A stretch of 64,000 bases of DNA from Buttiauxella izardii (GTDB lineage: Bacteria; Pseudomonadota; Gammaproteobacteria; Enterobacterales; Enterobacteriaceae), in NCBI RefSeq assembly GCF_003601925.1, contig NZ_QZWH01000001.1, positions 124,001 to 188,000 of the forward strand, in the 5' to 3' direction. Below, in pieces: positions 1-64,000 of this stretch. The position numbers were made by a program, and so were the translations under genes. A model generated the notes under the pieces. That model made no database searches. It was not told where the DNA came from and was given only the letters and a program-made list of their open reading frames with translations. Numbering within the stretch: the stretch's first letter is position 1; each line of letters starts with the position of its first letter.

Positions 1-300
1 GCAAGTTTACTGAGTTGTGGGGGCCAGCTTTGCCAGAAGCAGGCCACCTGGCGACCAGGGCGTCGCCATTTAATCTTCTGGCTGGCTTTCAGCGTGTTGC
101 TACTGGGCTGTGCGATGCTGCTGTGGTTACTGGTTTTACAGCGCATCCCGGTCAGCGTGGCGTACCCGATGCTCAGCCTGAATTTTATCTTTATTACCTT
201 CGCTGCCCGCTTCATCTGGCATGAGCGCGTTTCCCTGCGCCATTGGCTCGGCGTAGTGCTGATCATTGCAGGTATTTCTATCCTTGGAGGTGCCGCCTGA
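1..300 (+). CDS. arnE: ArnE, undecaprenyl-phosphate-L-Ara4N flippase subunit (5' end outside window)
   Basis: This is the carboxy-terminal 99 residues of ArnE, a small inner-membrane protein of the EamA/SMR type. With ArnF it moves 4-amino-4-deoxy-L-arabinose-undecaprenyl phosphate across the inner membrane for lipid A modification and polymyxin resistance. The frame is open from base 1; an early [10 protein letters not shown] stretch and a later [13 protein letters not shown] stretch match the family. Three hydrophobic helices are visible. The stop overlaps the arnF start (ATGA). The rest of the arn operon must lie to the left. The start codon is not in the window. Confidence 0.93.
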
Positions 301-680
301 TGGGCTACTTCTTGGCGTTGATGAGCGTGCTATTGGTCAGTGGTGCGCAGTTGATTATGAAATGGGCGATGGTTGAACTGCCTCTGGTGAACCGACCTTA
401 TGAGCTGATAACCGCAGTGATAACACTCACTCCAGGCGCTATTGCGTTGCTGGCTGGGCTGTTTGCTTACGTCTGTTCGATGGGCTGCTGGTTTCTGGCT
501 TTGCGCCGCATGGCACTGAGTAAAGCATATCCGTTGCTCAGTTTAAGCTACGTGCTGGTGTGGGCTGCCGCTATCTGGCTGCCGTGGCTGCATGAAAGTT
601 TTAGCATGGGGAAGTTAGTCGGCGTGTGCGTGATTTTTATCGGCCTGTTATTTGTCTGCATCCCTGGCAAGAAACGGTAA
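300..680 (+). CDS. arnF: ArnF, undecaprenyl-phosphate-L-Ara4N flippase subunit
   Basis: ArnF has 126 residues, close to the usual 128, and four hydrophobic segments. It pairs with ArnE to flip the L-Ara4N lipid carrier to the periplasmic face of the inner membrane. The ATG at 300 overlaps the arnE stop by four bases, so the two are translationally coupled. A longer in-frame reading upstream is not needed. The gene is the last of the arn operon and is followed at once by a hairpin terminator. Having ompW rather than pmrD as the next neighbour differs from E. coli. Confidence 0.93.
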   Translation: MGYFLALMSVLLVSGAQLIMKWAMVELPLVNRPYELITAVITLTPGAIALLAGLFAYVCSMGCWFLALRRMALSKAYPLLSLSYVLVWAAAIWLPWLHESFSMGKLVGVCVIFIGLLFVCIPGKKR

Positions 681-713
681 GGCAACCGCTCAACACGGTT
701 GCCTCTTGTTTTT
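681..713 (+). terminator. Rho-independent terminator of the arn operon
   Basis: The arms GGCAACCG and CGGTTGCC close a short loop directly after the arnF stop and are followed by a T-rich run. Confidence 0.8.
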
Positions 714-832
714 AAGATTTTGGGAAAATCCAGCCATGCTTTCAGGTAGCGCCAGATGCTGGAGCGGGTCACGCATCTCATCGGCAAATGAAGGCGCTCC
801 GGTGATTCCGCCTTTATCCTGCTAATAGGGGA
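707..832 (-). pseudogene. Possible remnant of an AlpA-like (HTH_17) phage regulator
   Basis: On the minus strand a stretch of about 42 codons reads PERLHLPMRCVTRSSIWRYL and continues to a FPKILKT segment. The spacing of a TRSSIWRY helix and a FPK turn resembles AlpA-family excision regulators. It has no good start or ribosome site, is shorter than the family, and continues beyond the match into sequence antisense to arnF. This is a weak resemblance judged by eye, and chance is a real alternative. Confidence 0.22.
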
Positions 833-988
833 CTAACCCGGTTTTAGGGTTTTTAGCAAAATGACGAAAAATTAATCTAGATCATTAAATGTTAAATTAG
901 CCAGCGAAGTGTGATCGGTGTTAAATCAATTTGTACTCCAAAATGAGTATATTCAGCCCGCTTATAAAACCATAACAAGGAGAGGGCT
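714..988. other. Intergenic region arnF-ompW, ompW control region
   Basis: Apart from the weak AlpA-like stretch, this region holds no convincing gene. The right half is AT-rich and should carry the ompW promoter. A TATATT hexamer lies at 948-953. A TGTGA half-site at 910-914 is followed by an ATCAA half-site at 925-929, but the spacing fits neither a full CRP nor a full FNR box. E. coli ompW is FNR-activated, so a degenerate site is plausible but not shown. AAGGAGAGG just before the ATG is a strong ribosome binding site. Confidence 0.5.
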
Positions 989-1621
989 ATGAAAAAATTG
1001 TCTGTGGCATTACTCGCGTTAACCTGTTTGTCTGGCGAGGTTCTGGCGCATCAACAAGGTGAATTCTTCATACGTGCGGGTTCTGCGACCGTTCGTCCAA
1101 CGGAAGGCTCTGATAATGTGCTTGGCATGGGCGGTTTTAACGTCAGCAACAATACTCAACTGGGGCTGACATTTGATTATATGGTGACGGATAACATTGG
1201 TATCGAGCTGCTGGCTGCGACAGCGTTCCGTCACAAAGTCGGCTTAGGCCCGACGGGCAACCTGGCAACAGTTCGCCAGTTGCCACCCACTTTAATGGCG
1301 CAGTGGTACTTTGGTGATTCGAAGAGCAAAGTGCGCCCTTACGTTGGTGTGGGTATTAACTACACCACTTTCTTTGATACCGATTTTAATCAGAACGGCA
1401 AAGATAAAGGTTTAAGCGATCTTAGCGTGAAAGATTCCTGGGGCGCGGCTGGGCAGGTTGGCCTGGATTATATGATTAACCCAAACTGGCTGTTGAACAT
1501 GTCCGTCTGGTACATGGATATCGACACCGAAGTGAAGTTTAAAGCCGGTGGCGAGCAGCAGAATATCAACACACGCATCGATCCGTGGGTGTTTATGTTC
1601 TCGGCGGGTTATCGTTTCTAA
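989..1621 (+). CDS. ompW: Outer membrane protein W
   Basis: OmpW forms a small eight-stranded outer-membrane barrel with a hydrophobic channel, linked to uptake of small apolar compounds and to stress responses. The 210-residue product has a signal peptide of about 20 residues (cleavage likely after VLA), alternating beta-strand sequence and a terminal aromatic residue (GYRF), the usual signal for barrel assembly. Length matches the family (about 212). The start is fixed by a strong AAGGAGAGG site. The gene converges on trpA with only a shared hairpin between them; E. coli has yciGFE in this position. Confidence 0.96.
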   Translation: MKKLSVALLALTCLSGEVLAHQQGEFFIRAGSATVRPTEGSDNVLGMGGFNVSNNTQLGLTFDYMVTDNIGIELLAATAFRHKVGLGPTGNLATVRQLPPTLMAQWYFGDSKSKVRPYVGVGINYTTFFDTDFNQNGKDKGLSDLSVKDSWGAAGQVGLDYMINPNWLLNMSVWYMDIDTEVKFKAGGEQQNINTRIDPWVFMFSAGYRF

Positions 1622-1637
1622 TGTGTTGGTGATGAAA

Positions 1638-1666
1638 AGAGGCCGGAGTTGCTCCGGCCTTTTTGA
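1638..1666. terminator. Bidirectional terminator between ompW and trpA
   Basis: AGGCCGGAG and CTCCGGCCT form a strong stem. T-runs on the right and A-runs on the left let it end both ompW and the trp operon. Confidence 0.85.
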
Positions 1667-1667
1667 T

Positions 1668-2477
1668 TTACGCAGTGAGGGTTGCGGCTTTCAGACTCTG
1701 CACAAAGGCTTTCAGCTCACTCAGCATCACGTCAGGCTTATCAAGGTTCTTCTCAATAATCTTCACGATGGCAGAGCCAGAAATTGCTCCCGCAGCGCCA
1801 GCATCAATGGCATCTTTCACCTGCGACGGTTCAGAAATCCCGAAGCCTTGCAATGACGGTGCCGCACCAAACTCAGTCAGTTTTTCTACCAGATGATGCA
1901 ACGGCAATTGCGCGCGCGTTTCTGCACCCGTCACACCAGCACGAGAAAGCAGGTACGTATAACCCCGTCCATGGGTCGCGATTTCACGCAGCAGCGCATC
2001 ATCAGCATTTGGCGGGCAGATAAAGATTGGCGCGACATTATGGCGCATCGCCGCCTGGCGGAATGGCGCAGACTCTTCAATCGGCACGTCAGCAATCAGC
2101 ACGGAATCGACACCGACTTTTGCGCACAGTGCGTAGAACTCATCAATGCCCCGGTTAAACACCAGGTTGGCGTACATCAGCAGACCGATTGGGATCGTCG
2201 GGTGCTTCTGGCGAATCGCCGCCAGCATTTCAAAACACTGAGTCGGCGTCACACCTGCTGCGAATGCGCGCAGTGCCGCATTCTGAATCGTCGGGCCATC
2301 GGCCAGCGGGTCAGAGAAAGGAATGCCTAGTTCTAGCGCGTCGGCACCGGCTTCAATCAGCGTGTCGATAATTTTCAGCGATTGCTCAGGTGACGGATCG
2401 CCCAGCGTGACGAAGGGAACAAATGCGCCTTCTTTACGCGCTTGCAGCTTTTCAAAAGCGTGTTGATAACGTTCCAT
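1668..2477 (-). CDS. trpA: Tryptophan synthase alpha chain
   Basis: TrpA cleaves indole-3-glycerol phosphate to indole and glyceraldehyde 3-phosphate, passing indole through a tunnel to TrpB. The 269-residue TIM-barrel protein keeps catalytic Glu49 and Asp60 ([13 protein letters not shown]) and the phosphate-binding GFGIS and GAISGSA loops. It is the last gene of trpEDCBA. Its ATG overlaps the trpB stop by one base (TAATG), the standard coupling for equal alpha and beta subunit synthesis. Confidence 0.98.
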
Positions 2478-3667
2478 TAAATTTCCCCTCGTGCTTTCAA
2501 AATGTCGTGAACGGTAAAGATGTCTTTGTCACCACGGCCAGAGAGGTTCACCACCAACAGCTGTTCTTTTTCCGGGTTTTCTTTGATCATTTTCAGCGCG
2601 TGAGCCAGCGCGTGAGAAGATTCCAGCGCCGGGATAATCCCTTCGCTGCGGCACAGTGTTTTGAAGGCTTCGAGCGCTTCGTCATCGGTAATCGACACAT
2701 AATCGGCACGACCGATGCTGTTCAGGTGCGCGTGCTGCGGCCCAACAGACGGGAAGTCCAGACCGGCAGAGATTGAATAAGATTCTTCAATCTGACCCTC
2801 ATCGGTTTGCATCATCGGCGATTTCATGCCGAAGTAGATGCCGACGCGACCATGTTTAAGTGGCGCACCGTGTTCGCCGCTTTCAATGCCGTGCCCGGCT
2901 GGCTCAACGCCAATCAAACCGACTTTAGAATCGTTGATGAAATCAGCAAACATGCCGATGGCGTTGGAGCCACCGCCAACGCAGGCGATAACGGCATCCG
3001 GCAGACGGCCTTCTTTTTCCAGAATTTGCGCTTTGGTTTCTTCGCCGATCATGCGCTGGAATTCACGCACGATAGTCGGGAACGGGTGCGGGCCAGCGGC
3101 GGTGCCGAGCATGTAGTGCGCGGTGTCGTAGCTGCCAGACCAGTCGCGCAGCGCTTCGTTACAGGCATCTTTCAACGTTGCAGAACCGCTGTGCACAGGA
3201 ATCACTTCTGCACCCATCAGGCGCATACGGAACACGTTTGGCGACTGGCGCTCAACGTCTTTGGCACCCATATAAATGCGGCATTTCAGGCCGAGCAGGG
3301 CGCTGGCTAATGCAGAGGCTACACCGTGTTGACCGGCACCGGTTTCAGCGATGATTTCAGTTTTGCCCATTTTCTTGGCAAGCAATGCCTGGCCGAGAAC
3401 CTGGTTGGTTTTGTGTGCGCCGCCGTGCAGCAAATCTTCACGCTTTAAATACAGCGTAGTTTTGGTGCCCGCCGTCAGGTTGCGGCATTTGGTCAGCGCC
3501 GTTGGGCGACCGGCATAGTTCTTCAGTAAATCGTTAAATTCAGCCTGGAACTCCGCATCGCTTTGCGCGGCTACAAACGCTTCTTCCAACTGACGCAGCG
3601 CAGGCATCAGGATTTGCGGCACATACATGCCACCGAACTCGCCAAAATAGGGATTAAGTAAAGTCAT
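2477..3667 (-). CDS. trpB: Tryptophan synthase beta chain
   Basis: TrpB joins indole and L-serine to make tryptophan with pyridoxal phosphate. The protein has 396 residues, against 397 in E. coli. The PLP lysine is Lys86 in HGGAHKTNQ, and the GGGSNAIG phosphate loop is present. A longer frame runs upstream into trpC, but the ATG at 3667 has a good site (AAGGAAAAT) and aligns with the family start. It lies ten bases after trpC. Confidence 0.98.
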
Positions 3668-3677
3668 GATATTTTCC

Positions 3678-5039
3678 TTAGTAAGCCCGCAGCGTCTGGA
3701 AGACGGCAGCCAGCTTGTTAGCATCTTTAATACCCGGTGCGCTTTCGACACCTGAGTTGAAATCTAAACCGATGCAGCCCGTTTTCGCTGCTTCTATGCA
3801 ATTATCTGCGCCCAGTCCGCCAGCCAGAATCACGTTTTCCAGATTCTGACCTGCAAGGAGTGACCAATCGAAACGTTGGCCGCTGCCGCCCTGGCCGTTG
3901 TCGAACAGGTATTTATCGACGTGGTTTAAATCACGGGCAGGCAAGCTCTCTTTCACGCTCAACGCTTTCCAGATTTGCACCTTTTCTGGAAGGGCAGCGC
4001 GCAGTTCGTCGATATACGCCTGGTTTTCATCGCCATGCAGTTGAACGGCATTCAGCGAAAACGTCTCTGTTTTTTGCACGACTTCATTAACCGGAGTATT
4101 GCGGAACACGCCGGCATATTTCAGCGGTGCGCCAGCAATCACCGCGGCGGCGGTTTCATCGCTGACAAAACGCGGTGAGGTTGTCACAAAAATCAGTCCG
4201 CCATAAATCGCACCCGCTTCATAAGCGGCGCGAGCATCCTGGGCACGCGTCAGGCCGCAAACTTTGTTGTTGCCTAGCGTGACGCGGCGAACCGCAGCAT
4301 TAAGATCGTCTTCGCCCATTAACGCGGAGCCAATCAGGAAGCCGTTGGCAAAATGGCTCAGTTCACGAATCTGGCCGTAATTGCTGATGCCTGATTCGCT
4401 GATGACCGTCACACCGTGGCCTAAACGCGGCGCTAGCTGGCGCGTGCGGTTGAGGTCGATGGATAAATCACGCAGGTCACGGTTGTTGATACCAACCACT
4501 TTTGCTTTCAGCTCAATCGCGCGTTCCAGCTCTTCTTCATTACTCACTTCGGTCAGCACGCCCATATTCAGGCTGTGCGCAACGGCGGCGAGCTGGCGAT
4601 ATTGCTCGTCGTCGAGCACTGAAAGCATCAGCAAGCAGGCATCGGCCTGGTAAAAACGCGCCAGATGAATCTGATAAGCGTCGATAATAAAGTCTTTGCA
4701 CAGCACCGGCTGCGTGACAATGTCACTAACAATCGGCAGGAAATCAAAACTGCCCTGGAAATACTTCTCGTCAGTCAGTACTGAAATCGCCGAAGCGTAG
4801 TGCTTATAAACGTTTGCAATGCGCGCTGGGTCGAAATCATCACGAATCACGCCTTTGGACGGAGAGGCTTTTTTGCACTCCAGAATAAAGGCGGTACGGG
4901 CACCTTGCAGCGCGTGATAAAAGTTACGTGTAGCCGGAACAATCTTGTTCTGGAAACTGGCCAAGGGTTGTTGTTGTTTGCGTGCTTCAACCCAAATCGC
5001 CTTATCGTCGACGATCTTCTTTAATACGGTTTCCTGCAT
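3678..5039 (-). CDS. trpC: Bifunctional indole-3-glycerol-phosphate synthase / phosphoribosylanthranilate isomerase
   Basis: This two-domain enzyme carries out two successive steps of tryptophan synthesis. The amino half (about residues 1-255) is the IGPS barrel with [16 protein letters not shown] and the late ESGI motif. The carboxy half (about 256-453) is the PRAI barrel with the VCGLTR start, QLHGDE and the GGLGADN phosphate site. The fused length of 453 is that of the enterobacterial enzyme. Three bases separate it from trpD, which implies translational coupling. Confidence 0.98.
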
Positions 5040-5042
5040 GAC

Positions 5043-6638
5043 TTATCCTCTTCCTGCAAGTGCTGTGACGCGGTCGTAGGCTGCACCGCTGCGCAACACT
5101 TCCAGCACTCGTTGTGCGTTCGCTTTGAGATCTTCTTGCCCATGCAGACGCATTAACATCGCGACGTTTGCCGCCACCGCAGACTCATGAGCTGTCTCTC
5201 CTTTACCTTGTAACAGGCGGGTGAGAATGTCACGGTTTTCTTCTGGCGTGCCGCCTGCAAGCTGGTCCTGGTGATAAGCGGGCAGGCCGAAATCGGTGGC
5301 TTCGAGCTGATAGCTTTTGATTTCACCTTCGTTCAGTTCCGCCACTTGGGTGGTGGCATGCAGAGACACTTCATCCATTCCACCGCTATGTACCACCGCC
5401 GCACGTTTGTAACCCAAGACGCGCAGGGTTTCGGCAATCGGCAACACCAGTTCCGCACTGTAAACGCCAATCAGCGCCATTTGCGGGTGAGCCGGGTTGA
5501 TCAACGGCCCCAGCACGTTAAACAAGGTGCGGGTTTTTAACTGCTGGCGCACAGGCATCGCGTGGCGGAAACCGGTGTGGTATTTCGGTGCGAACAGGAA
5601 ACACACACCTAAATCATCGAGCGCTTTACGGGAAGCATCAGCACTCATTTCCAGATTAATGCCGAAAGCGGCCAGTAAGTCCGATGAACCGGATTTACTG
5701 GAAACGCTGCGATTACCGTGTTTCGCGACTTTCAGGCCCACAGCGGCGGCCACAAAGGCGCTGGCGGTGGAAATATTAATGCTGTTGCTGCCATCACCGC
5801 CTGTGCCAACGATATCGGCAAATGGATAATCCGGGCTTGGGAATGGCGCGGCGGCTTCGAGCATCGCTGTCGCCGCACCGGCAATTTCATTCGGATGCTC
5901 ACCGCGCACTTTCATGCTCACCAGCGCCGCAGCCAGTTGTTCTGGTTTCAGCTCGCCGCGCACAATCGCAGCAAATAGCTGGTGGCTTTCTTCACGGCTC
6001 AGCGTCTGCGCTTTGTACAGCTTGTCGAGAATCGGTTGCAGCGTGTTGGCTTGTTTCAACTTCAACAGCGCCCAATCGAGCGTTTGTTCCAGCAGACGCG
6101 CACCGTGCGTGGTCAGAATCGATTCCGGGTGGAACTGGAAACCACACACGCGGTCAGCGTCGTGACGAACCGCCATCACCATGCCATCGAAATGCGCGTT
6201 AATCGTCAAACCTGCTGGAATGTTGCTGCCAACCAGAGAATGGTAACGGGCAACCGGCAACGGATTCGGTAAACCGGCAAACATCGCTTCGCCATCGTGG
6301 GAAATAATCGACGCTTTACCATGCAGGATTTCACCCGCCTGGCCGACATAACCGCCATACGCTTCCACAATCGCCTGGTGACCGAGGCAGATACCGATAA
6401 TCGGTAATTTACCGCGCAGACGCGTCAGCAATTCAGGCATACAGCCCGCTTCGCTTGGCGCTCCTGGGCCTGGGGAAAGCATCAGCACCGGGTTGTCCAT
6501 GGTTTCCAGACGCTCAATTAAGGTTTGCGCCGGAACATGGTTGCGATAGATGACGACGTTGTGTCCGTTGGCACGCAGCTGATCGGCCAGGTTATAAGTA
6601 AACGAGTCGATGTTATCGAGCAGCAGAATGTCAGCCAT
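5043..6638 (-). CDS. trpD: Bifunctional anthranilate synthase glutamine amidotransferase / anthranilate phosphoribosyltransferase
   Basis: The amino domain (about 1-195) is a class I glutamine amidotransferase with nucleophile Cys84 in GICLGHQ and a FQFHPES catalytic histidine/glutamate motif; it supplies ammonia to TrpE. The rest (about 200-531) is anthranilate phosphoribosyltransferase, with the [14 protein letters not shown] phosphoribosyl-pyrophosphate loop. The fusion is typical of enteric bacteria. The ATG overlaps the trpE stop by one base (TGATG). Confidence 0.98.
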
Positions 6639-8200
6639 CAGAAAATCTCCTGTGCGTGATGCGCGGTGGCGATAGCGCGCAGTACAGCGCGGGCTTTATT
6701 GCGGGTTTCGTCGGCTTCGGATTGCGGCACAGAGTCCAGCACCACGCCAGCGCCAGCCTGAACGGTCGCGATGCCGTTTTCGACGTAGGCGGAGCGGATA
6801 ACGATGCAGGTGTCTAAATCACCGTGCGCGGTGAAGTAGCCCACAGCACCGCCGTAGCTGCCACGGCGCACACCTTCGGCTTTGGCAATCAACTGCATGG
6901 CGCGAACTTTTGGCGCACCGCTCAGGGTGCCCATGTTCATACAGGCGCGGTAAGCGTGCAGCACGTCCAAATCTTTATGCAGCTCGCCAACCACGCGGGA
7001 AACCAGGTGCATCACAAAGGAATAACGGTCGACTTTGGTCAGGTCGGCAACATAACGGCTGCCAGGGGTGCAAATGCGCGCCAGGTCGTTACGGGCCAGA
7101 TCAACCAGCATTAAATGTTCGGACATCTCTTTATGGTCGGTGCGCATTTCCAGCTCGATGCGGCTGTCGAGGTCACGATCTAAAGAACCATCGGCACGGC
7201 GACCGCGTGGACGCGTTCCGGCAATCGGGTAGATTTCAATCTGGCGCGAATCGGCATCGTATTTCAGCGAGCTTTCCGGGGATGCGCCAAACAGGGTGAA
7301 ATCATTGTCCTGCATAAAGAACATGTACGGGCTTGGATTGCTCTTTTTCAGCGTCTGGTAAGCGGCCAGTGGAGAAGGGCACGGCAGCGAGAAACGGCGC
7401 GATGGAACCACCTGGAAGATTTCACCGATGCGAATGGCTTTCTGCATTTTGCGCACTACATCGCCAAACTCTTCATCGCTCTGGTTGCATTCGCAGGTCA
7501 TACGCTCGACTTTTTGTACTGGCAGCGGCGCAGGTTCCTGCTCCATTTGTTTGCTCAATTGCGCGGTGCGCTGAATCAAACGCTGTTTTTCTGCTGCTGA
7601 CGGAGTGAACAAGCTCGCCTGAATACGGGTGTGCTTTTTCTGGTGGTCGATCACCAGCAGCGTTTCAGCGAGGTAGAAACAGTAATCAGGGCAGTTGTTG
7701 TCTTGCTTGAGAGCCGGCAAATCTTCAAATCCTGCTACCAGGTCGTAAGCAAACAGGCCGCCGAAGAACATCGCTTCGCGCTCGTTTTCCGGCGCTGTGA
7801 CTAATTCCTGCATAATGCGGAAGGCGTCAAAAACGGAAAGTGAACACAGGCGCGCGTCTTCATCCAGCAGGGAACTCACCGCCGGGAACCGCAGCACGCG
7901 GCCTTGCGGCGAGTGTTGATTCTCAACACCTGATGGCAGCGCGGCATCCAGCAAGGGAAGTAACGACGCACCGTTTTCAGAAAGCGCATGAATCGTGACG
8001 GTGTCACCTAAGGCGGTAATGCGCAGCGCGCTGTCGACTAACAGCAGGCTTTTTAAATCGTTTTTGCTGTCGATATCGGCTGATTCGAGCAACAAGGTCG
8101 CCGGGCGAGCGCCGCATAACTGATGGAAAACCGCTGTTGGGTTATCACGATAAGGCGCGTCACTGGTCAGTAATTCGAGCGCTGGTTTTTGTGTTTGCAT
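6638..8200 (-). CDS. trpE: Anthranilate synthase component I
   Basis: TrpE converts chorismate and ammonia to anthranilate, the committed step of tryptophan synthesis. It has 520 residues, as in E. coli. The amino region carries the LLES segment used for feedback binding of tryptophan (around residues 38-41). The carboxy region has the chorismate-binding signatures [19 protein letters not shown] and SGAPKVRAM. It is the first structural gene of the operon, behind the trpL attenuator. Confidence 0.98.
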
Positions 8201-8222
8201 TTTCTGCTCTCATATTTTGTTC

Positions 8223-8249
8223 AAAAAAAAGCCCGCTTCATTGGCGGGC
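8223..8249 (-). terminator. trp operon attenuator terminator
   Basis: On the minus strand GCCCGC and GCGGGC pair around an AATGA-containing loop and run into eight T residues. It lies between trpL and trpE and is the 3:4 hairpin of the classic trp attenuator. Confidence 0.95.
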
Positions 8250-8296
8250 CTGGTATCTGGGCTGAATTTCAGCCATAGCGATGACACTGCCCGTTA

Positions 8297-8341
8297 TCAG
8301 GAAGTACGCCACCAGCTGTGCATGCGGATTATCGCTTTCAT
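8297..8341 (-). CDS. trpL: trp operon leader peptide
   Basis: A 14-codon reading frame encodes MKAIIRMHSWWRTS. The tandem tryptophan codons and the WWRTS ending match the enteric trp leader (E. coli [14 protein letters not shown]). Ribosome stalling at the two Trp codons chooses between antiterminator and terminator hairpins downstream. A GAAAGG ribosome site precedes the ATG. Residues 5-9 differ from E. coli, as expected where only the Trp codons and RNA pairing matter. Confidence 0.95.
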   Translation of the reverse strand: MKAIIRMHSWWRTS

Positions 8342-8370
8342 TTTCAGATACCTTTCTCGTGTGAACTTGC

Positions 8371-8404
8371 GTACTAGTTAACTAGTTCGATGAATCAAAG
8401 TCAA
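8371..8404 (-). promoter_or_regulatory. trp promoter with TrpR operator
   Basis: On the minus strand a TTGACT -35 (8399-8404) and a TTAACT -10 (8376-8381) are separated by 17 bases. The operator palindrome GAACTAGTTAACTAGTAC (8371-8388) covers the -10. It matches the known E. coli trpO core, so repression by TrpR with bound tryptophan is expected. Confidence 0.95.
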
Positions 8405-8480
8405 TAGCGATTTTTAGTTATTGCCGAATATCGTTATCATGAGCGGCGTTTTTCTATTTATTAACCTATCCGGAGCCATT

Positions 8481-9359
8481 TTGACTGAACCGACACTTGC
8501 GGTGATTTACGACTTACATAGCCATACCACCGCGTCAGATGGCCTGCTAACGCCCGAGGCGTTGGTGCAACGTGCTGTAGATATGCGTGTTGGGATTCTG
8601 GCAATCACCGACCATGACACAGTAGCCGGAATTGCCGCCGTAAGGGAAGCAGTATCACGCCTGCAATTGCCATTGCGTGTGATAAGCGGTGTCGAGATCT
8701 CCACCGTTTGGGAAAACCATGAAATTCATATCGTTGGTCTCGGTGTTGATGAGCATCATCCCGTTCTGACAGAATTTTTAGCACAGCAAAGCGAAAGACG
8801 CATTCAGCGTGCGGCGTTGATCGCAGAACGACTGGAAAAAGCGCATATCCCTGACGCGCTGGAAGGGGCGATGCGCCATGCCAACGGCGGTGAAGTCACG
8901 CGCGGGCATTTCGCCCGTTACCTCGTTGAATGTGGCAAAGCCAAAAACATGGCGGATGTGTTTAAGAAATATCTGGCAAAAGGGAAAACCGGTTACGTTC
9001 CGCCACAGTGGTGTACAATAGAACAAGCTATTGATGTGATTCATCATTCTGGCGGGCAAGCGGTTCTGGCGCATCCAGGCCGCTATGACCTGACCGCTAA
9101 ATGGCTGAAAAGATTGCTGGCGCAGTTTGCCGAGAGTGGTGGCGATGCCATGGAAGTCGCGCAGTGCCAGCAAGCCCCCAATGAGCGCACCCAGCTTGCC
9201 AGCTATGCAAAGCAGTTTAATTTGCTGGCTTCGCAAGGCTCAGATTTCCATATGCCGTGTGCGTGGATTGAGCTTGGTCGCAAGCTCTGGCTGCCCGGCG
9301 GTGTGGAACCTGTCTGGCAGAATTGGGGCGAAGGCCATACAGTAAAAGAGAGAGGGTAG
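8481..9359 (+). CDS. rnm: RNase AM, 5'-3' exoribonuclease of the PHP family
   Basis: Formerly yciV/trpH. The family member in E. coli trims the 5' ends of 23S, 16S and 5S rRNA. The protein shows PHP metal motifs: DLHSHTTASDG near the start, ITDHDT, GVEIST, LAHPGRY and a late SQGSDFH. An upstream ATG at 8421 would add 20 hydrophobic residues not seen in the family. The TTG at 8481, preceded by CGGAGCC, gives 292 residues and matches the family start, so I chose it. One base separates it from yciO. Confidence 0.9.
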   Translation: MTEPTLAVIYDLHSHTTASDGLLTPEALVQRAVDMRVGILAITDHDTVAGIAAVREAVSRLQLPLRVISGVEISTVWENHEIHIVGLGVDEHHPVLTEFLAQQSERRIQRAALIAERLEKAHIPDALEGAMRHANGGEVTRGHFARYLVECGKAKNMADVFKKYLAKGKTGYVPPQWCTIEQAIDVIHHSGGQAVLAHPGRYDLTAKWLKRLLAQFAESGGDAMEVAQCQQAPNERTQLASYAKQFNLLASQGSDFHMPCAWIELGRKLWLPGGVEPVWQNWGEGHTVKERG

Positions 9360-9360
9360 A

Positions 9361-9981
9361 ATGAGTCAATTTTTCTATATTCATCCAGATAATCCGCAGC
9401 AGCGCCTGATCAATCAGGCGGTGGAAATTGTTCGCAAGGGCGGCGTGATTGTTTATCCAACCGACTCGGGTTACGCGCTGGGCTGTAAGATTGAAGATAA
9501 ATCGGCGATGGAACGTATTTGCCGGATTCGCCAGTTACCTGACGGCCACAATTTCACCCTGATGTGCCGTGATTTGTCTGAGCTTTCGACCTACGCATTT
9601 GTCGATAACGTGGCGTTTCGTTTAATCAAAAATAACACGCCGGGCAATTACACCTTTATTCTCAAAGGCACCAAAGAAGTTCCGCGTCGTTTATTGCAGG
9701 AAAAGCGCAAAACGATTGGTTTGCGTGTGCCTTCAAACCCGATTGCGTTGGCATTGCTGGAAGTGCTGAACGAGCCGATGTTATCGACGTCGTTAATGCT
9801 GCCGGGCAATGAATTTACCGAGTCCGACCCGGAAGAAATTAAAGACCGCCTCGAGAAGGTTGTCGATTTAGTGATCCACGGCGGCTATCTGGGCCAACAA
9901 CCTACGACGGTGGTGGATTTGACCGAGGATTCACCCGTTGTTATCCGCGAAGGCGCGGGCGATGCAAAACCTTTCTTATAA
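9361..9981 (+). CDS. yciO: YciO, Sua5/YrdC-type protein
   Basis: The 206-residue protein belongs to the YrdC/Sua5/YciO family. TsaC/Sua5 members make threonylcarbamoyl-AMP for tRNA t6A, but YciO is a paralogue whose own role is less certain. Family features include GGVIVYPTDSGYALGC, the KxR-type stretch RICRIRQLP, TIGLRVP and the late VVDLT segment. It directly follows rnm and is probably cotranscribed with it. The E. coli neighbour yciQ is missing between yciO and rluB. Confidence 0.93.
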   Translation: MSQFFYIHPDNPQQRLINQAVEIVRKGGVIVYPTDSGYALGCKIEDKSAMERICRIRQLPDGHNFTLMCRDLSELSTYAFVDNVAFRLIKNNTPGNYTFILKGTKEVPRRLLQEKRKTIGLRVPSNPIALALLEVLNEPMLSTSLMLPGNEFTESDPEEIKDRLEKVVDLVIHGGYLGQQPTTVVDLTEDSPVVIREGAGDAKPFL

Positions 9982-10077
9982 GTGCGTCTGCGGCTATACT
10001 GTCCGGCCTAAAATGGGGCTAGCAAGTCCCATTACCCCCTATTCGACGCCTGTGAAGGCGACACCCGAGGAAGCTCA

Positions 10078-10959
10078 ATGAGCGATAAGAGCGAAAAGTT
10101 ACAAAAAGTTTTAGCCCGTGCTGGTCATGGTTCCCGTCGTGAGATTGAAACAATTATCTCCGCAGGCCGTGTCAGTGTGGATGGCAAAATTGCCAAACTA
10201 GGCGACCGTGTTGAAGTGACACAGGCGCTGAAACTCCGTATTGATGGTCACCTGATTTCCATTAAAGAATCCGCTGAACAGATTTGCCGCGTGTTGGCTT
10301 ACTACAAGCCAGAAGGCGAATTGTGTACGCGTAACGACCCGGAAGGCCGTCCAACCGTATTCGACCGTTTACCAAAACTGCGCGGCGCGCGCTGGATTGC
10401 GGTCGGTCGTCTGGATGTGAACACCTGTGGTCTGCTGCTTTTCACCACCGATGGTGAACTGGCAAACCGCCTGATGCACCCAAGTCGTGAAGTTGAGCGT
10501 GAATACGCGGTTCGTGTATTTGGCGAAGTTGACGACGTTAAAGTGAAGCAGTTAGGTCGTGGCGTGCAGCTCGAAGATGGCCCTGCGGCATTCAAAACCA
10601 TCAAGTTTACCGGTGGTGAAGGGATCAACCAGTGGTACAACGTCACCCTCACTGAAGGCCGTAACCGTGAAGTGCGTCGCCTGTGGGAAGCTGTGGGTGT
10701 GCAGGTTAGCCGTCTGATTCGTGTGCGTTACGGTGACATTCAGTTACCGAAAGGCCTGCCGCGTGGCGGCTATACTGAACTTGATCTGGCGAAAACTAAC
10801 TACCTGCGTCAATTGGTAGAATTGCCAGAAGAGACAGAAAGCAAAGTGGCGGTTGAAAAAGATCGTCGTCGTATGAAGGCGAACCAGATTCGTCGTGCGG
10901 TTAAACGCCATACGCAAACTACGACTGGCGGCGGTCGTCGCGGTGGACGTAGTAGCTAA
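10078..10959 (+). CDS. rluB: 23S rRNA pseudouridine(2605) synthase
   Basis: RluB modifies U2605 of 23S rRNA. The 293-residue protein begins with an S4 RNA-binding domain (about residues 7-60), then the RsuA-type catalytic domain with the nucleophile Asp113 in [11 protein letters not shown]. The tail after residue 250 is basic and rich in arginine and glycine, as in other RluB proteins. A GAGGAAG site lies just upstream of the ATG. The gene converges on btuR with one hairpin between them. Confidence 0.96.
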
Positions 10960-10963
10960 AATT

Positions 10964-10990
10964 AAAAACCCCTCAGCTGAGGGGTTTTTG
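10964..10990. terminator. Bidirectional terminator between rluB and btuR
   Basis: AAAAACCCCTCAGCTGAGGGGTTTTT is a near-perfect palindrome with A and T flanks, working for both convergent genes. Confidence 0.92.
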
Positions 10991-10994
10991 TTAT

Positions 10995-11585
10995 CTAGTA
11001 ATCAATGCCGATTTGCGCTTTAACGCCCGCATCAAACGCGTGCTTCACTGGTCGTAATTCACTGACCGTATCTGCGACTTCCAGAATATCCCGATGACAC
11101 CCACGCCCGGTAATGATCACCGTCTGGCTTTCTGGACGCTGTGTCAGCGCCGTGAGCACTTCTTCCAGCGGTAAGTAGTCGTAGGCCACCATGTAGGTGA
11201 TTTCGTCGAGAATAACCATATCCAGCGAGCTATCCGCCAGCATACGTTTTGCATGTTCCCAGACTTCGACACAGGCGGCGGTATCCGTTTCGCGGTTTTG
11301 CGTATCCCAGGTAAAACCGGTCGCCATTACCTGAAACTCAACGCCCAAAGGTTCGAGTAAATTACGCTCGCCGTTCGGCCACTGGCCTTTGATAAACTGG
11401 ATGACACCGACTTTTTTACCGTGCCCGACGGCGCGAGTGGCGGTGCCGAAAGCGGCTGTTGTCTTACCTTTACCGTTTCCGGTAAAGACAATCAAAATAC
11501 CGCGTTCTTCTTGTGCTGCCGCGACGCGGGCATCGACTTTTTCTTTCTGGCGCTGCTGGCGTTGCTGGTAACGATCTTCACTCAT
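10995..11585 (-). CDS. btuR: Cob(I)yrinic acid a,c-diamide adenosyltransferase
   Basis: BtuR (CobA) transfers the adenosyl group of ATP to reduced corrinoids, completing adenosylcobalamin. The 196-residue protein has the P-loop GNGKGKTTA (about 36-44), the adenosyltransferase IQFIKG segment and a VILDEITY Walker-B-like strand. The start overlaps the yciK stop by four bases (ATGA), so the two genes form a coupled pair. Confidence 0.96.
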   Translation of the reverse strand: MSEDRYQQRQQRQKEKVDARVAAAQEERGILIVFTGNGKGKTTAAFGTATRAVGHGKKVGVIQFIKGQWPNGERNLLEPLGVEFQVMATGFTWDTQNRETDTAACVEVWEHAKRMLADSSLDMVILDEITYMVAYDYLPLEEVLTALTQRPESQTVIITGRGCHRDILEVADTVSELRPVKHAFDAGVKAQIGIDY

Positions 11586-12343
11586 TCGGAAATTCCTGGT
11601 TTACGATTGGGTTGAGCATCAAAGCTCATGCCTGTTTTACGGCGGCTGTCATCGCCCATTAGCCAAAGATAGAGCGGCATTAAATCACGTGGCGTTTTCA
11701 GTTTATCTGGGTCTTCAGTCGGGAATGCGCTGGCGCGCATGGCGGTGCGCGTGCCGCCTGGGTTGATGCAATTAACGCGTAAATTATGCTGTTTATATTC
11801 TTCTGCGAGCACTTGCATCATGCCCTCAGTGGCGAATTTTGATACCGCATAAGCGCCCCAACCGGCACGACCCTGGCGGCCAACACTTGAGCTGGTAAAT
11901 ACCAGTGAACCCGAGTCGGATTGCAGTAATAAAGGAAGAAGTGCCTGGGTCAGGAAGAAGGTGACATTCACATTTACCTGCATCACGGCTTGCCACGTTT
12001 GCGGATCTTGTTCGTCCATTGGCCGAATATCGCCGAGGATCCCGGCATTGTGCAGCACTCCGTCGAGGCGAGGTATCAGCCCTGAAAGTTTGTGCGCAAG
12101 ACTTTGGCAGTCTTCAGGTGTCGCACTAGCGAAGTCGAGAGTAAACCAGTGGGGAAGACTGCCGCGAAGGGCATTAATTTCATGGGCTACGCTGCGTAGT
12201 TTTTCTTCGTTACGACCCAATAATATGACGCTGGCGCCATAGCGCGCATAGGTTAACGCGGCTTCACGGCCGATGCCATCGCTGGCCCCGGTGACTAAAA
12301 TGATGCGGTTTTGCAGTAAATCCATCTTCGGTTGATAGTGCAC
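11582..12343 (-). CDS. yciK: YciK, short-chain dehydrogenase/reductase
   Basis: YciK is a Rossmann-fold SDR oxidoreductase of unknown physiological substrate. Visible motifs are TGASDGIG (NAD(P) binding, residues 18-25), NAG in HNAGILG, the catalytic serine in TSSSVG and the YAVSK Tyr/Lys pair. I place the start at GTG 12343: GAGGAG sits six bases before it, while a TTG two codons further up would abut that site. The resulting 253 residues match the family. The gene is coupled to btuR. Confidence 0.93.
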   Translation of the reverse strand: MHYQPKMDLLQNRIILVTGASDGIGREAALTYARYGASVILLGRNEEKLRSVAHEINALRGSLPHWFTLDFASATPEDCQSLAHKLSGLIPRLDGVLHNAGILGDIRPMDEQDPQTWQAVMQVNVNVTFFLTQALLPLLLQSDSGSLVFTSSSVGRQGRAGWGAYAVSKFATEGMMQVLAEEYKQHNLRVNCINPGGTRTAMRASAFPTEDPDKLKTPRDLMPLYLWLMGDDSRRKTGMSFDAQPNRKPGISE

Positions 12344-12603
12344 GTCCAACTCCTCGCGTGATGCTCAGGCTCACGTCTTATTTCTCGGATATATGATCTT
12401 TAGGCTTTATGCCTGAAAGCCATCATGATTTCAATCAGGCAACAGGAGACAATACCTTTGATTAACATTTTGCAAAAGTTTCATTTTATTAAAAGCATTC
12501 AGGAAGCAGGCTCGCAGCATTTATAGTTGCATGCAGACGCGGAATCAGCGCTCGGGTACACTGAGCGACAGATATTTAATGCACTGAACGGAAGGCGGAA
12601 AGC

Positions 12604-13653
12604 GTGGATTTGATTGCAAACTATGGGCTTTTTTTAGCGAAAATCGTGACGGTCGTTGCGGCTATTGGCATTCTTATTACCATTATTGTGAATGTGGCCG
12701 GGCGTAAAAGACATCAGCGCGGGGAACTGCGTCTCACCAATTTAAGCGAACAATACCAGGAAATGCAGGAAGAAATGCAGGTCGCAAGGCTTGATGATCA
12801 CCAGCAGAAACTCTGGCATAAAACCCAAAAGAAAAAACATAAGCTGGAAGCTAAACAAGCCAAAGCACGCGCTAAACGTGGCGAAACGGTTATTTCTGAC
12901 AAGCCGACGCTTTATGTTCTGGATTTTAAAGGCAGTATGGATGCCCACGAAGTCACTTCTCTACGCGAAGAAATCACCGCCGTGCTGGCGGTAGTCAAAC
13001 CCGAAGATGAAGTTTTACTGCGTCTGGAAAGCCCTGGCGGCGTGGTTCATGGTTATGGCCTTGCAGCGTCACAGTTGCAGCGTCTGCGTGAAAGCAAAGT
13101 GCGCCTGACGGTAGCTGTCGATAAAGTTGCGGCCAGCGGCGGTTATATGATGGCGTGTGTGGCAGACAAAATCGTTGCCGCGCCGTTTTCTATTATTGGT
13201 TCAATTGGCGTGGTGGCACAGGTGCCAAACTTCCATCGCCTTCTGAAACGCAATGATATCGACGTCGAACTGCATACTGCCGGGCAGTACAAACGCACGT
13301 TGACTTTGTTTGGTGAAAACACCGAACAGGGGCGTGAGAAATTCCGTGAAGACCTCAATGAAACGCATCTGCTATTTAAGCAGTTTGTGCATGACATGCG
13401 CCCATCGCTGGATATTGATTCAGTCGCAACGGGTGAACACTGGTACGGCACGCAGGCACTGGAAAAAGGCCTGATTGATGCAGTCAGCACCAGCGATGAT
13501 TTGCTCATTAATCTGATGAAAAATCACGAAGTGATTAATGTGCATTACACGCGTCGCAAAAAAATGATGGACCGTTTCACCGGGAGTGCGGCTAACAGCG
13601 TCGATAACCTGTTGATGCGCTGGTGGCAACGCGGCGAAAAACCGCTGTTGTAA
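12604..13653 (+). CDS. sohB: SohB, inner-membrane S49-family peptidase
   Basis: SohB is a relative of signal peptide peptidase SppA. It has an amino-terminal membrane anchor (about residues 8-31), a long charged linker rich in lysine and glutamine (about 40-95), and the S49 catalytic domain. Ser178 in AASGG and Lys230 in GQYKRT are the expected Ser/Lys dyad. The length of 349 equals the E. coli protein. The start is GTG with a GGAAAG site. Its cellular substrates are not established. Confidence 0.95.
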   Translation: MDLIANYGLFLAKIVTVVAAIGILITIIVNVAGRKRHQRGELRLTNLSEQYQEMQEEMQVARLDDHQQKLWHKTQKKKHKLEAKQAKARAKRGETVISDKPTLYVLDFKGSMDAHEVTSLREEITAVLAVVKPEDEVLLRLESPGGVVHGYGLAASQLQRLRESKVRLTVAVDKVAASGGYMMACVADKIVAAPFSIIGSIGVVAQVPNFHRLLKRNDIDVELHTAGQYKRTLTLFGENTEQGREKFREDLNETHLLFKQFVHDMRPSLDIDSVATGEHWYGTQALEKGLIDAVSTSDDLLINLMKNHEVINVHYTRRKKMMDRFTGSAANSVDNLLMRWWQRGEKPLL

Positions 13654-13674
13654 AAATATTAAGCACGAAATTAA

Positions 13675-13702
13675 AAACGAGGCCTGATGGCCTCGTTTTT
13701 TT
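13675..13702. terminator. Terminator between sohB and yciN
   Basis: AACGAGGC and GCCTCGTT form the stem, with A-rich and T-rich flanks serving both convergent genes. Confidence 0.88.
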
Positions 13703-13704
13703 AC

Positions 13705-13956
13705 TTAGTCTTGCAGGTGATATTTATCTGCAAACACATGTGCAAGATGCTTAAACATATTAAATATCGCGGTGCTTTTCCCGGTCGGTAAGCCTTGCTC
13801 ATCAAGGAAGTATTCACCTTTGAACACCAACACTCCGTTTTTTTGCTCGACATCCGTTGCTTCCATGCCATGCATGAAGTCTTCATGTGCGCGGATGACC
13901 TTGTTGGCTTCAACGAGTAGCGACTGTTTATCGATCGGTTGAGTGGTTTCTTGCAT
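13705..13956 (-). CDS. yciN: YciN, DUF2498 protein
   Basis: This 83-residue acidic protein matches YciN along its whole length, including a [12 protein letters not shown] segment. It has no signal peptide or membrane segment. Its function is not known. GGAGGAAAT before the ATG is a strong ribosome site. It is divergent from topA across a 401-base gap. Confidence 0.9.
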
Positions 13957-14357
13957 GATTTCCTCCTATAAAAACCGGCGCTAGTGTACTTCCGCTATAC
14001 TGCAAAGGGCAATATCTCCCTGTAAACCTAAGGTGATTTATTCAGTTTACTGTGCTGGCGAGAATCCGTGTCGCATGCTAATAAAGTTGCGTAACTCATT
14101 TTATCAGGTAGAGTGTGACGCTTTCGCAAATCTGGCAACGGAATTGCTTGACATTCAACCAAAGTTCCGTCGTGCTATGTCACCGGTGCGAAAGACTCGT
14201 TATCTCAATCACCTGCGAATGTTCGCTAATCAGCCGGTGGATGAAAAAAGAGTTGATATCCATTGACGCTACCGCAATATAGAAAAGCGTGTCGCCAGTG
14301 GAAGGTGTGATAAGTGTGCGACGTCTCCTGGAAGAATTACATTAGGTAAAGGTGAAT
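13957..14357. other. yciN-topA divergent control region
   Basis: The region should carry the yciN promoter and several topA promoters, as the E. coli counterpart does. A TATACT hexamer at 13996-14001 is the best -10 candidate for rightward transcription. A reading frame of about 63-77 codons (14033 or 14075 to 14266) is open but has no good ribosome site and no family I recognise. I do not call it a gene. Confidence 0.45.
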
Positions 14358-16955
14358 ATGGGTAAAGCTCTCGTCATCGTTGAGTCCCCGGCAAAAGCCA
14401 AAACGATCAACAAATATCTCGGAAATGACTACGTGGTTAAGTCCAGCGTCGGTCACATCCGTGATTTGCCGACCAGTGGATCAACCACCAAGAAGAGCGC
14501 TGACTCCGCCTCCACCAAAGGGACCAAAAAGGTCAAAAAGGATGAACGCGGCGCGCTCGTAAATCGTATGGGTGTCGATCCATGGCACAACTGGGAAGCA
14601 CAGTACGAAGTGCTACCGGGTAAAGAAAAAGTGGTTTCGGAACTGAAATCACTGGCTGAAAAAGCCGACCATATCTATCTCGCAACCGACCTTGACCGCG
14701 AAGGGGAAGCCATTGCGTGGCACCTGCGGGAAGTTATCGGTGGTGATGACACGCGTTACAGCCGCGTGGTGTTTAACGAGATTACAAAGAATGCAATTCA
14801 ACAGGCGTTTGAAAAGCCGGGCGAACTGAATATTGACCGTGTTAACGCACAGCAGGCGCGTCGTTTTATGGACCGCGTTGTGGGTTACATGGTGTCTCCG
14901 TTGCTGTGGAAGAAAATCGCCCGTGGCCTTTCTGCTGGCCGCGTACAGTCCGTTGCTGTGCGTCTGGTGGTTGACCGCGAACGCGAAATCAAAGCGTTTG
15001 TGCCAGAAGAATATTGGGAAGTTGACGCGAACCTGACAACGCCGAAAGGCGACAGTCTGCCGGTTCAGGTCAGCCACCATAAAGACAAGCCGTTCCGTCC
15101 GGTCAACCGTGAACAGACCATGTCTGCGGTTAGCGAACTGGAAAAAGCGCGTTACACCGTGCTTGAGCGTGAAGATAAGCCGACCAGCAGTAAGCCTGGC
15201 GCGCCGTTTATCACCTCCACGTTGCAGCAGGCCGCCAGTACACGTCTTGGTTTTGGTGTTAAGAAAACCATGATGATGGCACAGCGTCTGTATGAAGCGG
15301 GCCATATCACCTACATGCGTACTGACTCAACCAACTTGAGCCAGGATGCAGTGAGCATGGTGCGCGGCTATATCGAAGAGAGCTTCGGTAAGAAGTATCT
15401 GCCGCCAGCGGCTAATCAGTACTCCAGCAAAGAAAACTCTCAGGAAGCGCACGAAGCGATTCGTCCATCTGATGTAAGTATCATTGCTGATTCGCTGAAA
15501 GATATGGAAACCGATGCGCAGAAACTTTACCAGTTGATCTGGCGTCAGTTCGTGGCGTGTCAGATGACGCCTGCGCAATACGATTCCACTACCTTAACGG
15601 TGCAAGCGGGTGACTTCCGCCTGAAAACGCGCGGTCGTACGCTGCGTTTTGATGGCTGGACGAAAGTCATGCCTGCGCTGCGCAAAGGCGATGAAGATCG
15701 TACATTGCCAGCCGTTGAGCAGGGTGATGAACTGGCTCTGGTTGAGATCATTCCAGGCCAGCACTTCACTAAACCACCGGCTCGTTTTAGCGAAGCCTCA
15801 TTGGTTAAAGAACTGGAAAAACGTGGCATTGGCCGTCCGTCTACCTATGCGTCGATCATTTCCACCATCCAGGATCGTGGTTATGTGCGTGTAGAGAACC
15901 GCCGCTTCTACGCTGAAAAAATGGGTGAAATTGTTACTGACCGCCTGGAAGAGAACTTCCGTGAGCTGATGAACTACGATTTCACCGCGCAGATGGAAAG
16001 CAGCCTTGACCAGGTGGCCAATAATCAGGCCGAGTGGAAAGGGGTATTGGATAACTTCTTTAGCGATTTCAGTGAACAGCTTGGTAAAGCTGAACTGGAT
16101 CCGGAAGAAGGCGGTATGCGTCCAAACCAGATGGTTCTGACCAGTATTGATTGCCCGACCTGTGGTCGTGAAATGGGTATTCGTACTGCCAGTACCGGTG
16201 TGTTCCTTGGTTGCTCCGGCTACGCATTGCCAGTGAAAGAACGCTGCAAAACCACCATTAACCTGGTGCCAGAAAACGAAGTCCTCAACGTGCTTGAAGG
16301 GGATGACGCGGAAACTAACGCGCTGCGTGCGAAACGCCGTTGTGTTAAGTGTGGCACCGCGATGGACAGCTATCTCATCGATCCAAAACGTAAACTTCAC
16401 GTCTGTGGTAATAACCCGACCTGTGATGGCTACGAAATCGAAGAGGGCGAGTTCCGTATCAAAGGTTATGACGGCCCAATCGTTGAGTGTGAAAAATGTG
16501 GTTCTGAAATGCACCTGAAAATGGGGCGTTTTGGTAAGTACATGGCTTGTACCAACGACGATTGCAAAAATACCCGTAAGATCCTGCGTAATGGCGAAGT
16601 GGCACCACCGAAAGAAGATCCGGTTCCATTGCCAGAATTGCCTTGCGAGAAGTCAGACGCTTACTTTGTTCTGCGTGATGGCGCGGCCGGTGTTTTCCTT
16701 GCGGCAAACACTTTCCCTAAATCTCGTGAAACGCGTGCGCCGTTGGTCGAAGAGCTTTATCGCTTCCGCGACCGTCTGCCAGAAAAATTGCGTTATCTGG
16801 CCGATGCGCCACAGCAAGATGCAGAAGGCAACAAAGCGGTTGTTCGCTTTAGCCGTAAGACCAAACAGCAGTATGTTTCTTCTGAAAAAGAAGGCAAAGC
16901 GACTGGCTGGTCAGCATTCTTTGTTGATGGTAAGTGGGTTGAAGGTAAGAAGTAA
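14358..16955 (+). CDS. topA: DNA topoisomerase I
   Basis: TopA relaxes negatively supercoiled DNA through a 5'-phosphotyrosine intermediate. The 865-residue protein starts with the Toprim domain ([11 protein letters not shown], then DLDREGEAI) and carries the active tyrosine, about residue 319, in YMRTDST. The carboxy part has several four-cysteine zinc ribbons ([27 protein letters not shown]) and a basic tail. A GTG two codons earlier is in frame, but the ATG at 14358 behind AAAGGTG matches the family. Confidence 0.98.
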
Positions 16956-16971
16956 CTGATCTTCTGATATG

Positions 16972-17002
16972 AAAAACCGGGGCAAATGCTCCGGTTTTTT
17001 TA
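16972..17002 (+). terminator. topA terminator
   Basis: AAAAACCGG and CCGGTTTTTTT enclose a loop containing GCAAATGC directly after the topA stop. Confidence 0.85.
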
Positions 17003-17097
17003 TATCTGCATATATAACCTGATTATTATTTTTTCTTTCAAACTATACATAGATGATATAAGTGATATAGTGATTCAAGAGAATTTTCCTCGTCTGA

Positions 17098-18120
<1,023 letters not shown>

Positions 18121-18125
18121 TATCG

Positions 18126-18156
18126 GAAGGTATCTTTTCGCCCTGAAAAGATACCT
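18126..18156. terminator. Inverted repeat after cysB, likely terminator
   Basis: AGGTATCTTTT and AAAAGATACCT form an 11-bp perfect stem around CGCCCTG, six bases after the cysB stop. The following sequence is only moderately T-rich, so it may act as a terminator or as a 3' stabilising structure. Confidence 0.65.
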
Positions 18157-18458
18157 CTTCTCATTCGCAGTAAAAAATATGTTTTATCTCTTCTGGTATT
18201 AAATATCCCTTCAGTCTTAATTACCCATGCAATATAAGTGGTTAATCTGTCTCAATTAAGAGACAAACGTAGATAATAATTAACCACTCTGCAAATTTGT
18301 CGTTTCAATTATTTATTTCAGGTCAAAAGATTAAATATTTTCCTCCAATCGGGAAGTAATTTCGCTGGCTTTTGTACTAGAGTTTCTTTAGGATTAATCC
18401 CATCAGGCGATTAATTATACCGATTGTTTAAGATTTTATGATAAGTGGTGCCGATTGT
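18157..18458. other. AT-rich region between cysB and ymiA
   Basis: This stretch is notably AT-rich and has no credible reading frame on either strand. It presumably holds the promoter for the small genes ymiA and yciX. I see no clear palindromic operator. Confidence 0.4.
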
Positions 18459-18599
18459 ATGAGGTTAGCAATGCCTTCAGGAAGTGAAGAACCGCAGACG
18501 GAAACAGGGCTGAAACGTAAAGCCTGGATGGCGGTGTTTTTGGTATCAGGTCTGTTCTGGCTTGTCGTCGCAGTCGCTGCCTGGCATTTTTGGGGGTAA
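18459..18599 (+). CDS. ymiA: YmiA, small single-pass membrane protein
   Basis: A 46-residue protein with a charged amino half followed by one hydrophobic helix (about residues 24-44) ending in WHFWG. Start MRLAMPSG, the LKRKAW stretch and the length all match E. coli YmiA. Its function is unknown. It lies two bases before yciX and upstream of acnA, as in E. coli. Confidence 0.88.
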   Translation: MRLAMPSGSEEPQTETGLKRKAWMAVFLVSGLFWLVVAVAAWHFWG

Positions 18600-18601
18600 T
18601 A

Positions 18602-18772
18602 ATGACTTCCCTTGCTCAAACACAAGTACAGAAAACGGTGCGTCAGAAAGATGACAAACCGCAACAAGAAGCGAAAGCCACCAAAGTTCAGGTTCCAGAA
18701 TCGTGGCAACTGACGCAACAACAAAAAGATTTCATCGATCTGTTTTCAACAGACGAACATATTAAACAATAA
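18602..18772 (+). CDS. yciX: YciX, small cytoplasmic protein
   Basis: A 56-residue hydrophilic protein with a basic, lysine- and glutamine-rich first half and a conserved PESWQLTQQQKDFIDLF segment typical of YciX. Function is unknown. The start ATG follows the ymiA stop with a GGGGGTAAT site inside the end of ymiA, so the pair looks translationally linked. Confidence 0.85.
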   Translation: MTSLAQTQVQKTVRQKDDKPQQEAKATKVQVPESWQLTQQQKDFIDLFSTDEHIKQ

Positions 18773-18933
18773 ATATAATTTTCATTTACCTTTATTTAAC
18801 TTGCTGTCAGTCACATTTTATAAATATGCGTGACTAAGAGCACACTCTTTAAGTAATCACTATACACAGCAATATTCAAACTGACTGATTAATTATTCAG
18901 TCACAGTGTTTACCAGAATAAAGAGAGCCGATT

Positions 18934-19032
18934 ATGAATACTCACTGTAGCGTCAAGTACTGGTCATGGTTCACCGCATTTACTGTTTCGCTAGCATTCT
19001 GGGCGCAAACGGCCTGGATGCTGACTCACTAA
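18934..19032 (+). CDS. YmiB-like small membrane protein upstream of acnA
   Basis: A 32-codon frame preceded by AAAGAGAG encodes a peptide with one hydrophobic helix (WSWFTAFTVSLAFWAQTAW). E. coli has a small gene, ymiB, in this same place, and size and character fit. I name it by position and composition and cannot recall the E. coli sequence well enough to confirm orthology. Confidence 0.6.
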   Translation: MNTHCSVKYWSWFTAFTVSLAFWAQTAWMLTH

Positions 19033-19214
19033 CCCCTTCTTGCTTATGCCCTGGTGCTTCGCCGGGGCATTGATTCACTTCTCCTTTCTGTTTACACCTC
19101 TCGATTTATCAATTTGGGTTGTTATCAAATCGTTACGACATCTTTGTGTTATCTTTAATACTGTCCCTGATCTTCATCCGGGATACCGCTATCCCTGAAA
19201 TTTAAGGAGGAGCT

Positions 19215-21890
19215 ATGTCGTTAACCCTACGAGAGGCCAGTAAGGACACTCTACAGGCGCTGGATAAAACCTATCACTATTACAGTCTGCCGCTGGCCGC
19301 AAAGGAACTTGGGGATATCACACGTTTACCCAAGTCGCTCAAAGTTCTGCTCGAAAATCTACTGCGCTGGCAGGATGAAAACTCTGTCACTCAGGAAGAT
19401 ATCCATGCCCTGGCTGGCTGGCTGAAAGACGCCCATGCCGACCGTGAAATTGCCTATCGCCCAGCCCGTGTGCTGATGCAGGATTTCACCGGTGTGCCGG
19501 CGGTCGTTGATTTAGCCGCCATGCGTGAAGCCGTGAAACGCCTGGGCGGTGATGTAGCCAAAGTAAATCCACTTTCCCCTGTCGACCTTGTGATTGACCA
19601 CTCCGTGACCGTCGATCACTTTGGGGATGACGATGCCTTTGAGGAGAACGTGCGCCTCGAAATGGAGCGCAACCACGAGCGTTATGTCTTCCTGCGTTGG
19701 GGGCAACAGGCCTTCAGCCGCTTCAGCGTCGTGCCACCGGGAACCGGCATTTGCCACCAGGTTAACCTGGAATATCTCGGCAAAGCGGTGTGGAGCGAAA
19801 TGCAGGGGGATGAGTTGGTGGCTTATCCTGACACGCTGGTCGGCACAGATTCCCACACGACAATGATCAACGGCCTCGGCGTTTTAGGCTGGGGCGTGGG
19901 CGGCATAGAAGCGGAAGCAGCGATGCTCGGCCAGCCGGTTTCGATGCTGATTCCCGATGTTGTCGGCTTTAAGCTGGACGGCAAACTGGGTGAAGGTATC
20001 ACCGCAACAGACCTTGTTTTGACCGTGACGCAAATGCTGCGTAAGCACGGTGTGGTGGGCAAATTCGTTGAATTTTACGGTGACGGCCTGGATACATTGC
20101 CATTGGCTGACCGCGCTACAATTGCCAACATGGCACCTGAATATGGCGCTACCTGTGGTTTCTTCCCGATTGACGCCGTGACGCTGGATTACATGCGGCT
20201 AAGTGGACGCAGTGAAGAGCAGGTCGCACTGGTCGAAGCGTATTCCAAAGCGCAGGGCATGTGGCGCAATACTGGCGATGAACCCGTATTTACCAGCACA
20301 CTCTCGCTCGACATGAATGAAGTTGAAGCCAGCCTTGCGGGGCCGAAACGCCCACAAGACCGAGTGGCGCTTGGCGATGTGCCGAAAGCGTTCAATGCCA
20401 GCAATGAACTCGAACTCAATTCCTCGCATAAAGATCGCGCACCAGTGAGTTACATCATGGGTGGGCGCGAATATCAGTTGCCGGACGGCGCGGTGGTTAT
20501 TTCCGCCATTACGTCTTGTACGAACACCTCAAACCCAAGCGTTTTGATGGCGGCAGGGTTACTGGCTAAAAAAGCGGTGACGCTAGGTTTGAAACGCCAG
20601 CCGTGGGTTAAAGCGTCACTGGCGCCGGGTTCAAAAGTGGTATCGGATTATCTGGCGAAGGCGCGCTTAACGCCTTATCTCGATGAACTCGGTTTTAACC
20701 TGGTGGGTTACGGATGTACCACGTGTATTGGTAACTCTGGCCCGCTGCCGGATCCTATTGAACAAGCGATCAAGAAGGGCGATTTGACCGTCGGGGCCGT
20801 GCTTTCAGGGAACCGTAACTTTGAAGGGCGCATTCATCCGCTGGTGAAAACCAACTGGCTCGCCTCACCGCCGTTAGTGGTGGCTTATGCGCTGGCGGGG
20901 AATATGAACGTCAATCTGACTACCGATCCGCTGGGGCACGATCGCAAAGGCGATCCGGTTTATCTCAAAGATATTTGGCCGAGCAGCCAGGAAATTGCCC
21001 GCGCGGTCGCACAAGTTTCAACGGAAATGTTCCACAAAGAATATGCTGAAGTCTTTGAAGGAACGCCTGAATGGCAAAACATTGAGGTGGATCGTTCGAA
21101 TACTTACGGCTGGCAAAGTGACTCCACTTACATCCGTCTGTCGCCATTCTTTGATGATATGGAAGCTACGCCGAAACCCGTGCAGGACATTCATGGCGCG
21201 CGCGTTCTGGCCATTCTGGGCGATTCGGTCACCACCGACCATATTTCGCCTGCCGGTAGCATCAAGCCAGACAGTCCGGCGGGGCGTTATCTGCAAAACC
21301 ATGGCGTTGAGCGCAAAGACTTCAACTCCTACGGTTCACGTCGCGGCAACCATGAAGTGATGATGCGCGGTACTTTCGCCAACATTCGTATTCGTAATGA
21401 AATGGTGCCCGGCGTGGAAGGTGGCATGACGCGCTTGCTGCCGGGGGAAGAGGTTATCTCGATTTACGATGCGGCAATGAAATACCGCGATAAAGGGATC
21501 CCTTTGGCTGTGTTCGCCGGTAAAGAATATGGCTCGGGTTCCAGCCGTGACTGGGCGGCGAAAGGGCCACGTTTGCTGGGCGTGCGGGTCGTTATCGCTG
21601 AATCCTTCGAGCGTATTCACCGCTCAAACCTGATTGGTATGGGGATTTTGCCGTTGGAGTTCCCGCAAGGCGTGACGCGTAAAACGTTGGGTCTGACGGG
21701 GGAAGAGTTTATTGATATCAGCGGCCTGAACGACCTGGTGCCAGGCGCGACGGTGCCGGTGTCATTAACCTTTGCTGACGGTAGAAAAGAGGTGGTTGAG
21801 TGTCGCTGCCGAATTGATACCGGCAATGAACTGACGTACTTCAAAAACGATGGCATCTTGCATTACGTGATTCGTAACATGCTGAACTAG
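19215..21890 (+). CDS. acnA: Aconitate hydratase A
   Basis: AcnA interconverts citrate and isocitrate with a [4Fe-4S] cluster and is the stress-stable aconitase of enteric bacteria. The 891-residue length equals E. coli AcnA. The cluster ligands are Cys435 ([10 protein letters not shown]) and Cys501/Cys504 ([13 protein letters not shown]). The swivel domain has [22 protein letters not shown] before the ATG is a near-perfect ribosome site. Confidence 0.98.
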
Positions 21891-21892
21891 CG

Positions 21893-21922
21893 AAAATTCT
21901 CCCCCAGCGATGGGGGAGAAAA
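21893..21922. terminator. Bidirectional terminator between acnA and ribA
   Basis: TCTCCCCCA and TGGGGGAGA form the stem, flanked by AAAATT on the left and AAAA on the right. It serves convergent acnA and ribA. Confidence 0.85.
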
Positions 21923-21926
21923 CGGC

Positions 21927-22520
21927 TTAATCTTTGGAGAGAAGGTGGCCCATTTTGGCCGCTTTGGTATCCAGATAATGCGCGTTCTTCGGGTTGCGTC
22001 CCACAATCAGCGGGACTCGCTCAGTGATATTAATTCCTGCCTCAGACAGAATCTCAACCTTTTGCGGATTATTGGTCAGCAAGCGCACGGCATTAATGCC
22101 CAATAATTTAAACATGTCAGCGCAGAGCGTGAAGTCGCGCTCATCGGCAGCAAAACCGAGCTGGTGGTTGGCTTCCACGGTGTCGTAGCCTTTATCCTGC
22201 AACGCATAGGCGCGGATTTTATTCAGCAGACCAATGTTTCGACCTTCCTGGCGGTGATACAGCAACACACCACGGCCTTCTTCGGCAATTTGAGTCAGCG
22301 CAGCTTCAAGCTGGAAACCGCAGTCGCAGCGCAGGCTGAAAAGGGCATCGCCCGTCAGACACTCTGAATGTACGCGCGCCAGAACAGAATCATTTCCAGT
22401 AATGTCACCAAAAACCAAAGCAACGTGATCTTGCCCGGTTGCCAGTTCTTCAAAACCCACCATCAGGAAATCGCCCCATGGGGTTGGCAGTTTGGCTTCT
22501 GCCACACGTTTAAGCTGCAT
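21927..22520 (-). CDS. ribA: GTP cyclohydrolase II
   Basis: RibA opens GTP to the pyrimidine precursor of riboflavin, releasing formate and pyrophosphate. The 197-residue protein has the zinc-binding cysteines in [18 protein letters not shown] and the catalytic [13 protein letters not shown] stretch. Length and termini match the family. No FMN riboswitch is visible upstream, in keeping with E. coli, where that element precedes ribB. Confidence 0.97.
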
Positions 22521-22739
22521 GTGATTCTCCAGGTACTCAATTGGCTCACGAAGTAAAGACTCGCGTGATACCTGCCAGCTTTCTGGCTTGTTAAATTACT
22601 TCGGGCTATTTTGCCACAACGCCGGGCACTTCGCCTAATTGGCTGGGCGCACTCCTATTTTTACGCGTAAAGGTACGCCACGTTTTCCCATCGGTGCGCT
22701 TTATCGGGTATTCTTAATGCTCAAATTGCATAAGGAAAA

Positions 22740-23507
22740 GTGATGCGGGCAATAGCGAAACGAACAACGATTGGGGCCGGAATACTTTTAATCATGCCGA
22801 TGGCCGTCTGGATCTCAGGCTGGCAATGGGTTCCTGGTGCGCAGGGCGCCTGGCTTAAAATGATGTATTGGGTGACAGAAACCGTGACCCAACCCTGGGG
22901 CATCATTACCCATGTTTGTTTGTGTGCCTGGTTTTTATGGTGCCTGAGGTTTCGCCTAAAAGCGGCTGTCATGTTATTTGCCATCCTCGGCGCGGCTATT
23001 CTCGTTGGGCAGGGGGTTAAATCTGTCATTAAAGATAAAGTCCAGGAGCCTCGTCCTTTCGTAGTATGGCTGGAAAAAACACAACATATTCCGACAGATG
23101 AGTTCTACAATTTAAAACGTAAGCAACGCAGTGAACTGGTAAAAAGTCAGCTTGAGTCGCAGTCGCAAGTGCCGGGGTGGTTGCGTAAACACTGGCAAAA
23201 AGAGACGGGCTTTGCTTTCCCTTCTGGCCACACCATGTTTGCGGCGAGTTGGGCATTATTGGGCGTGGGTCTTTTATGGCCGCGTAGACGCACCTGGACC
23301 ATTGCGCTGTTATTAGTTTGGGCTACCGGTGTGATGGGGAGCCGTATGGTGCTCGGTATGCACTGGCCGCGCGATTTAGTGGTCGCAACATTAATCTCCT
23401 GGATATTAATTACCCTGGCGACCTGGCTTGCTCAGAAAATATGCGGGCCGCTATCGCCGCCAAGGCAAGAAGCTGAGGAAATAGCCGAACGAGACGCTGA
23501 ACCTTGA
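22740..23507 (+). CDS. pgpB: Phosphatidylglycerophosphatase B / undecaprenyl pyrophosphate phosphatase
   Basis: PgpB is an integral membrane PAP2 phosphatase acting on phosphatidylglycerophosphate, phosphatidate and undecaprenyl pyrophosphate. All three PAP2 motifs are present: KDKVQEPRP (97-105), PSGH (160-163) and SRMVLGMH (200-207), giving the phosphate pocket and catalytic histidines. About six membrane helices are visible. The 255-residue length is usual. It is divergent from ribA. Confidence 0.96.
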   Translation: MMRAIAKRTTIGAGILLIMPMAVWISGWQWVPGAQGAWLKMMYWVTETVTQPWGIITHVCLCAWFLWCLRFRLKAAVMLFAILGAAILVGQGVKSVIKDKVQEPRPFVVWLEKTQHIPTDEFYNLKRKQRSELVKSQLESQSQVPGWLRKHWQKETGFAFPSGHTMFAASWALLGVGLLWPRRRTWTIALLLVWATGVMGSRMVLGMHWPRDLVVATLISWILITLATWLAQKICGPLSPPRQEAEEIAERDAEP

Positions 23508-23647
23508 GAATCTTGATTTAATCCCCATTTCTTATGAATTGGACGTCGCTAATGGATTCCACGAACCACAGGGAAATGGTAGTTTATACAGTTGGAAATG
23601 CATTAGGGCATAATTTAGTCGCGTAAGACCACATGACGGGAAGTAAT

Positions 23648-23953
23648 GTGAAATATTTATTCATTTTCTTACTGGTGCTAGCGATATTTGTGATTTCTGT
23701 CACTCTGGGCGCGCAAAACGATCAGGTTGTACATTTCAATTATCTGTTGGCACAAGGCGAGTATCGCGTCTCCACCTTACTGGCGACTCTTTTTGCTGCG
23801 GGTTTTTTACTGGGCTGGATGATTTGTGGCCTGTTCTGGTTGCGTTTGCGTGTTTCAATTGCCCGCGCCGATCGCAAGATCAAACGCCTCGAACAGCAAA
23901 TTAGCACCGCTTCTGACGCCACCACAGTGGTTGTACCGGCTGTGAAGGAATAA
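23648..23953 (+). CDS. lapA: LapA, LPS assembly protein A
   Basis: LapA (YciS) is a small inner-membrane protein with two helices (about 1-20 and 38-60) and a cytoplasmic coiled tail. It works beside LapB in LPS homeostasis. I choose the GTG at 23648, giving MKYLFIFLLVLAIF and 101 residues like the E. coli protein, with GGGAAG just before it. An ATG five codons earlier lacks a site. It is followed by lapB after six bases. Confidence 0.9.
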   Translation: MKYLFIFLLVLAIFVISVTLGAQNDQVVHFNYLLAQGEYRVSTLLATLFAAGFLLGWMICGLFWLRLRVSIARADRKIKRLEQQISTASDATTVVVPAVKE

Positions 23954-23959
23954 CCTGCC

Positions 23960-25129
23960 ATGCTGGAATTGTTGTTTCTGCTGCTGCCTATTGCTGCCGC
24001 TTATGGCTGGTACATGGGGCGCAGAAGCGCGCATCAAGACAAGCAACAAGAAGCTAACCGCCTGTCGCGTGATTACGTGGCGGGGGTTAACTTTTTGCTG
24101 TCTAACCAGCAAGATAAAGCCGTAGATTTATTCCTCGACATGCTCAAAGAGGATACCAGCACCGTTGAGGCTCACCTCACGCTGGGTAACCTGTTCCGTT
24201 CTCGCGGTGAAGTTGACCGCGCCATTCGTATCCACCAGTCATTAATGGAAAGTGCCTCGTTAACTTACGAGCAGCGCCTGCTGGCGGTTCAGCAGCTGGG
24301 CCGTGACTATATGGCTGCCGGTTTGTACGACCGCGCAGAGGATATGTTTGGGCAATTGATCGACGAAACAGATTTCCGCATTGGTGCCTTGCAACAATTG
24401 CTGCTGATTCATCAGGCCACCAGCGACTGGCAAAAAGCCATTGATGTCGCCGAACGTCTGGTGAAGCTGGGTAAAGATAAACAGCGTACCGAAATTGCAC
24501 ACTTCTACTGCGAGCAAGCTTTGCAACTGATGGGCAGCGACGATCTTGATCGCGCCATGTCGCTGCTGAAGAAGGGCGCAGCGGCAGATAAAAACTGCGC
24601 ACGGGTTTCCATCATGATGGGCCGAATTTTCATGGCTCGAAATGAATACGCAAAAGCGGTTGAATCACTACAGCGCGTAATCAATCAAGATAGCGAGCTT
24701 GTGAGCGAAACCCTCGAAATGCTCCAGACCTGCTATCAACAACTGGATAAACCGGAAGAGTGGGAGACATTCCTCAAACGTTGTGTTGAAGAGAATACGG
24801 GTGCCGGGGCAGAACTGATGCTGGCGGAAATCCTTGAGCACAAAGAAGGGTCTGAAGTGGCGCAAGTTTATATTAATCGCCAGCTTCAGCGCCATCCCAC
24901 TATGCGAGTGTTCCACCGTCTGATGGATTACCACTTGCAAGAAGCGGAAGAAGGGCGCGCGAAAGAAAGCCTGATGGTGTTACGAAACATGGTTGGCGAG
25001 CAAGTGCGCACCAAACCGCGTTATCGTTGCCAGAAGTGCGGGTTTACGGCTTTCACCATGTACTGGCATTGCCCATCTTGCCGTGCATGGTCAACCATTA
25101 AACCAATACGTGGCCTGGACGGGCAATAA
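23960..25129 (+). CDS. lapB: LapB, TPR-rubredoxin regulator of LPS synthesis
   Basis: LapB (YciM) directs LpxC to degradation by FtsH and so limits lipid A synthesis. The 389-residue protein has one amino-terminal membrane helix (about 1-19), a run of tetratricopeptide repeats (about 35-340), and a carboxy-terminal rubredoxin-like metal site with paired cysteines (CQKCGF and CPSCRAW). Length matches E. coli exactly. It overlaps nothing but is tightly linked to lapA. Confidence 0.97.
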   Translation: MLELLFLLLPIAAAYGWYMGRRSAHQDKQQEANRLSRDYVAGVNFLLSNQQDKAVDLFLDMLKEDTSTVEAHLTLGNLFRSRGEVDRAIRIHQSLMESASLTYEQRLLAVQQLGRDYMAAGLYDRAEDMFGQLIDETDFRIGALQQLLLIHQATSDWQKAIDVAERLVKLGKDKQRTEIAHFYCEQALQLMGSDDLDRAMSLLKKGAAADKNCARVSIMMGRIFMARNEYAKAVESLQRVINQDSELVSETLEMLQTCYQQLDKPEEWETFLKRCVEENTGAGAELMLAEILEHKEGSEVAQVYINRQLQRHPTMRVFHRLMDYHLQEAEEGRAKESLMVLRNMVGEQVRTKPRYRCQKCGFTAFTMYWHCPSCRAWSTIKPIRGLDGQ

Positions 25130-25333
25130 CGCGTCGATGCCTTAAGTTATAAAAAAAGCCCGTACTTTAGTTACAACATACTTATATTTATTAAGCTTAC
25201 GGATACTTCGGCACCGAGTCGTTTATGCCATGCAGTGTGCAATGGCAGCTGTGATTTTCTGCCCACCGCGAGTAGAATGCTTGCCGTTTATCTCTTGCGC
25301 CTCGATGGTGCCCAACAGTCAGAAGGTTTAGCC

Positions 25334-26071
25334 ATGAATTCAACCGCATCCTCCTCCTCCCGTGTTGCCACCGATTCCCCTATAGTCGTTGCACTTGATT
25401 ACGATAATCGTGATAACGCTTTGGCTTTCATTGATCGCATCGACCCGCGTGATTGCCGTCTGAAAGTGGGCAAAGAGATGTTTACTCTGTTTGGGCCGCA
25501 ACTGGTGCGTGATATCCAACAGCGTGGTTTCGATGTTTTTCTCGACCTGAAATTTCACGATATCCCGAATACCACGGCGCGAGCGGTTGCGGCAGCAGCG
25601 GAACTTGGCGTGTGGATGGTGAACGTTCATGCCAGCGGCGGGGCGCGCATGATGAGTGCGGCGCGAGAAGCATTACAACCATTTGGCAAAGACGCGCCAC
25701 TGCTGATTGCTGTGACCGTTCTGACCAGTATGGAAGCCAGTGATCTGGCCGATCTCGGTATCACCACCACGCCTGCGGAATATGCAGAACGTCTGGCGCG
25801 TTTAACGCAAAATTGCGGGTTAGATGGCGTGGTATGTTCAGCTCATGAAGCTGTACGTTTCAAATCTGAACTGGGCAAGGCGTTTAAACTGATTACTCCA
25901 GGCATTCGTCCGGCAGGAAGTGACGCAGGCGATCAGCGCCGCATCATGACGCCGCAACAAGCACAGAGTGCAGGAGTCGATTACATGGTAATTGGACGCC
26001 CGATCACCCAATCTGCAAATCCAGCTCAGACTCTGCGTGAAATCCGTGAGTCATTACAGCAGGGGGCATGA
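25334..26071 (+). CDS. pyrF: Orotidine 5'-phosphate decarboxylase
   Basis: PyrF makes UMP from OMP. The 245-residue TIM-barrel protein carries the catalytic [10 protein letters not shown] motif and the VALDY start of the barrel, with TPGIRP and VIGRPIT near the end. A longer frame begins at 25235, but ATG 25334 aligns with E. coli and follows AAGGTTT. It is coupled to yciH by a TGATG overlap. Confidence 0.97.
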
Positions 26072-26397
26072 TGAAAGACGACAACAGCCGTTTAGTTTAT
26101 TCCACCGAAACAGGCCGTATTGACGAACCCAAAGCCGCACCGGTTCGCGAAAAGGGGGATGGCATCGTTCGCATTCAGCGCCAGACTTCTGGCCGTAAAG
26201 GCAAGGGCGTATGCCTGATCACCGGAATTGATGCAGATGACGCCACGCTTACGGCAATCGCCGCAGAACTTAAGAAAAAGTGCGGCTGCGGTGGCTCACT
26301 GAAAGATGGCGTTATTGAAATTCAGGGCGACAAACGCGACCTGATTAAATCGCTGCTGGAAGCGAAAGGCATGAAGGTAAAATTAGCAGGCGGTTGA
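26071..26397 (+). CDS. yciH: YciH, SUI1/eIF1-like protein
   Basis: YciH is a bacterial relative of eukaryotic initiation factor eIF1, 108 residues here. It has the SUI1 fold with RIQRQTSGRKGKGV and a KKKCGCGGS loop. In E. coli it affects start selection and initiation fidelity. Two adjacent ATG codons exist; the second, within the pyrF stop (TGATG), gives [15 protein letters not shown], which matches the family start. Confidence 0.93.
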   Translation: MKDDNSRLVYSTETGRIDEPKAAPVREKGDGIVRIQRQTSGRKGKGVCLITGIDADDATLTAIAAELKKKCGCGGSLKDGVIEIQGDKRDLIKSLLEAKGMKVKLAGG

Positions 26398-26408
26398 TTT
26401 ATCTAAAC

Positions 26409-26431
26409 TATACCCAAAATAATTTGAGTTG
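26409..26431 (+). repeat. Copy 1 of a 23-bp dispersed intergenic repeat
   Basis: The element starts TATACCCAAAATAATT and ends GAGTTG. An inverted copy at 63093-63115 matches at 21 of 23 positions. Similar short motifs occur widely between genes of enteric bacteria. Confidence 0.6.
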
Positions 26432-26441
26432 AAAATAGTTA

Positions 26442-26470
26442 GGCCACGGTAAATATACCGTGGCCTTTAT
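26442..26470 (+). terminator. yciH terminator
   Basis: GGCCACGGTA and TACCGTGGCC form a 10-bp perfect stem around AATA, followed by TTTATT. Confidence 0.9.
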
Positions 26471-26550
26471 TATGACTGCTGTAAGTCAGACCTGAATATT
26501 AACGCTTTTATAATTATTCAAAGCAATTAAGCTGTTACTGGCATCAAGCT

Positions 26551-26769
26551 TTATTTACCTACCTGATGGCCGATAATACCACCGACTGCTGCACCACCTA
26601 ATGTACCCAGAGTGCTTCCGTCAGTTAATACAGCACCACCAAGAGCACCGGCACCTGCACCAATCGCGGTGTTACGGTCACGTTTAGACCAGTTAGAGCA
26701 AGCGCTCAGAGACATCGCAACGGTCAAAGCCAGAACAACGGCGGCAATTTTTTTGTTATTAAAGGTCAT
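26551..26769 (-). CDS. osmB: Osmotically inducible lipoprotein B
   Basis: OsmB is a 72-residue lipoprotein induced by osmotic and stationary-phase stress. The signal peptide ends at the lipobox LSAC, with Cys24 as lipid anchor. The mature part is a glycine-zipper (GAGAGALGGA and GGAAVGGIIG), which suggests membrane-associated helices. GGAGAG precedes the ATG. Its exact role is unknown. Confidence 0.95.
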   Translation of the reverse strand: MTFNNKKIAAVVLALTVAMSLSACSNWSKRDRNTAIGAGAGALGGAVLTDGSTLGTLGGAAVGGIIGHQVGK

Positions 26770-27000
26770 AATACTCTCTCCTGAATTATTGATTCACGGA
26801 AATAAGTCTCTTTAAAAGTATAGTGGCTAAAGCCTGCTTATAAAAAGTCTCCGTGAACGGCATGACGATATAAGACCTAAAAGATAACGCCAGTGATTAT
26901 CACTTCCTGTTATATCGCTATATGAATAGTTTAATTTCTTCATCAGATAACAACAGGTAAATAGTCTTAAAGGATGAGCAGGATAATTCTGATAAGAATA
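26770..27000. other. osmB upstream region
   Basis: The 231 bases after the osmB start hold its promoter region and no credible gene. A TAAGAATA string at 26992-26999 resembles half of an RcsB box, but it lies far from osmB and its match is partial. Confidence 0.35.
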
Positions 27001-27030
27001 CTGCCTGCACGGGTGGCAGGCAGTTAAAAA
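27001..27030 (-). terminator. Terminator after yciT
   Basis: CTGCCTG and CAGGCAG pair around a CACCC-containing loop, just beyond the yciT stop. On the minus strand a short T-rich tract follows. Confidence 0.65.
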
Positions 27031-27035
27031 TGGAA

Positions 27036-27821
27036 TTACTCGAGGGGGAATTGTTTAACGATGTTAACCTGAACGCCGCTGTCCTGAATCTGCTGAATCT
27101 GCTGAATCTGCTGAATCTGCTGCATCGCAAGTTCGCTCAGGCCATCATCGGTGATCACGCGATTAATGCGTGAGACAGGGCCAAGCGTGTAGGGGTGCAT
27201 CGCACCAAATTTACTGCTGTCCGTCAGCACGATGGCTTCGCTGCCTTTTTCCAGCACGGTGTTCACCACATCGGCACGCATCATATCGCGACTGGTAAAC
27301 CCGGTTTCAGGCAAAAAGCCGTCAATCCCAATGAACGCTTTGCTGAAATGCACTTGCTGGATAAACTGGCGCGTCAGCGGCCCAACCATGCTTTCACTTT
27401 TCTTCTGATAAATCCCGCCAAGCAACACCACTTCGCAATCAGTATCTTTCAAAAGATGGGCAATGTAGCTGCTTACGGTTATCAGCGTGATTTTTTTCTG
27501 CTCGGCTAATGCGCGTGCCAGTAGGGCATTACAGCTACCATTTTCGATAAAAATAGTCTCGCCGTCGTTAACCAACGTCGCAGCAAAATCAGCAAGTTGA
27601 CGTTTCAACGAATAATTGTTCATCATTCGCGTTTCAACATCTTCGCTATCGAGCGGCACAGCGTAACCGTGAGCACGGCGCAGGTAGTTTTTTTTCTCCA
27701 GAAGATTGAGATCCTGGCGAATGGTCACTTCTGAAACACCGGTTGTTTTAGCGAGCGAGGCCACACTCATGCGGCCTTGATCGATAACCATTTGTAAGAT
27801 TATTTGTTGTCTGGAGTTCAT
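27036..27821 (-). CDS. yciT: YciT, DeoR-family transcription regulator
   Basis: YciT has a DeoR-type HTH (about residues 1-57, [11 protein letters not shown] recognition helix) and a sugar-phosphate sensor domain ([27 protein letters not shown]). It has 261 residues, longer than E. coli YciT, and its tail holds four QQI/IQQ units that E. coli lacks. The ATG at 27821 matches MNSRQQ. It lies 42 bases behind ybiW on the same strand, so it is probably cotranscribed with ybiYW. That suggests control of this cluster and a phosphorylated sugar as inducer. Confidence 0.92.
27084..27119 (-). repeat. Four perfect 9-bp tandem repeats inside yciT
   Basis: The plus-strand unit CTGAATCTG occurs four times in a row and a fifth partial copy follows. 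It encodes a QQI repeat in the YciT tail. Because nine is a multiple of three, copy-number change keeps the frame. Confidence 0.95.
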
Positions 27822-27863
27822 GTCAGCCAATTATGGGCGGTGCTTAATGCACCGCCGGGATTA

Positions 27864-30296
27864 TCAAAGTGTATGTTCTGTACGGGCTATAATATCATCC
27901 TGAGCGTCTGGAGATAAGGCAGTAAAGAAAGCAGAGTAACCTGCTACACGCACCACCAGATCACGATATTTATCAGGATGTTGTTTGGCATCTAACAGGG
28001 TTTCACGGGAAACAATGTTGTATTGCACATGCCAGCCTTTGTGCGCCTCAAAGAAAGTACGCAGCATAAACATCAACTTCTCGCGGTCACGTGGGTTATC
28101 CAGAGTGGCCGGATTCAGTTTCTGATTCAGTAAAACACCGCCCAGAATTTTGCTGGTTGGCAATTTGCCGACGGAACTGATCACCGCAGTTGGCCCGAGG
28201 CGATCGGTGCCTGAAGCTGGGCTTGCGCCTTCCGCCAGTGGCGTTGTCGCTTTGCGTCCATCCGGCGTTGCCATAGTAGCAGCACCAAACGGCACGTTTG
28301 CAGAAATAGACGATGTGCCTGCGTAGTAAGTCCCGCCGATCGGGCCACGGCCAAAGCGCGTGTTGTGATACTGCTTCAGCTCATCGATATAAGTCTGGTA
28401 TGCGCGGGCTAACAACAAATCCACTTCATCTTCATCGTTACCATATTTTGGCGCGCCGTTAATCAAACGCTGGCGTAACTGCTCACCGGTTAAACCATCA
28501 AAATCATTCGCCAGTGCTTCTGCTAACTGCTGCTGCCCAATGGCACCTTGCTCAAACACCAGTTTTTTGACAGCGGCGAGGCCGTTACCGAGGTTGGCGA
28601 TACCGACTTGCAGGCCAGAAACCCAGTCGTATTTTGCGCCACCTTGTTTGACGCTCTTACCGCGTTCGATGCAATCATCCACCAGCGCTGAACACAGAAT
28701 ATCGTGAGCATTCTCTTCAAGAACCGTATCCACAACGCATTCTATTTCGATAGATTTCTGGGTGTAGTAGCGAATTTGTGTGTCCCATGCGTCCATCACT
28801 TGCTCAAACTGGGAGAAATTCCCTGCGGAAAGAGCATGTTCCTGCGGCAGGAAAACTTTGCCACTGGTTGCATCACGGCCACTTTCAAGCGCCGCCAGCA
28901 TGACACGCGCGAAGTTGATGAAGCTCATGCCGGTGCAACGATAACCCCATTTGCCGCCAACTGCTGTTTCGATGCACCCGATGGCTGCGTAATCGTAGGC
29001 ATCTTCGCGGCTGACACCCAGTTTGATAAATTCATCGATGACGATCTCATCATTGTTAAAGGCCGGCATCCCGAAACCACAGCGAATCACCTGCACACAG
29101 GCATCGAGGAAATCATTGCTCATGCCCGCATGGTAACGCACGCTCAAGTTGGGTTGTGTGGATCGTAACTGGCCGCAAGACTCCAGAATGGCGTAGGAGA
29201 GTGGGTTAACCGCGTCAACCGCTTCGCCATTCACCAACGTTTGACCGCCAATCGTCACGTTCTGGTAAAGCGGGCTACCGGCTGATGCTTTGGAGTGCGA
29301 GCCGGAGCGAATTTTGTTCACTTCAAGCAATTTCAACCAGCAGCTTTGCAGAAGTTCAATGGCCTGGTCGCGACCCAGCGTTTGCTCAAGCTCAACATCA
29401 CGGCGATACCACGGATACAGGAACTGATCGAGGCGACCAAACGACACAGAGTGGCCGTTAGATTCAATTTGCAATACCAGTTGAACAAAGTAGCTCAACT
29501 GCAATGCCTGCCAGAAAGAAGTCGGTTTGTTATGGGCGATCAGTTCGCAGTTTTCAGCAATGGCCAGTAATTCATCACGACGCGCCACGCGTTTTTCGGT
29601 TGCTGCCATTTCTTTGGCAAGAACCGCGAAACGACTGATATGGTCGCTTAATGCCACAAAAGTAATATCGATGGCTTTAAGGAACTGTTCTTTGTGCAAA
29701 TCTTCCCAATCGGTGAGATGTAAACGCGAACGGCGTTCAGCCACTTTTGCACGCAAACCGTCAATGCCTAACTCCAGCAGCAGCGGGAAGTTGACCGCAA
29801 GGTGCGCATCGCCTGAAGTCATGTTGCCTTCAGCTTTAATAATCCCACTCGCCAGCAGCTCTTTTTGCTCGTCAGTAAACATGCCGTAGCAACGATCTTG
29901 CACGGTCTGGCCGCGCCACCATGGGCAAATCTCATGCATTACTGCCTTATCAGCTTCTGAAATAGAGAAGCCTGCGCCAGGGCGGTCGCCCAGTTCGTCG
30001 ATCTCAGTTTCAATCCAGCCAACCGTATATTCCGGGAAGAACGGCGCACCGCGCACGTGGCTGGCCTGGTTGCCGACGATCAGCTCGTCGTGTTTGATCC
30101 AAATGGTGCGTTCCGCCAGATGATGGGCGAGGGCCAATGCGCGGCGCACCGGCAAAGGTTTGTCCTGGTGCTGCTGATAAATCGCCGTGTAATGTTGCGC
30201 ACGTTCGGTGCAAACCGGTGGCTTAACGATATGAATTAACGCTTCTTTATGGTCTTTGATGCGTTGGCTTAAGGTGTTCAGGTTCAGTTGGGTCAT
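27864..30296 (-). CDS. ybiW: Glycyl radical enzyme YbiW, probable 1,5-anhydroglucitol-6-phosphate lyase
   Basis: The 810-residue protein matches E. coli YbiW (PflF) nearly throughout. It has the thiyl cysteine Cys441 and Glu443 in GCIE and the radical glycine Gly786 in RVAGYSAFF. It lacks the tandem active cysteines of true pyruvate formate-lyase, so the older name is misleading. As I recall, recent work assigns YbiW to ring opening of 1,5-anhydroglucitol 6-phosphate, giving 1-deoxyfructose 6-phosphate for FsaA to split. The adjacent fsaA and activase fit that. It lies four bases after ybiY and is oxygen-sensitive by family. Confidence 0.93.
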   Translation of the reverse strand: MTQLNLNTLSQRIKDHKEALIHIVKPPVCTERAQHYTAIYQQHQDKPLPVRRALALAHHLAERTIWIKHDELIVGNQASHVRGAPFFPEYTVGWIETEIDELGDRPGAGFSISEADKAVMHEICPWWRGQTVQDRCYGMFTDEQKELLASGIIKAEGNMTSGDAHLAVNFPLLLELGIDGLRAKVAERRSRLHLTDWEDLHKEQFLKAIDITFVALSDHISRFAVLAKEMAATEKRVARRDELLAIAENCELIAHNKPTSFWQALQLSYFVQLVLQIESNGHSVSFGRLDQFLYPWYRRDVELEQTLGRDQAIELLQSCWLKLLEVNKIRSGSHSKASAGSPLYQNVTIGGQTLVNGEAVDAVNPLSYAILESCGQLRSTQPNLSVRYHAGMSNDFLDACVQVIRCGFGMPAFNNDEIVIDEFIKLGVSREDAYDYAAIGCIETAVGGKWGYRCTGMSFINFARVMLAALESGRDATSGKVFLPQEHALSAGNFSQFEQVMDAWDTQIRYYTQKSIEIECVVDTVLEENAHDILCSALVDDCIERGKSVKQGGAKYDWVSGLQVGIANLGNGLAAVKKLVFEQGAIGQQQLAEALANDFDGLTGEQLRQRLINGAPKYGNDEDEVDLLLARAYQTYIDELKQYHNTRFGRGPIGGTYYAGTSSISANVPFGAATMATPDGRKATTPLAEGASPASGTDRLGPTAVISSVGKLPTSKILGGVLLNQKLNPATLDNPRDREKLMFMLRTFFEAHKGWHVQYNIVSRETLLDAKQHPDKYRDLVVRVAGYSAFFTALSPDAQDDIIARTEHTL

Positions 30297-30300
30297 CGGT

Positions 30301-31200
30301 TTATCCTCTTATCCAGGCGGTCATCCCTTTTTGGCTTGCGTACTGCTGGGCAAATTCCAGCAATTCCGGCGCATCAAGGGGTTGCTGCGCGGCCAGATAA
30401 GGGAGATTCAGGAGTTTGTATTTGTTGATACCTAAGGTGTGGTAAGGCAAAAAGTGAATCGCTTTCACGCCGAGTTCATCGGCGGCAAAATCACTGATGG
30501 CGCGAATAGACTGCTCATCAGCATTAAAATCAGGGATCAGCGGCACGCGAATGGTCATTTCTACATTTCGTGCCGCCAGTTTGCGGAAGTTATCCATCAC
30601 GCGTTCGGCGCTGCCGTCGGTCCATTGTTTAAAACGCGTTGCGTCAACGTGCTTGAGATCGGCGAGCAGTAAATCCAAATGCTCAATCGACGGCTCGATA
30701 TATTTCCATGGCACGTGAAGACAAGATTCGACCGCCGTGTGAATGCCTGCGTCTTTGCTTTTTCTCAGCAATTGTTCCGCGATTTCAGGCTGCATAAACG
30801 GCTCGCCACCAGAAAGCGTAATCCCGCCACCGCTACGGTCATAAAACGGTTTATCACGCAGGACTTTCTGCATGATGGCATCAACGCTTTGGCTTTCACC
30901 GCAAACGCTTAACGCCTGAGTCGGGCAGCAGTCGGTCAACGTTGCCATGTCTTCGGCCATTAATTTTTCGCGGGCGATCACCAACGCATCGTCAACACGA
31001 CTGATTGCATGTGGCGCGGCCTGCGGGCAAAGTTCGCAACCTGCAAGACACAGCCGTTCATCAAACAACACATCCTGATCACGCGCACGGTTCTCTGGGT
31101 TTTGGCACCAGCGGCAGCCTAACGAGCAGCCTTTCAGGAAAACCACGGTGCGGATCCCTGGGCCATCATGTGTTGAGTAACGTTGAATATTAAATAGCAT
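30301..31200 (-). CDS. ybiY: YbiY, radical SAM glycyl-radical-enzyme activase
   Basis: YbiY (PflE) generates the glycyl radical on its partner YbiW. The 299-residue protein has the CxxxCxxC cluster Cys25, Cys29, Cys32 (GCSLGCRWC) and the SAM-binding GGEPF motif. A cysteine-rich insert at about 50-105 (CLAGCELCP and TDCCPTQ) should hold extra [4Fe-4S] clusters, as in most non-PFL activases. It is first in the apparent operon ybiY-ybiW-yciT and divergent from fsaA. Confidence 0.93.
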
Positions 31201-31235
31201 AAGCCCGTCCTTATCTTCTGTTCGTAAATTAGATT

Positions 31236-31251
31236 ACTTTCGAATGAAAGT
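31236..31251. promoter_or_regulatory. Palindrome in the ybiY-fsaA divergent promoter, candidate YciT operator
   Basis: ACTTTCGAATGAAAGT has perfect 6-bp arms around GAAT. DeoR-family regulators often bind TTTCG/CGAAA-like half sites, and a DeoR gene sits in the same operon. Assignment to YciT is inference. Confidence 0.55.
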
Positions 31252-31255
31252 TTTA

Positions 31256-31269
31256 TTGATTTTGATCAG
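31256..31269. promoter_or_regulatory. FNR-like box in the ybiY-fsaA divergent promoter
   Basis: TTGATTTTGATCAG matches the FNR consensus TTGATnnnnATCAA at nine of ten defined positions. Anaerobic activation is what an oxygen-sensitive glycyl radical system would need. Confidence 0.6.
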
Positions 31270-31333
31270 ATAAAGAACAGACAGTGGCGTTATCATGTCG
31301 GCAATGAGATAGATGACCCATCTGGAGAGTTTT

Positions 31334-31996
31334 ATGGAACTGTATTTAGACACGGCGGATGTAGCCGCCGTTAAGCGCTTAGCGCGCGTTTTGCCTTTGC
31401 AGGGTGTGACCACCAACCCGTCGATTGTGGCAAAAGCCGGTATTTCGCTGTGGGAAGTGTTGCCCGCATTACAGGATGCGTTAGGCGGTGAGGGGAAATT
31501 ATTTGCCCAGGTGATTGCAGCACAAGCCGACGAAATGGTGAAAGAGGCTGAATTGCTGGTGAAACGCGTTCCGGGCCTGGTCGTGAAAGTTCCGACCACG
31601 GTGGAAGGCCTGGCGGCCATGAAGCAGTTGAAAATTGCGGGGATCCCAACGCTGGGTACGGCGGTTTATGGCGCTACGCAGGGTTTGTTAGCGGCACTGG
31701 CGGGGGCTGAATATGTCGCGCCATATGTGAATCGCCTCGATGCACAAGGCGGCGACGGTATTCAGATGGTTCAGGATTTACAGCAGTTACTGACGTTACA
31801 CGCGCCACAATCCAAAGTGCTGGCTGCCAGTTTCCGCACGCCGCACCAGGCAATGTCTTGCCTGCTGGCGGGTTGCGAAGCGATTACGTTACCCGTTGAT
31901 GTGACTGAACAGCTATTAACGACCCCAGCCGTGAATGCGGCAATCGCGACATTCGAGAAAGACTGGCAGGGCGCGTTCGGTTCTTTAAGCCTGTAA
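31334..31996 (+). CDS. fsaA: Fructose-6-phosphate aldolase
   Basis: FSA is a small transaldolase-family enzyme that cleaves fructose 6-phosphate or, better, 1-deoxyfructose-type substrates to glyceraldehyde 3-phosphate and dihydroxyacetone or hydroxyacetone. The 220-residue length equals E. coli FsaA. The Schiff-base lysine is Lys85 in VVKVPTT. ATG 31334 with GGAGAG is preferred over an in-frame ATG seven codons earlier. Divergence from ybiYW matches the E. coli ybiYW/fsaA layout, although that locus is elsewhere in E. coli. Confidence 0.94.
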
Positions 31997-32022
31997 AAAA
32001 ACGCCGGTATTTACCGGCGTCA
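31995..32022. terminator. Terminator between fsaA and yciZ
   Basis: ACGCCGGTA and TACCGGCGT pair perfectly around TT. The seven-base A-run on the left gives a T tract for yciZ; the right flank is less clear for fsaA. Confidence 0.85.
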
Positions 32023-32025
32023 GAC

Positions 32026-32208
32026 TCAAATCTCCCAGGGCGACTTTTTCAAGTCGCTTTCTTTTTGCTCTTCGCCATTAGCGATGGCGAGCAATTCAGC
32101 TTTTAAAATTTCCAGATTATTAATGGCAGATGCGTGATCGCCTCCCACCAGAATATCCAGCACGGTATCAATACGTTTTGCGAGTTGAAGCGGGTTAACT
32201 GTAGGCAT
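32026..32208 (-). CDS. yciZ: YciZ, UPF0509 small protein
   Basis: The 60-residue protein matches YciZ in the [13 protein letters not shown] and [10 protein letters not shown] stretches and the terminal SPWEI. It has no signal or membrane helix. Function is unknown. In E. coli it sits between yciT and pdeR; here the ybiYW-fsaA block separates it from yciT. Confidence 0.88.
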
Positions 32209-32426
32209 CGTGCATCCTGTAATTTCAAAAAATCGTTGTTTTCATAATGCTAAAAAAGCCGCGAAAAGAGAAGGAGCGGGTACGCTTTATTTGCCTTAGC
32301 CATCAATCAATTATCGAACAATATATAAGTAATTATTATTAGTTGTCCCGATACATTCATGCAAAAGCAGTAGTGGATTAGTCTGATCCTGCGTGTAACG
32401 CGCTTTCATAACATGAGGATAAGATA

Positions 32427-33296
32427 ATGACAGTGATTAACCAACCTACTTGCAAATTGTTCACGGACACTTCTCGATTCACTCAGTTATCAGGCTATTA
32501 CGAAGCTGAACGCCGCACGGTGTGGATGATGCTCAGAGCGCAACCGCGTCCTTGTTTCAATCATCAATTGATCGAAGAAATTATGAACCTGCGATACCTC
32601 GTTCAGCAGGAGGGATTTGTGGTTGATTTTTGGGTGACCGGATCATTAGTTCAGGGAATGTATAACACGGGTGGCGATTTGGGATTTTTTGTTGAATCCA
32701 TACAACAAGGGCGGCGCGAGGCTTTGCGCGCGTACGCCCGCGCCTGTGTTGACTGCGTCCATGCTGCTTCTCGCGGTTTTGATAGTGGCGCAATTAGCCT
32801 GGCGATGGTGGAAGGCAGTGCATTGGGCGGCGGTTTCGAAGCCGCGCTCGCGCACCATTTCATCCTGGCACAACGAGATGCACGCCTCGGGTTCCCGGAA
32901 ATTGCTTTTAACTTGTTCCCCGGAATGGGCGCATATTCGTTGGTTGCCCGCCGTTCCGGGATGAAACTGGCAGAAGAGTTAATTTATAAGGGAGAGTCGC
33001 ACACTGCGGAGTGGTTCGAGCAATTTGGCCTTGTGGATCAGCTTTTCGAACCCGGCCAGGGGTATCTCGCGACCCGAACATTCATTGATACGCTACAACC
33101 CAAACTCAATGGCGTTCGGGCGATGCTGCGGGCGCGCCAGCGTGTCCTGCAACTCCCGCGTGCAGAATTAATGGATATCACCGAAGACTGGGTGGATGCC
33201 GCTTTCTGCCTTGAACCTAAAGATATCGCGTATATGGAAAGACTGGTGCAACTGCAAAACCGCCACAGTTCGACGGCTTTGCGTAAAGCGAGTTAA
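32427..33296 (+). CDS. rpfF: RpfF-type DSF synthase (cis-2-unsaturated fatty acid signal)
   Basis: The 289-residue crotonase-fold protein resembles RpfF of Xanthomonas, Burkholderia and Cronobacter, which dehydrates and releases 3-hydroxyacyl-ACP to make diffusible signal factor. The catalytic pair is Glu138 (GGGFEAA) and Glu158 (GFPEIAFNLFPG), twenty residues apart like Glu141/Glu161 in Xanthomonas. The late MDITEDWVDAA motif also fits. A GAGGATAAG site precedes the ATG. Its likely receptor, PdeR/RpfR, lies 1.4 kb away. E. coli K-12 lacks this gene. Confidence 0.9.
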   Translation: MTVINQPTCKLFTDTSRFTQLSGYYEAERRTVWMMLRAQPRPCFNHQLIEEIMNLRYLVQQEGFVVDFWVTGSLVQGMYNTGGDLGFFVESIQQGRREALRAYARACVDCVHAASRGFDSGAISLAMVEGSALGGGFEAALAHHFILAQRDARLGFPEIAFNLFPGMGAYSLVARRSGMKLAEELIYKGESHTAEWFEQFGLVDQLFEPGQGYLATRTFIDTLQPKLNGVRAMLRARQRVLQLPRAELMDITEDWVDAAFCLEPKDIAYMERLVQLQNRHSSTALRKAS

Positions 33297-33318
33297 TGCG
33301 AATTTCTGACCTGATACG

Positions 33319-33354
33319 GGGCGCCATTCGTTGTTTGAATGGCGTCCTTTTTTT
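33319..33354 (+). terminator. rpfF terminator
   Basis: GGCGCCATTC and GAATGGCGTCC pair around GTTGTTT and are followed by seven T residues. Confidence 0.9.
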
Positions 33355-34243
33355 AACGTCGAAGCAATTCAAGAAATGTTTGCAGAACGGGAGATTTATT
33401 TTGCTTCGACCAGGCGACAGCAATACCCATTGAGAGTGGATGTGCCTCTTGTTTCAGCTTGCGGAAAACAACACCTTGCCGCTTGATACATTGTAGCGAT
33501 GCGGGAACAAGCGCAACGCCTTTCCCTTCAGCAATCAGCCCCAACAGGATGTGATGGTCTGGCGGTTCTGGAATGACATGAGGTTTAAAATCGATCTTCT
33601 GGAAAAATGCCTGGCAGTGATCATAAAAACCGGGGTTGAGTCGCCGCTCAAACCAGAACATGGGTTCATCGCGAAGCATGTCGAAACTAATAAGGCGTTT
33701 ATTCGCCAGTCTGTGCCCCGACGGTAAAGCGACGACCAGAGGATCATCAATAATTTTTTCAACTTGCAGATCCTGAACATCCGTGTGTAAACCCACAAAT
33801 GCCACGTCCATTGCGCCTTTACTTATTTCACGAACCAGATTAATCGAATAGCTTCCCGTGGTCAGGATTTGCCAGTCAGGAAAACGTTGGCGCAACTCGT
33901 CCATCACGTCTGGAATAGCACTTCGCTCAAATACGGTCGTGTAACCAACGACAAACTTTCCTCGATTTTTACTCTGCATTTTCTGGGCGACAGCAATCGC
34001 CTTTTCAGCCTGTAAAAGCGTGCGTTTTACTTCTGGTAAGAATGCTGCTCCCGCCTCAGTCAGCGTCACGCCCGTTTTGCTGCGCAAAAATAGCTGAACG
34101 CCAAGTTGTTCTTCTAACTGGCGAATCTGCCTGCTCAACGGCGGCTGAGAAATATGCAAGCGCACGGCGGCGCGGCTGAAGTTCAGCTCTTCGCACACCG
34201 CCATAAAATAACGGAATTGACGTAAATCGATGGATTCATTCAT
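33353..34243 (-). CDS. LysR-family transcription regulator
   Basis: A 296-residue LysR-type regulator with the HTH at about 5-65 (HISQPPLSRQIRQLEEQLG) and an effector domain from about 92 (GKFVVGYTTVFE). It belongs to the group regulating aromatic or small-acid catabolic genes by general appearance, but I cannot name an orthologue. It is divergent from the carboxymuconolactone-decarboxylase-like gene and probably controls it. The pair sits between rpfF and pdeR and is absent from this place in E. coli. Confidence 0.85.
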   Translation of the reverse strand: MNESIDLRQFRYFMAVCEELNFSRAAVRLHISQPPLSRQIRQLEEQLGVQLFLRSKTGVTLTEAGAAFLPEVKRTLLQAEKAIAVAQKMQSKNRGKFVVGYTTVFERSAIPDVMDELRQRFPDWQILTTGSYSINLVREISKGAMDVAFVGLHTDVQDLQVEKIIDDPLVVALPSGHRLANKRLISFDMLRDEPMFWFERRLNPGFYDHCQAFFQKIDFKPHVIPEPPDHHILLGLIAEGKGVALVPASLQCIKRQGVVFRKLKQEAHPLSMGIAVAWSKQNKSPVLQTFLELLRR

Positions 34244-34256
34244 ACCAAAAAGGTAT
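34242..34256. promoter_or_regulatory. Candidate LysR operator
   Basis: ATACCAAAAAGGTAT is a palindrome with 5-bp arms that fits the T-N11-A LysR box. It overlaps the regulator's own start codon, and a second GGTAT follows about ten bases on. Autoregulation and divergent control are plausible. Confidence 0.5.
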
Positions 34257-34329
34257 CACAAAAAGGGTATTGGATGCACCGCGTAAGAAATTTTAGAGTG
34301 CGTTCACGACTCAACAACAAGGAATGAAA

Positions 34330-34704
34330 ATGGAAAACGAACGTTATTTACGTGGTCTTGCGAAATTAAAAGAAGTGGATGGGCAGGCAGGGGATAATGT
34401 CATTAATAGCCTGAAAGATATTGCCCCCGATTTTGCGCGCCTGCTTATTGAGTTTCCTTTTGGCGATATTTATTCAAGACCCGGCCTCGATTTAAAGTCT
34501 CGCGAAATTGCGGTGGTTGCCGCACTCACTGCACTCGGCAATGCAACGCCGCAGCTTAAAGTCCATATCGAGGGCGCACTGAATGTGGGGTGCTCGCAAC
34601 AAGAGATTATAGAAGTGATGATGCAAATGGCGGTCTATGCAGGATTTCCCAGCGCACTAAATGGATTATTTGCCGCCAAAGAGGTGTTCGCACAAATAAA
34701 ATAG
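34330..34704 (+). CDS. Carboxymuconolactone-decarboxylase family protein (AhpD-like fold)
   Basis: A 124-residue protein of the CMD family, with the typical [19 protein letters not shown] and [19 protein letters not shown] helices. It lacks the CxxC pair of AhpD-type peroxidase partners (one Cys only), so thiol reductase activity is unlikely. ATG 34330 has AAGGA six bases upstream; an ATG two codons earlier sits on top of that site. Substrate is unknown. It is divergent from the LysR gene. Confidence 0.82.
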
Positions 34705-34725
34705 CCAGGTTCCCTGGCTAGATTT
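34702..34725. terminator. Short hairpin between the CMD gene and pdeR
   Basis: AGCCAGG and CCTGGCT pair around TTC between the two convergent stops. The stem is short and the T tract is weak. Confidence 0.5.
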
Positions 34726-34726
34726 C

Positions 34727-36718
34727 TTACCGCGCCGTTCTGGCGAGATATCGCTTAAGCCAGCGCTCGAATACGGCGGCGGGCATCGGTTTAGCAAATA
34801 AATAACCTTGCCGTTCGTTGACGCCATTCTTGGTTAAGAAGGCGTCTTCTTTTTGATTTTCCACGCCTTCAGCAATCACCTGTAAGTTTAGTGCCTGGGC
34901 AACCGCGACGATTGCGCGCACCAGCGATTGGGACACGGATTGTTTGTGAATATCGCGCACAAAACTTTGATCGAGTTTAATCGCGTCAATCGGGAAACGG
35001 GCAAGTTGGGAAAGCGAAGAATATCCGGTTCCGAAGTCGTCTAAATGCACTTGTGCGCCCAAACGGCTGAATTGCTGAATCACCGACAGCGCCAGTTCTT
35101 CATTTTCAATCAGGCAACTTTCAGTCAGCTCAACATCAATCGGGCAGTATTCAAAATTGAGATCTTTCAACGCTTGTTTCAGGTCGCTGAAGATAGTCTG
35201 GTCGGCTAACTGACGCGCAGAAACGTTCACCGCTACGCGCAAATTAATGCCTTTGTCGCGCCATTTCGCCACTTGTTGAACCACACTGAGCATCACCCAA
35301 CGGCCAAGCGGTACGATCAAACCGGACTCTTCTGCATAAGAGATAAAATCCAACGGTGGAATTAACCCGCGCTCCGGCGATTGCCAGCGCACCAGGGCTT
35401 CCAGGCTTCGCACTTCACCGCGCCAGGTCATTTTCGGCTGATAATGAATCACCAGCTGGTCGTTTTCCAGCGCTTTACGCAGGTTGGTATCGAGCCACAA
35501 ATACTCAAACACCCGCTGATTCATTTCTGGAGAGAACACGCAAAACTTGCCGCGACCGCTCTCTTTAGCGGTGTACATTGCCGTATCGGCGTTACGAATC
35601 ACGCTTTCACGGTCTTCACCATGCTGTGGTGCGAGTGAAATACCGAGCGAACAACCGGAATAGACTTCAATCAAACCGATGCGGAAGGGCTGTTTCAGGC
35701 GAGTCAGAATGCGAGAAGACATCGCTTCCAGCGTGGCTTGCGAGGTATCTGTAGCCAGAATGATAAACTCATCACCGCCCAGGCGCGCCAGAATTTGCCC
35801 TTCATCAAGACAGCTCAGAATCGCTAATGACACCGCCTGCAAAAGCTGGTCGCCAAACATATGGCCGTAGGCGTCATTGACCTTTTTGAAGTTATCGAGG
35901 TCGAGATAAACAATGCCCACCTGAGTATCCCCGCGAGTATCAATGGCGGCAGTGATTAAGTCATTGATGGCGTTGCGGTTGGGAAGGCCGGTGATGGTGT
36001 CAGTATTTGCCAGAACGCGCAGCCGTTCCTGAGCGCGGCGTTCTTCGGTAATATCAGAGCCGGAGCAAATCAGATAGATTTCGTTTTTGCCGCTGCCGCT
36101 ATGGACGAATTTATTGCGGAATAAAAACAGACGCTGGCCTTTACGCGTTTTAACCCAGCGCTCGACTTCATAAGAGTTTCCATTACGAAAGAAACCACTA
36201 ATATTGCGTTTTGAAGCAGCGGCCTCGCTGCGGCTCATAAACAGCTTAAAGACGTTCTGCCCGATGACTTCATGTTCTTTAAGCCCGGTATATTCTTCGC
36301 TCAAACGATTGAAGCGCTGAATATTCCCCAGGCGGTCGAGGATCACGATGACCGAATTGGCCTCGGAAACCACCTGTTCAGCAAAGGAAAGCCCCTGAAC
36401 TAAATCGCGCGCCACGGAAGGGGTGTCGTTCCAGGCTGATGCCGTGCCTGCCCACTCTTTCTTCGAAACCTTGCGCCCGACCAAATGCACAGGAACCTCA
36501 CTGCCAAACAGTGAAATTGAAAGGGTGACGCTGGACGTAATCACCGACATCTGGCGAATTTGGTTTGCCTGCTCTGGCTCGAGTGCTACCACCTGACTGA
36601 CGTCTGAACTTTCGCTGGCCGCTAATTGCAGCGCATTGCTATCGTTCGGTAAACGCCAATATGGGCTGGTTGTCCCTAAGTAACGGTAGAGCAGATTCTG
36701 CTCCAATTCGTCTTTCAT
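34727..36718 (-). CDS. pdeR: PdeR/RpfR, PAS-GGDEF-EAL c-di-GMP phosphodiesterase and DSF receptor
   Basis: The 663-residue protein matches E. coli PdeR (YciR, Gmr). Order: an amino-terminal RpfF-interaction-type domain (about 1-95), PAS (about 115-230), GGDEF (GGDEF at 314-318) and EAL (EAL at 440-442, with later DDFGTGYSS). In Cronobacter and Burkholderia the same architecture, RpfR, binds DSF through PAS and lowers c-di-GMP. In E. coli PdeR gates curli expression with DgcM and MlrA. CAGGAGAGAG precedes the ATG. The nearby rpfF supports a signalling role here. Confidence 0.94.
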
Positions 36719-36961
36719 GCTCTCTCCTGAACCGGGCCGACATGCGTGTCAGTCTCTAATTTATATTAGCAATACAAAACCGATCTTGAAGCGGCAACCC
36801 TGAGTAAAAGACATTGTTTTTGCAGAAGATGTGCGAAATCTGAATCTTCGCCGCTAGATTGACCGTTTTCCAGGCGCATTGGCAAGCAAAAAAGGAGTTA
36901 TAACGCTAATCATTTTCCTTGTGTGATTATCAACCGTAAATCAGCCGCAGAGAAATAAAAC
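36719..36961. other. pdeR upstream region
   Basis: This 243-base stretch lies upstream of pdeR and downstream of rnb. It should hold the pdeR promoter and shows no credible gene or strong palindrome. Confidence 0.4.
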
Positions 36962-36994
36962 CAAAAAAAAGCCGAACATAAAGTTCAGCTTTTT
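36962..36994 (-). terminator. rnb terminator
   Basis: On the minus strand AAGCTGAACTT and a partly complementary TGTTCGGCTT form a hairpin followed by an eight-base T run. Confidence 0.8.
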
Positions 36995-37016
36995 AAGATG
37001 CTTCACAAACCAGGCG

Positions 37017-38951
37017 TTAGATTGCCGGACGCGCAATCACGCTACGGGTTTCCATACGCACTTCTGCAATCGTCACATCAATCACGTCAGTCACTTTGAA
37101 AGCCACTTCGCCTTTGATTTGCACGGTGCCCAATTCCTGGCTGCACACCATTTCATCACGCACAGAGTGAATGAACGGGGCAGGGATAAAGGCGACCGCG
37201 CCGTTCTCAATCAGGCGCACACGCATTCCACCACGGCTGACATCAATAATCTCAGCGGCGAATTTGGCATCAGTTCCTGCTTTGTCACTCAGGAAGCGAG
37301 CATACAGCCAGTCGCTGACATCGCGTTCTGCCATGCGGTTCAGGCGGCGGCGCTCAGCCATCTGTACGGTGATGTCATCTTGTGGACGATTCGCCGTTTC
37401 ACCTTTGATAATCGCTTTCAACAGACGATGGTTGATCATATCGCCGTATTTACGAATCGGTGAAGTCCAGGTGGCGTAAGCTTCCAGGCCCAGGCCGTAA
37501 TGCGGCCCAGGTTCGGTGCTGATTTCGGCAAATGACTGATAACGACGAATACGGCTATCGAGGAAACCGGTTGGCTGCGCATCGAGTTCACGACGCAGTT
37601 TGCAGAAGCCGTTCAGCGTTAGCACTTCTTGCGCGTCAACTTCCAGGCCGTGACCTTGCAGCATGGTCGCCAGTTGTTCGATATTGGCCGGATCAAAACC
37701 GGTGTGGACGTTATAAACGCCGAAACCGAGTTTTTCGCGCAGCACAATTGCGGCACAGACGTTGGCAGCAATCATCGCTTCTTCAACAATGCGGTTTGCA
37801 ATGCGGCGCGGCTCAGAGACGATATCCAACACTTCGCCTTTCTCGCCTAACACAAAGCGGTAATCAGGGCGGTCTTTGAACACCAGCGCGTGAGTGCGAC
37901 GCCATTCAGCGCGGCTATGGCAAACGCGTTCCAGCAGGCGAATTTGCTTAGCAATGGCTTCAGACTGTGGTTGCCAGTCGCCTTTTTCTTCCAGCCAGTT
38001 CGACACATCGTCATAGGCCAGTTTGGCTTTTGATTCGATGGTGGCAACAAAGAAGTTAATCTCGCTCTCAATGCTGCCGTCCTGCGCGATAACCATGCGG
38101 CAAGCCACAACAGGGCGCGTGACATTAGGGCGCAGCGAGCACAGATCGTCTGACAATTCGCGTGGCAACATCGGGATATTAAAGCCCGGCAGATAGTTGG
38201 TGAAGGCGCGAACTTTGGCGATACCGTCAAGTTTGCTGTCTTCGCTAATCCACGCAGTCGGGTCGGCGATAGCCACGGTCAGTTGTAATTTGCCATCGGC
38301 AAGCTCTTCAACAAACAGCGCATCGTCCATATCTTCGGTGCTGGCGCTATCAATGGTGACAAAATCCAGGGCGGTTAAATCTTCACGCACCAGGCCTTCG
38401 TCGAGCATTTCCGTCGCCACACCATTTGGCGCTTCACGCTCAAGATTGTGGCGTGACAGTGTCACCCACCATGGCGCAAGGTGATCGTCACCAGAGGTGA
38501 TGAACTGCGTCAAATCCGCGTAGAAACCCCGGTCGCCTTTCAGCGGGTGGCGTTTCATTTCCGCAACGGCCCAGTCGCCATTCTGGAAATCATGAGTCAC
38601 GTTACGGTCTGCACGACACTGAATCGCATCGCGCAGTAATGGGTGATCCGGAACAATAGTCAGACGGTCGTCTTTACGTTGTACACGGCCAACAAACCGG
38701 CTGAGGAACGGTTCGATAAGCTCTTCTGGCTCAGCGGTTTCGCGGTCCTTGTCGGTATGAATCACCGCGCTCACGCGGTCACCGTGCATCACTTTTTTCA
38801 TCTGCGGAGGCGGAATAAAGTAACTTTTTTGGGAATCCACTTCGAGGAAGCCAAAGCCTTTTTCCGTGCCTTTAACCACGCCTTCAACGCGTGGAGTTTG
38901 GGAATGCAGTTGCTGTTTAAGCTGCGCGAGCAGCGGGTTATCCTGGAACAT
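37017..38951 (-). CDS. rnb: Exoribonuclease II
   Basis: RNase II degrades single-stranded RNA from the 3' end. The 644 residues equal the E. coli length: two cold-shock domains (about 1-170), the RNB catalytic domain with the metal-binding aspartates in [13 protein letters not shown], and a carboxy-terminal S1 domain (about 560-644). It sits between pdeR and yciW as in E. coli. Confidence 0.98.
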
Positions 38952-39052
38952 GATTATTAGTTTTCGTGGCCAAAAGAGCGGCTGACAGTTTTACGCGAAA
39001 CCACCCTTTGCGGCAAGCGCTGTTTGCCGCAAAAGCACGGGCTGTCTTAGGT

Positions 39053-40213
39053 TTAGCTGGCATTACCCAGCCCGATTTTTAGCCGGTTCAGCCAGCCGTA
39101 AAGCCCTGAACTCACCAGCAATTGTAGGATCTCACGTTCGTTAAAACCCTGCTCGAACAAAGGTTGAAGCTGGGCGGCGCTAAAGCTGCCGGGCGAGCGG
39201 GTTAAAACTCGAACGGCCTGGATAATCGCGCGCTCACGCGGATGATTGTGACACCAGGCCTGTAACGCTCTTTCACCATTGCGCATGGCTTCCGGCAGAT
39301 GACTCTCACCGCGCCACGCCCGTGCAAAATCGCTGAAGCAACTGACGCTGCCGTTAATCCGCGCGGTCAGCAGGCCGACAAGAATCGTATCGTCATCTTC
39401 CTGCGCGACAGCCGGGTAAAATAATGGCGTCAACTGGCTCAATGAATGCAGCGCTATGGCATCGTTGACCAGCAGGCCGCTCAACTCACGCAACGCGGGT
39501 TGAGTCTCACTAAAATTGAGCACGTCGAGTTGCTCAGTATTGGCATAGCGCAGTTCTACCTCCGGGAAAGCAGGCTGCCAGGATTTATCACCCTCGAGAA
39601 ACAGCTCTGCGCTGGCATCTTGTTGCATATCAATGCCGGGTAACCAGCGCACAGGAAGCCCCTGAAGGGCCTGAAACACCGCTATCACGCGGGCCTGAAA
39701 GCCGATAAAACCGATGAGCTGGTTAAACGTGACGATGTCATTAACCGACAGGGCGACTTCATCAAGCTGCTGGCGGGAATTGTCATCAATCAGTGTGGGC
39801 TGGCTCGCAAGCTGGCGGGCGTATTGCGTAATTTGTGTCAGGCGGCGATTACTTTCACGGGAAGAATCCGGCCCCGGTTGCGGAGCAAGGCGGGCGGCAT
39901 AGTGGTTACATAGACGCTGGACGCCATAAACCTGCGCCACCGTCAGCGCGGTACTCAAGCGGTCATAGCAACTGAGCGTATTCAAACGTGTCACCGGGCT
40001 GTTTTCCGGCAGCAAGCATTCAGCGGCTTTTCGCGCGATGGATAGCCAGTTCGATTCAACCCCGCGTTGTTCATCACTGAGCGCCAGATCGAGCAAAAAG
40101 CGATCCTGAATAAAAGCAGCCTCAGGAACTAACGGTAAAACGGCGTCGTCGCTGCGGCTGGATTGAGTTTCATGATACCAGTGGCCTTTGCCAGAGATTC
40201 GGCGTTGTTCCAT
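39053..40213 (-). CDS. yciW: YciW, AhpD-like fold protein
   Basis: The 386-residue protein matches YciW of enteric bacteria. The carboxy-terminal half is mostly helical with a CMD/AhpD-like character; the first half includes a LDLALSDEQRG stretch. E. coli yciW has been tied to sulfur metabolism and the CysB regulon, but its reaction is unproven. AAGGA lies before the ATG at 40213. It is upstream of rnb with a 101-base gap. Confidence 0.88.
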   Translation of the reverse strand: MEQRRISGKGHWYHETQSSRSDDAVLPLVPEAAFIQDRFLLDLALSDEQRGVESNWLSIARKAAECLLPENSPVTRLNTLSCYDRLSTALTVAQVYGVQRLCNHYAARLAPQPGPDSSRESNRRLTQITQYARQLASQPTLIDDNSRQQLDEVALSVNDIVTFNQLIGFIGFQARVIAVFQALQGLPVRWLPGIDMQQDASAELFLEGDKSWQPAFPEVELRYANTEQLDVLNFSETQPALRELSGLLVNDAIALHSLSQLTPLFYPAVAQEDDDTILVGLLTARINGSVSCFSDFARAWRGESHLPEAMRNGERALQAWCHNHPRERAIIQAVRVLTRSPGSFSAAQLQPLFEQGFNEREILQLLVSSGLYGWLNRLKIGLGNAS

Positions 40214-40361
40214 GGTCGTTCCTTGGTCAAAGAGTTGACAAGCCCGGGGAAAACACCTGACGGCCTGGTTAGCTGCTTTATCCTGGCGTAAGCATGGAAT
40301 GCGACAAAAGAATGATAGGTGATAACAAATATCGGAAAGGTATAACTAAGAAGGGGAACAG

Positions 40362-40387
40362 CAAAACAGGGCGACGGACGCCGCCCC
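40362..40387 (-). terminator. fabI terminator
   Basis: On the minus strand GGGGCGGCGT and a CGTCGCCCTG arm form a GC-rich stem running into TTTTGCTGTT. Confidence 0.7.
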
Positions 40388-40400
40388 GTGGCGAACGGAA

Positions 40401-41192
40401 TTAGTCTTTCAGTTCCAGTTCGTTCATTGCAGCGATGCTGAAACCGCCGTCAACGTGCAGAACTTCACCGGAAACACCGGCAGACAGGTCTGAACACAGG
40501 AACGCAGCAGAGTTACCCACATCTTCGATGGTCACGGTACGACGAATCGGCGTTACCGCTTCGCAATGTGACAGCATTTTACGGAAATCTTTAATGCCAG
40601 ATGCTGCCAGCGTACGGATTGGACCCGCAGAAATCGCATTCACACGCACACCTTCTGGACCCATCGCGTTCGCCATGTAGCGCACGTTAGCTTCCAGAGA
40701 CGCTTTAGCCAGACCCATCACGTTGTAGTTAGGGATAGCACGCTCAGCGCCCAGGTAAGACAGAGTCAGCAGCGCAGAACCTGGGTTCAGCATTTCACGG
40801 CAAACTTTAGCCATTGCTACGAAGCTGTAAGAGCTGATGTCGTGAGCAATTTTGAAGCCTTCACGGGTTACCGCGTTCACGTAATCGCCATCTAACTGGT
40901 CGCCAGGAGCGAAGCCAATTGAGTGAACGAAACCGTCAAACTTCGGCCAGCTTTTCGCAAGCTCAGCAAACATCGCGTCGATGCTTGCATCTTCTGCCAC
41001 GTCGCACGGCAGAACCAGGCTTGAGCCCAGATCCGCAGCAAAACCTTCCACACGGCCTTTCAGTTTTTCATTCTGGTAAGTGAAAGCCAGTTCAGCACCT
41101 TCGCGGTGCATAGCCTGTGCGATACCGTAGGCAATGGAGAGTTTACTGGCGACGCCAGTGATCAGAATGCGTTTACCGGTAAGAAAACCCAT
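40401..41192 (-). CDS. fabI: Enoyl-[acyl-carrier-protein] reductase (NADH)
   Basis: FabI carries out the last reduction of each fatty acid elongation cycle and is the triclosan target. The 263-residue SDR-type protein has [12 protein letters not shown] at the nucleotide site, HSIGFAP, and the Tyr-x6-Lys pair in [11 protein letters not shown] strong AAGGA precedes the ATG. It occurs as a single gene. The E. coli neighbour ycjD is missing; a START-domain gene occupies the space. Confidence 0.98.
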
Positions 41193-41450
41193 AGCTTTGA
41201 ATCCTTATAGTTTCTGCTAATTTTATGCCTTGCCAATCATAATGTTACGAATGGTTAGTCACAATTTTTCAACACGAAAGTGAAATTATATCCCACTCCG
41301 CGCAAGTTGTGTCAGCTTATTTTACGGGGCCTGGCTAACTGGTTATCACATCGCCAGAGGTCATTCCTGTTGCACTGCCGCCAAAGCAAAATATAAAAGG
41401 CGCAGTACACTTAATTCTCACCCTACAAACAGAGTCACCGGAGAGTATCG

Positions 41451-41858
41451 ATGAAAATCACAGTTGAAACTCACGTTAACGCGCCTGTTGAAAAAGTCTG
41501 GCAGGCATACATTAATCCGGAAGATGTAAAGCAATGGAATACGGCTTCACCCGACTGGCACACGCCAACCGCCGCCGCTGATTTCAGGGAAGGCGGCGCG
41601 TTTTCATTCCGTATGGAAGCCAAAGACGGCAGCATGGGGTTTGATTTTGCGGGCGTTTATACGCGCATCATCCAGCATAAATTAATCGAGTACACTTTCG
41701 GCGACCGCGAAGCGAAAGTGGAATTTACGCCAGCCGGAGAGGGCGTTGATGTGCGGCTGGAATTCGACCCGGATAAGCAATATCCGGTCGAGCATCAAAA
41801 GGGCGGCTGGCAGGCGATTCTGGAAAACTTTGCGCGGTATGTTGAGGCGCAGGGGTAA
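41451..41858 (+). CDS. SRPBCC/AHSA1-family protein
   Basis: A 135-residue START-like (SRPBCC, AHSA1-type) protein: it opens with ETHVNAPVEKVWQAY, then DVKQWNTASPDWHTP, and ends with GGWQAILENFARYVE, all usual for this family of small hydrophobic-ligand folds. No catalytic role can be read from it. It has its own upstream region and a CACCGGAGAG site. It takes the place of ycjD between fabI and sapF. Confidence 0.85.
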   Translation: MKITVETHVNAPVEKVWQAYINPEDVKQWNTASPDWHTPTAAADFREGGAFSFRMEAKDGSMGFDFAGVYTRIIQHKLIEYTFGDREAKVEFTPAGEGVDVRLEFDPDKQYPVEHQKGGWQAILENFARYVEAQG

Positions 41859-41867
41859 TCATAAAAA

Positions 41868-41905
41868 CGCTGCCGGGTAGCGGAAAGTTACCCGATAGCG
41901 CTGAT
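41868..41905. terminator. Hairpin between the SRPBCC gene and sapF
   Basis: GCTGCCGGGTA and TACCCGATAGC pair with one mismatch. It is placed between convergent stops, with an A-run on the left side favouring termination of the sap operon. Confidence 0.65.
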
Positions 41906-42711
41906 TAACGGTCTTTACGCCACGCATCCGCCGTTAACGCTTCACCAAAGTGACTGGCAATCAGGCGCTTAGTCAAATCATGCAACGGCGAGGCGAGTAC
42001 TTCAGCGGTGCTGCCACGTTCAACGACTTCGCCCTGATGCATCACGATAACTTTGTCGCTGATGTGCTTCATCATGCCGATATGCTGCGTGACATAAATA
42101 TAGGCAATACCGTGTTTTTCCTGCAGTTCCAGCATCAGGTTAATCAGTTGCGAACGCATCGACATATCGAGCGAGGCCAGCGCTTCATCGGCAATCACCA
42201 CCTTCGGGCGCAAAATCATCGCACGGGCTAAACCCAGACGCTGTTTCTGACCTGGCGCCAGCATATGCGGATAATAACTGGCGTGGTCGGGCAGCAAACC
42301 GACCATGCGCAGCGTTTCGATAATCTGCTTATGGCGCGCTTCCGGTTCAAGATTGGTATTGAGGCGCAGCGGGAAATCCAGAATCTGCGAAATACGCTGG
42401 CGCGGATTAAGCGACGTGCTTGGGTCCTGGAAAATCATGCGAATATGTTGGCTACGGTAGGTATAGTCGCCGTACTCCAGCACATGGTCGTCAATCACCA
42501 CTTCGCCCGTCGTCGGCTCAACCATCCCCGCCAGCATTTTCGCCAGCGTAGATTTGCCTGATCCATTCTCGCCAATTATCGCCAGCGTCTGTTTCTCTCG
42601 CAGGGTGAAACTCAACGGTTTCACGGCATCAACATGCTGGCGACGGAACAAGCCGGTGCGGTAGCGAAACGTCTTACTTAAATTACGAACTTCGAGCAGC
42701 GTTTCGACCAT
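41905..42711 (-). CDS. sapF: SapF, ABC transporter ATPase
   Basis: SapF is one of two ATPases of the Sap transporter, a peptide-type ABC system linked to antimicrobial peptide resistance and, with its partners, to putrescine export and Trk potassium uptake. The 268-residue protein has Walker A GENGSGKS (47-54), a signature APGQKQRLGLARA and Walker B VVIADEALASLD. It is the last gene of sapABCDF and overlaps sapD by one base. Confidence 0.95.
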   Translation of the reverse strand: MVETLLEVRNLSKTFRYRTGLFRRQHVDAVKPLSFTLREKQTLAIIGENGSGKSTLAKMLAGMVEPTTGEVVIDDHVLEYGDYTYRSQHIRMIFQDPSTSLNPRQRISQILDFPLRLNTNLEPEARHKQIIETLRMVGLLPDHASYYPHMLAPGQKQRLGLARAMILRPKVVIADEALASLDMSMRSQLINLMLELQEKHGIAYIYVTQHIGMMKHISDKVIVMHQGEVVERGSTAEVLASPLHDLTKRLIASHFGEALTADAWRKDR

Positions 42712-43703
42712 TACTGACTCTCCATATTCAGCGGGAAGTGGCAGGCGTACAGATGGGTTTTAGCGCCCATCAGGCGTGGCGTTTCGATACATTCACGCTG
42801 CGCGTAAGGGCAGCGCGGCCCGAGTCGGCAACCCATCGGTAATTGTTCCAGTAAAGGAATCGCGCCTGTCATGGTATTGAGGCGGCTTTTATGCGGCATT
42901 GGGCTACCGAAATCAGGGATCGCGCGAATCAGCGCCTGGGTGTAAGGATGATGCGGCGTGGCAATCAGATCTTCGCTGGTCGCACTTTCCACCGTTTGCC
43001 CGCAGTACATCACGTTAATTTTATCCGCCCATTTACTGAGCATTTGCAGGTCATGGCTGATAAGCAAAATCGTGGTGTTGTTGTACTGATTCAGGCGCGT
43101 CAGCAGTTTGAAAATCTGCAATTGCGTGGTGGGTTCCATCGCATTGGTTGGCTCATCGGCAATCAACAAACGTGGCTGATTCGCCAGCGCAATGGCAATC
43201 ATCACCTTCTGGCATTCACCGTCGGTCAACTCGTACGGATAACTGCGCATCGCATCTTTGTGATCTTTAATCCCGACGCGGTGCAGCAGTTCAATTGCCC
43301 GACGTTTTCGCCAGCCAAAGCGCTTCCACCAGCGGCCTTTATACGTCCAGCCGGGAATATTCTGCGTCAGCTGGCGGCCAACACGTTCTGATGGATCCAG
43401 ACACGACTGTGGCTCCTGGAAAATCATCGACACGTTATGGCCGACTAAGCGGCGGCGCTCGCGTCCACTCAAACGCAACAGGTCGATGTCATCAAAGCGC
43501 ATACGGTCTGCCGTCACGCGCCAGTTGTCTTTAGTAACGCCACAAATGGCTTTGGCAATCAGGCTTTTGCCGGAGCCAGATTCGCCCACCAAACCGCGAA
43601 TCTCCCCTTCGTTCAGGGTCATACTCACGCGGTCTACGGCTTTAACCCAGCCATCGGAGGTCATAAATTCGATGGTCAGATTTCGAATATCAAGTAATGG
43701 CAT
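42711..43703 (-). CDS. sapD: SapD, ABC transporter ATPase
   Basis: SapD is the second ATPase of the Sap system and in E. coli is the ATP-binding factor (TrkE locus) needed for potassium uptake by Trk. It has Walker A GESGSGKS (40-47), a [12 protein letters not shown] signature and Walker [16 protein letters not shown]. The carboxy tail has the cysteine-rich oligopeptide-type motif [15 protein letters not shown]. The length of 330 is that of E. coli. Confidence 0.96.
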
Positions 43704-44593
43704 TATTGCACCCCCGCGTTGATTGCACGGCGTAAACCGTCACCCAGCAGGTTGACCAGCAGCACACTGATCATAATAGCCACTCCTGGCAGCATAACTG
43801 TCCACGGAGCGACATAAATCAGCTCCAGTGCGTCACCCAGCATAGAACCCCATTCTGGCGACGGAAGCTGTGCGCCCAAATCCAGGAAGCCCAAAGCGGC
43901 GATATCAAGGATTGCCATCGACAGCGCGCGCGTAATTTCGGTGACCAGAATCGCGGCGGTATTGGGCATCACGGCAAACCAGAGAATATTCAGCGTTGAT
44001 GCGCCATCCAGACGGGCGGCAATAACGTAATCTTTCTCCAGCTCATCGTGAACGGCGCTATAAACCGAGCGCACCATGCGCGGCAGAAGTGCGAGCCATA
44101 CCGCAAACATGGCGTGAACCAGATGCGGCCCGACAAACGCCACCACAATAATCGCCAGCAACAGGGAAGGGATTGACAAAAGCGTGTCGAGAATATGGTT
44201 CATCACCGCCGAGCGTAAGCCATGCGTTGATCCGGCAAACACGCCCAGAATCACCCCGAAAATAGCCGCCGCCAGCGTCACCACGAACGCGCCGCCCACG
44301 GTTGGGGCGGCGCCGCTCAATAAACGGCTTAATACATCGCGCCCGAGGTCATCCGTGCCGAGGAAGAATGACACATCGCCATACCGTGACCACGAAGGCG
44401 GTAACAATTGGTAGCCGAGGAACTGCTGGTCGATGCCATACGGCGCAAACACGCTGCCAAAGACGCACAACAGCACCAAAGCCCCGCAGCCGTACAGGCC
44501 AATCATTGCCGTGGTGTCGCCGTAAAATTTGCGCCAGGTCAGGCGCAGCGTGCTCGGCGGTCGCTTCTCGCGATAGACGCTATCGTAAGGCAT
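43703..44593 (-). CDS. sapC: SapC, ABC transporter permease
   Basis: A 296-residue DppC/OppC-type permease with an amino-terminal helix (about 30-52) and five more after residue 95. The EAA-type loop reads [30 protein letters not shown] stretch is typical of the family. The gene overlaps sapB by 14 bases and sapD by one. Confidence 0.96.
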
Positions 44594-45545
44594 ACCATTC
44601 CTTATGTGTCAGTGGGTTTGCCATAGCACCCAAAATATCGGAAATCACGTTCACAATGATGACCAACGAACCGATGACCATCACCCCGGCAGAAATTGCC
44701 GTGTAATCTTGTTGACGAATCGCGTTGATCAGCCAGCGTCCGAGGCCTGGCCAACTGAACACCACTTCAGTGATCATCGCCAGCGTCAGCATGGTTGAAA
44801 ATTGCAGGCCGAGGCGCGGAATAACCGGCGGCAGCGCGTTATGCAGAACATGGCGATGCAGAATCGTCAGGCGTGATAAACCGCGAGTCGCCGCCGCTTT
44901 AATATAGTTTTGGTCAAACACTTCGATGGTGCTGATACGCATCAAACGCACCACTTCGGTGGTTGGCGCAACGGCCAGCGCAATCACTGGCAAGATCATA
45001 TGGCGAATGGCGCTGATGATCATTTCATCGCGGTAAGGCGAGTCCGAAAGCCAGGCATCAACCAGCGCGAAACCGGTTTCCGATTTCACTTCATAAAGCA
45101 AATCGAAACGCCCGGAAACCGGCAACCAGCCGAGCGTCAGTGAGAAGAACATCGTCAGCAGTAGCGCGAACCAGAACACGGGAATGGAAAATCCGACCAA
45201 TGCCAATGCGCTGATCAACTTATCTTGCCATTTGTTACGCATGATCCCGGCTAACATTCCGACCGGAATACCCACCAGCAAGGCGAGGCCAAACGCCAGC
45301 AGGCACAACTCCATGGTGGCCGGGAACACCATGCGTAACTGTTCGTTAATCGACTGGCCGTTAATGCTCGACACGCCGAAATCCCAGTGCAGGATACTTT
45401 CAAACCAGAACACCCAGGCATTCCACAGCGACGCGCCCTGAAGCGGCGCGTGCGGGGTGAAATAGTTGAGGCTAAAGCCGATAAAGGTCAGAAAAAACAG
45501 CGTCACCAGCAGCAACAGCAGGCGGCGCAGGGTGTAAATAATCAT
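44580..45545 (-). CDS. sapB: SapB, ABC transporter permease
   Basis: A 321-residue DppB/OppB-type permease with six helices, the first at about 8-27. The EAA-type loop reads [14 protein letters not shown]. It pairs with SapC in the inner membrane. It overlaps sapA by four bases and sapC by 14, showing a tightly coupled operon. Confidence 0.96.
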
Positions 45546-47182
45546 GGTTTTTTCACCTCAACATTCTCACGGGAAACCCCGGCAAACGATGCGTTGCCAA
45601 ACGGACTCAGCACCAGCCCTTTAATGTCATAGCGATAGGCTTGCAAACGCAGCGATGACGCTAACGGTAAAACAGGCAACTGCTCCGCCAGAATATCCTG
45701 CGCTTCACGATACGCTTCAATGCGCGACGCCAGTTGCTGAGAAGCCAGCGCCTTTTGCAGCACTTCATCAAACTTAGGGTCACACCAGCGAGCATAGTTG
45801 GTCTGTGAGCGAATCGCCGCGCAGCTCAACATTGGGCGGAAGAAACTGTCCGGGTCGTTACTGTCCGTTGCCCAACCTGCGAGGGTTAAATCGTGGTTCA
45901 TGTCCATCAAACGCGCTTCCTGGAAGCGGCCTTCGACCGGCACAATAATCACCTTCACACCAATTTGCGCCATATCCGCCTGGATAAGTTCTGCGGTTTT
46001 CAACGGGCTTGGGTTCCAGGCTTGAGAACTGGTCGGCACCCAAAGGCGCAATTCCAGATTATGCAGCCCCAGCGCTTTGAGTTGCTGACGCGCTTTTTCC
46101 GGGTTGTATTCGGTAATTTTAGAATCACTGTCATACGCCCACGACGCACGCGGCAAAATAGAGGCCGCCGTTTCCGCTGTGCCGTAATAAATCGACTGCA
46201 TCAGGCGCTGGTTATTAATCGCCAGAGCTAACGCATGGCGCACCGCCGGATTATTTAACGGGGCTTTATTAGTGTTAAACGCCAGATATGCAATGTTCAT
46301 CCCTGGGCGCAACGTCAGGCGCAAACGCGGGTCATCGCGCAAAATCGTCAACTGGCTGGCGGCAGGATAGGCGAGTACATCGCATTCACCGGTCAGAAGT
46401 TTGGATAAGCGCCCGGTGCCGCCGGAACCTAAGTCCAGAACGACTTGCGGCATTAATGGCACGCCGCGCCAGAATTTCGGGTGGCGAGCCAGGCGAATAT
46501 ACTGCCCGGCACGATATTCGCTAATCTGGAATGGCCCGGTGCCCACCGGCTGGCGGTCCATCAATTCCTGACGATCGGCTTTGGTTAACTGCGCCGCATA
46601 TTCAGCAGACATCACAGACGCGTAATGCGTTGCCATGTGCCATAAGAAGGAGGCGTCGGGTTTTTCGAGACGAAATTCGACGGTGTTCTGATCCAGCTTG
46701 CGCACACTTTTCACAGAGTCCGGGAACTGAAGACTGTCGAAATAAGGATAGTTGCCGCCGTTAACGTTATGCCACGGGTGCTTGCGGTCAAATACGCGTT
46801 GGAAACTGAACACCACATCATCGGCATTCAGTGCGCGAGTCGGTTTAAACCACGGCGTGGTCTGGAACTGCACATTGGAGCGTAAATGGAAGCGATAAGT
46901 CGCGCCGTTATCCAGCACTTCCCAGCTTTCCGCCAGTTCCGGCACCAGGCGATAAGTGTACGGATCGACATCCAGTAACCGGTCATATAACTGTGCGGCG
47001 AGGGTGTCCACAGTCAAACCGCCGCTGGCCATTTGCGGATTAAAGGTATTTACCTGACCGTTGACACAATAAACAAATCCGCTGTTACGGATATCGGTTG
47101 GCTTTTCAACAGGTGATTCGGCGAATGCCGCGCCACTCAGGCAGCTAACCGCCAGTAACAGGGAGGAGATAATTCCGCGCAT
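45542..47182 (-). CDS. sapA: SapA, periplasmic peptide-binding protein
   Basis: SapA is the SBP family 5 binding protein of the Sap transporter. The chosen ATG gives [21 protein letters not shown], a clear signal peptide, and 546 residues in total, against 547 in E. coli. A frame open 20 codons further up has no signal and is rejected. The mature protein has the [20 protein letters not shown] stretch usual in this family. It is the first gene of sapABCDF. pspF lies directly upstream, whereas E. coli has the puu cluster between them. Confidence 0.95.
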
Positions 47183-47309
47183 AAGTTTTTGAGTTTTCTC
47201 GGGTGATAGCCAAAGTGTATCGCACTCTGGAGGGCTTCCCAAAATATGTCAGGCTATTTTGCTTTTTTTATAAACAATGCCGGTAAAAAAGGTAAGGAAA
47301 TGCTGTTTT

Positions 47310-48296
47310 TTACGGCAACTCCGTCTGCACAACACCGTGCTTTTTAAGCAACGCGCGTAATTGGTGGTACGTCAACCCGAGCAAATCTGCGGCTTTACGC
47401 TGGTTGAATTTCGCCTGTTTCAGGCTTTGCTCCACCAGTGTTTTTTCCTGCTCGTTTTGCCAGCCGCGCAGATCCATTGGCAACGCTAATGGTGATTCGC
47501 TTTTTTGTACCGTGACGGCAGGTTTTCTGGCGAAGGGATCGAGAATGACATTATCGACCGGTTCATCACTGGAACCGTGGCGATAAACCGAACGTTCCAC
47601 CACATTTTTTAATTCGCGGATATTCCCCGGCCAGGCGTAATTCAACAGCGTCGCTTGCGCTTCTTCGGTAAATCCAGGGAACAGCGGGAGCTGTAATTCG
47701 CGGCACATCTGAATCGCAAAGTGCTCGGCCATTAACATGATATCGGGCTGGCGCTCGCGCAGCGGGGGAAGCGTCACCACATCAAATGCCAGCCGGTCGA
47801 GTAAATCAGCACGGAATTTCCCTTCTTCGGCCAGTTGCGGCAGGTCGGCATTGGTCGCGCACACCAGTCGCACATTCACCTGCAACGGCTGGCTGCCGCC
47901 CACGCGCTCAAGCTCGCCGTATTCCACCACGCGCAGCAGTTTTTCCTGCACCATCATCGGCGCGGTGGCGAGTTCATCAAGAAAGAGTGTGCCGCCATCA
48001 GCACGTTCAAAGCGGCCTGGATGGCGTTTTTGCGCGCCGGTAAAGGCTCCCGCTTCATGGCCGAACAGTTCTGAATCCAGCAGATTATCGTTCAGTGCGG
48101 CGCAGTTCAGGGAAATAAACGGCCCTTGCCAACGACGTGAAAGAAAGTGCAAACGGTTAGCAATCAGCTCTTTACCCGTGCCACGCTCGCCTATCACTAA
48201 CACCGGTTTTTCCAGTGGTGCCAGGCGCGAAACTTGCTCAAGCACCTCAAGAAAACTGTTCGCCTCGCCAATCAGGTTATCTTTGCTCTCTACCAT
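47310..48296 (-). CDS. pspF: PspF, sigma-54 enhancer-binding activator
   Basis: PspF activates the psp promoter and is inhibited by PspA. The 328-residue protein is an AAA+ domain (Walker A GERGTGKE at 36-43, GAFTGA sigma-54 loop at 82-87, Walker B GGTLFLDE) joined to a Fis-type HTH at the end (KAADLLGLTYHQLRALLK). It lacks a receiver domain, as usual for PspF. ATG 48296 is chosen from alignment; its ribosome site is weak. It is divergent from pspA. Confidence 0.95.
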   Translation of the reverse strand: MVESKDNLIGEANSFLEVLEQVSRLAPLEKPVLVIGERGTGKELIANRLHFLSRRWQGPFISLNCAALNDNLLDSELFGHEAGAFTGAQKRHPGRFERADGGTLFLDELATAPMMVQEKLLRVVEYGELERVGGSQPLQVNVRLVCATNADLPQLAEEGKFRADLLDRLAFDVVTLPPLRERQPDIMLMAEHFAIQMCRELQLPLFPGFTEEAQATLLNYAWPGNIRELKNVVERSVYRHGSSDEPVDNVILDPFARKPAVTVQKSESPLALPMDLRGWQNEQEKTLVEQSLKQAKFNQRKAADLLGLTYHQLRALLKKHGVVQTELP

Positions 48297-48315
48297 GATG
48301 AAATTAACCAATAGT

Positions 48316-48360
48316 TAGTGAATTAAACCACTATAAACGTAATTTGAAACGAGTCAAATT
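48316..48360. promoter_or_regulatory. PspF upstream activating sites I and II
   Basis: Two dyads lie about 40-80 bases upstream of the sigma-54 promoter: TAGTGAATTAAACCACTA (48316-48333) and AATTTGAAACGAGTCAAATT (48341-48360). Paired sites here also overlap the pspF promoter region, which agrees with negative autoregulation in E. coli. Confidence 0.75.
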
Positions 48361-48395
48361 TAATCATTTTCTTTAAAATCAATGAAATAAAAAGT

Positions 48396-48410
48396 TGGCA
48401 CACCGCTTGC
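48396..48410 (+). promoter_or_regulatory. Sigma-54 promoter of the psp operon
   Basis: TGGCACACCGCTTGC has the invariant GG (-24) and GC (-12) with correct spacing, 60 bases before pspA. Confidence 0.93.
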
Positions 48411-48469
48411 AATATTCTTGTCGTGCAGGGTGCCAGGCACCTGAAATAATGACTAAAGAGGATTGAATT

Positions 48470-49141
48470 ATGGGTATTTTTTCTCGTTTTGCCGACATCG
48501 TGAATGCCAACATCAACTCACTGCTGGAAAAAGCAGAAGATCCACAGAAGCTGGTACGCCTGATGATTCAGGAAATGGAAGACACGCTGGTTGAAGTGCG
48601 TTCCACCTCGGCTCGCGCGCTGGCTGAAAAGAAACAGCTTTCTCGTCGCGTAGAACAAGCGACCGCACAGCAGGCGGAATGGCAGGAAAAAGCCGAGCTG
48701 GCATTGCGTAAAGATAAAGAAGATCTGGCGCGTGCGGCATTGATCGAAAAGCAAAAAATGACCGATATGATTGCCACCCTGGAAGATGAAGTGGTGCATG
48801 TCGATGAAACCCTGGCGCGCATGAAAAAAGAAATTGGCGAGCTTGAGAATAAACTCAGCGAAACCCGCGCGCGCCAGCAGGCACTGACATTACGTCACCA
48901 GGCGGCTTCTTCTTCACGTGATGTTCGCCGCCAGCTTGATAGCGGCAAAATTGACGAAGCGATGGCACGTTTTGAATCCTTCGAGCGTCGTATCGACCAG
49001 ATGGAATCCGAAGCGGAAAGCCACGGTTTTGGCAAACAAAAAAGCCTCGCGACCGAATTTGCCGAGCTGAAAGCAGATGATGAAATCAGCGAACAACTGG
49101 CTGCGCTGAAAGCTAAAATGAACAACCAGGATCGTGGGTAA
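48470..49141 (+). CDS. pspA: Phage shock protein A
   Basis: PspA is an ESCRT-III-like coiled-coil protein. It binds damaged inner membrane to keep the proton motive force, and in resting cells it binds and inhibits PspF. The 223-residue protein is almost all helical and highly charged. The amino-terminal amphipathic helix [16 protein letters not shown] is the membrane sensor. AAGAGGA lies before the ATG. It is the first gene of pspABCD. Confidence 0.97.
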
Positions 49142-49149
49142 TTAACTTT

Positions 49150-49180
49150 GCTGCGGCGTGCTCAGATTGCGCGCCGCAGC
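49150..49180 (+). other. Strong hairpin between pspA and pspB
   Basis: GCTGCGGCG and CGCCGCAGC form a perfect 9-bp stem in the pspA-pspB spacer, without a T tract. It may stabilise the upstream pspA mRNA, which would suit the higher dose of PspA over PspB and PspC. Confidence 0.7.
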
Positions 49181-49204
49181 AGGCTAGACTTGTAAGGAGT
49201 ACAC

Positions 49205-49432
49205 ATGAGCGCGCTTTTTCTTGCCATTCCGTTAACGATTTTTGTGTTGTTCGTCGCCCCCATCTGGTTGTGGCTGCATTACAACAACCGCGCTGCGAAT
49301 GGCGGGCAGTTATCCCAGGGCGAACAGCAACGTTTGGCACAGTTGACTGATGAGGCACGTCGTATGCGTGAACGTATTCAGACGCTGGAGCAGATTCTTG
49401 ATGCAGAACATCCGAACTGGAGAGACAAATAA
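49205..49432 (+). CDS. pspB: Phage shock protein B
   Basis: PspB is a 75-residue inner-membrane protein with one amino-terminal helix (about 4-24) and a cytoplasmic coiled-coil tail (LTDEARRMRERIQTLEQIL). With PspC it senses envelope stress and draws PspA off PspF. AAGGAG precedes the ATG. It is coupled to pspC by a one-base overlap. Confidence 0.96.
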   Translation: MSALFLAIPLTIFVLFVAPIWLWLHYNNRAANGGQLSQGEQQRLAQLTDEARRMRERIQTLEQILDAEHPNWRDK

Positions 49433-49791
49433 TGGTGAATACATTTTCCGGTCGTAAATTATGGCGTATCCCTGAAAAGGGCATGGTGAAAGGGGTGTGT
49501 GCGGGTATCGCGCAATACCTTGATGTTCCGGTAAAACTGGTGCGCCTGATTACCGTTTTAGCGATGATTTTTGGCCTGTTCTTCTTTGTTTTGGTCGCTT
49601 ACATCGCACTGACTTTTATCCTTGACCCGATGCCTGCGGGCGCGGAGCAGGGTAAACCACAACCGACAAGCCGCGATTTGCTTGATGAAGTGGATGCCGA
49701 ATTAGCGGCGGGTGAGCAGCGTTTACGTTCCATGGAACGCTATATCACGTCTGATACGTTCACGTTGCGTAGCCGTTTCCGTCAGCTTTAA
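49432..49791 (+). CDS. pspC: Phage shock protein C
   Basis: PspC is a 119-residue membrane sensor. It opens with the PspC domain ([28 protein letters not shown] in part), one long hydrophobic helix (about 42-65), then a polar tail that forms the second domain. It acts with PspB in signal transfer to PspA. The start overlaps the pspB stop. Confidence 0.96.
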
Positions 49792-49798
49792 CCTCAGA

Positions 49799-49835
49799 CT
49801 TTCTCCCTCTCCAGGGGAGAGGGCCGGGGTGGGGG
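49799..49835. repeat. Intergenic palindromic repeat between pspC and pspD
   Basis: CCCTCTCC and GGGAGAGGG form a dyad followed by a G-rich CCGGGGTGGGGG tail. Closely similar elements are common between genes in enteric genomes. It lies inside the psp operon. Confidence 0.6.
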
Positions 49836-49880
49836 CGAACAGATCTCATGCAAATTCTTAACCGTTACACCGGAGATAAC

Positions 49881-50111
49881 ATGTCCAAATTCCAGACGGC
49901 TGCAAACAAAGCAAAGCCAGGCCTGAAAATCGTTGGCAAATTAGTGCTGCTGACGGCTTTGCGTTATGGCCCCGCAGGCGTCGCGGGTTGGGCGGTTAAA
50001 TCCGTGGCGCGTCGCCCGTTGAAAATGCTCTTAGCGTTAACGCTTGAGCCCATCATGGCGAAAATTTTGCGCAAGGTTTCAGCGCGTTACAACGGTCCTT
50101 CAGTTAAATAA
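49881..50111 (+). CDS. pspD: Phage shock protein D
   Basis: PspD is a 76-residue peripheral inner-membrane protein of unclear role. The central [20 protein letters not shown] stretch is nearly identical to E. coli. ATG 49881 has CCGGAGA upstream; an ATG 11 codons earlier is not supported by alignment. pspE, which follows pspD in E. coli, is absent; a terminator and the ycj operon come next. Confidence 0.93.
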
Positions 50112-50123
50112 CCCTTCTTCTGA

Positions 50124-50162
50124 ACCTGTTCCGCTCCTTCAGGAGTGGAACAGTTCCTTTTC
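50124..50162 (+). terminator. psp operon terminator
   Basis: CTGTTCCGCTCC and GGAGTGGAACAG form a 12-bp stem with one G-T pair around TTCA, followed by a T-rich run. Confidence 0.9.
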
Positions 50163-50234
50163 TACGATTCCATTCCCGTTGTTTCATTTAAATTTGCGTT
50201 ACCTCACAAATATTAATCTTCAGATTCCCCCGCG

Positions 50235-50286
50235 TTGACACAAAAATAAACCGAGAGTAGTCTCGCTTCTCGTGGTACCGCTCCCA
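50235..50286 (+). promoter_or_regulatory. ycjM promoter with LacI-type operator
   Basis: TTGACA (50235-50240) and TAGTCT (50258-50263) are 17 bases apart. The operator GTGGTACCGCTCCCA at 50272-50286 lies just after the expected transcription start, the usual place for a LacI-family repressor. The same 15 bases recur inverted at 60297-60311. In E. coli the LacI-type regulator YcjW controls this operon; no ycjW gene is visible in the window. Confidence 0.7.
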
Positions 50287-50300
50287 TGAGAAAGCTAAAA

Positions 50301-51986
50301 ATGCAAAAAATTAAAGAATTGCTATCCAGCATTTACGACAACACGTTAAATGAACGCGTCATAGACGAATTTATTTCAAGGGTAGAACAGGGCAAGCGTT
50401 CCGCTATGAACGCCCGCAAACAAGGCTGGGACGAGAGTGATGTGGTGCTCATTACCTATGCCGATCAGTTTCATCAGCAGAATGAAAAAACCTTAAATAC
50501 ACTTAACGATTTTTATAATCGCTGGCTCAATAAGAGTTTCTCTCATATACATCTTCTGCCATTTTACCCATGGTCATCGGATGATGGTTTTTCGGTGATT
50601 GATTATCATCAGGTTGATCCCGTTTGTGGCAACTGGAACGATATTGCAAAGTTAAACAAATCGACAAAATTAATGTTCGATTTTGTTTGCAACCATATAT
50701 CAGCGAAAAGCAATTGGTTCCAGCAATATCTGGCAGGCAATCCAGAATTTAAGAATTTCTTTATTGCGGTTAATCCAGAATCTGATTTATCAGCGGTGAC
50801 GCGCCCACGGGCGTTACCGTTGCTTTCGCCATTTACACTGGCAGACGGCACAAAACAACATATCTGGACAACGTTCAGCGATGATCAAATTGACCTCAAC
50901 TTTGCTAATCCGCAGGTGCTATTGGCAATGGTTGATGTGCTGCTGCACTACCTGAAAGAAGGCGCGGATTACATTCGCCTGGATGCCGTGGGATACATGT
51001 GGAAAACCATCGGCACAAATTGTATTCACCTGGAAAAAACGCATCAACTGGTGAAATTATTCCGTGCGGTTGTCGATGAAGTTGCCCCTGGTACCGTGCT
51101 GATTACCGAAACCAACGTCCCGCATAAAGATAATATTTCTTACCTCGGCAACGGTCATGACGAAGCGCACATGGTGTATCAGTTCCCACTGCCGCCGTTA
51201 GTTCTGCATGCCATTCATACCGGTTCTGCCAAAGTCTTAAGCCAGTGGGGCGCATCATTAGGAAGTAACGGAAACAGGGATACGACCTGGTTTAACTTCC
51301 TCGCATCCCACGACGGTATTGGCCTGAACCCACTGCGCGGAATCCTACCAGAAGAGGAAATCTTACAACTGGTGAATCAGCTGCAAGAAGAAGGGGCCTT
51401 GGTCAACTGGAAAAATAATCCGGACGGGACGCGTAGCCCGTATGAAATAAACGTCACTTATATGGATGCGTTAAATCGTCGTGATAGCCACGATGAAGAA
51501 CGCCTGGCGAGATTTATCTTAGCTCACGCCATATTACTGGCTTTCCCTGGCGTCCCGGCAATATACATTCAAAGTATTCTCGGCTCGCGTAACGATTATG
51601 CGGGTGTTGAACGGTTGGGTTATAACCGCGCAATAAATCGCCAGAAATATGATTTGAATGAAATCGAAAGCGAATTATCGAGTGAAAATACTTTACGCGA
51701 ACAGGTCTACAAAAAATTATCTCATCTGATCAATGTTCGTAAAAAACAGCCCGCGTTCCATCCCGACAGTGCCTTTAATGCAGATTGTATCAATGACAGT
51801 CTGCTAATGATTAAACGTCATTCAGATAATGGCCATAATGTTCTGGCGTTATTTAATTTGAGCAGTAAACCTCAGTCTCTTGAGCTGCCAGATAATAATT
51901 TTGAAGATTTAATTACCGGGTTAAAAATTAACGCAAATCAATCTTACAACATGCAGCCTTATCAGGTGTTGTGGCTTAGCTATTAA
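50301..51986 (+). CDS. ycjM: YcjM, glucosylglycerate phosphorylase (GH13_18)
   Basis: YcjM is a sucrose-phosphorylase-like GH13 enzyme; the E. coli protein phosphorolyses glucosylglycerate to glucose 1-phosphate and glycerate. The protein has 561 residues from ATG 50301. GH13 landmarks are DFVCNH, YIRLDAVGYMWK (nucleophile Asp), TETNVPH (acid Glu) and NFLASHDGIG. An ATG five codons earlier overlaps the operator, and the family aligns better with the later one, though both lack a strong ribosome site. Confidence 0.93.
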   Translation: MQKIKELLSSIYDNTLNERVIDEFISRVEQGKRSAMNARKQGWDESDVVLITYADQFHQQNEKTLNTLNDFYNRWLNKSFSHIHLLPFYPWSSDDGFSVIDYHQVDPVCGNWNDIAKLNKSTKLMFDFVCNHISAKSNWFQQYLAGNPEFKNFFIAVNPESDLSAVTRPRALPLLSPFTLADGTKQHIWTTFSDDQIDLNFANPQVLLAMVDVLLHYLKEGADYIRLDAVGYMWKTIGTNCIHLEKTHQLVKLFRAVVDEVAPGTVLITETNVPHKDNISYLGNGHDEAHMVYQFPLPPLVLHAIHTGSAKVLSQWGASLGSNGNRDTTWFNFLASHDGIGLNPLRGILPEEEILQLVNQLQEEGALVNWKNNPDGTRSPYEINVTYMDALNRRDSHDEERLARFILAHAILLAFPGVPAIYIQSILGSRNDYAGVERLGYNRAINRQKYDLNEIESELSSENTLREQVYKKLSHLINVRKKQPAFHPDSAFNADCINDSLLMIKRHSDNGHNVLALFNLSSKPQSLELPDNNFEDLITGLKINANQSYNMQPYQVLWLSY

Positions 51987-52001
51987 TATAAGGGAATAAC
52001 A

Positions 52002-53294
52002 ATGAAAACTTCCAAAACAGTGCTGTTAACAGCACTGATAGCCGCTGCTTTACTCTCAGGATGTAAACAGGACGATCCTGAACAGGTCACGATTGAGTTT
52101 ATGCACTCATCGGTTGAACAGGAACGCCAGGCCGTCATCAGCAAATTGATCGAGCGCTTCACCCAGGAAAACCCGCAAATTATCGTCAAACAAGTGCCGG
52201 TTGAAGAAGATGCCTACAACACCAAAGTGATTACGCTTGCTCGTTCCGGCGCGCTGCCAGAAGTGATTGAAGTCAGCCATGACTATGCAAAAGTCATGGA
52301 TAAAGAACAGCTTATCGACAGAGATGCGGTAAAAAAGGTTGTGACTAGCGTTGGCGAAAACAGCTTCTACGACGGCGTTCTGCGCGTGGTGCGCACCGAA
52401 GATGCAACGGCATTTACCGGCGTGCCTATCAGCGCCTGGTTGGGCGGCATTTGGTATCGCAAATCCGCGCTGGCGAAAGCGGGAATCGCCGAGCCGAAAA
52501 ACTGGACTGAATTGCTCGATGCCGCACGTAGCATGACCAATACGGCCAACAAGAAATATGGCATTGCGCTGCCAACCGCCGAAAGCGTGATGACTGAGCA
52601 GACGTTCTCACAGTTCGCACTGTCCAACGGCGCCAACGTCTTTGACGCAAACGGCAATGTCACCGTGAACTCGCCCGCCATGCTCGCCTCCCTCAATTAC
52701 TACCGCGACCTTGCGCAGTACACCATGCCGGGTTCCAACGACGTGATGGAAATTAAAGACGCCTTTATGAATGGCACCGCGCCAATGGCCGTCTATTCCA
52801 CCTACATCCTCCCGGCCTTCTATAAAGACGGTTCGCCGCAAGATTTGGGCTTTGTGGTGCCAACGGAAAAATCTCCAGCGGTATACGGCATGTTGACCTC
52901 GCTAACCATTACCTCTGGCCAAAGCAAAGAAGAAACCGCAGCGGCTGAAAAGTTCGTCACCTTCCTTGAAAAGGCACAGAACTCCGCCGATTGGGTGTTG
53001 ATGTCGCCAGGTGCCGCGCTGCCGGTCACCAAGGCCGTGGTGGAAACCGACAGTTATAAAAACAACGAAGTAATCAAAGCCTTTGGTTCATTGCCTTACG
53101 AGCTGATTGCCCAATTCGCCAACGTGCAGGTTTTTGGTTCTGTCGGTGAGAAGAACTTTACCCGCATGGGCGATATCACCGGCTCAGCCATTTTAAGTGA
53201 AATGGTCAACCAGGTGACGGTAGGGAAGCAGGCTACCGCCCCGGCACTCGATAAGAGCCAGGGTCGCATCGTTGAGTTAATGAAACAACACTGA
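52002..53294 (+). CDS. ycjN: YcjN, sugar ABC transporter substrate-binding lipoprotein
   Basis: A 430-residue family 1 solute-binding protein. A signal peptide ends in the lipobox LLSGC with Cys21, so it is likely tethered to the membrane, which is less common for a Gram-negative sugar-binding protein. It should deliver a glucoside-type substrate to YcjOP. It lies 15 bases after ycjM. Confidence 0.93.
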   Translation: MKTSKTVLLTALIAAALLSGCKQDDPEQVTIEFMHSSVEQERQAVISKLIERFTQENPQIIVKQVPVEEDAYNTKVITLARSGALPEVIEVSHDYAKVMDKEQLIDRDAVKKVVTSVGENSFYDGVLRVVRTEDATAFTGVPISAWLGGIWYRKSALAKAGIAEPKNWTELLDAARSMTNTANKKYGIALPTAESVMTEQTFSQFALSNGANVFDANGNVTVNSPAMLASLNYYRDLAQYTMPGSNDVMEIKDAFMNGTAPMAVYSTYILPAFYKDGSPQDLGFVVPTEKSPAVYGMLTSLTITSGQSKEETAAAEKFVTFLEKAQNSADWVLMSPGAALPVTKAVVETDSYKNNEVIKAFGSLPYELIAQFANVQVFGSVGEKNFTRMGDITGSAILSEMVNQVTVGKQATAPALDKSQGRIVELMKQH

Positions 53295-53309
53295 ACCACA
53301 GGATAAGTC

Positions 53310-54185
53310 ATGATGAAAAAGTGGTTTTCAGGCCGCTCTGACATGCCATTTGCCATGATGCTACTGGCCCCCAGCTTGTTATTGCTGGGGGGATTAGTGG
53401 CCTGGCCGATGCTGTCGAATATCGAAATTAGTTTCCTGCGTTTGCCGCTGAACCCGAACATCAGTTCGCGGTTTATCGGCCTGGAAAACTACATCAATAT
53501 CCTGACGGATGCGGCTTTCTGGCACTCGTTGTGGACCACATTCTGGTACACCGCGTTGGTCGTTCTGGGCAGCACAGGTTTAGGACTGGGTGTGGCGCTG
53601 TTTTTCAACCGCGAATTTCGGATGCGTAAAACGGCGCGCTCGCTGGTGATCCTTTCCTACGTCACGCCATCTATCTCGCTGGTGTTTGCGTGGAAATACA
53701 TGTTCAACAGCGGTTACGGCATCGTGAACTTCCTCGGCGTGGACGTGTTGCACATGTTTGATGAAGCGCCGCTGTGGTTCGATAACCCCGGCAGCAGCTT
53801 CTTCCTGGTGGTGCTGTTCGCCATCTGGCGCTACTTCCCGTATGCGTTTATTTCGTTTCTCGCCATTTTGCAGACCATCGACAAATCCTTGTACGAAGCC
53901 GCAGAAATGGACGGGGCCAACGGTTGGCAGAAATTCAAAATCGTTACGCTGCCCGCGATTATGCCGGTGCTGGCAACCGTGGTGACGCTGCGCACCATCT
54001 GGATGTTCTACATGTTTGCCGATGTCTGGTTGCTGACCACCAAAGTCAACATTCTTGGCGTCTATCTGTATAAAACCGCCTTTGCCTTTAATGACTTAGG
54101 GAAAGCAGCGGCTATTTCCGTCGTGCTGTTCGTCATTATCTTCGCCGTCATCCTGCTGACCAGAAAACGGGTAAATCTCAAATGA
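53310..54185 (+). CDS. ycjO: YcjO, sugar ABC transporter permease (MalF-like)
   Basis: A 291-residue permease with six membrane helices and the EAA loop SLYEAAEMDGANGWQKF. It pairs with YcjP. The start used is the double ATG at 53310 behind CAGGATAAG. The stop overlaps the ycjP start by four bases. Confidence 0.94.
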   Translation: MMKKWFSGRSDMPFAMMLLAPSLLLLGGLVAWPMLSNIEISFLRLPLNPNISSRFIGLENYINILTDAAFWHSLWTTFWYTALVVLGSTGLGLGVALFFNREFRMRKTARSLVILSYVTPSISLVFAWKYMFNSGYGIVNFLGVDVLHMFDEAPLWFDNPGSSFFLVVLFAIWRYFPYAFISFLAILQTIDKSLYEAAEMDGANGWQKFKIVTLPAIMPVLATVVTLRTIWMFYMFADVWLLTTKVNILGVYLYKTAFAFNDLGKAAAISVVLFVIIFAVILLTRKRVNLK

Positions 54186-55027
54186 CCGCAAACAACCGCA
54201 AACTCATTGGCCGCATCGGCTTTTATCTGGGGCTGGCGCTATTCCTGGTGGTCACGTTATTCCCGTTCTTTGTGATGCTGATGACGTCGTTCAAAAGCCC
54301 GCGAGAAGCGATTTCGTTGCATCCGACCATCTTCCCGCAGGAGTGGACGCTGCAACATTACATCGACATTTTTAACCCGACCATTTTCCCGTTTTTGACC
54401 TATTTCAAAAACAGCCTGGTGGTGTCGCTAACCTCTTCAGCGATCGCCGTTTTCATCGGCATTTTAGGGGCTTATGCGCTGTCGAAACTGCGCTTTAAAG
54501 GGCGCATGACCATCAACGCCAGTTTTTATGCCGTATACATGTTCTCGGGAATTTTGCTGGTGGTGCCGCTGTTCAAAATCATCACCGCGCTGGGGATTTA
54601 CGACACCGAACTGGCGCTGATTATCACCATGGTGACGCAAACCCTGCCGACAGCCGTATTCATGCTGAAAAGCTACTTCGACACCATTCCTGACGAAATC
54701 GAAGAAGCGGCAATGATGGATGGGCTGAACCGCCTGCAAATCATCTTTTACATCACCGTGCCGCTGGCGATTTCCGGCCTGGTGTCGGTGTTCGTCTACT
54801 GCTTTATGGTGGCGTGGAACGACTATCTGTTCGCTTCCATTTTCCTTTCCAGTTCCGCGAACTTCACCTTGCCAGTTGGCCTGAGCACGTTGTTCAGCAC
54901 GCCGGATTACGTATGGGGAAGAATGATGGCCGCGTCGTTAGTGACCGCGTTGCCAGTGGTTGTGATGTATGCGCTTTCCGAACGTTTTATCAAGAGTGGC
55001 CTGACGGCAGGCGGCGTGAAAGGTTGA
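54182..55027 (+). CDS. ycjP: YcjP, sugar ABC transporter permease (MalG-like)
   Basis: A 281-residue permease with six membrane helices and the EAA loop EIEEAAMMDGLNRLQ. It forms the channel with YcjO and is probably driven by YcjV. It is followed by a REP/BIME-type repeat before ycjQ, which may give different mRNA stability to the transport and enzyme segments. Confidence 0.94.
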   Translation: MTANNRKLIGRIGFYLGLALFLVVTLFPFFVMLMTSFKSPREAISLHPTIFPQEWTLQHYIDIFNPTIFPFLTYFKNSLVVSLTSSAIAVFIGILGAYALSKLRFKGRMTINASFYAVYMFSGILLVVPLFKIITALGIYDTELALIITMVTQTLPTAVFMLKSYFDTIPDEIEEAAMMDGLNRLQIIFYITVPLAISGLVSVFVYCFMVAWNDYLFASIFLSSSANFTLPVGLSTLFSTPDYVWGRMMAASLVTALPVVVMYALSERFIKSGLTAGGVKG

Positions 55028-55030
55028 ACA

Positions 55031-55121
55031 ATGTCGGATGGCGCTTGCGCTTATCCGACCTACGAGAATCATCTGAATGCTTTTGTAGGGTGGATAAGCG
55101 CAGCGTCATCCACCAAAAATA
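55031..55121. repeat. REP/BIME-type palindromic repeat pair between ycjP and ycjQ
   Basis: Two inverted units lie in the 116-base spacer: GTCGGATGGCGC...GCTTATCCGACC (about 55033-55060) and GTAGGGTGGATAAGCGC...CATCCACC (about 55086-55114). Both have the shape of enteric REP elements facing each other. Confidence 0.8.
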
Positions 55122-55143
55122 TTTTAAATATCGGAGTTAAAGA

Positions 55144-56193
55144 ATGAAGAAGTTAATCGCAACCGCACCGCGCGTCGCGGCATTAGTGGAATACGAAGAT
55201 CGCCCGGTTCTGGCCCACGAAGTGAAAATCAAAGTCGCCTTTGGCGCACCAAAACACGGTACCGAAGTCGTGGATTTCCGCGCCGCTAGTCCTTTTATTG
55301 ATGAAGAGTTCAACACCGAATGGAACCTGTTTGTGCCACGCGCCGAAGGTGCTGCTCGCGGTATCGAATTCGGGAAATTCCAGCTCGGAAACATGGTAGT
55401 TGGCGAAGTCGTTAAACGAGGTTCGGACGTGACCGACTACCAAATCGGCGACTCCGTTTGCACTTACGGCCCATTACAAGAAACCGTAATCGCCAACGGC
55501 GTTAACAACTACAAATTGCGCAAAATGCCTGCCGGTTCGAGCTGGAAAAACGCGGTTTGTTACGACCCGGCGCAATTCGCCATGAGCGGCGTGCGTGATG
55601 GAAACGTACGCGTGGGTGATTTTGTGGTGGTCGTTGGGTTGGGCGCCATCGGGCAAATTGCGGTTCAACTGGCGAAGAAAGCCGGTGCATCCATTGTGAT
55701 TGGTGTTGACCCTATCGAACACCGCTGTGATATCGCCAAACGCCACGGCGCAGATTTCTGCTTTAACCCCATCGGCACCGACGTGGGCCTGGAAATCAAA
55801 AAAATCACCAACAAACTGGGCGCGGACGTGATCATCGAAACCAGCGGTAACGATCAGGCGTTACAGGCCGCTCTGCGCGGTATCGCTTACGGCGGCACTA
55901 TCTCTTACGTGGCCTTCGCCAAACCGTTCCATGATTTTAACCTCGGTCGTGAAGCGCACTTCAACAACGCCAAAATCGTCTTTTCACGCGGCAGCAGCGA
56001 ACCGAACCCGGATTATCCGCGCTGGGATCGCAAACGCATCGAAGAAACCTGTTGGGAATTGCTGATGAACGGTTATCTCAATTGTGAAGACCTGATTGAC
56101 CCGGTGGTGACGTTCCATGACAGCGCTGAAAGCTATATGAAGTACGTGGATCAGCATCCGGATCTAAGTATCAAAATGGGCGTTGTTTTTTAA
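55144..56193 (+). CDS. ycjQ: YcjQ, zinc-type dehydrogenase (D-guloside 3-dehydrogenase)
   Basis: A 349-residue medium-chain dehydrogenase. The nucleotide site reads VVVGLGAIGQIAVQLAKKAG at about 162-181. In E. coli, YcjQ oxidises or reduces C3 of gulosides with NAD(H), acting with YcjR and YcjS to interconvert glucosides and gulosides. A GGAGTTAAAG site precedes the ATG. Confidence 0.92.
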   Translation: MKKLIATAPRVAALVEYEDRPVLAHEVKIKVAFGAPKHGTEVVDFRAASPFIDEEFNTEWNLFVPRAEGAARGIEFGKFQLGNMVVGEVVKRGSDVTDYQIGDSVCTYGPLQETVIANGVNNYKLRKMPAGSSWKNAVCYDPAQFAMSGVRDGNVRVGDFVVVVGLGAIGQIAVQLAKKAGASIVIGVDPIEHRCDIAKRHGADFCFNPIGTDVGLEIKKITNKLGADVIIETSGNDQALQAALRGIAYGGTISYVAFAKPFHDFNLGREAHFNNAKIVFSRGSSEPNPDYPRWDRKRIEETCWELLMNGYLNCEDLIDPVVTFHDSAESYMKYVDQHPDLSIKMGVVF

Positions 56194-56208
56194 TTTAAGG
56201 ATTTAATC

Positions 56209-56997
56209 ATGAAAATCGGTACTCAGAATCAGGCATTTTTCCCGGCAGACATTTTAGAAAAGTTTAAATACATCAAAGCGATGGGATTCGATGCTTTCGA
56301 AATCGACGGCAAATTGTTAGTTGAAAACGTTCTGGCCGTTAAAGCCGCTATCGCGCAAACCGGCCTGCCAGTGACCACCGCATGTGGCGGTTACGATGGC
56401 TGGATTGGCGATTTTATTGAAGAGCGCCGCCTGAACGGCCTGCAACAAATCACCCGCATTCTGGAAGCGCTGGCAGAAGTGGGCGGCAAAGGAATCGTGG
56501 TGCCTGCGGCATGGGGCATGTTTACCTACCGTTTGCCGCCGATGAACTCGCCGCGCAGCCAGGCAGGCGACCGTAAAGCAGTCAGCGATTCGTTGCGTTA
56601 TCTCGATGAAGTGGCGGCGCGTACCGGCACCGTGGTTTATCTCGAACCGCTTAACCGCTATCAGGATCACATGATCAACACCCTGGCGGATGCGCGTTCC
56701 TACATCGAAGAAAATCAGCTGAAACACACGCAAATCATCGGCGATTTCTATCACATGAACATCGAAGAAGACGATATCAGCGAAGCCTTCCATAAAAATC
56801 GCGATCTGCTGGGCCACGTGCATATTGCCGACAATCATCGTTACCAGCCGGGCAGCGGCAGCATTGATTTCAAAAAGCATTTTGAACAGCTTCGCACCGA
56901 TGGCTATGACGGCTACATCGTCTACGAAGGTCGCATTCGCGCAGAAGATCCGGCGGCGGCCTATCAGCAATCGCTGCAATTTTTGCGTACCTGCTAA
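56209..56997 (+). CDS. ycjR: YcjR, 3-dehydro-D-guloside 4-epimerase
   Basis: A 262-residue xylose-isomerase-like TIM barrel. Metal ligands are likely in VYLEPLNRY, IIGDFYHMN, HVHIADNHR and the late IVYEGRI. The E. coli enzyme epimerises C4 between 3-keto-guloside and 3-keto-glucoside. It lies 15 bases after ycjQ and 13 before ycjS, in the middle of a compact enzyme set. Confidence 0.93.
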   Translation: MKIGTQNQAFFPADILEKFKYIKAMGFDAFEIDGKLLVENVLAVKAAIAQTGLPVTTACGGYDGWIGDFIEERRLNGLQQITRILEALAEVGGKGIVVPAAWGMFTYRLPPMNSPRSQAGDRKAVSDSLRYLDEVAARTGTVVYLEPLNRYQDHMINTLADARSYIEENQLKHTQIIGDFYHMNIEEDDISEAFHKNRDLLGHVHIADNHRYQPGSGSIDFKKHFEQLRTDGYDGYIVYEGRIRAEDPAAAYQQSLQFLRTC

Positions 56998-57010
56998 GGG
57001 GCAACGTGAA

Positions 57011-58051
57011 ATGAATGAAAAACTCAGGGTGGCGATAATCGGTGGCGGCCAGGTCGCAGAAACCGTCCATGCGTCGTATTACCTGACAAGAAGCGAGCTG
57101 GAAGTGGTGGCTGTCGTTGACAGCCACCTTGATCGTGCGCAATCCCTTGCCAACCGGCTCGGCATTCCACACGCATTCACTGATGCGGACGAAATGTTCC
57201 GCCAGTGCCAGCCGGACATCATCAGCGTTTGTACGCCAAACCGCTTTCACCATCAGCATGTGATGCAAGCGCTGGAACATGGCTGCCACGTGATGTGTGA
57301 AAAACCTCCGGCGATGACGCCGGAGCAGGCGGCTGAAATGCGCGATTCCGCTCGCAAAGCAGGCAAAGTTCTGGCTTACGATTTTCATCATCGCTTTGCC
57401 AGCGATACGCAATTTTTACGCGAACAAGTGGTTGCCGGAACGCTCGGTGAAGTGTACGTCACCACCGCCAAAGCACTGCGCCGTTGCGGTGTTCCGGGCT
57501 GGGGTGTTTTCACCAATAAAGAGTTACAGGGCGGCGGGCCGTTAATCGACATCGGCATCCATATGTTGGATGCGGCGATGTACGTGCTCGGTTTCCCGGC
57601 GGTGCGCCGCGTGTACGCTCATTCATTCCAGAAACTCGGCACCCGCAAAAATAGCGGCCAATTCGGTGAGTGGGACCCAAAAACCTACACCGTTGAAGAC
57701 GCGTTATTCGCCACTATCGAATTTCATAACGGTGGCATCCTGCGCCTGGAAACCTCATTCGCTTTGAATATCGAACCGATTTCAGTGATGAACGTGGAGT
57801 TTTGCGGGGTTAACGCTGGAGCGACACTTTTCCCAGCGCATATTTATCAGGATGAAGGCGGGAAGCTCGTGACGTTGTCACAACGCGAAACTGCCGACAC
57901 CGAACGCCATTTCAAAAGCATGCGCGCCTTTGTTGACCACGTACTTGGCGCACCCGTCAGCATCGCCGATGCCGAGCAGGGATATCTTATTCAGCAACTG
58001 GTCGCGGCCATTTATCGCGCGGCAGAATCAGGAGCGAGCATCGACTTATGA
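57011..58051 (+). CDS. ycjS: YcjS, Gfo/Idh/MocA dehydrogenase (D-glucoside 3-dehydrogenase)
   Basis: A 346-residue Gfo/Idh/MocA oxidoreductase with the nucleotide-binding VAIIGGGQVAETVH and the family CEKPPAMT motif, where Lys is catalytic. In E. coli it acts at C3 of D-glucosides with NAD(H). A longer frame runs back into ycjR but ATG 57011 aligns with the family. It overlaps ycjT by four bases. Confidence 0.92.
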   Translation: MNEKLRVAIIGGGQVAETVHASYYLTRSELEVVAVVDSHLDRAQSLANRLGIPHAFTDADEMFRQCQPDIISVCTPNRFHHQHVMQALEHGCHVMCEKPPAMTPEQAAEMRDSARKAGKVLAYDFHHRFASDTQFLREQVVAGTLGEVYVTTAKALRRCGVPGWGVFTNKELQGGGPLIDIGIHMLDAAMYVLGFPAVRRVYAHSFQKLGTRKNSGQFGEWDPKTYTVEDALFATIEFHNGGILRLETSFALNIEPISVMNVEFCGVNAGATLFPAHIYQDEGGKLVTLSQRETADTERHFKSMRAFVDHVLGAPVSIADAEQGYLIQQLVAAIYRAAESGASIDL

Positions 58052-60330
58052 GCACTTTAACGCGGCTTGATGAGCCGCAATTTAGCCCCCATACGCTGAA
58101 TAAATTTGCCACCCTGATGGCGGCGGGAAATGGTTATCTTGGGCTACGTGCCAGCCATGAAGAAGCTTACACCGACCAGACGCGTGGCATGTATCTGGCG
58201 GGTTTCTACCATCGCAGTTCGTCTGTCGAAACCACGGAACTGGTCAATTTGCCGGACATCCTGCAAATGCGCATCGAGCTTGATGGTGAAATTTTTACCT
58301 TGATCTCCGGCTCAATACTCGATTATCAGCGTGAGCTGGACTTCGCCAGCGGCGAACTGCGCCGCCGCGTGGTCTGGCTTGCGCCTAACGGCAAGCGCTA
58401 CCAGATTGAATGCCAACGCTTTTTATCTGCGGCGCAGCATTCACTGGTGTGTTCACGTATCGCCATTACTCCGCTGGATGACAGCGCGAATGTGACCATC
58501 AGCAGCGGTATCGATGCCACACAAACCAACTCGGGCCGCCAGCATCTTGATGAAACCAGCGTTCGTGTCTTTGAACAGCGCTATTTACAGGGCTGTTACC
58601 GCACACTCGACGGCAGCAACGAAGTGGTGATCAGCAGTTTTTGCGCGGTGCCTGCCGAAAGTTGCAGTAGTTTCTACGCGAAAAACCGCCGTCTGACGCA
58701 GCACTGTAGCGGCAAAATCGGGAAGGGCGAAGCGTTCAGCCTGGTGAAAACCAGCTGGATTGCCAGCTCGCTGGATGCGGATTATCACGCGCAAACGTGC
58801 AGTTATGTGACGATCAACAAACTGATTCAGTGTGTGGAGCAAGGTTATGACTCGCTACTGGCTGAATCTGCCGCAGTCTGGCAGAGCTACTGGCAACGCA
58901 GTCGCGTCATCGTTGAAAGTGAAAACAGCCAGGATCAAAGGGCGTTGGATTTTGCGCTTTACCATCTTTTCGCCATGACACCCACGCACAACGAACGTTG
59001 CAGCATTGCGGCAAAAGGGCTGACGGGCGAAGGATACAAAGGCCATGTGTTCTGGGATACCGAAGTATTCCTGCTGCCTTTCCATTTAATGACGCAGCCG
59101 GAAATTGCTCGCCAGTTGTTGAGTTATCGTTGGCATAACCTGCCGGGTGCGAGAAACAAAGCCAGTAAAAATGGTTTGCAGGGCGCGTTGTTCCCATGGG
59201 AAAGCGCATGGTCGGGTCAAGAAGAAACGCCAGAATTTGCGGCGATTAATATCCGTACCGGATTACGGCAGAAAGTGGCCTCGGCACTGGCGGAGCATCA
59301 CCTGGTGGCGGATATCGCCTGGGCGGTAGATGCTTATTATCAGGCCACACGCGACGATGCGTTTATGCGCGAACGCGGTATTGAGCTGCTTTTGGAAACC
59401 GCACGTTTCTGGATAAGCCGCGCTGTTGACGTCAACGGCAGGCTGGAATTGCACGATATTATCGGCCCGGATGAATACACCGAGCACGTCGACAATAACG
59501 CTTACACTAACTCTCTGGCGCATTTCAATGTCGAGCGTGCGAAGCATTACTTGCAGCAATTCGAGATTAAGGATGTGTATTTCACCCGCCAGGCAGACGA
59601 CTTCCTTGAACGTCTCTATGTGCCTGCTGCCAGTGGCGAAAACCTGATCCCGCAGGACGATACTTTCTTCCGTAAACCGACCATCGATCTCACGCACTAT
59701 AAACAGCAGCAGGGAACGCAGGCGATTTTGCTCGATTACTCACGCGCTGAAGTCAACGAGATGCAAATTCTCAAGCAGGCGGATGTGGTGATGCTGACTT
59801 ACATGTTGCCGGGGAAATTTACCGCTGAGCAGATGCAGGCCAATCTCGATTATTACGAGCCACGTACCATCCATGACTCTTCATTGAGTAAAGCTATTCA
59901 TGGCGTAATTGCTGCACGTTGTGGCCGCCCGGAGCAGGCTTACGCGTTCTGGCAGCAGGCGTGTCTGATTGATTTGGGTGATGAACCGCATAGTTGCGAC
60001 GACGGAATCCATGCCGCAGCGACGGGTGCTATCTGGCTGGGTGCGGTGCAAGGTTTTATCGGGCTGACCGTTGAGCAGGGCGAGTTGCATCTCAACCCGC
60101 GTTTACCTGCGCAGTGGCAATCTGCCTCGCTGCCATTTTATTGGCAAGGTGCGCGCATTCATCTGAAGCTGACCCCGCAGCAGGTGGCGATTTCTGTCTT
60201 TGGTAAAAACCCTGTCACGCTCCATTTGGGTGAAAAGCAGGTATCGGTATTGGGCTCACAAACTTACTTATTGGCGGATTTCTTTGCGCCTGTTACTGGG
60301 AGCGGTACCACAAAGGGAGCCAAACCATGA
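58048..60330 (+). CDS. ycjT: YcjT, kojibiose phosphorylase (GH65)
   Basis: A 760-residue GH65 phosphorylase. The E. coli enzyme splits kojibiose with phosphate to beta-glucose 1-phosphate and glucose. The general acid is the Glu in [19 protein letters not shown], and a phosphate-binding region follows [13 protein letters not shown]. YcjU would convert the beta-glucose 1-phosphate. Its last codons contain an inverted copy of the ycjM operator. It overlaps ycjS and ycjU by four bases each. Confidence 0.95.
60297..60311 (-). promoter_or_regulatory. Inverted copy of the ycjM operator, just before ycjU
   Basis: TGGGAGCGGTACCAC is the exact reverse complement of the 15 bases at 50272-50286. It lies within the last codons of ycjT and 16 bases upstream of the ycjU start. 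It could be an auxiliary looping site or control an internal promoter. Confidence 0.65.
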
Positions 60331-61004
60331 AACCTCAGGCAGTGATTTTTGACTTAGATGGAGTGGTCACTGATACCGCGCATCTGCACTTTCTGGCCTG
60401 GCAAAGTATCGCAGCGGAACTCGATATAACTGTCGACGAACAGATCAATGAACAGTTGAAGGGCATCAGCCGGATGGATTCTCTGGCGCGTATTTTACGT
60501 ATTGGCGGCGCTGAACAGCGGTACAGCGAGCAGGAAAAAAACCGTCTGGCAGAGCGTAAAAATGCGTTGTATGTCGCATCGCTGCAACAGTTGAGTCCGG
60601 CGTCCGTCTTGCCGGGTATTGCGGCATTGCTCGAAGAACTTCATCGCCAGGATGTGCGCGTGGGCCTGGCCTCGGTTTCGCTCAATGCGCCGCGCATTAT
60701 AAAGGCGCTCGGTTTAGTCGAACAATTCGATTTTTGCGCCGATGCCGGGCAAATCAAGCATTCCAAGCCTGACCCTGAGATTTTCATCGCGGCTTGCGCG
60801 GGGCTGGGCGTGTCACCGGCAAATTGCATCGGCATTGAAGATGCGCAGGCTGGCGTCGAAGCAATTAACGCAAGCGGCATGCTTTCGTTGGGCATTGGTG
60901 AGCAACTTAAACACGCAGATTTATTACTGCCCACCACCGCGCAGTTGAACTGGCCGCTTCTGCAAACATTCTGGTTAAACCAGCACAGCGCACACGCTGT
61001 GTGA
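60327..61004 (+). CDS. ycjU: YcjU, beta-phosphoglucomutase
   Basis: A 225-residue HAD-family mutase. It turns beta-glucose 1-phosphate from YcjT into glucose 6-phosphate. The nucleophile and acid/base are Asp9 and Asp11 in [11 protein letters not shown], with later KPDPEIF and GIEDAQAG motifs. The cap domain covers about residues 17-80. It overlaps ycjT by four bases. Confidence 0.95.
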
Positions 61005-61019
61005 GAAAAGGAACACGTG

Positions 61020-62099
61020 ATGGCACAACTTTCGTTGCAGCACATACAGAAAATTTATAATAACAACGTTCATGTGGTGAAAGATTTCACCCTCGAAATC
61101 GAAGACAAAGAATTTATCGTCTTTGTGGGGCCGTCTGGCTGTGGTAAATCGACGACGTTACGCATGATTGCCGGGCTTGAAGAGATTAGCGGCGGCAAAC
61201 TGCTGATTGACGGCGTGTGCATGAACGATGTTCCTGCCAAATCACGCGGCATCGCCATGGTGTTCCAGAACTATGCGCTGTACCCGCATATGTCGGTGTA
61301 CGACAACATGGCGTTCGGGCTGAAAATGCAAAAGCTTGATGCCAAAATTATCGACGAACGTGTGCAGTGGGCGGCCTCCATTCTGGGGCTGAAAACCTAT
61401 CTCGATCGCAAACCGGCAGCACTTTCCGGCGGGCAACGTCAGCGTGTGGCGCTGGGTCGCGCCATTGTGCGCGAAGCGGGGGTATTCCTGATGGATGAAC
61501 CGCTGTCAAACCTCGATGCCAGGTTGCGCGTCCAGATGCGTGCGGAAATCAGCAAGCTACATCAAAAACTTAACACCACCATGATTTACGTCACGCACGA
61601 TCAAACCGAAGCCATGACCATGGCAACGCGCATCGTGATTATGAAAGATGGAATTATTCAGCAAGTTGGGGCGCCTAAAACCGTTTATAACCATCCAGCA
61701 AATATGTTTGTCGCTGGGTTTATTGGCTCGCCTTCTATGAACTTTATCCGTGGCACGCTGGATAACGGTTGTTTTGTTACCGAAACATTGAAGCTGGCGA
61801 TACCACAAGACAAATATGCCGCCATGAAGCTGGAAAATTACCAACATAAACCAGTGATCTTAGGGATTCGCCCGGAAGATATTTTGGCGTCTCCACAAGA
61901 GACGGGAATTGATGCCACTATTTCCGTCGCTGAATTAACCGGTGCGGAATTTATGTTATACGCCACAGTCGGCGGGCATGAATTAACGCTGCGCGCTAAC
62001 TCTGACGTTGATTATCGAGCGGCACAAACTATAAAAATAGCCTTCGATATGAATAAAAGTCATTTCTTTGATGCTGAAACTGAAATCGCCATTAATTAA
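61020..62099 (+). CDS. ycjV: YcjV, sugar ABC transporter ATPase (MsmX/MalK-like), intact
   Basis: A 359-residue ATPase with Walker A GPSGCGKS (37-44), signature LSGGQRQRVALGRA, Walker B VFLMDEPLSNLDA and a full carboxy-terminal TOBE-type domain. It should power YcjOP. The gene is annotated as a pseudogene in E. coli K-12, while here the frame is complete and has no stop. ATG 61020 follows AAAGGAAC; the GTG one codon earlier is less likely. Confidence 0.93.
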   Translation: MAQLSLQHIQKIYNNNVHVVKDFTLEIEDKEFIVFVGPSGCGKSTTLRMIAGLEEISGGKLLIDGVCMNDVPAKSRGIAMVFQNYALYPHMSVYDNMAFGLKMQKLDAKIIDERVQWAASILGLKTYLDRKPAALSGGQRQRVALGRAIVREAGVFLMDEPLSNLDARLRVQMRAEISKLHQKLNTTMIYVTHDQTEAMTMATRIVIMKDGIIQQVGAPKTVYNHPANMFVAGFIGSPSMNFIRGTLDNGCFVTETLKLAIPQDKYAAMKLENYQHKPVILGIRPEDILASPQETGIDATISVAELTGAEFMLYATVGGHELTLRANSDVDYRAAQTIKIAFDMNKSHFFDAETEIAIN

Positions 62100-62116
62100 A
62101 TACTTATTGCTGCACA

Positions 62117-62145
62117 ACGCCGGGAAGTCATTCCCGGTTTCTTAG
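62117..62145 (+). terminator. Hairpin between ycjV and ompG
   Basis: GCCGGGAA and TTCCCGGT pair around GTCA and are followed by TTCTTA. It may end or partly end ycj transcription before ompG. Confidence 0.7.
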
Positions 62146-62168
62146 TTATATTTGACAAGGACATCATA

Positions 62169-63080
62169 ATGAAAAAGTTAATCCAATGTACGGCGCTGGC
62201 TCTCTGCGCTGGAGCGACCTACGTTCAAGCCGCAGAAACTGAATCATGGCATTATAATATCGGTGCCATGTACGAAATAGAAAACGTTGAAGGGCAGGCG
62301 GATGATAAAGACGGGCTATATGAGCCATCGGTCTATTTCAATGCCAGTTACGGCGACTGGACTATTGCGATGACCATGTATCAGGAAGGTTCTGCTGATT
62401 ATAGTAATTTCACCCGCGGTACTTATTTTAACCGACCTGAATTAGATATTCGCTATCAGATTATTGATAATGACGACTGGTCATTAGGCTTCACCGGTGG
62501 TATGCGTAATTACGGCTACCACTTCAAAAATGATGATGGTTCTAATAACGGAACGGCTAATACTCAGCGTTACAAATTCCAGCCTGACTGGAATGTGAAT
62601 ATCAACCAGGACTGGAGCTTCAGCGGCTGGTTGGCGTACTACCGCTTTGATAACGACCTCGACCAGACCGGCTATTCAGACAGCCGTGTTGAAACCGAAA
62701 CCGGCTTTACCTGGAAAATTAATGAAACCGTCTCGCTGCGCACAAACTACTATTTAGAACGCGGGTTTAATACCGACAGCGATAAAAACAACGGCGAGTT
62801 CTCGACCCAGGAAATACGCGCTTATTTACCGATTGCCTTAGGGAATACCACCCTGACGCCATACACCCGTTTAGGGCTGGATCGCTGGACGAACTGGGAT
62901 TGGTCAGACGATATTGACCGCGAAGATCACGACTATAACCGCCTCGGAATGCTTTACGCCTACGATTTCCAGAACGGACTTTCAATGACGCTGGAATACG
63001 CCTACGAGTGGGAAAACCATGATGAAGGTGGGAATGATAGATTCCATTATGCGGGCGTAGGTGTGAATTACGCGTTTTAA
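62169..63080 (+). CDS. ompG: OmpG, monomeric outer-membrane porin
   Basis: OmpG is a 14-stranded monomeric porin able to pass large oligosaccharides. The 303-residue precursor has a signal peptide ending VQA (about 21 residues), alternating beta-strand sequence throughout with many Trp/Tyr girdle residues, and a terminal Phe (VNYAF). Its place after the ycj transporter suggests it brings the oligosaccharide substrate to the periplasm. ACAAGGA lies before the ATG. Confidence 0.95.
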   Translation: MKKLIQCTALALCAGATYVQAAETESWHYNIGAMYEIENVEGQADDKDGLYEPSVYFNASYGDWTIAMTMYQEGSADYSNFTRGTYFNRPELDIRYQIIDNDDWSLGFTGGMRNYGYHFKNDDGSNNGTANTQRYKFQPDWNVNINQDWSFSGWLAYYRFDNDLDQTGYSDSRVETETGFTWKINETVSLRTNYYLERGFNTDSDKNNGEFSTQEIRAYLPIALGNTTLTPYTRLGLDRWTNWDWSDDIDREDHDYNRLGMLYAYDFQNGLSMTLEYAYEWENHDEGGNDRFHYAGVGVNYAF

Positions 63081-63092
63081 CCCATATACCCA

Positions 63093-63115
63093 CAACTCGA
63101 ATTATTTGGGGTATA
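63093..63115 (-). repeat. Copy 2 of the 23-bp dispersed intergenic repeat
   Basis: Inverted relative to the copy at 26409-26431, with 21 of 23 positions the same. It lies just after the ompG stop. Confidence 0.6.
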
Positions 63116-63120
63116 ACCAA

Positions 63121-63157
63121 TTCAATTGGCGGGGTTGCATTCCCGCCAATTGTTTTA
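63121..63157. terminator. Terminator between ompG and the membrane-protein gene
   Basis: CAATTGGCGGG and CCCGCCAATTG form an 11-bp perfect stem, followed by TTTTA. It separates ompG from the convergent accessory genes. Confidence 0.9.
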
Positions 63158-63490
63158 GCATGAATAATAAACACCAAAAAAAGACCACAACAAATAGACC
63201 AGAAGCAAGGCAATCAATATGGACGGTGTAAACTGCCTGGCGACTAATGACCGCCATAATTTGATGAACAGAGGCAACATAAAAAGCAATGAGACAGGAA
63301 CCGTAAAAGCCCGACTGTCATCACCACTTTCAAGTATGGTGCAATATGTATGTACCGCATCGTCACCATAAGTCGCTGGAGAATCAATATAAGCAAAAAA
63401 TGTTATGATCGCTAAACATAGCAAATACCATGCAAGGAAAAATGGATTAATTAGCTGACATAACGTTATGGGTTGTGTGCTTTTCATCAT
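63155..63490 (-). CDS. Three-helix membrane protein, candidate immunity protein
   Basis: A 111-residue membrane protein I do not recognise with certainty. Helices lie at about 12-33, 63-80 and 88-108. The loop at about 34-62, with a cysteine in HTYCTIL, is probably on one face. A cysteine ends the protein (VYYSC), recalling DUF2645-type proteins. Its ATG overlaps the stop of the upstream lysozyme-like gene (ATGA). The coupling and membrane location fit an immunity protein against a periplasmic peptidoglycan hydrolase, but this is inference. GC content is well below that of the ycj genes. Confidence 0.6.
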   Translation of the reverse strand: MMKSTQPITLCQLINPFFLAWYLLCLAIITFFAYIDSPATYGDDAVHTYCTILESGDDSRAFTVPVSLLFMLPLFIKLWRSLVARQFTPSILIALLLVYLLWSFFGVYYSC

Positions 63491-64000
63491 TGAATACCCA
63501 TCAGTTTTTTTATCCTTTCCCTTCTTTTTATTATCGCTAACCCATATGAAATATAATCTCTTTTAATGTCATCTTTTGGTAGGTAAAGGGCAGTGGTAAA
63601 ATCCTCCAGGTTTCTTTCGATTCCACGATTATACCTGGACCCAGCTAATACTATTTGAGCATCATTCAAATTCAAAGTATCCGCATCTGGAAAATCATGA
63701 ATAATTAAACTATGCAGATGAAGTGCCACCATCCTCAAGTTGAAATCATCATCCTGTAGGCATCGACTTATCTGAAGTTGTTGTCTGTTGGATAAATTTC
63801 TGGGATTGATTCCAAGAGTTTCCGCGACAACTCTTATTTGCATAGCAACAATCCCGACAGACACTCTATTTGAGTAATCATTGTTGTTTTTGAAGGAATC
63901 AATCAGTTGCCTGAAAAGGAGTACCTGAGGTTTTAGATTATCTGGCTTACCACCCGCTTCTTGCCATGCAATACTTGCAAGTAAAAGCGGAGATATCTTT
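63487..64000 (-). CDS. Lysozyme/lytic-transglycosylase-like protein (5' end outside window)
   Basis: The frame is open from the right edge to a TGA at 63487, leaving 170 carboxy-terminal residues. Three features recall the lysozyme fold: an early LLASIAWQEAGGKPD (possible catalytic Glu), SVGIVAMQIR (compare SxGxxQ) and AGSRYNRG (compare AYNxG), with DDDFNLRMVALHLHSLI between them resembling the helix that holds xNIxxAAxHL in transglycosylases. It may be the toxic tail of a larger effector or a free hydrolase. The family is assigned by eye only. DNA is AT-rich. Confidence 0.5.
   Translation of the reverse strand, partial: KISPLLLASIAWQEAGGKPDNLKPQVLLFRQLIDSFKNNNDYSNRVSVGIVAMQIRVVAETLGINPRNLSNRQQLQISRCLQDDDFNLRMVALHLHSLIIHDFPDADTLNLNDAQIVLAGSRYNRGIERNLEDFTTALYLPKDDIKRDYISYGLAIIKRRERIKKLMGIQ

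Follow-up and report, generated by a model that had tools for sequence, protein, structure and literature searches.

GlpR, AgaR, SrlR, and DeoR are sugar-phosphate repressors of the DeoR family, and YciT resembles them in its HTH_DeoR and DeoRC domains and in a palindromic operator adjoining a catabolic operon; the system described here differs from theirs in that the predicted operator is paired with an FNR-type box at a fixed spacing and in the presence of a CRP-like box before ybiV. The FSA aldolase cleaves 1-deoxyfructose 6-phosphate. Radical-mediated glycolysis was reportedly described by Ma et al. (2024; doi 10.1021/jacs.4c07718), and our locus has enzymes of the same kinds, a YbiW and an aldolase of the FSA family. 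The chemistry of E. coli YbiW is the ring opening of 1,5-anhydroglucitol 6-phosphate (1,5-AG6P), as summarized in the available part of PMC12441222.

In the available sections of Gao et al. (2021; PMC8464067), ChIP-exo places 49 YciT sites on the E. coli chromosome, 23 of them in regulatory regions, with peaks preceding ybiUVWY and fsaA; ybiY, ybiV, and fsaA each have YciT bound upstream, and RNA-seq finds the expression of ybiV, ybiY, and fsaA changed in a yciT deletion strain. The same sections report a YciT peak at ybiO, encoding a mechanosensitive channel, and poorer growth of the yciT mutant in salt on sorbitol, and the authors propose an osmotic role. A 2025 preprint (PMC12132413), in the part available, finds YciT enriched on the ybiYW promoter, which is active anaerobically, and proposes an anaerobic response. 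Since YciT targets were in print in 2021 and again in 2025, the statement in the initial annotation that the YciT regulon is poorly defined is out of date. Its proposal that YciT is the dedicated regulator of this pathway holds for local control of ybiYW-fsaA, which linkage, a conserved operator, and the published E. coli data make well supported, but not for novelty, this control being partly in print already. The 49 ChIP-exo sites and the salt/sorbitol phenotype are not accounted for by a regulator dedicated to this pathway.

We consider it quite probable that the locus represents an ancestral YciT regulon, in which a divergent ybiY-ybiW-yciT/fsaA unit controlled by YciT and FNR would carry out the anaerobic breakdown of 1,5-AG6P. 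Linkage, palindrome, box, promoter geometry, and tree come from sequence, and binding and changed expression from the E. coli data of others. If correct, this reading explains E. coli YciT binding at ybiY, ybiV, and fsaA and ties an orphan regulator to a pathway; as 1,5-AG6P is, according to the parts of the sources available, the metabolite that underlies neutropenia in GSDIb and in G6PC3 deficiency, a bacterial regulon for its disposal would also be of wider use.

Organization of the locus in Buttiauxella izardii

The window (the whole 64,000-nucleotide stretch of DNA analyzed) carries ybiY, ybiW, and yciT in one direction with gaps of 4 and 42 bp, and fsaA divergent across 133 bp, a layout that had been annotated initially and that our recomputation returned identically (Table 1). 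All four reading frames are uninterrupted; the yciT start at ATG 27821 matches relatives, the mechanical ORF start being TTG 27830. YciT scores above the cut-off of NCBI's curated YciT model and its relatives from other families below it, while YbiW and YbiY pass their models at the subfamily level, and YbiW is full length with RVAGY and GCIE motifs positioned as in K-12 YbiW. The description of the locus as self-contained is only partly right: no transporter gene was seen within 27036 to 31996, and a lactose/cellobiose-type PTS lies beside the genes in one genome of another family (L178, family f27), the sole such case among the fetched loci with neighbors inspected. If yciT is cotranscribed with ybiYW, it would also control itself. 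The hairpin between ybiW and yciT counts against reading the locus as an ancestral YciT regulon.

Table 1. Annotated and predicted features of the locus, in window coordinates
Feature	Coordinates	Strand	Basis
osmB, left flank of conserved site	26551..26769	-	Translation; hand-counted coordinates; same neighbor in E. coli
yciT, DeoR-family regulator, 261 aa	27036..27821	-	NF040887 486.6 bits (cut-off 450); PF08220 HTH and PF00455 sensor domain
GC-rich intercistronic hairpin in ybiW/yciT gap, no U-tract	27836..27856	-	Gap folds to -17.0 kcal/mol, no shuffle control
ybiW, glycyl radical enzyme, 810 aa	27864..30296	-	TIGR01774 1264 bits; PDB 8id7 YbiW 1610 bits
ybiY, radical SAM activase	30301..31200	-	TIGR02494 348 bits
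Predicted ybiY -10 hexamer TCTAAT	31228..31233	-	Score peak, offset 29 from FNR box centre (24 representatives)
Predicted YciT operator ACTTTCGAATGAAAGT, 16-bp palindrome	31236..31251	.	Sole window site with ≤2 mismatches to 14-bp core; shuffles mean 3.35
Predicted FNR box TTGATTTTGATCAG	31256..31269	.	≤2 mismatches to TTGATN4ATCAA in 67/67 regions
Predicted fsaA -10 hexamer TATCAT	31291..31296	+	Score peak, offset 28 from FNR box centre
fsaA, fructose-6-phosphate aldolase	31334..31996	+	NF009296 (PRK12653) 373.8 bits (cut-off 306)
yciZ, right flank; directly follows yciT in E. coli (L195)	32026..32208	-	Translation; hand-counted coordinates

Co-occurrence of yciT and ybiW and the YciT signal

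Surveying yciT neighbors across relatives, the check proposed with the initial annotation, placed yciT and ybiYW side by side in several other families. The order fsaA/ybiY-ybiW-yciT recurs in four of them (f12, f20, f21, and f25), and a fifth (f27) has ybiY-ybiW-yciT with fsaA not adjoining; given this recurrence, the layout is not due to chance. In evenly drawn genome samples of the order and of the family, which share genomes, ybiW is present in 31 of 295 and 58 of 178 genomes, respectively, each with a yciT homologue. Of the 31 ybiW-bearing genomes in the order sample, 23 have yciT and ybiW ≤1.4 kb apart on one strand, including all 19 from outside the window's family. Fisher association tests, which ignore phylogeny, gave 7.5e-34 for ybiW and 1.8e-18 for ybiU, the latter count taking in 37 copies, one broken by a stop (G412). 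Departures from the pattern include yciT on the opposite strand (G340), a linked yciT that is a second copy (G307 and G441), and ybiW linked to neither yciT nor ybiU in 8 of the 58 ybiW-bearing family genomes. A class-wide YbiW search matched one of 229 genomes, the window's own.

YciT would most likely repress until a sugar phosphate of the pathway is present. That its ligand is instead a general sugar phosphate (fructose 6-phosphate or sorbitol 6-phosphate, for example) is possible though on balance unlikely: a DeoR-family protein with a DeoRC sensor and weaker NCBIfam matches that include the SrlR, AgaR, and GlpR models would fit such a ligand, as would the occurrence of YciT-like proteins without both ybiW and ybiU (≥65%) in 16 of 52 order genomes (11 of these in f2), whereas the finding that ybiW never occurs apart from a yciT homologue (31/31 and 58/58) favors a pathway-specific signal. 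The same 16 genomes count against a single role for YciT, and the lack of ybiW in 21 of the 52 counts against the ancestral-regulon reading.

A predicted YciT operator between ybiY and fsaA

We collected 68 regions with both ybiY and fsaA detected, on opposing strands and no more than 600 bases apart, near-duplicates included; L206, cut short, was dropped, and L178, with fsaA 3.8 kb off, was set aside. The operator core is kept with ≤3 mismatches in all 67 remaining regions, and three Buttiauxella genomes each contain one exact core, at ybiY-fsaA. At ≤1 mismatch these genomes yield 12 versus 12, 12 versus 8, and 6 versus 12 sites relative to the reversed control, so that the core is no commoner than the control. 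E. coli (L194) likewise has the exact 14-bp core between ybiY and fsaA, with one-mismatch sites before ybiV and before ybiU. Over the loci compared, the operator is found upstream of ybiY, fsaA, ybiU, and ybiV and is on average absent before 18 other neighboring genes. In loci that keep fsaA and not ybiYW, it is absent before fsaA in L205 and L235; it is present before fsaA in L207, and the single exact core upstream of yciT belongs to L155, a locus that has lost ybiYW and has yciT facing fsaA. YciT would occupy the palindrome, which for ybiY lies between the -35 and -10 elements (centre ~ -22.5) and for fsaA lies upstream of the promoter (centre ~ -59.5).

We regard it as improbable that YciT is chiefly an osmotic-stress regulator with the ybi genes as one of many targets. 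The growth defect, the ybiO peak, and the conclusion of Gao et al., in the sections available, speak for such a role, as does the osmB/yciH/pyrF site, which holds yciT for 108 of 157 proteins collected; however, none of 23 osmB upstream regions contains the operator (best match 4–6 mismatches), the sole exact core of each Buttiauxella genome is at ybiY-fsaA, and all 19 ybiW-bearing genomes of other families have yciT linked to ybiW instead of osmB. We rejected osmB as a YciT target on the basis of the same 23 regions. Elsewhere, one two-mismatch match to the core lies upstream of rnb (L170), and G000 has a one-mismatch site near ulaAB- and bsmA-like genes.

A predicted FNR box and promoter geometry

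FNR class II promoters carry a TTGATN4ATCAA box centred near -41.5. The gap between operator and FNR box is fixed in 64 of the 67 ybiY-fsaA regions and broken, by the scan used, in L152, L198, and L214. Among 27 dissimilar representatives, 25 have a box (≤2 mismatches) at that spot, compared with a mean of 0.02 and a maximum of 1 in 2000 shuffles. Boxes at ≤2 mismatches are by themselves not rare, appearing in up to 10% of shuffles, and the argument therefore rests on the fixed spacing; the comparison for ybiU gave an FNR-type box in 1 of 21. To either side of the box, scores for the -10 element reach their maximum at a single offset, which places the box centre at ~ -41.5 for ybiY and ~ -40.5 for fsaA, in agreement with the class II position. 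A single FNR box between the promoters would turn on both without oxygen, and from this geometry we infer that FNR is the probable activator at ybiYW/fsaA and would be the protein that the preprint, in the part available, leaves unnamed. The word FNR is absent from the main texts of PMC8464067 and PMC12132413, and no paper joining ybiY, FNR, and anaerobic was found within the literature searched. The predicted pairing of the ACTTTCGAATGAAAGT palindrome between ybiY and fsaA with a fixed-gap FNR-type box likewise appears to be new within that literature.

Ancestry of the linkage

Coordinates in E. coli K-12 bear out the initial annotation in placing ybiYW-fsaA and yciT at separate loci: ybiUVWY/fsaA lies at 857.8–864.3 kb and yciT at 1343.6–1344.3 kb, so that K-12 shares with the window an orthologous regulator and its targets but not their linkage. 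The window's yciT occupies the E. coli site (pyrF-yciH-osmB-yciT ... yciZ, pdeR), and because this site is the same in both, the two differ in that only the window has ybiWY-fsaA lying between yciT and yciZ. The evidence suggests that the ybiY-ybiW-yciT/fsaA linkage is the older, ancestral layout, a reading new within the literature searched; no mention of an ancestral operon was found in the available parts of Gao et al. or the preprint. The alternative that a lone yciT at osmB came first and that ybiYW-fsaA was inserted later, only in Buttiauxella, Cedecea, and near kin, draws on the 60 of 80 named yciT loci without ybiW beside yciT and on a YciT tree that leaves open the relations of lone and linked forms nearest the window and places unlinked YciT-like proteins of f2 and f10 also outside, but we rejected it as highly improbable, given that deeper family members (L219, L220, L222, L226, L227, and L230) share the order at the same osmB site, that four other families have it elsewhere, and that the lone, E. 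coli-type form of yciT branches within the osmB-site clade, adjacent to a basal row of linked members. On the ancestral reading, the ybiWY-fsaA genes of the E. coli lineage would have ended up beside moeBA and ybiUV, together with their promoter and operator, with yciT staying at osmB. An E. coli plasmid ybiY-fsa was considered as a mobile copy and rejected, as it carries the chromosomal neighbors and a ybiY whose annotation records a frameshift.

YbiU and YbiV

The predicted operator before ybiU and ybiV, together with adjacency of ybiU to yciT in six of the seven family genomes that have ybiU and lack ybiW, suggests that ybiU may form an oxygen-dependent branch of the YciT regulon, a reading that also appears to be new within the literature searched. 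Fe(II)/2-oxoglutarate oxygenases have an HxD...H metal triad, and in YbiU H203xD205 and the later His residues 318, 340, and 345 are invariant in 22 sequences. A PhyH match is weak (1.3e-4) and confined to the G000 paralogue, and a YbiU profile (13 sequences) searched against the PDB at E≤0.001 matched only its own family. The YbiU structure is solved. Among the titles and abstracts of the literature searched, nothing was found on YbiU activity and nothing relevant on Gig2 with dioxygenase; one gap-filling paper, in the part available, guesses a thymidylate reaction. As a tentative and rather doubtful proposal, which supplies a hypothesis for YbiU, YciT might rule a two-armed, oxygen-sorted disposal of one and the same anhydrosugar or its phosphate, in which YbiYW-FsaA, driven by FNR, forms the glycyl-radical arm for life without oxygen, the uncharacterized, Gig2-like YbiU hydroxylates the anhydro carbon to yield an ordinary hexose, and YbiV serves as a phosphatase safety valve. 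In that case a single regulator would command two answers to one problem, YbiU using oxygen and YbiW dispensing with it. Before ybiV, the operator is accompanied by a CRP-like box in nine of ten cases.

Genomic context of yciT in Buttiauxella and E. coli K-12

The initial annotation placed ybiY, ybiW and yciT in one direction with fsaA divergent, and this order is borne out: all four reading frames are open throughout, and the gaps are exactly 4, 42 and 133 bases. On one side the locus is flanked by pyrF-yciH-osmB; the other side holds yciZ, genes for an RpfF-like crotonase and a LysR regulator, a PcaC-like gene, and pdeR. Its yciT is closest, among 80 named loci, to that of B. agrestis (95%). 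K-12 has pyrF-yciH-osmB-yciT-yciZ-pdeR without the ybiWY-fsaA insert, and its ybiUVWY and fsaA genes adjoin moeBA, which confirms that ybiYW-fsaA and yciT are apart in E. coli. Comparison of these flanks thus indicates that the position of yciT is retained and that of ybiWY-fsaA is not. The LysR and PcaC-like pair was found in 6 of the 80 named loci, all Buttiauxella, with the fetched flanks ending near that point.

Features of the window and of fetched loci (L)
Feature	Record	Position (strand)	Remark
yciT	window	27036-27821 (-)	DeoR-family regulator
ybiW	window	27864-30296 (-)	glycyl radical enzyme
ybiY	window	30301-31200 (-)	radical SAM activase
fsaA	window	31334-31996 (+)	fructose-6-phosphate aldolase
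Predicted YciT operator	window	31236-31251	palindrome, 14-bp core
Predicted FNR box	window	31256-31269	
Hairpin	window	27836-27856	GC-rich, ybiW-yciT gap; folding, no shuffle control
LysR/PcaC-like pair	window	33353-34704	divergent; between crotonase and pdeR
Tryptophan operon leader	window	8223-8320 (-)	sole Rfam match in window at gathering score
Operator, one mismatch	L217	5301-5314	
YbiU paralogue	L218	7741-9000	48%; window's genome
PTS genes and fsaA	L178	3187-6267	one f27 genome

Distribution and ancestry of the linkage

Of 295 genomes sampled from the order, 52 encode a YciT-like protein (E ≤ 1e-60); 31 of those 52, and no other genome in the sample, have a YbiW orthologue (70-100% identity). 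In the wider class, YbiW was found in the window's own genome only (1/229). In 23 of the 31, ybiW has yciT on its own strand within 1.4 kb. Six of the other eight are of the E. coli type; in G258 the parts are separated, and in G276 contig ends break up the locus. The neighbor survey proposed initially shows that the linkage recurs, including in 19/19 ybiW genomes outside the window's family, one of which (G261) has an opposite-strand ORF between ybiW and yciT. fsaA is divergent beside ybiY in 16 of these 19, the exceptions being three genomes of family f27. One f27 genome (L178) has ybiYW and two yciT copies next to fsaA and to a lactose/cellobiose-type PTS (IIA, IIB and IIC), which is a candidate anhydrosugar transporter. 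Twenty-one order genomes have a YciT-like protein and no ybiW. In five of them ybiU lies next to the yciT-like gene. The other 16 also lack ybiU; they belong to f2 (11), f10 (two), f25 (two) and f27 (one), and the surroundings were fetched for nine of these 16. The four f2 loci fetched (L165-L168) have no ybiW, fsaA or ybiU near the YciT-like gene, and an operator-like palindrome (1-2 mismatches) lies ≈58 bases before that gene.

In a sample of 178 genomes of the window's family, which overlaps the order sample, yciT is found in 72, ybiW in 58 and ybiU (at least 64% identity) in 37, one of them broken; the latter two sets fall wholly within the 72. ybiW and yciT are linked in 21 genomes, 45-118 bp apart irrespective of strand (opposite strands in G340), ybiU and yciT in six, and all three form a single cluster in two (G358 and G412). 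The E. coli-type arrangement, ybiU-ybiW with yciT elsewhere, is found in 27. Eight genomes with ybiW, and one with ybiU (G315), show none of these links. Seven genomes carry yciT without ybiW or ybiU. Three of them (L205, L207 and L235) keep fsaA next to yciT at the osmB site, and another (L206) retains fsaA and a partial ybiY.

In a tree of 105 YciT proteins, with long branches at some outer joins, the lone E. coli-type proteins fall in a group of 44 (support 97/94) whose nearest outer row, L230, is linked (100/97), and both sit inside an osmB-site clade (95/85) holding more linked deeper members. Since the lone proteins nest in this way, linkage is likely the older state within the family, although the tree does not fix how lone and linked members branch inside the group of 44, nor therefore how many losses took place. 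Linked YciT of other families branch outside this clade, as do YciT-like proteins from f2 and f10 that are not linked.

A predicted operator and FNR box between ybiY and fsaA

We collected 68 ybiY-fsaA regions and kept 67, near-duplicates among them. The predicted operator CTTTCRWWYGAAAG is present at ≤3 mismatches in all 67 (exact in 41), as is TTGATN4ATCAA at ≤2 mismatches somewhere, and the operator-to-box gap is identical in 64. The box occurs at that spot in 25 of 27 dissimilar representatives (2000 shuffles: mean 0.02, at most 1). Scoring TATAAT at offsets 18-44 on both sides of the box gave a single clear peak toward fsaA (3.71 of 6 at offset 28; runner-up 2.62) and toward ybiY (4.08 at offset 29; runner-up 2.75), which would center an FNR-type box near -41 of both predicted promoters and, by arithmetic, put the operator within the ybiY promoter spacer at about -22.5.

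That YciT regulates ybiYW-fsaA, the central claim of the initial annotation, has in part been published for E. coli. The regulatory unit itself is real and conserved. Gao et al. 2021 (PMC8464067) report 49 YciT ChIP-exo sites, 23 in regulatory regions, including upstream of ybiUVWY and of fsaA, with a palindromic motif; yciT deletion changed expression of ybiV, ybiY and fsaA and worsened growth in salt, and the authors proposed a role in osmolarity, stating the pathway as unknown. A 2025 preprint (PMC12132413) describes a ybiYW promoter active under anaerobiosis and enriched for YciT; relative to a predicted start, it places the YciT site near -5 and an unidentified upstream activator near -20, a layout that fits our operator and box in order and rough distance if that start is ≈18-20 bases off. 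FNR does not occur in the main text of either, nor anhydroglucitol in Gao et al. The radical glycolysis pathway is from Ma et al. 2024, per its summary and citation in PMC12441222. Among the matches listed, no paper linked YciT with anhydroglucitol, and none joined ybiY, FNR and anaerobic, in searches outside which most subscription journals lie; within this literature three points appear to be new: the ancestral operon, the pairing of operator and FNR box, and the tie to YbiU.

Predicted operators elsewhere

Within 130 bases upstream of genes in fetched loci, mean operator mismatches were 0.68 for ybiY (n = 37) and 0.91 for fsaA (n = 43), which share the site, 1.0 for ybiU (n = 21) and 1.4 for ybiV (n = 10), versus 4.5 to 5.8 for 18 other genes, with individual exceptions. 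At ≤2 mismatches, 19/21 ybiU upstream regions carry the operator versus about 1% of 4200 shuffles. A CRP-like box follows the ybiV operator by 5-6 bases in 9/10, and the best FNR-like box 2-8 bases from the ybiU operator has at least three mismatches in 20/21 (two in the exception, L201).

Genome-wide in 13 genomes, with the reversed core as control, the sole exact core in each of three Buttiauxella genomes is that of ybiY-fsaA; with one mismatch allowed, core sites in these three, for which the site counts are complete, are no commoner than the control. The 14-mer at the L217 site is identical in all three, its surroundings being from the window's genome alone, near bsmA- and ulaAB-like genes.

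An extra operator-like palindrome precedes yciT in the ybiW-yciT gap of L186, L187 and L189 (f20 and f21), as if yciT were autoregulated. As in the window, the ybiW-yciT gaps folded from other linked genomes form hairpins, by folding alone; these differ in sequence, and a few are followed by a U-tract (L222 and L182). Perhaps the ybiW-yciT hairpins hold regulator level below enzyme level.

YbiU

YbiU belongs to Pfam Gig2-like (structures 2dbi, 2dbn and 2csg), with H203xD205 and later histidines invariant, and may be an Fe(II)/2-oxoglutarate oxygenase. It could conceivably, though this is rather unlikely, be an oxygen-using counterpart of YbiW, because ybiU lies beside yciT where ybiW is missing (6/7 in the family sample and 5/5 in the order sample, two genomes being common to both), shares the operator and usually lacks the FNR box; against this, ybiW is also present in 30/37 ybiU-bearing family genomes. 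Buttiauxella has only a 48% YbiU paralogue, unlinked and with no operator of ≤1 mismatch within the 16 kb fetched. It adjoins a YpdAB-like sensor pair and an alaC-like aminotransferase gene.
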